Origin: Betaproteobacteria bacterium HGW-Betaproteobacteria-22
Lineage (GTDB): Bacteria; Pseudomonadota; Gammaproteobacteria; Burkholderiales; Methylophilaceae
DNA length: 38,678 nucleotides
Assembly (NCBI GenBank): GCA_002842285.1
Contig: PHCJ01000021.1
Coordinates: 1-38,678 of the forward strand
Direction: 5' to 3'
The notes under the pieces were generated by a model. The model ran no database searches, was not told the origin of the DNA, and worked only from the letters and a program-made list of their open reading frames with translations. The translations under genes were made by a program, and so were the position numbers. Positions 1 through 38,678 of this stretch are shown here, piece by piece. The first letter of the stretch is position 1. Every line of letters starts with the position of its first letter.

Positions 1-3
1 TGA

Positions 4-22
4 GAGCCATCCGGCTTTTTTA
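4..22 (+). terminator. Possible terminator of a gene left of the window
   Basis: AGCC-ATCC-GGCT is followed directly by six T residues. The stem is only four base pairs, so this is a weak rho-independent terminator candidate. The rest of positions 1-170 shows no convincing open frame. Confidence 0.3.
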
Positions 23-170
23 CGGCTGGTGTTTTGCAAGCCATCTGCAATTGTTAGTCGCCGCTATACAGCAGTATTTAAATATCGCTCAGTTCAATCT
101 GTTAAAAACTGCTTGAACTGCCACTGGCTAAAAATAGAGGCTAACTTGATCTGTTTTTACAGTATATTCA

Positions 171-212
171 GCTTGCTTTAAGGTTGAGAATGTAAATTAG
201 GCTTACTTTAAA
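171..212 (+). promoter_or_regulatory. Promoter with a 30-bp-spaced direct repeat upstream of the PepSY gene
   Basis: A sigma-70-like promoter can be read as TTGAGA (184-189), a 17-bp spacer, and TTTAAA (207-212). Two near-identical 11-mers, GCTTGCTTTAA (171-181) and GCTTACTTTAA (201-211), lie exactly 30 bp apart, one just upstream of the -35 and one over the -10. Direct repeats of this kind are typical sites for OmpR-family regulators, and one is encoded at 1946-2611. That link is inference. Confidence 0.45.
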
Positions 213-230
213 CAGTCAAGGAGTGATCTA

Positions 231-554
231 ATGAAAAATTCAGTTTATAAAACTAGTGCCGCAACAATATTGATGTTGGGAATCTTATCGACTAATGCAG
301 TAGCCGATGATGATGATTTGCAAGAAATGGAAGCAATCTCTAAGCAGTTTAGTCTAATTTCATTTGATGAAGCAAAAGCTAAGGCGCTTGCTGCAAAGCC
401 TGGCGTGGTTAAAGATGCAGATTTGGAAAACCGCAAGTTTTCAAAAGGCTGGGATTACGAGTTTGAAATTGTAGATGCCGATGGCAAAGAGTGGGACGTT
501 GTCATTGACGCTAAGACTGGCAAGGTTGGCAGCATAAAGCGTGACTGGTTTTAA
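231..554 (+). CDS. Secreted PepSY-domain protein
   Basis: This is a 107-residue protein with an N-terminal signal peptide (about residues 1-25, ending near NAVA-DDDD). A single PepSY domain follows, with the usual pattern: a helix beginning ISFDEAKAKAL and two strands ending in WDVVIDAKTGKV near the C terminus. PepSY domains are small periplasmic or extracellular modules thought to inhibit or modulate peptidases or sensors. The start has a clear ribosome-binding site, AAGGAG, seven bases before ATG. The gene runs convergently towards the histidine kinase gene and shares a terminator with it. A second PepSY protein sits at the head of the two-component operon, so the pair may feed the same sensor. 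The exact function is unknown. Confidence 0.85.
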   Translation: MKNSVYKTSAATILMLGILSTNAVADDDDLQEMEAISKQFSLISFDEAKAKALAAKPGVVKDADLENRKFSKGWDYEFEIVDADGKEWDVVIDAKTGKVGSIKRDWF

Positions 555-570
555 TCATGTCTAAATAATT

Positions 571-601
571 AAAAGGGTATCAGATTCCAGATACCCTTTT
601 T
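571..601. terminator. Bidirectional rho-independent terminator
   Basis: A perfect 11-bp inverted repeat (571-581 and 590-600; AAAAGGGTATC and its complement) has an 8-nt loop and A/T tracts on both sides. It lies between the convergent PepSY gene and the histidine kinase gene and touches the kinase stop codon at 600-602, so it can serve both. Confidence 0.85.
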
Positions 602-1949
602 AATTTAATGTGGTTCTTTCCTTGAATTGATCAAGCTTAATTTCTACACGTAGCCCGCCCATTGCTGCAGATCTGCTGAAATTGAGGGTTCCGTTATAAC
701 TTTCCACAATATCATTCACAATAGCCAGCCCTAGTCCGCTACCAGGTTGCGATTCATCTGCCCTGAACCCACGTCGAGTGAGCATATTTAAGTCAGCCAC
801 TGATGCACCATCTCCATCATCTTCGATGATAAAGGAAACACCTTCACCATCCATAACCGTTAGTGAAACGCGGTTTCGAGACCATTTGCAGGCATTATCC
901 AGCAGGTTTCCCAGCATTTCCATCAAGTCTTCTTTGTCTCCAAAAAACTGAGCGTTTGTGGCGATTTCCCAAGTAATGTTGACACTCTTTGATGCGTAGA
1001 TCTGCCTTAACGTATTGATCAACTCTGCGATGCCAACTTTTAAATCTACTTGGCGACCTGGACGAACATCACCGAGCAGGCGGGCACGTTTTAACTCACG
1101 CTCAATGATGTTGCTCATCACTGTAGTTGACTCATAGAGAGATGATTGAATATCAGGGTTATCATTGATAATTGGATGCTCCGCTATTTGATTAACTAAC
1201 GAGAGTCTGGTTTTTAAAGCGTGAGCCAAGTTACCTAAAGATTCCCTGGAGCGGTGATACTTGCGATCCATCCCTGTCAGCAATCGATTGATCGCTTCAA
1301 TCAGCGGTCTTATTTCATCTGGCCCCTCTGATTCTAAAAGACTCGTTTCCCCTCGACCAAGTTTATCTATATTTACTTGAATATTTTTAAGAGGTTTTAG
1401 TGCATTTAAAACCATCAACCTCTGCACCCCAAGAAGAACTAATAATCCAACGACTGAAATAAGAGCATAGAGCCATTGGAAGCGATTGATGTTTGCCTGT
1501 AAGGGCTCTATATTTTCTGCCACAGCCACCGTGATCGTATGATCCTGTTTTTTATAGCCTCGTAAAACCACCAACAGCGACTGTCCGTCCGGGCCATTTA
1601 TTCTTAATTTACGCTCTTGCCCAGCAGCTAGTGTTTGAAGATTTAGTTCTGAGTCCCACAGTGATCGAGAAATGGATATTTGTTTCGAGGTGAAAACTGT
1701 GTAGTAGTGACCAGAAAACGGACGCTGATAGATGGCGCCCATCCGTTGAGCGTCTATCTGCAGCTGATCTAAAGAATTAAAATCGACTATTGACAGCAGG
1801 TTTTCACATTCACGCTGCAATCTATCAATCAACTGATTTTCAGTAAGACGGCTAATCGCATACATGACGATGAGCCACTGTAATGTGAGTAGTGCAGTCA
1901 AACTCAGCATCAGCCCCCATGACAGTCTAGTTTTTAATGAGGCCATCAA
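600..1949 (-). CDS. Two-component sensor histidine kinase
   Basis: This 449-residue inner-membrane kinase has a transmembrane helix near residues 10-32, a periplasmic sensor segment to about 155, and a second helix around 158-178. A HAMP-like linker, a DHp helix with the phospho-acceptor His243 (LAHALKT) and a HATPase domain follow. The N box is NLLDNACKWSR, and the nucleotide-binding motifs are EDDGDG and GSGLGLAIV. The layout resembles the PhoQ/QseC/PmrB group. Arg248 stands where the H box normally has proline (HALKTPL becomes HALKTRL), which is unusual for a working kinase/phosphatase. The start codon overlaps the regulator's stop by four bases, so the two are translationally coupled. The signal is unknown; the neighbouring PepSY proteins may be sensory partners. 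Confidence 0.93.
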   Translation of the reverse strand: MMASLKTRLSWGLMLSLTALLTLQWLIVMYAISRLTENQLIDRLQRECENLLSIVDFNSLDQLQIDAQRMGAIYQRPFSGHYYTVFTSKQISISRSLWDSELNLQTLAAGQERKLRINGPDGQSLLVVLRGYKKQDHTITVAVAENIEPLQANINRFQWLYALISVVGLLVLLGVQRLMVLNALKPLKNIQVNIDKLGRGETSLLESEGPDEIRPLIEAINRLLTGMDRKYHRSRESLGNLAHALKTRLSLVNQIAEHPIINDNPDIQSSLYESTTVMSNIIERELKRARLLGDVRPGRQVDLKVGIAELINTLRQIYASKSVNITWEIATNAQFFGDKEDLMEMLGNLLDNACKWSRNRVSLTVMDGEGVSFIIEDDGDGASVADLNMLTRRGFRADESQPGSGLGLAIVNDIVESYNGTLNFSRSAAMGGLRVEIKLDQFKERTTLN

Positions 1950-2611
1950 TCACTATTTCCAAATATATAACCCTGTCCGCGCCTAGTTTTAATCAGTTCT
2001 GGACCAATAATTTGTCGCAACCTATTCACATATACTTCGATAACATTACTGTCTTTGTCCTGGTCATACTCATAGACATGCTCTGTCAGTTTGGATTTAG
2101 ATAACAATTGCCCTGGGTGCAGCATGAAGTAACGAAGTAACCTAAATTCTGTAGCGGTAAGGCTTTGACGTTGATCATTTTGTAAAATCAATTCCTGCTT
2201 ATCTTCATCCAAAGTGATACTTTTAACTTTTAAAGCGCCTGCAACAGATCCAGCGCTACGTTTAAGAACCGCGTTGATTCTTGCCAGTAATTCATTAATC
2301 TGAAATGGCTTGCCAACATAATCATCAGCGCCTGCTTTAAAACCTTCAACCTTTTCTTGCCAGCTGCCGCGAGCGGTAAGAATTACAACAGGAACCTGAT
2401 TGCCTCGTTTGCGCCAGTTGCTAAGCACTTCGAGGCCAGGTCGCTTGGGCAATCCGAGATCAAGCACAATTAAATCATATGGCTCAAGGTCACCAACAGC
2501 CTCAGCGTCCACGCCGTCAGTTGATACATCTACAGCGTATCCTGCCTTCTTGAGCGCATGATGTAGCTGTGATCCTAATGCAATATCATCTTCCACTAAA
2601 AGAAGACGCAT
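1946..2611 (-). CDS. OmpR-family response regulator
   Basis: This 221-residue protein has a receiver domain (1-115) followed by a winged-helix DNA-binding domain. The acidic pocket Glu7-Asp8-Asp9, the phospho-acceptor Asp51 (IVLDLGLP), the switch Thr79 (ILTA) and Lys101 (GKPF) are all present. The C-terminal half has the normal trans-activation loop and recognition helix region (LTEHVYEYDQDKDSNVIEVYVNRLRQ) and ends in a wing, TRRGQGYIF. It lies two bases after the PepSY gene and overlaps the kinase gene, forming a three-gene operon. It is closest in style to QseB/PmrA/PhoP regulators. The target genes are unknown; the direct repeat upstream of the first PepSY gene is a candidate site. Confidence 0.95.
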   Translation of the reverse strand: MRLLLVEDDIALGSQLHHALKKAGYAVDVSTDGVDAEAVGDLEPYDLIVLDLGLPKRPGLEVLSNWRKRGNQVPVVILTARGSWQEKVEGFKAGADDYVGKPFQINELLARINAVLKRSAGSVAGALKVKSITLDEDKQELILQNDQRQSLTATEFRLLRYFMLHPGQLLSKSKLTEHVYEYDQDKDSNVIEVYVNRLRQIIGPELIKTRRGQGYIFGNSD

Positions 2612-2613
2612 AT

Positions 2614-2961
2614 TCAGTCTTCTTCCAGTTTAATTAATTGACCGGTTTTGGCGTCAAGGTCTATTTCCCAAACTAGGCCTTTGTCGTCAAGCAGCTCAAC
2701 TTCGTAAATATATCGACTTCCTTTGATCTCAAGTTCAGTTTCTAAAATCTTCCCGGATTTTATGGCTTTAGCTTTTTTGTGGATGATTTCAAGGGATAAT
2801 ATTTGTCCTGAAGCACTTAGCTTACGTGCAAGGACTTGACTATCTTCAGCAAAAGTAACGACAGGGTTAACTGCAATCAAAATGCCAACCAAGCACACAA
2901 AAAGCAATGAAAATGCTATTGGCATTAAATCTCTATAAATTTTACCGAACTGGATATTCAT
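2614..2961 (-). CDS. Membrane-anchored or secreted PepSY-domain protein
   Basis: This protein has 115 residues from the ATG at 2961; a TTG four codons upstream is also open. A hydrophobic segment (about residues 13-35, ending before AEDSQVL) acts as a signal peptide or anchor. One PepSY domain follows, ending in WEIDLDAKTGQLIKLEED. It is the first gene of the PepSY-regulator-kinase operon, with a two-base gap to the regulator. Small PepSY genes often accompany PhoQ/QseC-like systems and are assumed to act on the sensor's periplasmic side. That role is inference here. Confidence 0.85.
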   Translation of the reverse strand: MNIQFGKIYRDLMPIAFSLLFVCLVGILIAVNPVVTFAEDSQVLARKLSASGQILSLEIIHKKAKAIKSGKILETELEIKGSRYIYEVELLDDKGLVWEIDLDAKTGQLIKLEED

Positions 2962-3121
2962 ATCAAAAACCAAGCGTCCGCCTCATTTAGTTATATTTGA
3001 GCGCTTCGTGCAAAGCTCTCTAATTTATATCTTACCAATATAGAATATACGGTTAGGATTAATTTTAAATTAATATTTTGTAGTTTGCTTGGCGCCGTAT
3101 TTAACCAGCAACTGCTAAATT

Positions 3122-3150
3122 AAAAAAAACCGCCTGACTTGCGTCGGCGG
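3122..3150 (-). terminator. Terminator downstream of htpG
   Basis: On the minus strand a CCGCC/GGCGG stem (3146-3150 with 3130-3134) is followed by a run of eight T residues (3122-3129). It lies about 37 bases after the htpG stop codon. Confidence 0.7.
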
Positions 3151-3186
3151 CTTCTTCAAATCTACAACTAGAAATCTAGTGCTATA

Positions 3187-5088
3187 TTAACTAATCAGGC
3201 TATTCATGCGTTTAACAAAACTAGCCGGATCTTCCAATGTGCCACCCTCCGCCAGCAGGGCCTGATCGAACAGTACATGAGCCAAATCACCAAACAAGGC
3301 TTCGGCTGACTCACCTTCTAAACGCTTCACCAGTTTATGTGTTGGATTAATCTCTAAAATCGGCTTGGTTTCAGGCGCACTCTGCCCCGCTGCCTTTAGC
3401 ATACGCGCCAGATTGCCAGATAAATCATGCGCGTCAGACACCAGACACGCCGGTGAATCAGTCAGGCGATGCGTCACGCGTACATCTTTAACCTGGCTAC
3501 CCAGTGTTTGCTTGATGCGCTCGACGAGAGATTTAGCCTCTTCTTCAATTTTCTTCTGAACCTCTTTTTCGGTTTCAGATTCCAGCTTGCCTAAATCCAA
3601 ATCACCTTTAGCGATAGATTGCAGTTTTTTGCCATCGAATTCTGTCAGGCTACCAAGCAACCACTCGTCCACGCGATCAGACATCAGCAATACTTCAATG
3701 CCTTTTTTGCGAAAAATTTCCAAGTGCGGGCTGTGCTGTGCAGCGGCAAAACTATCTGCAGTAATGTAATAAATCACATCCTGTTCAGGATGCATGCGTG
3801 CAATATAGTCTTTTAGCGATACAGTTTGCTCTTCGGTATCGGCTTTGGTTGACGCAAAACGCAGCAAGCCAGCAATTTTGTCTTTATTGGCAAAGTCCTC
3901 GCCCGGGCCTTCTTTCAGCACGCGGCCAAATTCTTGATAAAACTTGGCGTAATCTTCCGGTTTATTTTCTGCCATATCCTCCAGCAGGCTGAGCACTTTT
4001 TTCACCGAGCCCGCTTTAATCGCCTCCACATCACGGCTGGATTGCAAAATCTCGCGTGATACGTTCAGTGGCAGATCAGAGGTATCAATCACGCCACGCA
4101 CAAAGCGCAGATATTGCGGCATGAGTTTTTCCGCATCTTCCATAATGAACACGCGTTTCACATACAGCTTGATGCCATGGCGGCGTTCGCGGTCATACAA
4201 ATCAAATGGCGCTTTGCTTGGAATGTACAACAGGGAAATATATTCCTGCTTGCCTTCTACACGGCTGTGGGTATAAGCCAGCGGGTTCTCAAAATCATGT
4301 GAAACATGTTTATAAAACTCGTGATACTCCTCTTCGGTAATATCATTTTTACTGCGCGCCCAAAGTGCAGAAGCCTTATTCACGGTTTCATCTTCATCCG
4401 TGGCGACTTCTGCGCCGTCTTTCCATTCTGATTTTTTCATCACGATCGGCAAGGTGATATGGTCTGAATATTTACGAATAATTGATTTCAGTTTCCAGTC
4501 GCTTAAGAACTCGTCTTCACCTTCACGCAAGTGCAACACAATGTCGGTACCGCGTGCGGCTTTCTCAACCACCTCTATCGTGAAATCGCCCTCGCCTGCT
4601 GACTCCCAGCGCACAGCCTCCGTTGCACCGGCACGGCGGGTAGTGAGCGTCACTTTATCGGCAATAATGAATGCTGAGTAAAAACCCACCCCAAACTGAC
4701 CAATCAAATTGGCATCTTTTGCCTGGTCACCTGTCAGCGCATTAAAGAATTCTTTGGTACCGGATTTGGCAATGGTACCGATATTGTCGATCACCTCATT
4801 ACGGCTCATGCCAATACCATTATCCGAAATGGTAACGGTGCGCGCTGCTTTATCAAAAGCAATGCGGATTTTAAGATCGCTGTCATCCTCGTACAAAGCG
4901 CCATTGGCCAGCGCCTCAAAGCGCAATTTATCCGCAGCATCTGAAGCGTTGGAGATGAGTTCGCGCAATACGATTTCTTTATTACTGTATAAAGAATGAA
5001 TCATCAAGTGTAACAGCTGTTTCACTTCAGCTTGAAAAGCCATGGATTCTTTTACATGCGTTTCTTTTTGTGCAGTTTCTGTGGACAT
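3187..5088 (-). CDS. htpG: Chaperone HtpG (Hsp90 family)
   Basis: This 633-residue cytosolic ATP-dependent chaperone has the usual bacterial Hsp90 length. The GHKL ATPase domain shows the N-terminal helix [18 protein letters not shown] (catalytic Glu and nucleotide-binding Asn), DNGIGM, the lid region [11 protein letters not shown], and [12 protein letters not shown]. The middle domain includes [11 protein letters not shown] with its conserved arginine. The C-terminal dimerisation domain ends near the last residues. The ATG has a good ribosome-binding site (AGGAGC, seven bases upstream). It is a single-gene unit with a heat-shock promoter upstream and a terminator downstream. It works with DnaK in protein remodelling. 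Confidence 0.98.
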
Positions 5089-5128
5089 AAATAAAGCTCC
5101 TATTGTGAATTACAGATCAATAGGGGCT

Positions 5129-5156
5129 ATGTGGGGTTGACTCGATAAATTTCAAG
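5129..5156 (-). promoter_or_regulatory. Sigma-32-type heat-shock promoter of htpG
   Basis: Read on the minus strand, CTTGAAA (5156-5150), a 13-bp spacer, and CCCCACAT (5136-5129) match the RpoH consensus CTTGAAA-N11-16-CCCCATNT almost exactly. It lies about 40 bp before the htpG start, fitting a short leader. Confidence 0.85.
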
Positions 5157-5209
5157 TCATTGTTCTCTGAAATATTGCGCTCTGAAATAAAGATAAAACC
5201 CGTTGATAA

Positions 5210-5830
5210 TTAAGCGGTTTCCAACACCCACTGCAAGAGAGGCTCCCATTGCTGCAAATCCTGCTCAACCAATGAAGGGCGCATCTCAAAAATACCTACA
5301 CCACGCTCAGCTGAGGTAACATAAGCCTGTGCATTGCGCACATAGGTCAGCACGGGGAACCCTGCCTGCTCAAGAAAGCTTGCTAATTGCAGCGCTGAAT
5401 TAGTGCGGCTATTAACACGCATTCCAACTAAAGCTACGAAGGTTTTGTTTTTACGAATCGCCTTTTCTTCTGTCAACAATGACAAAAAATCACGGCTCGC
5501 CCCAATATCAAACGCAGATGGCTGAATCGGCACAATCACACAATCGGCAGCTTTTACAGCATCGCTGAGTTTATCCCCTCTGAGCCCTGCAGGCGAATCA
5601 TGAATCAGCCAATCTGGCGCTATAGCCAATTCTGATTTTTTAGCGTCATGTGCATAAATTCTGGGCAACTCAGCGGGGCGCCGAGATAACCATTGCAGAG
5701 AAGACTGCTGCCTATCCATGTCTGACAACACAGTTTGATGCCCGCAACTCGCAAAATAGCTGGCAAGATTCGTCGCCAGCGTCGTCTTACCGCTACCGCC
5801 CTTTGGGTTGGCAATTAGGATCGTTTTCAC
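5210..5830 (-). CDS. Orphan ParA/MinD-family ATPase
   Basis: This 206-residue ATPase has the deviant Walker A motif KGGSGKTT at residues 10-17 and a switch/Walker B region (WLIHDSPAG) near residue 75. The fold is the short, C-terminally simple ParA type without an N-terminal DNA-binding domain. Translation starts at GTG, with GGGAG eight bases upstream. No parB, parS-like cluster, min or plasmid gene is nearby, so it is not an obvious chromosome-partition pair. Small orphan ParAs place cellular cargos such as flagella, chemoreceptors or enzyme complexes, or derive from old plasmids. It follows a small charged protein gene on the same strand by 57 bp, and the two may be co-transcribed. The cargo is unknown. 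Confidence 0.85.
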   Translation of the reverse strand: MKTILIANPKGGSGKTTLATNLASYFASCGHQTVLSDMDRQQSSLQWLSRRPAELPRIYAHDAKKSELAIAPDWLIHDSPAGLRGDKLSDAVKAADCVIVPIQPSAFDIGASRDFLSLLTEEKAIRKNKTFVALVGMRVNSRTNSALQLASFLEQAGFPVLTYVRNAQAYVTSAERGVGIFEMRPSLVEQDLQQWEPLLQWVLETA

Positions 5831-5887
5831 GCAGTGCTCCCTCAGTAAAAAGCGTTACAAATATTTGTTTATTCTACGACACTTTTA

Positions 5888-6151
5888 TTAATCAGACTTT
5901 TCACGTTTGGTTTGTTTTGCTTTACTTTTTTCTTCGCGCACGTTAATTTCCCGCATTTTTTCACGCCACTCTTCCAGTTGTAAGTCATCAAGCTCAAGCT
6001 GAATGGCCAACGCCTCATCTGTATCCAGTATTTTATCCTCTAGTCTACGCGCCAATTTTCCACGCATGCGGCTCTGTAGGCGCTCGGATGCCTCCTGTGT
6101 TAAATTTTTTACCTGCTCGAGATAGATTGCACTTGCCGTTTTAACTTTCAC
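5888..6151 (-). CDS. Small charged helical protein of unknown function
   Basis: This 87-residue protein is read from the GTG at 6151, chosen because GGGAG sits five bases upstream; a TTG at 6163 would add four residues. It is almost entirely predicted helix and rich in Lys, Arg and Glu, with a C-terminal run of basic and acidic residues. It has no signal peptide, membrane segment or cysteine. I do not recognise a family. It lies upstream of the ParA-like ATPase on the same strand, so it might be a partner or adaptor of that protein, but this is only positional inference. Confidence 0.6.
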   Translation of the reverse strand: MKVKTASAIYLEQVKNLTQEASERLQSRMRGKLARRLEDKILDTDEALAIQLELDDLQLEEWREKMREINVREEKSKAKQTKREKSD

Positions 6152-6212
6152 ATGAACTCCCAATAATCAATATCTGATTTACGGAGTATAAGTGTCTTAA
6201 CCGTTGAGATGT

Positions 6213-6229
6213 GTGACACTTTTATGAAA
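6213..6229 (-). promoter_or_regulatory. Possible degenerate Pho box
   Basis: On the minus strand TTTCAT-AAAAG-TGTCAC resembles the PhoB direct repeat TGTCAT-N5-TGTCAY, with one mismatch in 12 repeat bases. It lies in the divergent region between the small charged protein gene and ppx, and is close in sequence to the better box in front of ppk1. Orientation favours the leftward gene, so regulation of ppx is uncertain. Confidence 0.35.
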
Positions 6230-6284
6230 AAAAATTTCACACGATTTATCCTGCACTTTATGCCATTTCATTAAAGTTTCAAAC

Positions 6285-6290
6285 TATAAT
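6285..6290 (+). promoter_or_regulatory. Candidate -10 element of ppx
   Basis: A perfect TATAAT lies 50 bp before the chosen ppx start. No good -35 is seen at 16-18 bp spacing, so an activator or an alternative element may be needed. Confidence 0.4.
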
Positions 6291-6340
6291 GACATCATTA
6301 AACAATAATATTGTTTTGTAGATTCCTTAATTGCCATTTT

Positions 6341-7864
6341 ATGAACAGCCCACACCAAGCACATCCTCCCGACAAATCATTGCTTGCCGCAATTGACTTG
6401 GGTTCCAATAGCTTTCGGCTTGAAATCGGCCGCCTGGATCGCGGTCATATCGAACGTATAGAGTACATCAAAGAAGCTGTACGCCAAGGGGGTGATCTCG
6501 ATGAAGACCGCAACCTAACACCAGAAGCTATTGAACGCGGCATTCGCTGTTTATCCAGATTTGGTGAGCGACTGCAGGGCTTTGATGCCTCACATGTACG
6601 CGCAGTTGCCACACAAACTTTGCGTGAAGCCAACAACCGTGAGCTGTTTCTTAAATTGGCTAAAAAAGCTTTGGGCTTTGAGGTAGAAGTGATTTCAGGT
6701 GTAGAAGAAGCGCGTTTAATCTATCAGGGCGTTAACCGCTTTTTACCTCAGTCGAGTGAAAGACGTGTTGTCATTGATATTGGCGGGCGCTCTACTGAAT
6801 TTATTTTAGGTCAAGGCTTTGAGTCTGCTCACACCGCATCATTACATGTCGGCTCTGTCGCCTGGTCACTAAAACACTTTGCCACGGGTGAATTTACTGA
6901 AAAAAGCTTTACGCGGGCCGAAATTTCAGCTGAATCCATTTTTGAAACACTGGGCAAGCACTATAACCACGATCACTGGGATATAGCCTATGGGGCATCA
7001 GGCACAGTGGGTGCTGTTGCCGAAGTGTTAGCACAATACCAGTACCCAGCTGACACCATCACCAAACAAGGGTTACATTGGCTGCGTGAAGAACTGCTGC
7101 GCGCACGGCATGTCGACAACCTGCGTTTAAATGGGTTAAAAGATGACAGAAAGCCCGTGATCGCCGGTGGCTTATCTATCCTTATTGCAGTGTTTGAATT
7201 TTTAAAGATTGATACGCTCAATGTGGCAAAAGGTGCATTAAGACACGGGCTGCTGTATGACATGGTCACACGTGAAAACAAAATGCTGGACTTGCGTGAT
7301 GCCTCCATACAGCGCCTAGCGCATAAATTTGACACAGATGAACAACACGCAAACACCGTTGCGGATGTAGCATGCAAGCTTTTCAACAAAATCAGCGAAA
7401 CCATCCACTTTGAAACCGGCGAGCAATTTAAACATGCCAGAAAATTAAAATGGGCAGCATTACTCCATGAAATTGGCAGCATCATCTCTCCAATCGATGC
7501 ACACCTGCATGGCGCTTACATTCTTGACCATACAGCACCCATGGGGTTTGCCCAAAGCGAACTGCATTGCCTGAGCCTGCTCATTCTGGGGCACCGTGGA
7601 AAATTAAAGAAATTAGAAGCAGACTTCAGCAACCCCATTTTCGTCACACAGCTGATATGCTTACGTTTAGCCGTAATACTATGCCATGCCAGACAAGCTC
7701 CTAACTTGCGCGGCGTAAAACTTGAGATTACAGGTCAAGCCATTACCTTAACGCTCCCAAAATACTGGCCAGAGAAATATCCGCAATCTTTTTATTTACT
7801 GGGTGAAGAGTCCATCATCTGGCAAAAAACCTTTTGGCAATTTACCGTGAACTCCGTAAATTAA
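6341..7864 (+). CDS. ppx: Exopolyphosphatase (Ppx/GppA family)
   Basis: This is a 507-residue protein from the ATG at 6341; an in-frame TTG at 6311 is open but has no ribosome-binding site. The N-terminal ASKHA phosphatase core shows AAIDLGSNSFRLEIGRL, the catalytic-glutamate region VEEARLIYQGV, the second phosphate loop VVIDIGGRSTEFI, and GASGTVGAVAEVL. The C-terminal half has an HD-like helical region (KLKWAALLHEIG, and LILGHRGK further on). The enzyme releases orthophosphate from polyphosphate and, in GppA-type members, hydrolyses pppGpp; which activity dominates cannot be told from sequence. The polyphosphate kinase gene lies about 10 kb away. Confidence 0.93.
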   Translation: MNSPHQAHPPDKSLLAAIDLGSNSFRLEIGRLDRGHIERIEYIKEAVRQGGDLDEDRNLTPEAIERGIRCLSRFGERLQGFDASHVRAVATQTLREANNRELFLKLAKKALGFEVEVISGVEEARLIYQGVNRFLPQSSERRVVIDIGGRSTEFILGQGFESAHTASLHVGSVAWSLKHFATGEFTEKSFTRAEISAESIFETLGKHYNHDHWDIAYGASGTVGAVAEVLAQYQYPADTITKQGLHWLREELLRARHVDNLRLNGLKDDRKPVIAGGLSILIAVFEFLKIDTLNVAKGALRHGLLYDMVTRENKMLDLRDASIQRLAHKFDTDEQHANTVADVACKLFNKISETIHFETGEQFKHARKLKWAALLHEIGSIISPIDAHLHGAYILDHTAPMGFAQSELHCLSLLILGHRGKLKKLEADFSNPIFVTQLICLRLAVILCHARQAPNLRGVKLEITGQAITLTLPKYWPEKYPQSFYLLGEESIIWQKTFWQFTVNSVN

Positions 7865-7890
7865 ACCCAGATTTTCCATACATGGACGCC
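7864..7890 (+). repeat. Copy A of a short repeat at a stop codon
   Basis: AACCCAGATTTTCCAT (7864-7879), followed four bases later by GGACGC (7884-7889), overlaps the ppx stop codon. The same 16-mer, with GGACGC two bases after it, overlaps the nadB stop at 34883. TCCAT-AC-ATGGA inside this copy can form a small hairpin. Confidence 0.6.
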
Positions 7891-7911
7891 CACATTATGC
7901 CAAGCTTATGA

Positions 7912-8250
7912 TCAAGCCAAGCCTAATTGATAAAGATTAGACGCGCGATTGCCCGTCCGGCAAAAAGCCAGCACAGGTTTTTCTGCCGATGCAAAGCATG
8001 CCCTGAACACCGCCACCTGCTCAGGCTCTATATGATTAGGTATCACAGGAATATACGCATAATTTAAACCTACTGATTTGGCCGCAGCCTCCAGCATTGC
8101 ACTCTCAGGCTGATCACCACCACCTTCATGATCGGGCCGGTTATTAATCACTGTTTTAAATCCTGAGCGTGCAATCTCAGCCATATCACCCGTGGTGATT
8201 TGACCGGTCACACTGAAGTCTGCAGAGATTTGCTTAACCACTAACGCCAT
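7912..8250 (-). CDS. DUF442/TIGR01244 family protein (sulfurtransferase- or phosphatase-like)
   Basis: This 112-residue single-domain cytoplasmic protein has the dual-specificity-phosphatase-like fold of PF04273, the domain fused to persulfide dioxygenase in the Blh proteins of BigR operons. The active-site loop is CRTGNR (Cys97 to Arg102). That is a C-X4-R loop of rhodanese size rather than the C-X5-R of true tyrosine phosphatases. An upstream acidic region, NNRPDHEGGGDQP, is typical of the family. The start has GGAG seven bases upstream. It lies downstream of the ArsR-type regulator on the same strand, 184 bp away, and could share its transcript or use its own promoter. A sulfur-relay role fits the rhodanese and DUF2892 genes nearby; a phosphatase role is also documented for a Neisseria homologue. 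Confidence 0.85.
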   Translation of the reverse strand: MALVVKQISADFSVTGQITTGDMAEIARSGFKTVINNRPDHEGGGDQPESAMLEAAAKSVGLNYAYIPVIPNHIEPEQVAVFRACFASAEKPVLAFCRTGNRASNLYQLGLA

Positions 8251-8283
8251 AACGTTTCTCCGAATAAATGTAATTTTCTGATT

Positions 8284-8300
8284 GCGCTAAATATAAGCGC
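8284..8300. promoter_or_regulatory. Inverted repeat upstream of the DUF442 gene
   Basis: GCGCT-AAATATA-AGCGC lies 34 bp before the DUF442 start codon. It differs from the CTATATAAC operator. It may be an operator or a promoter-overlapping palindrome; the repeat is short, so chance is possible. Confidence 0.3.
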
Positions 8301-8434
8301 TTCTGACCCAGTGTTTTAGTAAATTTCACACAACCCGCCTGCCGGTCTATTGCCTGCAAGCATAACTATCTGCACTTTAAAAACGCTCAAAAAAACAATG
8401 CTTATGAAAAATCCGGGGAATGTTAAAAAACACA

Positions 8435-8770
8435 CTAACCCACCATAAACAACTTCTTTACATCAGCTTCTTGAATGAGCCGATTGACCACCTGATCACA
8501 GACCAGCTCACATAGCTTATAAACAGATGGATCGGCAATACTATAAAAAACACTCGTGCCGCGCGACTCTCTTTTTACCAAGCCATATTGCGCCAATAGA
8601 GAAAGATGCTTAGACACATTGGCCTGTGAGCAACCCGAAACTTCAGTTAGCTGCCCCACATTTTTCTCTCCGTCTTGCAGTGCATTCAACATCTTTAAAC
8701 GCGTGGGCTCCGCCAACGCCTTGAAATAGTCTGCCACATACGCAAGTGTATTATCGTTTAGTTTACTCAC
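8435..8770 (-). CDS. ArsR/SmtB-family transcriptional repressor
   Basis: This is a 111-residue winged-helix repressor from the GTG at 8770, chosen because AGGTGA stands at a normal distance; a TTG at 8803 would add 11 residues. The core runs YFKALAEPTRLKMLNAL, then the recognition helix CSQANVSKHLSLL, then the wing KRESRGTSVFYSI. Cys47 sits at the recognition helix, and Cys87 and Cys91 in the C-terminal dimer helix (KLCELVC). The classical ArsR ELCVC metal site is absent. Cysteines in such positions suggest thiol/persulfide or metal sensing. The gene is divergent from the RND efflux operon, with an inverted repeat between them, so autoregulation and control of the pump are likely. The same repeat precedes ccoG. 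Confidence 0.92.
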   Translation of the reverse strand: MSKLNDNTLAYVADYFKALAEPTRLKMLNALQDGEKNVGQLTEVSGCSQANVSKHLSLLAQYGLVKRESRGTSVFYSIADPSVYKLCELVCDQVVNRLIQEADVKKLFMVG

Positions 8771-8828
8771 AGAATCACCTATCTTTCTCAATCGATGGAT
8801 CAATTATACATTGAAAATAAAAATTTGA

Positions 8829-8852
8829 CTATATAACTACATAGTAATATAG
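8829..8852. promoter_or_regulatory. Operator copy 1 (arsR / efflux intergenic region)
   Basis: CTATATAAC (8829-8837), six bases, GTAATATAG (8844-8852) is an inverted repeat with one mismatch. It lies between the divergent arsR and efflux genes, 59 bp from the arsR start and 21 bp from the pump operon start. The perfect form of the same site lies in front of ccoG. It is the probable binding site of the ArsR-type repressor. Confidence 0.75.
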
Positions 8853-8872
8853 TGCCATTTAGTTTGAATATA

Positions 8873-9940
8873 ATGAGTAAACAAATGCGACGATACGAAT
8901 ACACCTTTTTACATACCGCTGCAACCCTTTTGTTGTTATCTTGGGTAAGCCTCATGCCAGTTGCACAGGCCGATGCATTACAGACATTCATTATCAAAGA
9001 ATCACATCAGGCACAAGCCATCACAGCAGAAGGCTCAGTAGAGGCCGTGCAGCAAAGCGCCATTGCACCTCAGGTTTCAGGCAGCATCGCCATTCTTACA
9101 GTCAAGGCGGGCGATTATGTCAAAGCTGGGCAGTTGCTGGCACGCATTGATACGCGTATTGCCAATCAGCAAGTAATCTCCAACCAGGCACAAGTTGCGG
9201 CGGCCAATGCGCAACTGAGCGCTGCGCGTCAGGAATATGAGCGCAAACGCCGTCTGCACGAAAAACAATATATCAGCCAGGCAGCTTTGGAGCGGGCAGA
9301 GTCTGATTACAAAACGGCCGAGGCACAAACCAAAGCGCAGCTAGCGCAAACAAATGCCGCCAATGTGCAGACCGGCTTGCATACCATCAATGCGCCTTAT
9401 GCAGGTTTGGTTGCCGAGGTGATGGTGGAGCTGGGTGATATGGCCATGCCAGGTAAACCACTGTTAGTGATTTATGACTCGAAAGCATTGCGCGTGGTCG
9501 TGAACGTGCCTCAAAGCCAGCTAGCACAAATCAAGCAAAATGCAGGCATTCAGGTATCGATTCCTGCCGCAATAGAGTCCGAGCGCAGCCTGACTGGCAC
9601 ACAAGTAACCATATTACCCACGGCTGATGCTGTGAGCAATATGGTTAAAGTGCGCATAACACTGCCTGAGAATTTAACCAGCCTGCGCCCGGGCATGTTT
9701 GCACGCGCCATGTTGCCTACTGAAAACGCTGGCGCACAGGGACAGCTTTCAGTGCCGGCAAGCGCAGTAGTTAAACGCAGCGAGTTGACAGCGGTGTATG
9801 TAGTGAACAGCAAAGGCCTGCCACAATTGCGACAGGTAAGGTTGGGCCGCAAGCAGGGTCATAACATTGAGGTTTTAGCGGGTTTGCAGGCGGGTGAAAA
9901 AATTGCACTTGATCCGATTGCGGCAGTGAACTTTAAGTAA
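8873..9940 (+). CDS. RND efflux periplasmic adaptor (membrane fusion protein)
   Basis: This is a 355-residue HlyD/AcrA-family protein from the ATG at 8873; a second ATG at 8885 gives an equally good signal peptide. The signal sequence ends around VAQA-DALQ. A split lipoyl/barrel-sandwich domain (GSVEAVQQSAIAPQVSGSIAIL, VKAGDYVKAGQLLARID, and later TINAPYAGLVAEV) encloses an alpha-helical hairpin of about residues 90-150 rich in Ala and Gln. A beta-barrel and a membrane-proximal domain follow. It has no lipobox. It is the first gene of the five-gene operon and should bridge the RND pump and the TolC-like channel. The operator just upstream implies repression by the divergent ArsR protein. Confidence 0.93.
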   Translation: MSKQMRRYEYTFLHTAATLLLLSWVSLMPVAQADALQTFIIKESHQAQAITAEGSVEAVQQSAIAPQVSGSIAILTVKAGDYVKAGQLLARIDTRIANQQVISNQAQVAAANAQLSAARQEYERKRRLHEKQYISQAALERAESDYKTAEAQTKAQLAQTNAANVQTGLHTINAPYAGLVAEVMVELGDMAMPGKPLLVIYDSKALRVVVNVPQSQLAQIKQNAGIQVSIPAAIESERSLTGTQVTILPTADAVSNMVKVRITLPENLTSLRPGMFARAMLPTENAGAQGQLSVPASAVVKRSELTAVYVVNSKGLPQLRQVRLGRKQGHNIEVLAGLQAGEKIALDPIAAVNFK

Positions 9941-9952
9941 ATTTAATTGCAC

Positions 9953-12900
9953 ATGACAAATAATTCAGAAAATTCAGGCACAGAAAATTTAGGTGTTTCA
10001 GGGCGTATCTCCAGATATTTCCAGAGTGCACAAATCACGCCTTTGATTGCATTGGTGGCGCTGCTGCTAGGCTTGTTTGCCGTATTCGCCACCCCGCGTG
10101 AAGAGGAGCCGCAGATCAATGTCACAATGGCGAATGTGCTAATTCCATTCCCGGGTGCGTCTGCCAAGAATGTTGAACAGATGGTGGCTGTACCTGCAGA
10201 ACAGGTGTTGTCGCAAATTGCAGATGTTGAACATGTGATGTCAGTTTCACGTCCTGGCATGGCGGTGATTACGGTGCAGTTTCAGGTGGGCGTGCCACGC
10301 ACCGAGGCCTTGGTGCGGCTGTATAACACCATCCAGTCCAACCAGGATTGGCTGCCGAAAAACCTGGGGGTAGGTGAGCCGATTGTTAAGCCCAAAGGGA
10401 TTGATGATGTCCCTATCCTGACTGCGACGCTCTACACAAAAAACCATCAGCAGGGTGCTTACGAACTTGAGCGGGTCGCACATGCGCTGGAAGCGGAAAT
10501 CAAGCATGTGAAAGGTACGCGTGAAGTCGTCACACATGGCGGGCCAGGCAGGGCTGTGAATATCATGCTGGACCCGGCGCGCATGGCGTCGGCTAACATC
10601 ACCATCGCAGATATGCGCAGTGCATTGCAATCCGCAAACCTGGGAGCGCCTTTGGGCGAAATGGTCAACGCCAATCAGGCGATTGCGATAGAGGTGGGTA
10701 AATATCTGGCAGATGCGGAGGATGTTGCCCAGTTGGTCGTCGGGTTGCACGCAGGCCAGCCAGTGTATCTGGGTGAGGTCGCTGATGTGACGGATGGCCC
10801 ATTGCCTGCAGAACGATTTGTCTGGTATGGCGAGGGTGGCAGCGCAGCCGAGTATCCCGCGGTGACATTAAGCGTGACCAAAAAACCGGGGCAAAATGCA
10901 GTGGCAGTTTCTGATGCCGTGATCAAGCAGATCGATAGTCTCAAGAATGTGCTGATTCCAGCGGACGTGGAAGTGAAGATTACGCGTAACTATGGCGAGA
11001 CTGCCAACGAGAAAGCGCAGAAACTGATCCAGAAATTGATTTTTGCCACTTCTGCGGTGGTGCTGCTGGTGCTGGTTGCACTAGGGCGCCGTGAAGCTGC
11101 GATTGTGGGTACAGCGGTGATATTGACGCTCACCGCGACTTTGTTCGCATCGTGGGCATGGGGGGTTACGCTGAATCGTGTTTCATTATTTGCGCTGATC
11201 TTCTCTATCGGGATTCTGGTGGATGATGCCATCGTGGTGGTGGAAAACATTCACCGCCACATGAAACTTAAACCTGATGCAACATTGATCGAGATTATTC
11301 CCGCGGCAGTGGATGAAGTTGGTGGCCCAACCATATTGGCCACACTGACCGTGATTGCCGCGCTGTTGCCGATGGCATTTGTCAGCGGTTTGATGGGGCC
11401 TTACATGAGCCCGATTCCGATCAACGCCAGCATGGGCATGCTGATTTCGCTCGCCATCGCTTTGACCATCACGCCGTGGCTGTCGCGCATCTGGTTGCGC
11501 CATGCGCAGCACGAAGATGCGCTGGCAAAGCGCATTGCCCCGGTCTTTACACGTATTTTCACGCCATTCCTGCGTGATGCTGATGGCAAGAAGAGTCGAC
11601 GTAAATTAAGCCTGGGGGTGCTGGGCTTGATTTTGATTTCATTAGCCTTGCCGGCGGCGCAGCTGGTGGTGATGAAAATGCTGCCGTTTGATAATAAATC
11701 CGAGTTTCAGGTGGTGGTGGATATGCCGGCTGGCACGCCGCCGGAAAGAACCGCCAGCGTACTGCATGCCATGACCGCTTATTTGGCCAGCGTGCCGGAG
11801 GTAGCCAATTATCAGGCGTATGTCGGGCTTTCTGCGCCCATCAATTTTAATGGGCTGGTACGCCAGTATTACTTGCGTAGCGGCGGCGAGGTCGGCGATA
11901 TTCAGGTGAATCTGGTAGACAAGCATCACCGCAGCGAGCAAAGCCATGCGATTGCCGGTCGCGTGCGGCCAGAGTTGCAGAAAATTGCGCTAGAGATGGG
12001 CGCAAAAGTGAAGGTGGTAGAAGTGCCGCCGGGTCCGCCGGTGATTTCACCGATTGTGGCAGAGATTTATGGTCCGGATGATGCGGACAGGATGCGCATT
12101 GCCAGACAGGTAAGGCAAGTGTTTGAGCGCACAGAGAACATTGTGGATGTTGACGACAGCAGTATCGCAGATGCGAAAAGAATCTTTCTGGAAGTTGACA
12201 AGAAAAAGGCTGCATTGCTGGGCGTGCCACAGGCTGCAATTGTCAGTACCTTACGTGCTGGTCTGGCGGGCGAGGATGTGACTTATTTGCACGATGCCAG
12301 CAAATATCCGACTGCAACGCGGTTGCGTTTGCCGGTGTCATCGCAGGGCGACATGGAGGATCTGCTTAAGCTTTCAGTGACCACATCGTCTGGCAAGCTG
12401 GTGCCGATACGCGAGCTGGTTGTGGTGGAAGAAGTGCTGCGTGAACAACCTATTTACCACAAAGACTTATTGCCAGTGAATTACGTGGTGGGCGACATGG
12501 CCGGCAAACTGGATAGCCCTTTGTATGGCATGTTTGGCATGCGCGCCGCAGTAGCTGACATCCCCGTGCCGGGCGGTGGAAAATTGGGCGAGTATTTTAT
12601 ACAGCAGCCGGAGGATAACCAGCGCGGCTACGCGCTTAAATGGGATGGCGAGTGGCAAGTGACTTACGAAACTTTCCGTGACATGGGTGCGGCCTATGGT
12701 GTGGGGCTGATTCTGATTTACCTGCTGGTAGTAGCGCAGTTTGGCTCATATCTGACACCGTTGATTATCATGGCGCCCATTCCATTGACTATCATCGGGG
12801 TGATGCCGGGCCACGCCTTGCTGGGTGCGCAGTTTACCGCGACTTCCATGATCGGCATGATTGCGCTGGCAGGGATTATCGTCAGAAACTCTATTTTGCT

Positions 12901-13156
12901 GGTTGATTTTATTAATCTGGAGGTCGCATCGGGCAAGCCGTTCAAAGAAGCAGTGGTGAATTCAGCCATCACACGGGCGCAGCCGATTATGCTGACGGCG
13001 CTATCGGCCATGCTGGGTGCTTTCTTTATACTGGATGACCCGATTTTTAACGGGCTGGCGATCTCGCTAATCTTTGGTATTTTTGTTTCGACCGTGCTGA
13101 CACTGGTCGTGATCCCGTTGCTTTACTTTGTGGCCTACCGCCGTAAATTTATATAA
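9953..13156 (+). CDS. RND efflux pump, inner-membrane subunit
   Basis: This 1067-residue protein has the 12-helix, two-large-loop layout of AcrB-type transporters. The first helix is near residues 25-45 (LIALVALLLGLFAVFATPREEEPQI). TM4 carries the proton-relay pair Asp-Asp in GILVDDAIVVVENIHRH (about residue 424), the pattern of the drug/organic (HAE-1) branch rather than the heavy-metal branch. The second helix group includes GIIVRNSILLVDFI. Two large periplasmic porter loops are present. The ATG at 9953 is 12 bases after the adaptor stop; a TTG at 9947 is an alternative. The substrate is unknown. The operon partners (DUF2892, rhodanese) suggest export of a sulfur compound or of something that generates thiol stress. 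Confidence 0.95.
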   Translation: MTNNSENSGTENLGVSGRISRYFQSAQITPLIALVALLLGLFAVFATPREEEPQINVTMANVLIPFPGASAKNVEQMVAVPAEQVLSQIADVEHVMSVSRPGMAVITVQFQVGVPRTEALVRLYNTIQSNQDWLPKNLGVGEPIVKPKGIDDVPILTATLYTKNHQQGAYELERVAHALEAEIKHVKGTREVVTHGGPGRAVNIMLDPARMASANITIADMRSALQSANLGAPLGEMVNANQAIAIEVGKYLADAEDVAQLVVGLHAGQPVYLGEVADVTDGPLPAERFVWYGEGGSAAEYPAVTLSVTKKPGQNAVAVSDAVIKQIDSLKNVLIPADVEVKITRNYGETANEKAQKLIQKLIFATSAVVLLVLVALGRREAAIVGTAVILTLTATLFASWAWGVTLNRVSLFALIFSIGILVDDAIVVVENIHRHMKLKPDATLIEIIPAAVDEVGGPTILATLTVIAALLPMAFVSGLMGPYMSPIPINASMGMLISLAIALTITPWLSRIWLRHAQHEDALAKRIAPVFTRIFTPFLRDADGKKSRRKLSLGVLGLILISLALPAAQLVVMKMLPFDNKSEFQVVVDMPAGTPPERTASVLHAMTAYLASVPEVANYQAYVGLSAPINFNGLVRQYYLRSGGEVGDIQVNLVDKHHRSEQSHAIAGRVRPELQKIALEMGAKVKVVEVPPGPPVISPIVAEIYGPDDADRMRIARQVRQVFERTENIVDVDDSSIADAKRIFLEVDKKKAALLGVPQAAIVSTLRAGLAGEDVTYLHDASKYPTATRLRLPVSSQGDMEDLLKLSVTTSSGKLVPIRELVVVEEVLREQPIYHKDLLPVNYVVGDMAGKLDSPLYGMFGMRAAVADIPVPGGGKLGEYFIQQPEDNQRGYALKWDGEWQVTYETFRDMGAAYGVGLILIYLLVVAQFGSYLTPLIIMAPIPLTIIGVMPGHALLGAQFTATSMIGMIALAGIIVRNSILLVDFINLEVASGKPFKEAVVNSAITRAQPIMLTALSAMLGAFFILDDPIFNGLAISLIFGIFVSTVLTLVVIPLLYFVAYRRKFI

Positions 13157-13176
13157 TTTTTTTTGGAGAAAACGCT

Positions 13177-13386
13177 ATGACTTCCTGGAAACTTGTACGT
13201 GTAATTGCTGGATTTTTTATCCTACTTTCATTAGCGCTTGGTGTGACTGAAAGCCCGTTTTTTATCAGTCACTACTGGCTGTATTTCACCGCTTTTGTAG
13301 GCATTAATCTACTGCAAAGCGGTTTTACCGACTGGTGCCTGATGGAAAATATGTTACGTAAATTAGGCGTACGTGCGGGTTGCTAA
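13177..13386 (+). CDS. DUF2892 small membrane protein (YgaP-like transmembrane domain)
   Basis: This 69-residue protein has two transmembrane helices (about residues 7-23 and 30-50) and the C-terminal family signature GFTDWCLMENMLRKLG. It matches the DUF2892 domain, which in E. coli YgaP is fused behind a rhodanese domain. Here the rhodanese is a separate gene two positions downstream. The ATG is preceded by GGAG at good spacing. It sits between the pump and the outer-membrane channel, and its stop is one base before the next start, so it is a true operon member. DUF2892 has no settled biochemical role; a link to thiocyanate or sulfane-sulfur handling comes from YgaP. Confidence 0.85.
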   Translation: MTSWKLVRVIAGFFILLSLALGVTESPFFISHYWLYFTAFVGINLLQSGFTDWCLMENMLRKLGVRAGC

Positions 13387-13387
13387 G

Positions 13388-14764
13388 ATGCGCTTACGCT
13401 ACTGTTTACCGTTGTTGGTTTTTATTTCAGGTCAGGCGCAGGCTTTTGACTTGTTAGAGGCTTGGCAGGCTGCGCGTACGCAAGACCCGGCTTTTGCTGC
13501 GGCACGTGCAGAAGCAGCTGCTGGCCATAGCAAAACATCACAGGCAAGCGCACTGAAAGGCCCGCAGGTAACGCTCAATGCAGGCGCGGGTGGGGTAAGT
13601 AATGATCAGAAAATCACCGACGCCCGATTCTCTAACGCGCAGTTTGCGGGTGCTGGTGCTGGCGCAAAGGGCACCACGGACTTTCGCACTAAAACCGATG
13701 GCGGGCTTAACCTTAACCTAAATTTGCGTGCGGAATATGCGCTTTATGATGCCGCACGGGATGGCTCAGCCACACAACTGAATAAACAGGCGGAGCTGGC
13801 GGAGGTGCAGTTAAGCGCAGAAGCGCAACAGCTGATGCTGCGCGTGGCGCAGGCTTATTTTGATACATTGCTAGCGTCGGATGCGCTGGCTGCATTAAAG
13901 GCACAGCAACTGGCTGTTGCCAAGGCGCTGGAGAGCGCGCAGGCACGCTATAAAGAAGGGGACGCGGCCATCATTGATACCCATGAAACGCAGGCACGTC
14001 ATGACATGCTGACTTCGCAGGTGCTGGAAGCAGAAAGCAATGTACAGCTGACGCGTGCGGTGCTGGCAGACATTTCTGGCAATCAGGATGCGGTGTTGCA
14101 ACAGCTCACGGGCAAGGTGGATTTTAAGCGTTATGTGAATGGTGATTTGCAAAGCTGGCTGGCACGTGCACAAAGCAATCATCCACAAGTGCATGCGCAG
14201 CAATTGCAGCAGCAAATCGCGCAGGTTGAAAGCGAAAAGTTTCAATCCAGGTACGCCCCTACTGTGAATTTAGTCGCGCAGGCAGGCGGCGAGCATTTAC
14301 AGGGCTTGGCTGGCGGTGATGCCGATGTGACCAACCGGCAGTTAAGTCTGGGTGTGCAGATGACCATTCCGCTGTATAGCAGCGGGATGCGTGATGCCAA
14401 ACATCAGGAGGCGGTCGCATTGCAAGAGAAGGCGCGCAGTCAAGCCGATGTTGCCAGGCAGCGCGCATCGCAGGAGGCAAGGTCGGCGTGGATGGCGCTG
14501 AACGTTGGCCAAAGCCAGATCAAAGCGCTGGAGCAGGCAGAACGTTCTGCCTTGATCAAGCTGGATTCCACGCAATTGGGGCGTGATGTGGGCGACCGCA
14601 CTACGCTGGATGTACTGAACTCTGAGCAGGAGCTGCACAACGCCAGGCTCGCATTATCACGCAGTAAATATCAGGTGCTGCAAGCCTTACTTAACCTGTC
14701 AGCCGCAGCGGGCGAGTTGAACGAAGCACGTTTAGAAGAAATCAATCAGGTGTTTAATCAATAG
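13388..14764 (+). CDS. TolC-family outer-membrane efflux channel
   Basis: This is a 458-residue protein from the ATG at 13388, which yields a clean signal peptide (ending SGQAQA-FDLL); an upstream GTG at 13373 overlaps the preceding gene. The first mature segment, FDLLEAWQAARTQDPAFAAARAE, is the TolC-type start. Two repeats of long Ala/Gln-rich helices (about residues 120-220 and 330-440) form the tunnel, with strands GVQMTIPLYSSGMRD and similar forming the barrel. It has no lipobox, so it is TolC-like rather than OprM-like. It completes the tripartite pump with the two upstream gene products. Confidence 0.93.
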   Translation: MRLRYCLPLLVFISGQAQAFDLLEAWQAARTQDPAFAAARAEAAAGHSKTSQASALKGPQVTLNAGAGGVSNDQKITDARFSNAQFAGAGAGAKGTTDFRTKTDGGLNLNLNLRAEYALYDAARDGSATQLNKQAELAEVQLSAEAQQLMLRVAQAYFDTLLASDALAALKAQQLAVAKALESAQARYKEGDAAIIDTHETQARHDMLTSQVLEAESNVQLTRAVLADISGNQDAVLQQLTGKVDFKRYVNGDLQSWLARAQSNHPQVHAQQLQQQIAQVESEKFQSRYAPTVNLVAQAGGEHLQGLAGGDADVTNRQLSLGVQMTIPLYSSGMRDAKHQEAVALQEKARSQADVARQRASQEARSAWMALNVGQSQIKALEQAERSALIKLDSTQLGRDVGDRTTLDVLNSEQELHNARLALSRSKYQVLQALLNLSAAAGELNEARLEEINQVFNQ

Positions 14765-14782
14765 TTTTTATAAGGATGCGAA

Positions 14783-15175
14783 ATGTTTAACAAATTGAAA
14801 ATCAGTCTCAGTGTCATGGCAATAGTGTTATTAGCCGGATGCAATTCTCAAGTAGCATCGGTGACACCCAAAGAGGCCGCCACAATGTTTTCCGAGCAAA
14901 AGGCGGTTATTGTGGATGTGCGCGAAGATGATGAATGGAAAGCGCAGCATATTGAAGGGGCGATTCATATTCCGCTGGCACAGGTAGAAGCCAGGCTTGG
15001 CGAGTTGGTGCAGTATAAAGATAGTCCGGTGATTTTGCAGTGCCGCAGCGGCAAGCGCTCGGCTAAGGCTGCAGAGGTTTTAAAATCAGCCGGTTTCACT
15101 CTGACATACAACCTGACCGGTGGAATCAATGCATGGACTAATGATGGATTGCCAACCTCTCAAGAAAAATTCTAG
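14783..15175 (+). CDS. Rhodanese-domain lipoprotein
   Basis: This 130-residue protein has a lipoprotein signal peptide (lipobox LLAGC, acylated Cys20) and one rhodanese domain. CH2A-like VIVDVREDDEW is followed by the active-site loop CRSGKRS with Cys87. The conserved tail TGGINAW is present. It should transfer sulfane sulfur at the periplasmic face of a membrane. The residue after the lipid Cys is Asn, so outer-membrane sorting is likely. It is the last gene of the efflux operon and ends 83 bp before a strong terminator. Together with the DUF2892 protein it recreates the parts of E. coli YgaP as two proteins, but with the rhodanese outside the cytoplasm. Confidence 0.92.
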   Translation: MFNKLKISLSVMAIVLLAGCNSQVASVTPKEAATMFSEQKAVIVDVREDDEWKAQHIEGAIHIPLAQVEARLGELVQYKDSPVILQCRSGKRSAKAAEVLKSAGFTLTYNLTGGINAWTNDGLPTSQEKF

Positions 15176-15257
15176 GGGCTGTCCTAGATAACTAGCCCAT
15201 ATGTTGTTTAACCCATTGTTTCAATTGCATCAACTGAAGAACAACGACAATAAAAAA

Positions 15258-15287
15258 CCACGACACCGCTGATTGAATGTGTCGTGG
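15258..15287. terminator. Bidirectional rho-independent terminator
   Basis: A perfect 9-bp stem, CCACGACAC/GTGTCGTGG, with a 12-nt loop has an A-run to its left and a T-run to its right. It separates the rightward efflux operon from the leftward ccoG and serves both. Confidence 0.88.
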
Positions 15288-15332
15288 CATATTTTTTGGA
15301 AAGGCGCTTTCAGCACGCTTTGAAATACAGTG

Positions 15333-16778
15333 CTATCTAGGCACTAAAAATACGGCTTTTTCTTCTATGGTTTCACCAGTTTCCTTGGCCCGAATTTTAA
15401 AAACAATGTGATGAGAGCCTGATTTTTCAGCGCCATCTGGAACCTGCACACGTACAGCGATAGATCGCACCTCAGCAGGATTGATCTCAACTGTTTGCTG
15501 ACTGTCCGTCACATCGGATTGCAGCGCTAATTTAGCCAGACCTTCAACACTGAGCTGATATTGCTGACTGGTTTCTGTTGCATTCATAATCTGCAATCGA
15601 TATACATTTTCCAGCATGCCGCCTTCTACCAGCCTTGCCATAACGCCACGATCACGCACCACATTCACTTTAAATGAAGGGCGAAGCCACAGACTGGTCA
15701 GCGTGGCAACCACTAGCGCCGCAAGAATAGCTGTATAGACAATCACGCGTGGTCGCGCAATACGTTTAAGCATTTGCTGATGTGTCCAACCGTTGTTCAG
15801 AGCGTTCTGCGTTGAATATTTAACCAGGCCGCGCGCATAGCCCACTTTATCCATGACAGTATCACATACATCAGCACAGGCGCCACAGCCAATACATTCG
15901 TACTGCAAGCCTTTGCGAATATCAATACCTGTCGGGCACACCTGTACACACAGGCTGCAGTCGATACAGGCACCCTGCTTGCCAGGATCAATCGCGGTTT
16001 TTTGTGATACTTTGCCACGAGGTTCACCGCGTTTTTCATCATAGGTAACGATTAATGTGTCATCATCAAACATGGCACTCTGAAAACGTGCGTAAGGACA
16101 CATATATTTACATACCTGCTCACGCATAAAGCCTGCATTGCCGTAAGTGGCAAAGCCGTAAAAACATATCCAGAAAGTTTCCCAGGGACCCAGGCCCATG
16201 TTCACCACGGCACTGCCCAGTTCACGGATAGGTGAGAAGTAACCGACAAAGGTAAAGCCAGTCCAGAGTGCAAACAAAATCCAGACGAGATGTTTGCTGC
16301 CTTTTTTAAACAACTTCTTACCTGAGAACCCCGCATGATCAAGCTTCATGCGTGCAGCACGGTCACCTTCAATTTTAGACTCAATCCAAAGGAATATTTC
16401 TGTATAAACGGTTTGTGGACAGGTGTAACCACACCATAATCGTCCTGCAACTGCAGTAAATAAAAATAGCGAGAGGGCTGAGATAATGAGAATTGCTGTC
16501 AGGTAGATGAGATCCTGCGGATAGAGTACTAGATTAAAGATATAAAAGCGCCTGGCTTCCAAATCAAACAGCAAGGCCTGGCGTGAGCCCCATTCCAGCC
16601 AAGGCATACCATAAAAAAAGAGCTGGGTCAGCCATATCATGACCCAGCGCCACTTGGTAAAGAACCCAAAGGTACTGCGGGGGTAGATTTTTTCTGCAGC
16701 TGCGTATAGGTTAATAACAGCGCTTTCAGTGCTTTTGTTCACAACTTCAGCGCTATTGGGGCTTTTTATTTGCGTCAT
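15333..16778 (-). CDS. ccoG: Cytochrome oxidase accessory protein CcoG (FixG/RdxA), Cu(II) reductase
   Basis: This is a 481-residue membrane protein from the ATG at 16778; an upstream TTG at 16811 would run into the operator. Several transmembrane helices surround LWCGYTCPQTVYTE. A two-cluster ferredoxin region follows: CIDCSLCVQVCPTGID and CIGCGACADVCD. A last helix comes next, then a C-terminal Ig-like FixG domain. CcoG reduces Cu(II) to Cu(I) for cbb3 oxidase assembly in Rhodobacter. No ccoNOPQ, ccoS or ccoI gene is in the window, so here it stands alone. A perfect CTATATAAC inverted repeat 34-57 bp before its start matches the site between arsR and the pump operon, implying shared control. 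Confidence 0.95.
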   Translation of the reverse strand: MTQIKSPNSAEVVNKSTESAVINLYAAAEKIYPRSTFGFFTKWRWVMIWLTQLFFYGMPWLEWGSRQALLFDLEARRFYIFNLVLYPQDLIYLTAILIISALSLFLFTAVAGRLWCGYTCPQTVYTEIFLWIESKIEGDRAARMKLDHAGFSGKKLFKKGSKHLVWILFALWTGFTFVGYFSPIRELGSAVVNMGLGPWETFWICFYGFATYGNAGFMREQVCKYMCPYARFQSAMFDDDTLIVTYDEKRGEPRGKVSQKTAIDPGKQGACIDCSLCVQVCPTGIDIRKGLQYECIGCGACADVCDTVMDKVGYARGLVKYSTQNALNNGWTHQQMLKRIARPRVIVYTAILAALVVATLTSLWLRPSFKVNVVRDRGVMARLVEGGMLENVYRLQIMNATETSQQYQLSVEGLAKLALQSDVTDSQQTVEINPAEVRSIAVRVQVPDGAEKSGSHHIVFKIRAKETGETIEEKAVFLVPR

Positions 16779-16811
16779 GTGAGTTTGCCTATCCCTAAAT
16801 ATATAATTCAA

Positions 16812-16835
16812 CTATATAACTATTTGGTTATATAG
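16812..16835. promoter_or_regulatory. Operator copy 2 (ccoG upstream region), perfect inverted repeat
   Basis: CTATATAAC (16812-16820), six bases, GTTATATAG (16827-16835) is a perfect inverted repeat. The first 11 bases, ACTATATAACT, are identical to the site at 8828. The surrounding 16779-17087 stretch (309 bp, no gene) also holds the structured segment 16912-16974 and the palindrome 17046-17072. Confidence 0.8.
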
Positions 16836-16911
16836 AATATCACATCTTCCCTAATAATGCACTAGAAGCGGCTAAATTAAAGAAATGATACTAACATTTA
16901 CAGAATATGTA

Positions 16912-16974
16912 GTGGGGTGTAATGGTGCGTATCCGCATCAGTCATGTGCGTGGAGTATATGCGCTTAACCCCAC
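16912..16974 (+). other. Possible structured RNA or DNA element
   Basis: GTGGGGT (16912-16918) pairs perfectly with ACCCCAC (16968-16974). Inside lies a small hairpin, TGCG-TATC-CGCA (16926-16937). There is no following T-run and no clear promoter. It could be a short RNA or leader element, or chance. Confidence 0.25.
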
Positions 16975-17045
16975 AATTATAGGCAGAATATTGACTGGCG
17001 TATTCAGTGTAATTTGTCATAAAAATTTCACTTGCCATCATCAAC

Positions 17046-17072
17046 AAACGGTATAAACTATTTATACCGTTT
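17046..17072. promoter_or_regulatory. Perfect 12-bp palindrome upstream of the RHH-like gene
   Basis: AAACGGTATAAA, three bases (CTA), TTTATACCGTTT form a perfect inverted repeat ending 15 bp before the start codon. The ribosome-binding site AGGA lies between it and the ATG. A -35-like TTGCCA (17032-17037) is upstream, so the palindrome would cover the -10 region. It is an attractive operator for autorepression by the encoded protein. Confidence 0.65.
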
Positions 17073-17087
17073 AATCAGGATACCATC

Positions 17088-17540
17088 ATGACTAAGATCA
17101 ACCCCATACAAGCTGCTGCTTTAAAAACACCTACCGAAAAGCCTGCGGCGCCCCCAACCACATCTGCTCAACCTGCCGCACAAAGAGCAAGGTCCGGCAA
17201 AGCGCCTGCGGTCAAGGCGGACACTGTGAGAAAAGCTGCAAGCACCCCTAAGATTGCTACTACAGCAAAAGCGGCAGAAAAAAACAAAAGCGTAATCAAA
17301 CCTGTCAAAGAAAAAACGCCCAAACTTAAAATGGAGCGTGACAGCTTTACCATGCCAAAAACTGAGTATGCACAATTTGGCGTACTAAAAAGCCGTTTAG
17401 AGAAACTGGGCCAACCAGCTAAAAAGAGTGAACTGATACGTGCAGGCTTAATGCTGCTAAGCGCAATGGCGGATGCCACTTTAAAAACCACATTGGGTAA
17501 AGTGCCTACCATTAAAACCGGCAGACCTAAAAAAAAATAA
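17088..17540 (+). CDS. Lys/Ala-rich protein with a ribbon-helix-helix-like C-terminal region
   Basis: This 150-residue protein has two unlike halves. Residues 1-82 are low-complexity Ala, Pro, Thr and Lys, resembling histone-H1-like tails. Residues 83-150 are ordered: a strand-like DSFTMPKTEYAQFGVL, then two helices including KKSELIRAGLMLLSAM, then a basic tail ending GRPKKK. Strand followed by S/K-E-L-I-R-A-G-L-hydrophobic helix resembles the ribbon-helix-helix DNA-binding fold, but this is by eye. A basic tail plus a DNA-binding head would fit a nucleoid or local regulatory protein. A perfect palindrome just upstream of its ribosome-binding site suggests self-regulation. It is monocistronic and convergent with sixA. 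Confidence 0.65.
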   Translation: MTKINPIQAAALKTPTEKPAAPPTTSAQPAAQRARSGKAPAVKADTVRKAASTPKIATTAKAAEKNKSVIKPVKEKTPKLKMERDSFTMPKTEYAQFGVLKSRLEKLGQPAKKSELIRAGLMLLSAMADATLKTTLGKVPTIKTGRPKKK

Positions 17541-17548
17541 ATAGCAGA

Positions 17549-18037
17549 TTAAATTAGGGCTGGCTGCTGCACTGCATATAACACCATTTGCAGTGCACTG
17601 CTGCTCTGTGTTGCTGACTTGGGCCGGCGCAGCCACCACACAGAACCCTTTTTCACGGCACAGGCGTGAGGGCTGTTCTTGAGCAAAGAGGCAATACATA
17701 GACCCAAGTTAGGCTGATGCCCGACAAACACAACAGTCTTTTCAGCCGTAAACTGGTGAAGCAAGTCGAGTATCTGTTGGCAGTTACTATGAATACCAAG
17801 CACTTCGGATGCGGTAATCACCCAACCTGTTCTTTTTTGTAGCGCGGACGCCGTTTCCTGACAGCGTAAAGCAGGACTCGCCCATATCTCCACATCATCC
17901 GGCAAGTATTGTGCGAGCCACTTGGCCATATTTTCCGCATCCTTGCGTCCGCGCTTTGTGAGTGCGCGATCAGCATCTTTACCGCTAGCACTTTCCACCT
18001 CGGCTTCTGCGTGACGCCAAAAAATCAGCTGCTTCAT
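17549..18037 (-). CDS. sixA: Phosphohistidine phosphatase SixA
   Basis: This 162-residue histidine-phosphatase-superfamily protein starts with the catalytic RHAEAE motif (His9 region: LIFWRHAEAE). ALTKRGRKDAENMAKWL, SPALRCQETA and the second catalytic histidine in FVGHQPNLG follow. SixA removes phosphate from phosphohistidine, for example on ArcB or on the nitrogen phosphotransferase protein NPr in E. coli. The C-terminal tail is slightly longer than in E. coli. It lies 24 bp after ppk1 on the same strand and is probably co-transcribed, a pairing that places it in the polyphosphate and phosphate context. Confidence 0.9.
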   Translation of the reverse strand: MKQLIFWRHAEAEVESASGKDADRALTKRGRKDAENMAKWLAQYLPDDVEIWASPALRCQETASALQKRTGWVITASEVLGIHSNCQQILDLLHQFTAEKTVVFVGHQPNLGLCIASLLKNSPHACAVKKGSVWWLRRPKSATQSSSALQMVLYAVQQPALI

Positions 18038-18061
18038 TTTACATGCCCTAATAATTGTCGT

Positions 18062-20125
18062 TTATTCACCATATTGCTTCATCAGCAAACGTTGGGCACT
18101 GTGATGAAACTCATGTGGCTTGGTTTTAACTGTCGCACTAGATACATAATGACCATCGTTTGTGAGTAACCATGCATCCTGATTATCATGCAGATACACC
18201 TCAAAACATTCATGCAGAATACGTGCACGATGGTCGAAATCCATAATGGGCCAGGCAATCTCAACACGCCGCATCATGTTACGATTCATCCAGTCAGCAC
18301 TGGATAACCACATATTCTCAACATCCGCCACTTTAAAGTAAAACACTCGGGAATGCTCCAACAACTGGCCGATGATAGAGCGCACGCGAATTCGCCCATC
18401 CAGCCCCTCAATATCGACAGGCAAAATGCAAGCGCCGCGTAGAATCAGGTCAATCTCCACCCCTGCTCGCCCTGCTTTGATAAGTGCATGCACTAAAGCT
18501 TCATCAGTCAGCGCATTCATCTTGAGCATGATCTGTGCGGGTTTTCCTGCCTTGGCTGCGGTTTCAGCCGCCCCGATTCTGGCAACCATCTGTTTATGCA
18601 GGTTAAATGGTGCTACCAACAGCTTTTGCATGCGCGGCAACTTGACCTGGCTTGCGATATGCCTGAATAAATACTCCATGTCCTGCGTAATTTTGGCATC
18701 TGAGGTCAGCATGCTGATATCAGTATATAAACGGGCTGTTCTTGGGTTGTAGTTACCCGTCGACACGTGGCCGTAGTATTTGAGTCCTGCACCTTCGCGC
18801 CGCATCACCAATAGCATCTTGGCATGCGTTTTCAGGCCGACGATACCATAGACCACTTGCGCACCTACTGACTCCAAATCCTCGGCCCAGTTGATATTCG
18901 CCTCTTCATCAAATCGTGCTTTAAGCTCCACTACCGCCAGCACTTCCTTACCGCGGCGCACGGCCTCCTGCAGCAATTTAAGCATACGCAGATCAGAGCC
19001 TGTGCGATAAATGGTCTGCTGAATCGAGAGCACATCCGTGTCATACACCGCTTCACGCAAAAACTCGATCACCGATTCAAAACTCTCATATGGCTGATGA
19101 ATCAGCACGTCTTTTTGCTTCAGCTGTGTAAAAAATGATTGATTGGGTATGATCTGCTGGCTCACCTTAGGCTCATAAGGTGCAAATTTCAGATGGCTGC
19201 CTTCTGCCATGTCGGCCAATCGCATCAAGCGCCCCAAATTGACCAAACCATTCACGCGATACAGGGATTCGTCAGGCAAATCAAACTGTTTTAACAAAAA
19301 TCTTGCCAGCTTTTCATCGCAACCATGCGACACTTCCAAGCGCACCGCATCGCCAAAATTTCGCTGTACGAGCCCCTGTCGCAAAGCCGTACGAAGATTT
19401 TTCACATCCTCCTCATCTACAGCAAGATCCGAATGACGTGTAACCCTGAATTGAGAAAAATTAAGCACTTCACGTCCAGCAAACAAGCTGTCTAAATGCG
19501 CACGAATCACGCTCGACAAAGATACAAACTTCTGCTGCCTGCCGCTTAAGTGTTTAGGGAGTTTAATCAATCTTGGCAATGCGCGTGGCACTCTTAGTAT
19601 CGCGATATTGTTATTGCGCCCAAAAGCATCCACACCGCCAAGAGAAACAATAAAATTCAATGACTTATTAGCCACTTGTGGAAACGGATGCGAAGGATCC
19701 AGGGCAATCGGCACCAGCAGAGGGCGCACATCAGATTCAAAATATCGGGCAACCCAGCGCCTCTGCTCTGCATTGCGATCCCCGTGCGAAATCAGATGCA
19801 CCCCCTGCTCTGCCAATGAAGGCATCAGTTCGGTATTAAAAATATCATATTGTTTACTTACCAACGCGTGCGCTACATTTGAAATAGCACGGTAGCTTTC
19901 CACGTTGACATCCGTCTGCTGCTCATCCGTGCGCATTGCATCTACGTGCGGGGCGACACGTACTTCAAAAAACTCATCCAGATTAGATGAAACGATACAA
20001 AGAAAACGCAACCGCTCCAGAAGCGGATAATCCGCATTCTGAGCGAGGCTCAACACCCGCTCGTTAAACGCCAGAATACTGATATCGCGGTTAAGTAATT
20101 TGATAGAAGAATGAGTAGGTCGCAT
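18062..20125 (-). CDS. ppk1: Polyphosphate kinase 1
   Basis: This 687-residue protein has the normal PPK1 length and domains. The N-terminal helical domain reads FNERVLSLAQNADYPLLERLRFLCIVSSNLDEFFEVRV. The head domain comes next, then two phospholipase-D-like catalytic domains. The autophosphorylated histidine lies in GLKTHAKMLLVMRRE, and YYGHVSTGNYNPRTARLYTD is the family signature. It makes long-chain polyphosphate from ATP, reversibly. A Pho box with a correctly placed -10 lies upstream, so phosphate starvation control is likely. sixA follows in the same transcript. The exopolyphosphatase gene is elsewhere in the window, not adjacent as in E. coli. Confidence 0.97.
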   Translation of the reverse strand: MRPTHSSIKLLNRDISILAFNERVLSLAQNADYPLLERLRFLCIVSSNLDEFFEVRVAPHVDAMRTDEQQTDVNVESYRAISNVAHALVSKQYDIFNTELMPSLAEQGVHLISHGDRNAEQRRWVARYFESDVRPLLVPIALDPSHPFPQVANKSLNFIVSLGGVDAFGRNNNIAILRVPRALPRLIKLPKHLSGRQQKFVSLSSVIRAHLDSLFAGREVLNFSQFRVTRHSDLAVDEEDVKNLRTALRQGLVQRNFGDAVRLEVSHGCDEKLARFLLKQFDLPDESLYRVNGLVNLGRLMRLADMAEGSHLKFAPYEPKVSQQIIPNQSFFTQLKQKDVLIHQPYESFESVIEFLREAVYDTDVLSIQQTIYRTGSDLRMLKLLQEAVRRGKEVLAVVELKARFDEEANINWAEDLESVGAQVVYGIVGLKTHAKMLLVMRREGAGLKYYGHVSTGNYNPRTARLYTDISMLTSDAKITQDMEYLFRHIASQVKLPRMQKLLVAPFNLHKQMVARIGAAETAAKAGKPAQIMLKMNALTDEALVHALIKAGRAGVEIDLILRGACILPVDIEGLDGRIRVRSIIGQLLEHSRVFYFKVADVENMWLSSADWMNRNMMRRVEIAWPIMDFDHRARILHECFEVYLHDNQDAWLLTNDGHYVSSATVKTKPHEFHHSAQRLLMKQYGE

Positions 20126-20151
20126 AATAATTTCAGAGAATCAACCTTAAA

Positions 20152-20184
20152 ATGATAACGACACATCGTGACATTTTTATGACA
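20152..20184 (-). promoter_or_regulatory. Pho box and -10 of the ppk1 promoter
   Basis: On the minus strand TGTCAT-AAAAA-TGTCAC (20184-20168) is a PhoB-type direct repeat with the standard 11-bp period. Ten bases later comes a -10-like TATCAT (20157-20152). This is the canonical arrangement in which the box replaces the -35. It lies about 27 bp before the ppk1 start. Confidence 0.75.
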
Positions 20185-20262
20185 TTCTTGTAAAGTAGCC
20201 ATTTTTAGCCGACACACTATGAATCATAAGCAATCACACATGCAAGCTAAGCGAATCAATGA

Positions 20263-21036
20263 CTATTGAAGCACCTGATTCAATGTAACTTGCGCAGCCA
20301 GCATGCCAAATGTAGCGGTGACGCTTACCGCTGAGCCGTAACCGGCACAATTTAAACCCGAAACACCTTGTGCAATATCACATGACGCCATCACGGGCTT
20401 TGTAACTGGCTCATCAGAATAAATGCAGGAAATGCCAAATTTTGGTGATTTCTTTGGCGTATTGTTACCCTGAGGAAATGCGTAATCTTTACGCAACACA
20501 TTACGCACCTTGGCAATCAGCTTATCCCCATGCACATGCGCCAAGTCCGCCAATTGAATGCGTGCGGGGTCTAATCTTCCACCCGCCCCACCAGACACAA
20601 CAATGGGCACATTCGCCCGTTTGCAAAAGTTAATCAGGGCAACCTTCGCCTTTGCATCATCCACGCAATCAATGAGGCCATCAAAACTAAAATGTAATAA
20701 TTGTTCGATGTTTTCCGGCGTAATGAAATCTTCAATCTGACGTACCTGACAGCTTGGATTAATTGCTAAAATACGCTCGCACATTGCGGTGACTTTGGGC
20801 TTACCGATATTGCCCTCAACAGCAGGTAACTGACGGTTAAAATTGGATTCTGCAATATTATCCAAATCTATCAAGGTAATACTGCCCACTGCGTTACGCG
20901 CCAGCACCTCAGCCGCCCACGAGCCCACTCCACCTATACCCACCACTACCACATGCGCCCCGGTAAGCTTTGCCAGCCCGGCCTCGCCATAGAGCCTGCG
21001 CACCCCGCCGAACCTGCGCTCAAAATCCATTTCCAT
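20263..21036 (-). CDS. tcdA: tRNA threonylcarbamoyladenosine dehydratase (TcdA/CsdL)
   Basis: This 257-residue E1/ThiF-superfamily enzyme has the Rossmann ATP-binding motif VVVVGIGGVGSWAAEVLAR near residue 30. Further motifs are DLDNIAESNFNRQ, DCVDDAKAKVALINFCKR, and SGGAGGRLDPARIQ. It cyclises t6A to ct6A at position 37 of ANN-decoding tRNAs. The C-terminal part contains CDIAQGVSGLNCAGYGSAVSVTATFG. The first codon overlaps the acpS stop by one base. It is the last gene of the long leftward housekeeping series. No csdA/csdE genes are adjacent. Confidence 0.93.
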   Translation of the reverse strand: MEMDFERRFGGVRRLYGEAGLAKLTGAHVVVVGIGGVGSWAAEVLARNAVGSITLIDLDNIAESNFNRQLPAVEGNIGKPKVTAMCERILAINPSCQVRQIEDFITPENIEQLLHFSFDGLIDCVDDAKAKVALINFCKRANVPIVVSGGAGGRLDPARIQLADLAHVHGDKLIAKVRNVLRKDYAFPQGNNTPKKSPKFGISCIYSDEPVTKPVMASCDIAQGVSGLNCAGYGSAVSVTATFGMLAAQVTLNQVLQ

Positions 21037-21413
21037 TAAATTTCCAGCACCACAAACGCTGCGGCAAGATTCTTTTCATCACTGACACTAAGATGCGTTT
21101 GCACAATATTTTTGGCTTGCAGATAGGCTTGCAACTCAGGGGCTAGCACCAGCAGTGGCTTTCCTAACACATCATGCGAAACTGCAATATTCTGAAAGGT
21201 AGCCGGCGCACGCAAACCCGTGCCCAGTGCCTTGGAAAAAGCCTCTTTAGCCGCAAAACGCTTGGCTAAAAACCGCGCCTTGATTTGTGATGTTTGATAA
21301 CTGGCCAGCTCGCTATCTGCCAGCACGCGTTTTGCAAAGGCATCACCGAACTCGGCAATGGAGGCATCAATACGCGCCACCTCCACAATGTCTGTCCCTA
21401 TTCCGAAGATCAT
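21036..21413 (-). CDS. acpS: Holo-[acyl-carrier-protein] synthase
   Basis: This 125-residue 4'-phosphopantetheinyl transferase has the Mg-binding motif GIGTDIVEVARI at the N terminus and RFAAKEAFSKALGTG in the middle, both diagnostic of AcpS. It attaches phosphopantetheine from CoA to acyl carrier protein. It lies 24 bp after pdxJ and overlaps tcdA. The pdxJ-acpS pairing is conserved in proteobacteria. Confidence 0.97.
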   Translation of the reverse strand: MIFGIGTDIVEVARIDASIAEFGDAFAKRVLADSELASYQTSQIKARFLAKRFAAKEAFSKALGTGLRAPATFQNIAVSHDVLGKPLLVLAPELQAYLQAKNIVQTHLSVSDEKNLAAAFVVLEI

Positions 21414-21437
21414 GTTGTTTAGCTTTTCTTGCTCAGC

Positions 21438-22166
21438 TTATCTTGGCGCGTAATTCTTGATTAAAGTTTTCATCTCACGTACTGCATTATCCCAACCCAC
21501 AAACAGCGCGTGTGCAACAATCGCATGGCCGATATTGAGCTCTTCAAATCCGTACAGCTTTGCTACATGGTGCACGTTATGATAGTGCAGACCATGCCCA
21601 GCATTAACAATCAACCTTGCATCTTTCGCATGATGCAATGCGAGTTCAATACGCGCCAGCTCTTCGGCTTGTACGGCATCCGTTGCAGCATCTGCAAACG
21701 TGCCGGTGTGCAACTCAATGACCGGAGCACCTGTTTTAACGGCCGCATCAATCTGTGCCAGATCAGGTGCAATAAACAGTGAAACACGAATCCCCGCATC
21801 ACCTAATTTTTTTACTGCATGCTGTACTTTCTCAAACTGCACGACTACATCCAACCCACCTTCCGTGGTGCGCTCTTCACGTCGCTCAGGCACTAGGCAC
21901 ACATCCTGAGGCTTAACTTGAATCGCAATATCCAGCATTTCCTCAGTAATGGCACACTCCAGATTCATCTTGGTTTGCAGCAAAGGACGCAAAGCAAAGA
22001 TGTCAGCATCCTGCATATGGCGACGATCTTCGCGCAAGTGCAGGGTAATACTGTCGGCCCCGGATTGCTCCGCACGTAATGCCGCCTGGACCACACTAGG
22101 GTATTTGGTACCCCGTGCCTGACGTATGGTTGCCACATGGTCGATATTGACGCCTAATTTAATCAT
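21438..22166 (-). CDS. pdxJ: Pyridoxine 5'-phosphate synthase
   Basis: This 242-residue TIM-barrel enzyme condenses 1-deoxyxylulose 5-phosphate with 3-amino-2-oxopropyl phosphate to give pyridoxine phosphate. Family motifs are [20 protein letters not shown] at the start, [14 protein letters not shown] (catalytic His and Arg), [36 protein letters not shown] and [11 protein letters not shown]. The ATG at 22166 gives the normal length. It lies 57 bp after recO. Confidence 0.98.
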
Positions 22167-22223
22167 TTTCCACTTTCATAAAATTTAGCCACGGCCAACC
22201 GTGTGTTGGCAAAAACAATGTAA

Positions 22224-22955
22224 TTACAGCCCCTGCAAATCTATCAGCAATTGTCTGGTATGCAAAGGCTTGTCACCTAAATAATAAGCAAGCAGGTAAC
22301 GCATTAACTGCTTGCTCTGCTGCTGTGTCTGTGTGTCATGATAGTTATCATTTGCCATATCGATCAGCGTCTTACCGGACAGTTGCACACTGTGATCATC
22401 GTGTCCCACTCTGCCATCAAGCTTATAAGCACCATGCTCTGCTTCATAACGGTAAGCCTGACTTGCAACTACCGCCTGTGCTTTGGCATCTGTCATCAAT
22501 GGAATCGCATACCCCAACTCCTGCAGAAACTTGAGCTCAAAACGTCGCAAAGTAACCGCCAAATCAGCACCAATGGTTAAATCTCTCAATGTATCCGCAT
22601 AATACTCAAACAGTGCCTCGTGCGCATCTTCACGCGGCAGTAGCCGCAGCAAAAGCTCATTAAGATAAAACCCACACATCAGTGCTTCGCCCTGAAGCAG
22701 CAGCAAACTACCCGCCCATTCCAGATGATGTAAGGTTTTAAGCTCCTGCTTTCCGGACCATGTCGCCAGCATTGGCTGAAACGCCTGTAGCATGCCGCGC
22801 ATGGCTGAGCGTGGCCGCCTTGCACCTTTGGCGGTGGTTGCTACTCGTCCGAGATTGCGCGTAAACAACTCCACAACCAAACTGGTTTCTTTGAAAGGAT
22901 ACGTATGCAGCACATAAACGGGCTGATTGTCTTGTCGATTGTTTGCTATGGCCAC
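22224..22955 (-). CDS. recO: DNA repair protein RecO
   Basis: This 243-residue protein has the RecO OB-fold at the N terminus (YVLHTYPFKETSLVVELFTRNLGRVATTAKGARRPRS, with the basic DNA-binding stretch). A helical domain follows. The zinc-site cysteines of the Thermus/Deinococcus type are missing, as in other betaproteobacteria. It loads RecA on SSB-coated single strands with RecR. Translation starts at GTG. Normally recO follows era directly; here an 810-bp gene lies between them. Confidence 0.93.
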   Translation of the reverse strand: MAIANNRQDNQPVYVLHTYPFKETSLVVELFTRNLGRVATTAKGARRPRSAMRGMLQAFQPMLATWSGKQELKTLHHLEWAGSLLLLQGEALMCGFYLNELLLRLLPREDAHEALFEYYADTLRDLTIGADLAVTLRRFELKFLQELGYAIPLMTDAKAQAVVASQAYRYEAEHGAYKLDGRVGHDDHSVQLSGKTLIDMANDNYHDTQTQQQSKQLMRYLLAYYLGDKPLHTRQLLIDLQGL

Positions 22956-22970
22956 AATTTACCGACCCCC

Positions 22971-22986
22971 GCATGCAAAAGCATGC
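22971..22986. repeat. Short hairpin between recO and the peptidase-like gene
   Basis: GCATGC-AAAA-GCATGC forms a 6-bp hairpin just upstream of the recO start on the minus strand. It has no long T-run, so it is a weak terminator or attenuator at best. Confidence 0.35.
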
Positions 22987-23019
22987 ATCGCTGTAAAATA
23001 AACACCCAACTCAACGACG

Positions 23020-23829
23020 TCACTCCAGCTCTGTCCCCTGCCGGGATGGATCAATCACCCCTGAATCTAAGTCATGAGGATTTAAATGCTCTGCAATTCT
23101 CTGCCGGTAGACTGCTTGTTGATGCGCAGGCAAAGTTGCGGCAAATTGCGCCATCTGCACAAGCGCATTAACCCCATTGTTATTCAACTCACTTGTCAGG
23201 TCAGACCAAAAGCCTTTCTTCTGCTCTTTTTGAGGGCTGAATACCTCAAATTTACCTTCAACTTCAATCTGCAGGTAAGTCTTTTGCCCATCGGGGGTCA
23301 CTATCACTTTGTTATAGGGAGATGAATACACTGTGCGGCCTTTAAGCAGATCTTGCATACCATAGGGTTGCGTCACCTCAGGATCAATCTGTTTAATATC
23401 CTCCGCAACAACCCAGCCTCCAAAAAAGGCAAGCCCGGCGTGCTGATTAGTACCAATTGCCGATAAACCAACGATATTCGCATTGGGGGCAATGACTTTT
23501 GCTTCCAGCTCATTTGAGAGTGCCTGTGCAAATGAAGCATCTCCCCATTTGCCCGTATTGCAGGAAAACAAGGCAACTTCCTGCCCTGGCTGATAATGTG
23601 GGTCGTTCTTAATCATGACCGCCAAATCATGCGGCGACACTTTAGCGCAGCCTCCATCGGCACAGTCTGCCCGGCTATACACAAATAGTTCACCCTGACT
23701 TTGCGGACCATGGGCAAGCACAGTGTAAGCGTTACCATGATTGGCGTAGGGCGCATTCTGTGCAAAAGCATCGGAGGGCACCACAATATTCAAATCTGCC
23801 CCATGCGCATGCGATTGATGATCTGCCAT
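23020..23829 (-). CDS. Predicted caspase-like (clan CD) cysteine peptidase, unknown role
   Basis: This 269-residue protein of no recognised named family has no signal peptide, no membrane segment and a His-rich N terminus (HQSHAHG). AYTVLAHG (His40-Gly41) and VALFSCNTGKWGDASFAQALSNEL (Cys90) follow the His-Gly ... Ser/Ala-Cys dyad of clan CD peptidases. The style is that of C80 and of polymorphic-toxin-associated domains that carry a similar LFSCNTG. Residues 100-150 continue a Rossmann-like pattern (AKVIAPNANIVGLSAIG). The C-terminal half (about 180-269) is charged and helical. It lies 24 bp after era and 64 bp before recO on the same strand, so it should be co-transcribed with essential genes. 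The fold call is by motif only; substrate and function are unknown. Confidence 0.6.
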   Translation of the reverse strand: MADHQSHAHGADLNIVVPSDAFAQNAPYANHGNAYTVLAHGPQSQGELFVYSRADCADGGCAKVSPHDLAVMIKNDPHYQPGQEVALFSCNTGKWGDASFAQALSNELEAKVIAPNANIVGLSAIGTNQHAGLAFFGGWVVAEDIKQIDPEVTQPYGMQDLLKGRTVYSSPYNKVIVTPDGQKTYLQIEVEGKFEVFSPQKEQKKGFWSDLTSELNNNGVNALVQMAQFAATLPAHQQAVYRQRIAEHLNPHDLDSGVIDPSRQGTELE

Positions 23830-23853
23830 TACCGTGATTCCAGACGCTTGTGT

Positions 23854-24771
23854 TTAGTAGCCTAAAGACTTGAGTGCACGCTCATCATCCGCCCAGCCGC
23901 CTTTAACTTTTACCCAGGTTTCGAGATACACTTTACCGCCAAATAACTTTTCCATATCCTGGCGTGCCTCGGTAGAAATCTGTTTTAATTTCTCGCCACC
24001 CTTGCCTATCAGCATGGGCTTTTGGCTATCTTTATCTACGATGATGGCGCAAAAAATACGACGCAGTTTACCTACCACCTCAAACTTTTCAACTTCAACC
24101 GCCACTGAGTATGGAATCTCATCGCCCAATAACCTGAAAATCTTCTCGCGCACCAATTCCGCAGCTAAAAAACGTTCATTCTTATCAGTCAGTTCATCTT
24201 CAGAGTAAATGGCAGCCTGCTCGGGCAGATAGTTGCGGATTGATTTTAACAGCTCATCTAAATTAAGGCTCTTTTTGGCACTGACAGGCACAATTTCTGC
24301 AAAAGGAAACTCCAGGTCAAAATCTTGTATCAAAGGCAGCACATTGCCTTTATCTCCCATCAAATCGAGTTTATTCACCACTAAAATGGCAGGCGTTTTT
24401 TCTGATAATAATTTCAGCACCTTACGGTCTGCATCACCCAGCTTCATCGGTTCAATCACAAACAGCACCACATCCACTTCTGTCAGCACCTGTGTAACGG
24501 TTTTATTTAAGCCCTTATTCAACGCATTGAGATGCTTCTGCTGAAAGCCCGGCGTATCTACAAAAATAAACTGCGTGTCATCTGTGGTATGGATTCCCAG
24601 CAAACGATGACGTGTGGTTTGGGCTTTACGGGAAGTAATCGCCAGCTTTAATCCTAGAATATGGTTAAGTAGCGTAGATTTCCCGACATTAGGACGACCA
24701 ACGATGGCGATTGTGCCACATTTAAAAACACCTGAATGGGGTATCACAGGGTCAATATCTTGATTTATCAT
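23854..24771 (-). CDS. era: GTPase Era
   Basis: This 305-residue ribosome-assembly GTPase has G1 [13 protein letters not shown]2 region [11 protein letters not shown]3 DTPGFQ, G4 NKLDLMG, and G5 [13 protein letters not shown]-terminal KH domain contains [22 protein letters not shown]. It binds the 3' end of 16S rRNA during 30S maturation. Its start overlaps the rnc stop by four bases, the classic rnc-era coupling. Confidence 0.98.
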
Positions 24772-25493
24772 TTTTTGGGTTTTCCAATACAGAGTCTATC
24801 TAATGCCGCTAGCGCCAATTTTGCCGCTTCCTGCTCAGCGATGCGGCGGCTAGTCCCATCACCTGTTGTGCGTATGTTGAATTTCTCTACCACGCAGTCC
24901 ACCACAAATTGCTGCGCATGCGCTTCGCCACTGGTATGTGTCAGGATATATTCAGGCAGCATAATCTTTCTCGCCTGCAACCTTTCCTGTAATAAGGATT
25001 TTGCATCCTTACCAATCGCTTTTGGGTCTATCGTTTCCAGCTTCTGCTGATACAAAGCCAGCACAAAGGTTTCAGCAGCTTCAAAGCCGCCATCAAGATA
25101 AACTGCCCCGATTATTGCTTCCAGTGCATCCGCAAGGATAGAAGGCCTGCGCCAGCCAGCACTTTTTAGCTCACCTTCACCCATGCGCAGTGCATCGCCA
25201 AGATTAAGCGTGAGCGCGATTTCACACAAAGTCGCCTCTTTCACCAATTGTGCACGCAAGCGACTTAAATCACCTTCAGCCAGCTGAGAAAATCGTTTAT
25301 AAAGCTGCGTGGCTATAATGAAATTAAGCGCACCATCTCCTAAAAACTCCAGCCGCTCATTATTTTGTGCAGCATAACTTCGGTGCGTCAGTGCCTGAAG
25401 TAATAGATTAGGGTCTTTAAAAGAATGACCTAACCGTTTTAACAATGCTTGCTGAGTCATCGCTTTGTCAATTAACCCGGCAATGCCGGGCAT
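24768..25493 (-). CDS. rnc: Ribonuclease III
   Basis: This protein has 241 residues from the ATG at 25493. An ATG at 25460 ([14 protein letters not shown]) would give the more usual N terminus, and a small CCCGGC/GCCGGG hairpin (25476-25490) lies between the two. The catalytic signature is [17 protein letters not shown]. Acidic residues in the second half ([17 protein letters not shown]) complete the metal site. A C-terminal double-stranded-RNA-binding domain follows, from about residue 165. It processes rRNA precursors and other duplex RNAs, and is coupled to era. Confidence 0.96.
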
Positions 25494-25517
25494 GAAACCA
25501 GATATGGCAATGACATA

Positions 25518-25907
25518 TTACTTGCCATCGCTACGCGCGGAAAAATCAATAAGCACGCTCACATTGCCTATAATTGGTTTCACTATCTGATAATCCACCA
25601 CAATCACAGGCTGCCCATCCACACCTTTTTCAATGAGCAGATCAGAGCCCTTGACCGTGTCAATGTAAGCAATATTGGCTCGTTTATCAAAGGAGTCCTT
25701 GATTTCCTTGTTGGTCATGCTGGCAAGCTGCTCCTGCCGCATCGCCACCAGCACTTTTTTAACCGACATAAACTCCGTGTAGGCAGGTGTGATTTTCATG
25801 ACAATCATTGCTGCAAATACTATAAGTCCACCAATAAAAAGCATGCCCAGCAAAGTGGCACCTGATTGCCTATTGGGGCTTCTTAACTCAACTGACTGAT
25901 TGCGCAT
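25518..25907 (-). CDS. DUF4845 membrane protein
   Basis: This 129-residue protein has one transmembrane helix (about residues 18-40, GATLLGMLFIGGLIVFAAMIVMKITPAY). A small extracytoplasmic domain follows, ending VLIDFSAR. The family is found almost only between lepB and rnc in beta- and gammaproteobacteria, as here. The N-terminal segment, QSGATLLGMLFIGGL, resembles a pseudopilin-type signal helix. No function is known; the setting suggests a tie to lepB or the envelope. Confidence 0.88.
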   Translation of the reverse strand: MRNQSVELRSPNRQSGATLLGMLFIGGLIVFAAMIVMKITPAYTEFMSVKKVLVAMRQEQLASMTNKEIKDSFDKRANIAYIDTVKGSDLLIEKGVDGQPVIVVDYQIVKPIIGNVSVLIDFSARSDGK

Positions 25908-25970
25908 GTTGATTTCTCCACTGATAATTTAAGATAAGATAATTAAGATAAAACGACTAACAGCATTTAC

Positions 25971-26750
25971 TTAGCGTATGCTGCTGCCTATTCTAGAACC
26001 TTGATCAAAATTCATCCAGATAAAAAATGCTTTACCCACTAGATTACGCTCAGGCACAAATCCCCATACGCGACTATCTGAACTATTGTCACGGTTATCT
26101 CCCATGGCAAGATAATGGCCTTCAGGCACCACCACCTCTTCCCCGTTGGCAAATTTTGCCCCAATCGCATCCGCATCATAACTGCCAACCACATCATGCA
26201 CGAGGATGTCATGCTCAACCTGTCCCAGTTTTTCTCGATATTGCTGCGCCACCATCACATTTAAACCGGACATCACATACTCATAATTGCCCAGCATTAC
26301 TTTTGGCACAGCTTTGCCATTTATAAACAGTTGCTTATCCTGATAGCTTACCTTGTCACCCGGCAGAGCAATCACGCGCTTGATGTAATCAATGGAAGGG
26401 TTAGGTGGATAATGAAACACAAACACATCACCACGCTCGGGCTTGTTAATCTCAACAAAAGTATTATTTAGGATAGGCACCCGCAGGCCGTAGATGAATT
26501 TATTCACCAGGATAAAATCACCGGCAATAAGCGTTGGCATCATAGATGCGGAAGGAATCTTGAAAGGCTCCACGACAAATGAGCGCACCAGAAAAACCAC
26601 CAGAATCACCGGGAAGAAGCTTTTAGCATACTCCACCAGCATAGGCTCATCAACGCCTGCTGGGCGTTTTTTGCTTAACACCAGGCTATCTAGCAGCCAT
26701 ATCAAACCTGTCGCCAGCAGTATGACTATCATAAACAATGCGAACATCAT
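25971..26750 (-). CDS. lepB: Signal peptidase I
   Basis: This 259-residue inner-membrane serine protease has an N-terminal helix (residues 3-22) and a second around 48-62. The catalytic serine is in IPSASMMPTLIAGDFILVNK and the general-base lysine in DYIKRVIALPGDKV. Box E, MGDNRDNSSDSR, is present. It removes Sec and Tat signal peptides at the periplasmic face. It lies 20 bp after lepA, the usual pair. Confidence 0.97.
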   Translation of the reverse strand: MMFALFMIVILLATGLIWLLDSLVLSKKRPAGVDEPMLVEYAKSFFPVILVVFLVRSFVVEPFKIPSASMMPTLIAGDFILVNKFIYGLRVPILNNTFVEINKPERGDVFVFHYPPNPSIDYIKRVIALPGDKVSYQDKQLFINGKAVPKVMLGNYEYVMSGLNVMVAQQYREKLGQVEHDILVHDVVGSYDADAIGAKFANGEEVVVPEGHYLAMGDNRDNSSDSRVWGFVPERNLVGKAFFIWMNFDQGSRIGSSIR

Positions 26751-26770
26751 GCGATTTTTACCCTAAATTG

Positions 26771-28564
26771 TTATTTATCTTCAACACGCAGAATTGCCAA
26801 AAACGCCTCTTGCGGGATTTCCACACTACCCACCTGCTTCATGCGTTTTTTACCTTCTTTTTGCTTCTCCAGCAATTTACGTTTACGCGTGATGTCACCG
26901 CCGTAACATTTGGCCAGCACGTTCTTACGCATGGCTTTAACGGTCTCGCGTGCAATGATATTAGCACCAATTGAAGCCTGAATCGCCACATCAAACATTT
27001 GGCGCGGAATTAATTCGCGCATCTTAGCGGCCACTTCACGTCCGCGATATATGCTGTTGCTGCGATGTACAATCAGGCTTAACGCGTCCACACGCTCACC
27101 ATTGACCATGATATCCAACTTCACCAAGTCCGCTGCGCGAAACTCCAAAAACTCATAATCCATACTTGCATAGCCACGTGACACTGATTTTAATCTGTCA
27201 AAAAAATCCAGCACCACTTCATTAAGCGGCATTTCATAGCTCAGCATTACCTGTCTGCCCATATATTGCATATTACGCTGTATACCACGCTTGTTATTAC
27301 ATAAAGTCATCACTGGGCCAACGTAATCCTGTGGCATCAGCAGGTTCACTACGATCATAGGCTCGCGAATCTCTTCAATGCGCGATGGTTCTGGCAAGCG
27401 CGAAGGGTTCTCGATTTGCACCACTTCACCGCTTTTGAGCAGCAACTCATAAACCACAGTGGGGGCGGTGGTGATAAGATCCATATCATACTCGCGCTCC
27501 AGGCGCTCTTGTACAATCTCCATATGCAGCAAACCCAGAAAGCCGCATCTGAACCCAAAACCCAATGCCGTTGAGTTTTCCGGCTCGAACAACAAGCTCG
27601 CATCATTTAAACTGAGCTTCTCCAAAGCGGTGCGCAGCGCCTCAAACTGGTTAGACTCAACCGGATACAAGCCCGCAAACACTTGCGGCTTTACCTCTTT
27701 AAAGCCTGCCAACGGCACACTGGCTGGCCTGGCTGACAAGGTTACGGTATCCCCCACCTTGGCCGCAGCTAACTCCTTAATCCCTGAAATGACAAACCCC
27801 ACCTCACCCGCTGAAAGTTGTGCTTTTTGCAATGACTTGGGGGTAAATACTCCAACCTGCTCACAAAGATACTCAGCCCCTGTTGCCATCAGGCGGATTT
27901 TATCTTTCGGCTTTAGCACGCCATCGATCACGCGCACCAACATCACCACACCCACATAGTTATCAAACCAAGCATCAATCACCAGGGCTTTAAGCGGCGC
28001 TGTCGCATCCCCCTGGGGCGCAGGGACTTTCGCTACCACAGCCTCAAGCACATCACGCACACCTTCACCCGTTTTGGCAGAGCAGCGCACCGCATCCGAG
28101 GCATCAATCCCGATCACATCTTCGATTTCCTGAATCACGCGCTCGGGCTCTGCTGATGGCAAATCAATTTTATTTAGTACAGCAGTCACCTCAACGCCTA
28201 AATCTAGCGCGGTATAGCAGTTAGCTACGCTTTGTGCTTCAACCCCCTGGCTGGCATCGACCACCAGCAAAGCGCCTTCACACGCAGAGAGCGAGCGGGA
28301 CACCTCATAACTAAAATCCACATGCCCCGGGGTATCGATTAAATTCAAGTGATAAATCTGGCCATCATCCGCTTTGTACTGCAGAGCGGCCGTTTGCGCC
28401 TTGATAGTAATCCCACGCTCACGCTCAATATCCATTGAATCAAGCACTTGCGCCTCCATCTCGCGATCGGCCAGGCCGCCGCATAGATGAATAATGCGGT
28501 CAGCCAACGTAGATTTACCGTGGTCAATATGAGCAATAATGGAGAAATTACGAATATTTTTCAT
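26771..28564 (-). CDS. lepA: Translation elongation factor 4 (LepA)
   Basis: This is a 597-residue GTPase from the ATG at 28564 ([19 protein letters not shown]), the standard start; the frame stays open upstream but that part is not conserved. G1 is AHIDHGKST, the switch I region [12 protein letters not shown], and G3 [13 protein letters not shown] and SAKTGEG follow. EF-G-like domains II, III and V are present, with the LepA-specific C-terminal domain ending in [22 protein letters not shown]. It acts on ribosomes in initiation and biogenesis or back-translocation. A long hairpin lies in its leader. Confidence 0.98.
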
Positions 28565-28641
28565 GTGTATATATTTAGTGACTTGATTAACTACCCAAGA
28601 CCCTTGTTTGTGGTTCTGGCAAAGACCTTTTACAAAGCGGG

Positions 28642-28678
28642 GTAACAACAAGGGCGCACTAGGCGCCCTTGTTGTTAC
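28642..28678 (-). other. Long perfect stem-loop in the lepA leader
   Basis: GTAACAACAAGGGCGC (28642-28657), the five-base loop ACTAG, and GCGCCCTTGTTGTTAC (28663-28678) form a perfect 16-bp hairpin. No T-run follows on either strand (minus-strand 3' flank is CCCCGC). It lies between degP and lepA in the otherwise tight leftward series and may be an RNA processing or stabilising site. It is the only striking element in 28565-28761. Confidence 0.8.
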
Positions 28679-28761
28679 GGAACAGCTTGGATTTTACAGC
28701 AAATTCAAAGTATTAGCATTATTTAGATTGCACTTTAGACTAGAAGTGCCGTGAAGCGCAT

Positions 28762-30177
28762 CTACTTGTCAGCCGTAATTTTAACAGGTACATATAAGGT
28801 GTTTTCACCTCGCAATACAAGCAAAGCAATTGTTTTGCCCGTAGCAAATCCTGATAATAGCTTATCAAACTGCTCCAGCGACTGCACCTCTGTGTTATTG
28901 AGTCCCAGCACCACATCACCACGCCGGATACCGGCCTGTGCGGCTGCGCCCTGTGCTTCAACCACTAAAAGACCCTGCTTGCCATTGAGCTTTTTCTTCT
29001 GCTGCGGCGTCAGCTCTTTTAATATCAAGCCGGCCTTATTCGCCTCCGATTTAGCTGCCGGCTTGTTCGCCTGCGCTACCTCATTGCCTTCAGTCGGCAT
29101 GTCCCCAACTGCGATTTTAAGGGTTTTTTCATTACCTTTACGTAAAATATCAACAGGCACTTTTACACCAGGTTTTGTCGCGCCCACTGCTCGTGGCAAG
29201 TCTGACGACTTTTCAATCACCTTGCCATCAAATCTAAGAATCACATCCCCCGGCTCCAAACCGCCTTTATCCGCAGGGCCGCCTTTTTCAACACCGGCAA
29301 CCAAAGCACCGTTCGTATTCTTCATGCCAAACGACTCAGACAATTCTTTACTTAACTCCTGAATCACAACACCCAGCCAGCCGCGGGTAACTTTACCTGC
29401 ATCTTTCAACTGGTTAGACACCTCCAACGCAACATCAATCGGGATACTGAAAGACAAACCCATTGAACCGCCGCTACGGCTATATATCTGAGAGTTGATG
29501 CCAACCACTTCGCCTGCAAGATTAAACAATGGCCCGCCTGAATTACCCGGGTTAATCGCCACATCTGTCTGGATAAAAGGCACATAGTTCTCCTGCGGCA
29601 AGGCACGGCCTTTTGCACTCACAATACCTGCGGTCATGGTATTCTCTAACCCAAAAGGTGAACCAATCGCAGCCACCCACTCCCCTACTTTTAGTTTACT
29701 AGGGTCCCCAGTGATCACTTTAGGCAAACCTGTTGCCTCGATTTTCACCAGCGCCACATCAGTACGCTTATCCGCACCGATGATTTTAGCCTTGAATTCA
29801 CGCTTGTCTGAAAGCTTAACAATCACTTCATCCGCCTCGGCAACAACATGGGCATTGGTCAGAATGTAGCCATCGTTACTGATAATAAACCCTGAGCCTA
29901 ACGATTGCGATTTATATTCCGGCTGCGCCCCGCCGTTTAGCCCGGGAAAGCCAGGAATGCCAAAACGCTTAAAAAACTCCTGCATCTGCTCATCACCCTG
30001 CATATTGGGAAATGGCAACCCTGTACCACGCACATTTTGCGTGATACTGATATTCACCACCGCAGGGCCTTGTTTTTCTGCCAGCTCGGTAAAATCAGGT
30101 AGATCCTTTGCATACGCAGGCAAATTCAGTGTAGCAATCGCAGCAAAGGTCACTGCTGCAATCCATTTTTTCATCAT
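28762..30177 (-). CDS. degP: Periplasmic serine protease/chaperone, DegP/MucD family
   Basis: This 471-residue protein has a signal peptide (ending near LPAYA-KDLPDF). The trypsin-like catalytic triad is His (TNAHVV), Asp (DKRTDVALVKI) and Ser (NPGNSGGPLFN). Two PDZ domains follow, the first with RGWLGVVIQELS and the second near the C terminus (QAGIRRGDVVLGLNN). It degrades or refolds damaged envelope proteins. Its place directly after rseC in the rpoE operon makes it the MucD equivalent of Pseudomonas. Regulation by RpoE is therefore likely. Confidence 0.95.
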   Translation of the reverse strand: MMKKWIAAVTFAAIATLNLPAYAKDLPDFTELAEKQGPAVVNISITQNVRGTGLPFPNMQGDEQMQEFFKRFGIPGFPGLNGGAQPEYKSQSLGSGFIISNDGYILTNAHVVAEADEVIVKLSDKREFKAKIIGADKRTDVALVKIEATGLPKVITGDPSKLKVGEWVAAIGSPFGLENTMTAGIVSAKGRALPQENYVPFIQTDVAINPGNSGGPLFNLAGEVVGINSQIYSRSGGSMGLSFSIPIDVALEVSNQLKDAGKVTRGWLGVVIQELSKELSESFGMKNTNGALVAGVEKGGPADKGGLEPGDVILRFDGKVIEKSSDLPRAVGATKPGVKVPVDILRKGNEKTLKIAVGDMPTEGNEVAQANKPAAKSEANKAGLILKELTPQQKKKLNGKQGLLVVEAQGAAAQAGIRRGDVVLGLNNTEVQSLEQFDKLLSGFATGKTIALLVLRGENTLYVPVKITADK

Positions 30178-30223
30178 TTACGCACCTCAATTAACATTCA
30201 CTATAAAAAATTAAACTACGCCG

Positions 30224-30691
30224 CTAAGATGAAGCGCACTGTGGCGCAGCATCCGCAAACCTTAAAATCACAGCCTGATGATTGCTCAAGGTCTTTTTGT
30301 GATGGCCAAATCCAACCAAATGGCCTTTCACCCATAAAAACCCAAGCACCAGACCCAACATAGTTGCCAGCAGCACATGGAGTTGGTTATCAGTATAAAA
30401 ATCAGCCACCACAGCAAACACCAGCATGCTCAACAAAGGCAACACATACAAGTAATAGACAGATCGCAATGCGGCGCGTTCATCAACGCCCACGACGACA
30501 CTATCGCCAACACTTGCATTTATTTTATTCTCTGCCAAAAACGTATGCGATTGGTGACCTAGCAACTTACCCCAGACTGCATTACCGCAACCACGCTTCT
30601 GACCGCAAAGACTACAAGCCGTGCGCCTTTCTATTTCCAGGCGCGCCAGGTTTTGTTCCAGGCCCATCACTATTGCATATTGTTCTATCAT
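30224..30691 (-). CDS. rseC: RseC/MucC family membrane protein
   Basis: This 155-residue inner-membrane protein has a cytoplasmic N-terminal cysteine cluster, CSLCGQKRGCGN, and two transmembrane helices (about residues 80-97 and 105-122). The family is SoxR-reducing/RseC. It is encoded in rpoE operons and is linked to redox or envelope-stress signalling; the exact mechanism is unsettled. It lies between rseB and degP. Confidence 0.93.
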   Translation of the reverse strand: MIEQYAIVMGLEQNLARLEIERRTACSLCGQKRGCGNAVWGKLLGHQSHTFLAENKINASVGDSVVVGVDERAALRSVYYLYVLPLLSMLVFAVVADFYTDNQLHVLLATMLGLVLGFLWVKGHLVGFGHHKKTLSNHQAVILRFADAAPQCASS

Positions 30692-30738
30692 TTTTATCTA
30701 CAACACTTTAATTTAACGTTGCGTATTTTATTTTGAAA

Positions 30739-31776
30739 TTATGGCAATCTAACTGCGGCTGCATCGGCATTGTTCACCACCACCGCGTTAGCGAACTGCA
30801 CTACGGTTGCCTCAGGCACTTCACCCACCGCAGTGACCAGATAACCATTCTTTTCATTGGCATAAAAACTGGTATTGCCGTTTTTAATCAAAGTCACTTT
30901 GACTTGACTATTTTTCAGTGCCACCCTTTTAGACAAGACTTCAACAAACAACGACACCGAAGCCATGCCATCCGAAAACACCACATGAGCCACAGGATAA
31001 GGCTTACCCGCCACTGCGCGCATCATTTGGTCTGTTTTCTGATAGCCCGCAGGCAAGATTTTCGCATCCCAAGACACAGGAAATCTGGTCTCAGCAGAAA
31101 CGACCGACTCATCCTCCATCACGTAGTTTTTCTTGCGGTCAATATTTGGTTTGAACCAATCCAAATCAACGGTGTTGAACAAAGATAATTGATTGAAGGC
31201 AATGCTCTCCAAGATTTCATTTTGCTGGTTAAACATCGCCGACTTCAGAAGCAGGCCAAACTCTTTATCCACCCAGAATTTGTAGCTATAACGCAAGCTA
31301 TCTTTTGCCAGCAGCAATAACGTCTGCGCTTGCCTGTCGGCAATACGCTCCTGATTGCCCGCTTGCAACGTGTAACTATCTTTCACGACATCAAGGTTAA
31401 CCGGCAATACCGCGGGGAACATATTTTGCCCGCGCCTTTTCTCTATAACAATATCTTTGTTTCTGGCGTTGTAAATCACCAACTCGCCGCCCTGACTCAA
31501 CATCTCACGCGGCGATCCATCCAGTACGACATTTCTTGAAAACTCACTTTGACCGTTAAACAGATGTCTAATCTGAACGGCGCGTGTTTTCTGTGTTGTC
31601 TGACAGACAAACACCCCCTCATAACTCAATGCGCGCGCAGCTACTGCGGCTTTCTGCAAAACAGTCCACAACTCCGCTTCATTTTCCGCTTCCGCATGAG
31701 CAGATATGTGCGCGAACATCGATGCTACAAGCAATATGCCCGAAAAAACTTTAACACTGAAAAAGCCGGCACTCAT
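30739..31776 (-). CDS. rseB: Sigma-E regulatory protein RseB/MucB
   Basis: This 345-residue periplasmic protein has a signal peptide (ending near HAEAENE). A LolA-like N-terminal domain begins ALSYEGVFVCQTTQKTRAVQIRHLF, and a smaller C-terminal domain includes DGMASVSLFVEVL. It binds the anti-sigma factor's periplasmic part and shields it from proteolysis until lipoprotein or LPS signals arrive. It overlaps mucA by four bases. Confidence 0.93.
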   Translation of the reverse strand: MSAGFFSVKVFSGILLVASMFAHISAHAEAENEAELWTVLQKAAVAARALSYEGVFVCQTTQKTRAVQIRHLFNGQSEFSRNVVLDGSPREMLSQGGELVIYNARNKDIVIEKRRGQNMFPAVLPVNLDVVKDSYTLQAGNQERIADRQAQTLLLLAKDSLRYSYKFWVDKEFGLLLKSAMFNQQNEILESIAFNQLSLFNTVDLDWFKPNIDRKKNYVMEDESVVSAETRFPVSWDAKILPAGYQKTDQMMRAVAGKPYPVAHVVFSDGMASVSLFVEVLSKRVALKNSQVKVTLIKNGNTSFYANEKNGYLVTAVGEVPEATVVQFANAVVVNNADAAAVRLP

Positions 31777-32276
31777 TCTGAATAGTTGACGGATTGCATG
31801 TAATATGAACTGGTTGAAGGGGCTGACGCCTGATGGGCAATTAAATACTCAGCGGGGATTGTTTGATCTGAGCTTTCCAATTCGGCCAACTCTGCAATCA
31901 CCGGGGCATTGCCAGACTGTGTATGTTGCTGCAATGCCATCCAGCCCACCATCATTACCGCCGCAAAAGAGGCTGCGATTGACCAAGTTACCGGCAGCCT
32001 GCCTTTAAAACCTGTCGCTTCTTTTTTGCCTGAATTGGCGGTAGCCGGCTTGCTTGCGCCTGGCGCCAATATCGTGGGTTCAAGCTCGATTTTTTGCATC
32101 AGATTCTTTTTAAAGTCATGATGTAACAAATTATCACCACGCATTGCATCGCCGATTAAATGAAAATGCGACCAATCCTCCAGCGCCTGCTTATTGGCAC
32201 TCAACATGCCTAGCAGATGCTCAGCATCTTCCGGCGCAACTTCATTATCAATCAAAGCAGATACTTGTTCACTCAT
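31773..32276 (-). CDS. mucA: Anti-sigma-E factor RseA/MucA
   Basis: This is a 167-residue single-pass membrane protein from the second of two adjacent ATGs (32276), chosen because AGGAG is then seven bases away. The cytoplasmic anti-sigma part begins SEQVSALIDNEVAPEDAEHLLGML and contains WSHFHLIGDAMRG. The transmembrane helix is near residues 90-110 (TWSIAASFAAVMMVGWMAL), with a short periplasmic tail ending SVNYSE. It holds RpoE inactive until regulated proteolysis. It lies 48 bp after rpoE and overlaps rseB. Confidence 0.93.
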   Translation of the reverse strand: MSEQVSALIDNEVAPEDAEHLLGMLSANKQALEDWSHFHLIGDAMRGDNLLHHDFKKNLMQKIELEPTILAPGASKPATANSGKKEATGFKGRLPVTWSIAASFAAVMMVGWMALQQHTQSGNAPVIAELAELESSDQTIPAEYLIAHQASAPSTSSYYMQSVNYSE

Positions 32277-32324
32277 CATTAAACTCCTGGGCAATACTTA
32301 TCCTAAACCTGCATAATTACCAAG

Positions 32325-33077
32325 CTACCAGCGCTTATGCTCTGGTGTATCGAGTAACGGACGCAGCTTAACGGCGATTGTTTCACGTGCTCTAAAAATA
32401 CGTGAGCGCACCGTACCGATAGGGCAACCCATCACCGTTGCAATTTCTTCATAACTTAACCCCTCAATTTCACGTAGCGTAATCGCCGTACGCAAATCTT
32501 CAGGCAACGCCTCTACCGTGTCATTGACGGTCTGCGCGATTTGTTTGGTCATCATGGATGACTCTGGCGTCTCCGTTGTGCGAAGCTCATCACCGCTGTC
32601 GAAGTTCTCGGCATCTTCAATCTCAATATCCGTAGAAACGGATGGCCGACGCCCCAAAGACACCAGATAATTCTTTGCGGTATTGATGCCAATGCGGTAC
32701 AACCAGGTATAGAACGCACTATCCCCCCTAAAATTAGGCAATGCACGATAGGCTTTGATAAAAGACTCCTGCACGACATCTTCAATCTCAGCCTGATCTC
32801 TAATCATGCGCGATAGCAATCTTGCCAATTTACGCTGATATTTATCGACAAGCAGGCCAAATGCGCGCTTGTCACCACGCTGTGCGCGCAACACAAGCTC
32901 GTGATCTATCTCACGATTTCCCGCCGCCGGTGCAGACACTACTGCCAGCCTCTGATGGCGGTCAGCATCACGCTGTTGATTGTTTTGTTGAGCTTTTCCA
33001 CCAGCGTAAGTATAACCTTGGCGCACAGATTGCATAAAGCTAAATTCTGCCAATTCCTGAATTTTCCTAAGCTGCAT
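32325..33077 (-). CDS. rpoE: RNA polymerase sigma-E factor (RpoE/AlgU)
   Basis: This 250-residue ECF sigma factor has region 2 (DKRAFGLLVDKYQRKLARLLSRMI, EDVVQESFIKAYRALPNFRGDSAFYTWLYRIGINTAKNYL) and region 4 (LPEDLRTAITLREIEGLSYEEIATVMGCPIGTVRSRIFRARE). Canonical RpoE starts around the sequence REIDHELV, which here is residue 55. So about 46 extra N-terminal residues (Gln/Arg-rich) are encoded. The ATG at 33077 has a strong GGAGG; an internal GTG at 32939 would give 204 residues with a weaker AGAGG. A sigma-E-like promoter lies upstream. It directs the envelope-stress response and is divergent from nadB. Confidence 0.95.
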   Translation of the reverse strand: MQLRKIQELAEFSFMQSVRQGYTYAGGKAQQNNQQRDADRHQRLAVVSAPAAGNREIDHELVLRAQRGDKRAFGLLVDKYQRKLARLLSRMIRDQAEIEDVVQESFIKAYRALPNFRGDSAFYTWLYRIGINTAKNYLVSLGRRPSVSTDIEIEDAENFDSGDELRTTETPESSMMTKQIAQTVNDTVEALPEDLRTAITLREIEGLSYEEIATVMGCPIGTVRSRIFRARETIAVKLRPLLDTPEHKRW

Positions 33078-33175
33078 CGTTAACTTTCCTCCACGATCTT
33101 GATTGATCTTAATACTTCATTAGGCGTTTTAATGTTTATTTGTTAATCAATACATTTTATCTATTGCCTTTTACA

Positions 33176-33203
33176 GTGACCGCGATACACTCTCAGAAGT
33201 TCC
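33176..33203 (-). promoter_or_regulatory. Possible sigma-E autoregulatory promoter of rpoE
   Basis: On the minus strand GGAACTT (33203-33197), a 16-bp spacer, and GTCAC (33180-33176) fit the RpoE/AlgU pattern GAACTT-N16-TCTGA well in the -35 and only partly in the -10. It lies about 100 bp before the rpoE start. Confidence 0.5.
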
Positions 33204-33240
33204 AAACCAACTCACTCTTCTTGAATACATTTAAACCATC

Positions 33241-34884
33241 ATGCAGCAATATGACGTCCTGATTATTGGTAGCGGCCTGGCTGGGTTATCTCTTGCATTA
33301 AGAATCGCATCGCACAAAAAAATATGCCTGGTCAGCAAACGCAGCATTAATGACTCCGCCAGCAACTGGGCGCAGGGCGGTATCGCGGCGGTACTGAACG
33401 ACCATGACTCCATAGAGGCGCATATTCAAGACACGCTCATTGCCGGAGCCGGCCTATGCGACAGCGCTGTCACTAAAAAAGTAGTTGAACATGGCAGGGA
33501 AACCATAGAGTGGCTCATTGAGCAGGGTGTGGCATTTACGCGAGAGTCAGATAATAGTGGTTATCATCTCACGCGTGAGGGCGGTCACAGTCATCGCAGG
33601 GTCATTCACTCTGCTGATGCTACAGGACACGCCGTACAAACCACACTGGCTGAAAAAGTGCGGCAACACCCCAACATTACCCTGCTGGAAAACCACATCG
33701 CTGTGGATTTAATCACTACACAGAAGGTAAAACAAAAAACAACACCCATATTCGGCGGCAATCAATGTCTGGGTGCCTATGTGCTGGATAACGCTACGGG
33801 CAAGGTATTAACTATAGGCGCGCAACATACCGTTTTAGCCACTGGCGGGGCCGGCAAAGTGTACCTTTACACCACCAATCCTGATATCAGCACCGGAGAT
33901 GGCGTTGCCATGGCGTGGCGCGCAGGCTGCCGCATTGCCAACATGGAATTCATTCAGTTCCACCCCACCTGCTTGTTTCACCCGCATGCAAAATCTTTTT
34001 TAATTTCAGAAATCGTACGTGGCGAAGGCGGCTTGCTCAAACTGCCTGATGGCACACGTTTCATGCCCGAGCATGACCCCAGAGAAGAGTTAGCTCCACG
34101 CGATGTCGTTGCACGCGCGATTGACTTTGAAATGAAAAAACGCGGTCTTGACTGCGTATATCTGGACATTACACACAAAACACCCGAATTTATTCAAGAG
34201 CATTTTCCAAACATCTATCGCCGCTGCCTGCAATTGGGTATCGACATCAGCAAGCAGGCTATTCCCGTGGTACCGGCCGCACACTACACCTGCGGCGGCA
34301 TCATGACCGACGACAAGGGACACACGGATATCAACAACCTGTACGCGATTGGAGAAACCGCCTGTACGGGGCTGCATGGCGCCAACCGCCTTGCCAGCAA
34401 TTCCCTACTGGAATGCCTGGTGTTCGGCCAGGCCGCAGCTGAAGACATATTAAGCCAGCCTGTCAGCCAGGTGCCGACACTTCCGTATTGGGATGAAAGC
34501 CGCGTCACCGATGCCGATGAAGAGGTGCTCATCACACACACCTGGGATGAGTTGCGCCGTTTTATGTGGAATTACGTAGGCATCGTGCGTACCGATAAAC
34601 GGCTAAGCCGTGCAATGCACCGCATCCATATGCTTCGTGACGAGGTGCATGAGTTTTACAGCAACTTTAAAATCAGTAACGATTTAATCGAACTACGCAA
34701 CCTGCTGCAAGTAGCTGAGCTAATTGTAAGAAGTTCGATGGAGCGCAAAGAGAGTCGCGGTCTGCACTTCAGCAAGGACTACCCTGAAGCGGAAACAGAC
34801 CCCATCCCAACGGTGCTGGAACCTTCAAATTATTACAGCCTGTTAGATAGTGAACATGGCCACCACCACACGCACACACATTAA
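33241..34884 (+). CDS. nadB: L-aspartate oxidase
   Basis: This 547-residue FAD enzyme converts aspartate to iminoaspartate for NAD synthesis. The dinucleotide fold YDVLIIGSGLAGLSLALRIA is at the N terminus. SNWAQGGIAAVL, HSADATGHAVQTTL, TGGAGKVYLYTTNPDISTGDGVAMAWRAG, EFIQFHPT, and HYTCGGIMTD and GLHGANRLASNSLLECLVFG complete the flavin and substrate site. The tail is His-rich (HGHHHTHTH), a possible metal-binding or lineage-specific extension. No clear ribosome-binding site precedes the ATG. Divergence from rpoE is a conserved arrangement. Confidence 0.97.
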   Translation: MQQYDVLIIGSGLAGLSLALRIASHKKICLVSKRSINDSASNWAQGGIAAVLNDHDSIEAHIQDTLIAGAGLCDSAVTKKVVEHGRETIEWLIEQGVAFTRESDNSGYHLTREGGHSHRRVIHSADATGHAVQTTLAEKVRQHPNITLLENHIAVDLITTQKVKQKTTPIFGGNQCLGAYVLDNATGKVLTIGAQHTVLATGGAGKVYLYTTNPDISTGDGVAMAWRAGCRIANMEFIQFHPTCLFHPHAKSFLISEIVRGEGGLLKLPDGTRFMPEHDPREELAPRDVVARAIDFEMKKRGLDCVYLDITHKTPEFIQEHFPNIYRRCLQLGIDISKQAIPVVPAAHYTCGGIMTDDKGHTDINNLYAIGETACTGLHGANRLASNSLLECLVFGQAAAEDILSQPVSQVPTLPYWDESRVTDADEEVLITHTWDELRRFMWNYVGIVRTDKRLSRAMHRIHMLRDEVHEFYSNFKISNDLIELRNLLQVAELIVRSSMERKESRGLHFSKDYPEAETDPIPTVLEPSNYYSLLDSEHGHHHTHTH

Positions 34885-34906
34885 CCCAGATTTTCCATTA
34901 GGACGC
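34883..34906 (+). repeat. Copy B of a short repeat at a stop codon
   Basis: AACCCAGATTTTCCAT (34883-34898) followed by TA and GGACGC overlaps the nadB stop codon. It matches copy A at the ppx stop codon (7864). No coding or terminator structure explains it. Confidence 0.6.
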
Positions 34907-35002
34907 GAAACGATGGTGAGGCTGTTCTTGGTTATTTTTGCAGCTTAATTCATGCCTGATAGGATTAAAATCGGCCTAATAGCAAATCTGGGATTAAGTG
35001 AC

Positions 35003-35518
35003 ATGTGGTTGAACCGGCGCGTTCTGGCGCTTTTAATTACCGCTCATTTATTGTTATGCTTTGCAAGCTTAAGTCAGGCCGATGACCGTTATCGTGTAAT
35101 AAGAATATACGATGGCGATACTGTTTTGCTTGAACGCATCAGCAACGGCAAAGAGCACAGCAAACTCAAGTTGCGACTTGCCGATATTGATGCACCGGAA
35201 CGCAACCAAGCTTATGGTAAACAATCACGTCTAGCGCTTAAGGATCTATGCACCGGTGATGACGTGACATTAGAGGTGACCCTGTTAAACCAGGATCAGC
35301 ATAAACGCCACCTGGGTCACTTAACTTGTAACGAGATTAATGCTGCGGTTTACTTGGTGGAGCTCGGTCTCGCCTGGCATAACGCCAAATATTCTGACAA
35401 TCCCGACACACGCAAAGCCGAAACAATTGCTCGTGAACATAAATTAGGGCTATGGAAAAATGAAAAACCCATTTCCCCATGGCAGTGGCGTCGCCTGCAG
35501 CAATTAAAATCCAACTGA
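35003..35518 (+). CDS. Secreted thermonuclease (SNase) family nuclease
   Basis: This is a 171-residue protein from the ATG at 35003 (MWLNRRVLALLITAHLLLCFASLSQA-DDRY), which gives a proper signal peptide; an ATG at 34952 would add 17 residues. The SNase OB-fold shows the Ca-binding aspartates in IYDGDTVLL. RLADIDAPERNQAYGKQSR carries the catalytic Arg and Glu, and DQHKRHLGHL the second Arg. GLAWHNAKYSD and GLWKNEKPISPWQWR close the domain. It should cut DNA and RNA in the periplasm or outside the cell. No operon partner is evident. Confidence 0.9.
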   Translation: MWLNRRVLALLITAHLLLCFASLSQADDRYRVIRIYDGDTVLLERISNGKEHSKLKLRLADIDAPERNQAYGKQSRLALKDLCTGDDVTLEVTLLNQDQHKRHLGHLTCNEINAAVYLVELGLAWHNAKYSDNPDTRKAETIAREHKLGLWKNEKPISPWQWRRLQQLKSN

Positions 35519-35830
35519 CTTTTAATCCAGCTTATCCATTTTTCAGGTTTTAAAAGGAAAGTGACATCAATGATGATGACACCGAAATAAGATTCTCGTT
35601 AAGGAACACCCTTTAATTCAAATCTCACGTATAATCCAGGTTCCCTGCGCCAACCAATCAGCGTAGCGGCCTTTTTTCACATCTTTTAAACCTGCACTTA
35701 AAACATGCACCTTAAAATAAATGTTGATAACCTTTGCCAGACCTCGATTGGTGTTGCTTCACAAGTGATGGGTCGGCTTAAATTTCAGCCCTGAACCATA
35801 TTGTTTCCGGGCTAACGCTGGAGCATTAAT
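35519..35830 (+). promoter_or_regulatory. Leader and promoter region of the DEAD-box helicase gene
   Basis: This 312-bp stretch has no gene. A perfect TATAAT lies at 35630-35635 with no good -35. From there a leader of nearly 190 bases would precede the helicase. It contains GCGGCC followed by six T residues (35664-35675) and a possible AGCCC/GGGCT stem (35787-35813) near the start codon. Long structured leaders are common for cold-induced helicase genes; that use here is inference. Confidence 0.4.
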
Positions 35831-37342
35831 TTGTCTATTGAAACAAACCCTAGCCTTAACTTTAACGAGTTAGGCCTTTCAGAACCAATACTGCGCGCTA
35901 TTAGCGACGCAGGTTACACACACCCGACTCCGATACAAAGCAAAGCGATTCCCATGGTGTTAACCGGAGGCGATTTACTGGCCGGTGCCCAAACAGGCAC
36001 GGGCAAAACGGCTGGCTTCACCCTGCCTATCCTGCACTTGCTTAACCAAAAACCTTTAGCAGATGCGTCAAAAGCACGCCCACGTTGCCTGATGCTATCA
36101 CCTACCCGTGAACTTGCTGCACAAATTGAGGAATCAGTGAAAACTTACGGTAAATATTTGCCGATTACTTCCGCAGTGATCTTTGGTGGCGTAAATATCA
36201 ACCCGCAAATTACGCGCCTCAAAAAACCACTGGACATTCTGGTGGCCACACCTGGACGCCTTTTAGATCATATCAGCCAAAAAACACTGGATTTGTCAGG
36301 GATAGAAATATTAGTGCTAGATGAAGCTGACCGCATGCTGGATATGGGCTTTATACGTGACATTAAAAAAATTCTGGCGTTATTGCCCAAGCAGCGCCAG
36401 AATCTGTTGTTTTCAGCCACTTTTTCTGATGAAATCAAAACATTGGCAGATAGTCTGCTGCACAATCCGGGCTTTGTTGAAGTGGCACGTCGCAACACGG
36501 CTTCCGAACTGGTGGAGCAAACCGTACATATGGTGCCGCAGGCACATAAACGCGAACTGGTCAGCTATTTGGTCAAAGCCAATGACTGGCAACAGGTATT
36601 GGTGTTTACACGCACCAAGCACGGCGCAAACCGGTTAGCCGAAAAGCTGATTAAAGATGGTATTGAGGCTGCGGCCATCCACGGCAACAAGAGCCAAGGC
36701 GCAAGAACCAAAGCGCTTGCCGGGTTTAAAGCAGGTGAAGTGCGCGTTTTGGTGGCTACTGACATTGCAGCACGTGGTTTGGATATTGACCAGTTACCGC
36801 AGGTTGTGAATTTTGAATTACCCAACGTGCCTGAAGATTACGTACACCGCATAGGCCGCACCGGCCGTGCTGGCAGCAGCGGCGCTGCAGTATCATTGGT
36901 TGATCGTGAAGAAATCAAATTATTAAAAGATATTGAAAAACTGATCAAACGCGAAATCACCAAAGTAGCGGTTGAAGGCTTCACGCCAGCGACGAATCCG
37001 GAACCGGAGGCACCACGCGCACCGCGTCCGCAGCATGGGCAAAAACGCAATTCCCAAAATGGCAAAAAACAACCAAACACTGCACGAAAACCGGCTCAAA
37101 AAGAACTCTCAGAAGCAGCTCGTCACCAGGCCATGCCGCAAAACAGCTTATTTGTGCCGCCCACCCCTAGCTACGGGCACAAACCACGCGGCATTGCGGG
37201 CGAAAGTGCTGGCAGACCCAATACTGGCAGAAACAACCTAAATCGAGGCAACCCTAACAGCAAAGGCCCAAACCGTGGTGGTGCAAACCAAGGTGTTGGC
37301 ATCGCTACTAACCCGCATAGAAGCGGTGGTAGAGGACGCTGA
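35831..37342 (+). CDS. rhlE: DEAD-box RNA helicase RhlE
   Basis: This 503-residue helicase starts at TTG with GGAG seven bases upstream. The Q motif is GYTHPTPIQ, motif I AQTGTGKT, Ia PTRELA, Ib TPGRLLD, and II DEAD ([13 protein letters not shown]). Motif III is SAT, and IV-VI include [23 protein letters not shown] and [10 protein letters not shown]. The tail from about residue 395 is low-complexity Asn, Gly, Arg and Pro, as in other RhlE proteins, and should bind RNA nonspecifically. It acts in ribosome assembly and RNA turnover, often in the cold. A yaiI-family gene follows by six bases. Confidence 0.95.
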
Positions 37343-37348
37343 CCTTTT

Positions 37349-37801
37349 ATGCGAATTTGGGTCGATGCGGATGCCTGCCCTGTTGTCATAAAAGAAATAC
37401 TTTACCGGGCGGCGGAGCGCACAAAAATCACCACTACACTGGTGGCTAATCAGTTTCTTCGCACGCCACCCTCGGCCTATATCAAAACGATACAAGTACC
37501 CAGCGGCTTTGATGTCGCCGACAACCATATCGTATTGATACTGGAAGCCGGCGATTTAGTCATCACCGCGGACATTCCATTAGCGGCGCAAGTGGTTGCA
37601 AAAGGCGCTTATGCACTGAATCCACGGGGGGAGCTTTATACTGAGGCGAATATCAAGGAGCGGCTGTCTATGCGCAACCTGATGGAAGAATTACGTAGCA
37701 ACGGCGTAGAAATCAGCGGCCCCTCCTCCTTTAACCAAGGTGACCGCAAAGCCTTTGCGGCAAGTTTAGACAGGCTGATCGCAAAACATCTAAAAGCCTA
37801 A
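37349..37801 (+). CDS. yaiI: UPF0178 (YaiI/YqxD) family protein
   Basis: This 150-residue protein begins with the family signature [24 protein letters not shown] and contains [30 protein letters not shown]. The fold is PIN/NYN-like, with aspartates (Asp6, Asp8) placed as in metal-dependent nucleases, but no activity is established for the family. It lies six bases after rhlE and is likely co-transcribed, which fits an RNA-related role by inference. Confidence 0.92.
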
Positions 37802-37838
37802 TCGGGGTTAGTTATTTACTTCACTTTGTAAGTTCACT

Positions 37839-38615
37839 TCAGCACTCATCAAGATGATCAAGCAGATATTGTGCCTTTAATTGCACAGCAGTAATGTCTT
37901 GCGGGCTTAATCTATCTACGTTTTTAGCCATTAATGCAGTACGTGGATTTCCGCAAAAAGCATCATAATGTTTGATTAAAAAGTTCCAATACAGTGTGGT
38001 GACCGGACAAGCCTGCTCACCTATTTTCAGTTCCGCCTTATAGCGACAGCTGCTGCAATAATTACTCATTCGCTTGATATAAGCCCCACTCGCCACATAG
38101 GGCTTACTGGTAAAACGTCCCCCATTGGCATACAAAGCCATACCGACCACATTCGGCATTTCTACCCATTCCACTGCATCCACATACACGGCCAAATACC
38201 ATGCTTGCACTTCACGCGGGGCAAGTTCTGACAAAATACCGAACATGCCTGTGACCATCAAGCGCTGTATATGATGGGCGTAGCCCAGCCTCATAGTGTC
38301 ACTCACAGTTTGTCGCATGCAGTTCATGTGGGTTTTGCCTGTCCAATACCAAGATGGCAAGGCGCGTAAATGGTTGTAATGGTTGGCCTCTGCCATTTTC
38401 GGCATATCCAGCCAGTAAACACCGCGAATAAATTCACGCCACCCCAAGATTTGCCTAATAAACCCTTCTACACTTGCGAGCGATAGTTCATGCTGCTGGT
38501 ATGCCGCAACCGCGGCCTCAATCACTTCACGCGGATTGATTAGCTTTAAATTGAGTGAAGTAGAAAGCAGAGAATGCCATAAATAGTCGCCCCTGATTAA
38601 CTCCCAACCAATTGA
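37839..38615 (-). pseudogene. 5'-truncated Fe-S (6-4) photolyase (PhrB/cryptochrome-related) gene
   Basis: The coding-like sequence covers only the C-terminal half of a family that is about 500 residues long. The FAD domain signature (SVEGFIRQILGWREFIRGVYW; WVEMPNVVGMALYANGGRFTSKPY) is intact. So are four cysteines spaced 88, 3 and 13 residues apart, exactly as the [4Fe-4S] ligands of Agrobacterium PhrB (350, 438, 441, 454). Family sequence continues upstream of the first possible start (GTG at 38525) as DYLWHSLLSTSLNLKLINPR, but meets a TAA at 38616-38618, and no ATG, GTG or TTG lies between. The N-terminal domain is missing, at least in this window. It is probably a decayed gene; a short product from the GTG is possible. 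The 60 bases beyond look non-coding and A+T-rich. Confidence 0.7.
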
Positions 38616-38678
38616 TTATATTAGGTAATAGTTAACTTTTAGTGGTATGAATTCTCCATAAATGCGATAATAACGCTT

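Follow-up and report, generated by a model that had tools for sequence, protein, structure and literature searches.

A shared operator points to joint control of an RND efflux operon and ccoG by an ArsR-family protein in Methylophilaceae

Results

An arsR-RND locus with two copies of an inverted repeat

The window that we analyzed is a stretch of 38,678 nucleotides from Betaproteobacteria bacterium HGW-Betaproteobacteria-22 (genome G000, Methylotenera group); comparisons within the genus covered 52 genomes. The locus contains these features:

7912..8250, minus strand: BLH_phosphatase (DUF442-type) domain protein (PF04273, 116 bits, cut-off 26)
8435..8770, minus strand: arsR, ArsR/SmtB repressor of 111 amino acids with Cys47, Cys87 and Cys91 (predicted GTG start)
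8803..8831, minus strand: sigma-70-like arsR promoter (TAGTCA-17-TATAAT, 10 of 12), whose -35 touches O1
8825..8853, plus strand: sigma-70-like promoter of the pump operon (TTGACT-17-TATAGT, 10 of 12), covered by O1
8829..8852: O1, putative operator in the arsR/MFP gap; 11-2-11 palindrome, 1 mismatch relative to the perfect site
8873..9940, plus strand: RND periplasmic adaptor (MFP; TIGR01730, 217 bits, cut-off 94.9)
9953..13156, plus strand: RND permease, 1067 amino acids (PF00873, 491 bits, cut-off 28)
13177..13386, plus strand: YgaP-like transmembrane protein (DUF2892; PF11127, 44 bits, cut-off 25)
13388..14764, plus strand: TolC-family outer-membrane channel (PF02321; TIGR01844, 221 bits, just under the cut-off of 225)
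14783..15175, plus strand: rhodanese-domain protein with a lipoprotein-like N-terminus (lipobox by eye; PF00581, 80.8 bits, cut-off 22)
15176..15332: gap lacking the Tll0287-like and SQR-like genes that the relatives' loci have (G030 and G024)
15333..16778, minus strand: ccoG, cytochrome c oxidase accessory protein of the cupric reductase family (TIGR02745, 513 bits, cut-off 316.7)
16812..16835: O2, putative operator; perfect inverted repeat (9-6-9) that ends 33 bp upstream of the ATG of ccoG (16778)

The BLH_phosphatase protein is encoded downstream of arsR on the same strand, and the two genes are probably co-transcribed. It shares 40% identity with the N-terminal part of a DUF442-SQR fusion from another group of genomes (clade b, see below). 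The RND permease scores higher with multidrug models than with CusA/CzcA models, yet all of its NCBIfam scores are below cut-off. Within the gap at 15176..15332, between the convergent genes, there is an inverted repeat (15249-15296).

The pattern CTATATAAC-N6-GTTATATAG has no mismatches at 16812-16835 and one at 8829-8852, and the two sites, 8 kb apart, share the opening CTATATAACTA. All of this had been described in the initial annotation, which had also seen no third copy in the window; we found none with up to 3 mismatches, and neither did any of 100 shuffled windows contain a match at that level. The annotation had read the site as an N6-spaced repeat. The inverted repeat is real, but the consensus of the family, CTATATAACTATATAGTTATATAG, has the form of an 11-2-11 palindrome, and the central 6 bp are largely conserved too. 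In the genome-wide scan that the annotation had suggested (2,531,697 bases in 40 contigs), O1 and O2 were the sole matches with up to 2 mismatches, so the motif is not common at random. With the base composition of the window, 0.003 sites with at most 1 mismatch and 0.08 sites with at most 2 would be expected per genome. Two additional matches have 3 mismatches (C3:13672 and C28:61266). As candidate third targets they look like chance: the reversed pattern also gives 2.

The site in the arsR/pump gap is conserved along with the regulator

An O1-type site is present at the same place in all 24 loci of the genus that have the arsR-RND unit, if the best match in each gap is counted, including weak ones. 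Two copies are weak; relative to the consensus, G048 and G049 have 5 mismatches each and G024 has 4. Across the 52 genomes, each of the 17 sites with at most 1 mismatch (from 15 genomes) is located either in the arsR gap or upstream of ccoG. Such sites are found in 15 of the 24 genomes with the unit, as against 0 of 21 without an orthologue of the regulator and 0 of 7 from clade b; the comparison of 15/24 to 0/21 (Fisher's test) ignores kinship. The initial annotation had asked whether site and regulator co-occur in relatives, and they do, with that reservation about kinship.

O1 overlaps both of the divergent promoters, for arsR and for the pump operon. (The scan of the arsR/MFP stretch gave 2 promoter-like sites, versus 1.2 in shuffled sequences.) By eye, TTGACT of the pump promoter is kept in 23 of the 24 loci and TATAGT in 18 of 24. 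O1 carries promoter elements, and therefore part of its conservation reflects the promoter. Given its conservation in the gap and its overlap with the promoters, we predict that O1 is a real operator. As single cases, sites were also seen with an MlaA gene (G043) and a cysT gene (G037).

The site before ccoG is confined to one clade

We scored the regions upstream of ccoG with a matrix built solely from the 24 arsR-gap sites. An O2-type site precedes ccoG in 3 of 45 genomes (G000, G030 and G024), which form one clade. In these three genomes, ccoG has moved out of the cbb3 operon and is oriented towards the arsR operon. The three genes score 30-34, while the remaining 45 of 48 window-type copies score below 8. 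(Three short fragments at contig ends, two from G028 and one from G029, were left out, and the upstream scan for G031 covered 129 bases.) When 557,367 bases were shuffled three times by mononucleotide, no score of 12 or more arose, nor did a symmetrised matrix give one in 620,511 reversed bases. In a tree of ccoG, the three site-bearing genes form one clade with support of 98/95, although the bootstrap is unsettled and G024 has a long branch. Four other stand-alone copies of ccoG, from genomes with the arsR-RND unit (G028, G036, G037 and G041), have no site. A promoter search at O2 on the strand of ccoG found none. The initial annotation had listed a lack of conservation upstream of orthologues as evidence against its proposal, and for 45 of the 48 copies of ccoG this is the case, but ccoN precedes 39 of the 48.

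O2 might instead be a promoter, or the site of another regulator of ccoG, its resemblance to O1 being due to chance or to a duplication of promoter DNA. O1 does carry promoter elements, and G000 encodes a second ArsR-family protein, which is 32% identical to the window's ArsR over the matched part. However, the O2 site persists in three genomes that have diverged on either side of it: relative to G000, the site is identical at 22 of 24 positions in G030 and at 20 of 24 in G024, as compared to only 55/104 and 43/101 positions of the flanks. Also, its matrix score is far above those of the shuffled and reversed controls, and two sites with at most 1 mismatch lie 8 kb apart in a genome where a small fraction of one was expected. 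We consider it unlikely that O2 is something other than an ArsR site. Rather, one small ArsR probably controls both the efflux-pump operon and ccoG, because the same conserved site precedes both. The same sequence at both genes, together with its co-occurrence with the regulator, is what a shared operator should show.

The cbb3 operon itself does not seem to be a target: we found no operator in 40 stretches upstream of ccoN. A candidate in G007 (L096 3627) lies between ccoN and a divergent gene resembling substrate-binding proteins; it may be due to chance or may serve either gene.

In two other genera, a different CcoG is encoded directly behind the SQR gene or the TolC gene, on the same strand (loci L301 and L300, from Novimethylophilus and a genome labelled Methylobacillus). 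The CcoG of the window and that of L235 score 513 and 434.8 bits against TIGR02745, whose threshold is 316.7. The gap between SQR and ccoG in L301 contains a possible weak second site (score -2.1). By eye, no CcoG near ArsR was seen outside the family among the matches listed. These contexts suggest that ArsR control of ccoG arose a single time in the clade that comprises G000, G030 and G024 and that the operons of Novimethylophilus and the Methylobacillus-labelled genome acquired a different CcoG, so that CcoG was apparently recruited into the ArsR regulon at least twice.

The ArsR group has a pair of cysteines in helix 5

The window's ArsR passes the family models (PF01022, 47.4 bits, cut-off 22; NF033788, 90 bits, cut-off 55), and its structure model is a winged helix with the order H-H-H-H-E-E-H (mean pLDDT 80). 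It has the HTH_5 domain and the topology that define the ArsR/SmtB family. In the model, helix 2 spans residues 22-31, helix 3 spans 38-45, and helix 5 spans 81-109. Cys87 and Cys91 (Cys-x3-Cys) are both in helix 5 and are invariant in 31/31 proteins from the genus, which were gathered by a search with no cysteine requirement, and in 21/21 of a mixed set. They are also present in all 81 relatives among the matches listed, a biased set, as one of its three search patterns contained cysteines. None of the 31 proteins from the genus has a cysteine in helix 2. Some relatives have one at position 30 (11 of 81 among the matches listed and 3 of 21 in the mixed set); among the same 81, 33 have a cysteine at position 45 and 36 at position 47. 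In 70 of 80 named loci, the best among the matches listed, an RND adaptor gene is divergent from the ArsR-group gene.

These cysteines do not match the classes of sensors considered here. As given in excerpts of PMC10509353 and PMC12423496, known persulfide sensors use two cysteines that are split between helices 2 and 5; the window's ArsR has no such pair, and it scores 40.8 bits with the NCBIfam equivalog for BigR (cut-off 155). Helix 3 has no cysteine, so the CxC of canonical metal sensors is absent. Atypical As(III)-responsive ArsRs have three cysteine ligands in helix 5, according to an excerpt of PMC10509353, and the window's protein has two.

The genomic context points to reactive sulfur

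A full-length SQR-like gene is present in 21 of the 24 genomes with the arsR-RND unit (18 of these 21 have it on the contig with arsR) and in no other genome of the set of 52. A search for SQR in G000 had no match. The gene is usual in the relatives' operons, and its absence from G000 suggests that it was lost there. In clade b, a related site precedes the ArsR gene in 7 of 7 genomes, followed, in the 3 loci that were listed in full, by persulfide-dioxygenase-like, DUF442-SQR and TauE genes (families tested on L118). G041 has an additional site 48 bp before a CoA-disulfide-reductase-like gene; it differs from the 16-position core at 1 position, but a scan with the full pattern that allowed up to 3 mismatches did not include it. 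The names SQR, persulfide dioxygenase and CoA-disulfide reductase reflect resemblance, as the best NCBIfam scores lie below the cut-offs. Finally, cydAB lies directly behind arsR on the same strand in L130 and L301.

These neighbors suggest that the signal is sulfur derived from sulfide. The initial annotation had left the choice between a thiol and a metal; the gene context favors reactive sulfur over metal. Could the same operator and regulon respond instead to a thiophilic metal or metalloid (Cu, Cd or As) at Cys87/Cys91, with the pump as a metal exporter and CcoG supplying Cu(I) for export? The ArsR family includes many metal sensors, the two cysteines are a possible site for a soft metal, and a search of PDB returned an entry listed as an ArsR-family regulator as the best match, followed by CzrA entries. 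Also, overproduction of CcoG, a cupric reductase, promotes copper tolerance (excerpt of PMC7558416). However, the partner genes that we found are sulfur and respiratory genes, the permease is closer to multidrug models than to CusA/CzcA (if below every cut-off), and the cysteines fit neither kind of metal sensor described above. A metal signal is quite unlikely.

Discussion

Proposed role of the regulon

The best explanation, which we think is likely, is a reactive-sulfur-responsive ArsR regulon that comprises the pump operon, arsR itself and ccoG. At rest, ArsR dimers would occupy O1, thereby covering the -35/-10 region of the divergent promoters, as well as O2, upstream of ccoG, and would repress the pump operon, arsR and ccoG. 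When sulfide enters, per- or polysulfide would modify the Cys87-x3-Cys91 pair in helix 5, and the DNA would be released. The RND pump and the DUF2892 and rhodanese proteins (and SQR in the relatives) could then handle sulfane sulfur, while CcoG would maintain a supply of Cu(I) to the cbb3 oxidase at a time when copper is trapped by sulfide and haem-copper oxidases are inhibited by it. The sequences show the two sites and how they are conserved, the overlap of O1 with the promoters, the neighboring genes and the arrangement of the cysteines; we infer the binding to both sites, the repression, the signal and the role of CcoG. Several observations speak against this reading: most copies of ccoG lack the site, the protein lacks a cysteine in helix 2 and misses the BigR model, the SQR-like gene is gone from G000, and no promoter was found at O2. 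Comparison gives good support to the regulon of the initial annotation, in which one ArsR controls the RND pump, sulfur-transfer proteins and CcoG: the operator is conserved in the arsR-RND units and co-occurs with the regulator, O2 is retained between diverged flanks, and CcoG lies behind operon genes in two other genera. The extension to ccoG holds for few genomes and does not reach the four other stand-alone copies.

Alternatively, CcoG might here be a membrane protein that transfers electrons for sulfur handling, such as by reducing periplasmic polysulfide or metal sulfide, and not serve the cbb3 oxidase. This would fit G024 (92% complete), which keeps the ccoG with the O2-type site while its single ccoN match has a separate ccoG, of the other type, behind it; G000, which has a second ccoG behind a second ccoNOP; and the distinct CcoG behind operon genes in two other genera. 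But known CcoG is a cupric reductase that is required for full cbb3 activity (excerpt of PMC7558416), and G000 and G030 each have a ccoNOP operon with no ccoG of its own within the 12 kb examined, which would need one. We view a role in sulfur handling alone as unlikely and favor copper supply.

Comparison to known systems

According to excerpts of PMC10509353, SqrR, BigR, YgaV, HlyU, SoxR and sHdrR (cluster 4) share the ArsR fold with our group, and sulfurtransferase, persulfide dioxygenase and sulfur transport genes are controlled by them or lie nearby; the ArsR group has neighbors of these kinds or SQR. In a ygaV mutant, cydAB reads are up (excerpt of PMC9774250), and this link to respiration is another similarity. 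Our group differs from the SqrR/BigR type in lacking the cysteine of helix 2 (31/31), in its invariant Cys-x3-Cys in helix 5, and in missing the BigR model. In Acinetobacter baumannii, with BigR and FisR, genes for sulfur detoxification respond to sulfide by induction, as do cydAB and copper-related genes; BigR has a C34/C100 pair instead (excerpts of PMC7315123, whose text has no occurrence of "RND" or "CcoG").

In Azospira suillum, an RND pump, an MFP and SQR are encoded in one operon (Dsui_3440-3443), which is highly expressed and has a fitness signal during H2S oxidation, and whose deletion leaves the rate of H2S oxidation unchanged (excerpts of PMC5358917). The similarity of this RND-SQR-MFP operon to those of the relatives is in gene content, and the SQR of Azospira is numbered between pump and MFP; "ArsR" does not occur in the text of that paper. 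The CcoG of Rhodobacter capsulatus, a cupric reductase that supplies Cu(I) (excerpt of PMC7558416), belongs to the same family as the window's (TIGR02745). Its gene is in ccoGHIS behind the oxidase genes, whereas the window's ccoG stands alone with a putative ArsR-type operator in front. Among the open-licence papers listed by our searches, we recognised none that describes an ArsR controlling CcoG or the Cys-x3-Cys pattern.

More tentatively, these ArsRs may form a second class of reactive-sulfur sensors, with Cys-x3-Cys in a single helix (helix 5), that runs an RND-DUF2892-SQR module for sulfide defence in many Burkholderiales. In Methylophilaceae, the module may have extended to respiratory rescue, with CcoG recruited at least 2 times and cytochrome bd genes settled beside it. 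The group is widely held, and its conserved cysteines are unlike those of the sensor classes described in the excerpts of PMC10509353 and PMC12423496. Our proposal offers a concrete link between sulfide stress and the supply of copper to respiratory oxidases. If it is correct, then copper supply for oxidases would be a sulfide-inducible function in Methylophilaceae.

Two sites in the genome

The initial annotation described one inverted repeat shared by arsR and a distant ccoG, and both copies lie where it placed them: O1 (8829-8852, one mismatch), between arsR and the gene for the adaptor (MFP) of an RND pump, and O2 (16812-16835, perfect), before ccoG, which encodes a cytochrome c oxidase accessory protein of the cupric reductase family. 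The shuffled window had no matches to the pattern. Across this organism's own genome (G000), O1 and O2 are the sole sites with up to two mismatches; base composition predicts 0.003 sites at up to one mismatch and 0.08 at up to two. The relevant genes are:

7912-8250, minus strand: DUF442-type gene, next after arsR on the same strand
8435-8770, minus strand: arsR, a true ArsR family member
Opposite arsR, divergent: operon for MFP, RND permease, a YgaP-like DUF2892 protein, TolC, and a rhodanese-domain protein
15333-16778, minus strand: ccoG, convergent with the pump operon
17088-17540, divergent from ccoG: lysine- and alanine-rich protein of 150 amino acids, without a Pfam match

A homolog of the 150-amino-acid protein (73%) is also present in G030, another genome of the genus.

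Conservation of O1

ArsR has orthologs in 31 of the 52 genomes from the genus (E at most 2e-30, against 1.6e-11 for the next match). In 24 of these 31, arsR is divergent from the MFP-RND operon, and all 24 have a palindrome in the gap between arsR and MFP, with the consensus ttgaCTATATAACTATATAGTTATATAGt. The weakest of these differ from the 24-base consensus at five positions (G048 and G049) or four (G024). As a conserved sequence, O1 is real. In the window, it spans the -35 to the -10 of the predicted pump promoter and touches the predicted -35 of arsR.

The motif co-occurs with this ArsR. Using one fixed pattern and ignoring kinship among genomes, sites with at most one mismatch were found in 15 of the 24 genomes with the arsR-RND unit, 0 of 21 without the ortholog, and 0 of 7 with more distant ArsR orthologs (clade b); with at most two mismatches, the counts were 21/24, 2/21, and 0/7. 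G043, in which no ArsR ortholog was detected, has a two-mismatch site flanked by an MlaA gene and a gene identified by eye as photolyase-like (L113, 7627-7650).

The arrangement extends beyond the genus: MFP and RND genes are divergent from arsR at 17 of 20 order-level loci. Among the best 80 named loci, which include genus members and several incomplete loci, a divergent MFP gene lies within 700 bp at 70, with RND at 67, DUF2892 at 59, sulfide:quinone reductase-like (SQR) genes at 28, and persulfide dioxygenase at 16. A loose palindrome (at least 11 of 14 positions) is found in 47 of these 80 upstream stretches, versus 1 of 80 shuffled ones.

The putative sensor

Published persulfide-sensing ArsR proteins have a cysteine pair with one member in helix 2 and one in helix 5 (PMC10509353). 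The window's ArsR resembles these sensors by gene context, but this defining pair is missing; both conserved cysteines (Cys87 and Cys91) are within helix 5. (In the AlphaFold model, with mean pLDDT of 80, helix 2 is 22-31 and helix 5 is 81-109.) Cys87 and Cys91 are invariant in all 31 genus proteins and in 21/21 of a mixed set, and the protein scores far under the cut-off of the model for BigR, a known persulfide sensor. The border to the persulfide-sensor class may not be sharp, since position 30, in helix 2, is a cysteine in 11 of 81 ArsR relatives. In the same 81 proteins, cysteines also occur just before the recognition helix, at position 45 (33 proteins) and position 47 (36 proteins).

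Sulfur genes

In G030 and G024, the operon is extended by a Tll0287-like gene and an SQR-like flavoprotein, the latter named by resemblance (108.9 bits to the type III SQR model, with a cut-off of 525). Both genes are absent from the window's interval between the rhodanese gene and ccoG (15176-15332), and there is no SQR match anywhere in the G000 genome. A full-length SQR-like copy is present in 21 genus genomes, all of which have the arsR-RND unit; 18 of them have it on the arsR contig. The three other unit-bearing genomes either lack the gene (G000 and G047) or contain pieces of it (G012).

In clade b, a related site, TATATAACTATATACTC(A/G)TGTAA, precedes the ArsR gene in 7/7 genomes. Genes for a persulfide-dioxygenase-like MBL protein, a DUF442-SQR fusion, and TauE come after the ArsR gene at the three loci with a full gene listing (families tested on locus L118). 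A CoA-disulfide-reductase-like gene of G041 (493 bits versus a cut-off of 578.8) has a further site 48 bp upstream, with one mismatch to the 16-position core and over three to the full pattern. G037 carries a site ~80 bp upstream of a cysT sulfate-permease gene that differs from the core at two positions (L218, ~4500).

O2 and the probable relocation of ccoG

We scored the 48 window-type copies of ccoG in 45 genomes against a matrix derived from the arsR-gap sites alone. Just three have the site: G000 (33.8), G030 (31.6), and G024 (30.2); the remaining 45 score below 8. In a maximum-likelihood tree of 48 rows, these three group together as a single clade (support 98/95, though the bootstrap had not converged and G024 sits on a long branch). 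The three sites agree at 20-22 of 24 positions, while the flanks match at only 43/101 to 55/104. The motif is conserved in the arsR gap (24/24 genus units) but lacking before 45 of the 48 ccoG copies.

Of the 48 copies, 39 follow ccoN in the same orientation. The nine exceptions are the three with the site, G028, G036, G037, G041, and also G031 and G045, whose surroundings may be cut off by contig ends. The ccoNOP operons of G000 and G030 have no ccoG within the fetched 12 kb, and in all three genomes with the site ccoG is convergent with the arsR operon. From the distribution of sites, the ccoNOP operons without ccoG, and the convergent layout, we infer that the gene moved out of the oxidase operon and, in one clade, acquired an O1-type operator. 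Leaving the oxidase operon was not sufficient, as the stand-alone copies of G028, G036, G037, and G041 have no site despite an arsR-RND unit in the genome. G007, which has a clade-b ArsR, contains a palindrome resembling the operator (L096, 3627-3650); ccoN begins about 190 bp from it on one side, and a divergent substrate-binding-protein-like gene about 66 bp from it on the other.

CcoG apparently joined the arsR operon genes a second time, independently of the window's clade. In Novimethylophilus kurashikiensis (L301), a same-strand CcoG gene follows SQR at a distance of 110 bp, and in a Methylobacillus-labelled genome (L300) one is behind TolC. The L301 and L300 proteins share 73% identity, and their identity to the window's CcoG is ~36-42%; the copy at L235 scores above the CcoG model cut-off. 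No RND gene adjoins the relatives of the L301/L300 type in G480, G481, and G496 within the sequence fetched (just 4.1 kb for G480), and these genomes have no ArsR match at E of 1e-25.

The cytochrome bd genes cydA and cydB are directly behind arsR, on the same strand, in two genomes (L130 and L301) of the 145 loci searched, and in G036 ccoG adjoins cydAB near arsR. In Acinetobacter baumannii, cydAB is induced by sulfide in a response that includes copper effects (PMC7315123).

A predicted regulon

The proposal of a local regulon is partly supported. A single ArsR likely controls the sulfur-linked pump operon and ccoG, and reactive sulfur is the best-supported candidate for its signal, as judged from gene content; the site before ccoG is confined to one clade. 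A regulon of this kind is already known. Within the literature that we searched, the cysteine arrangement and CcoG as a target appear new.
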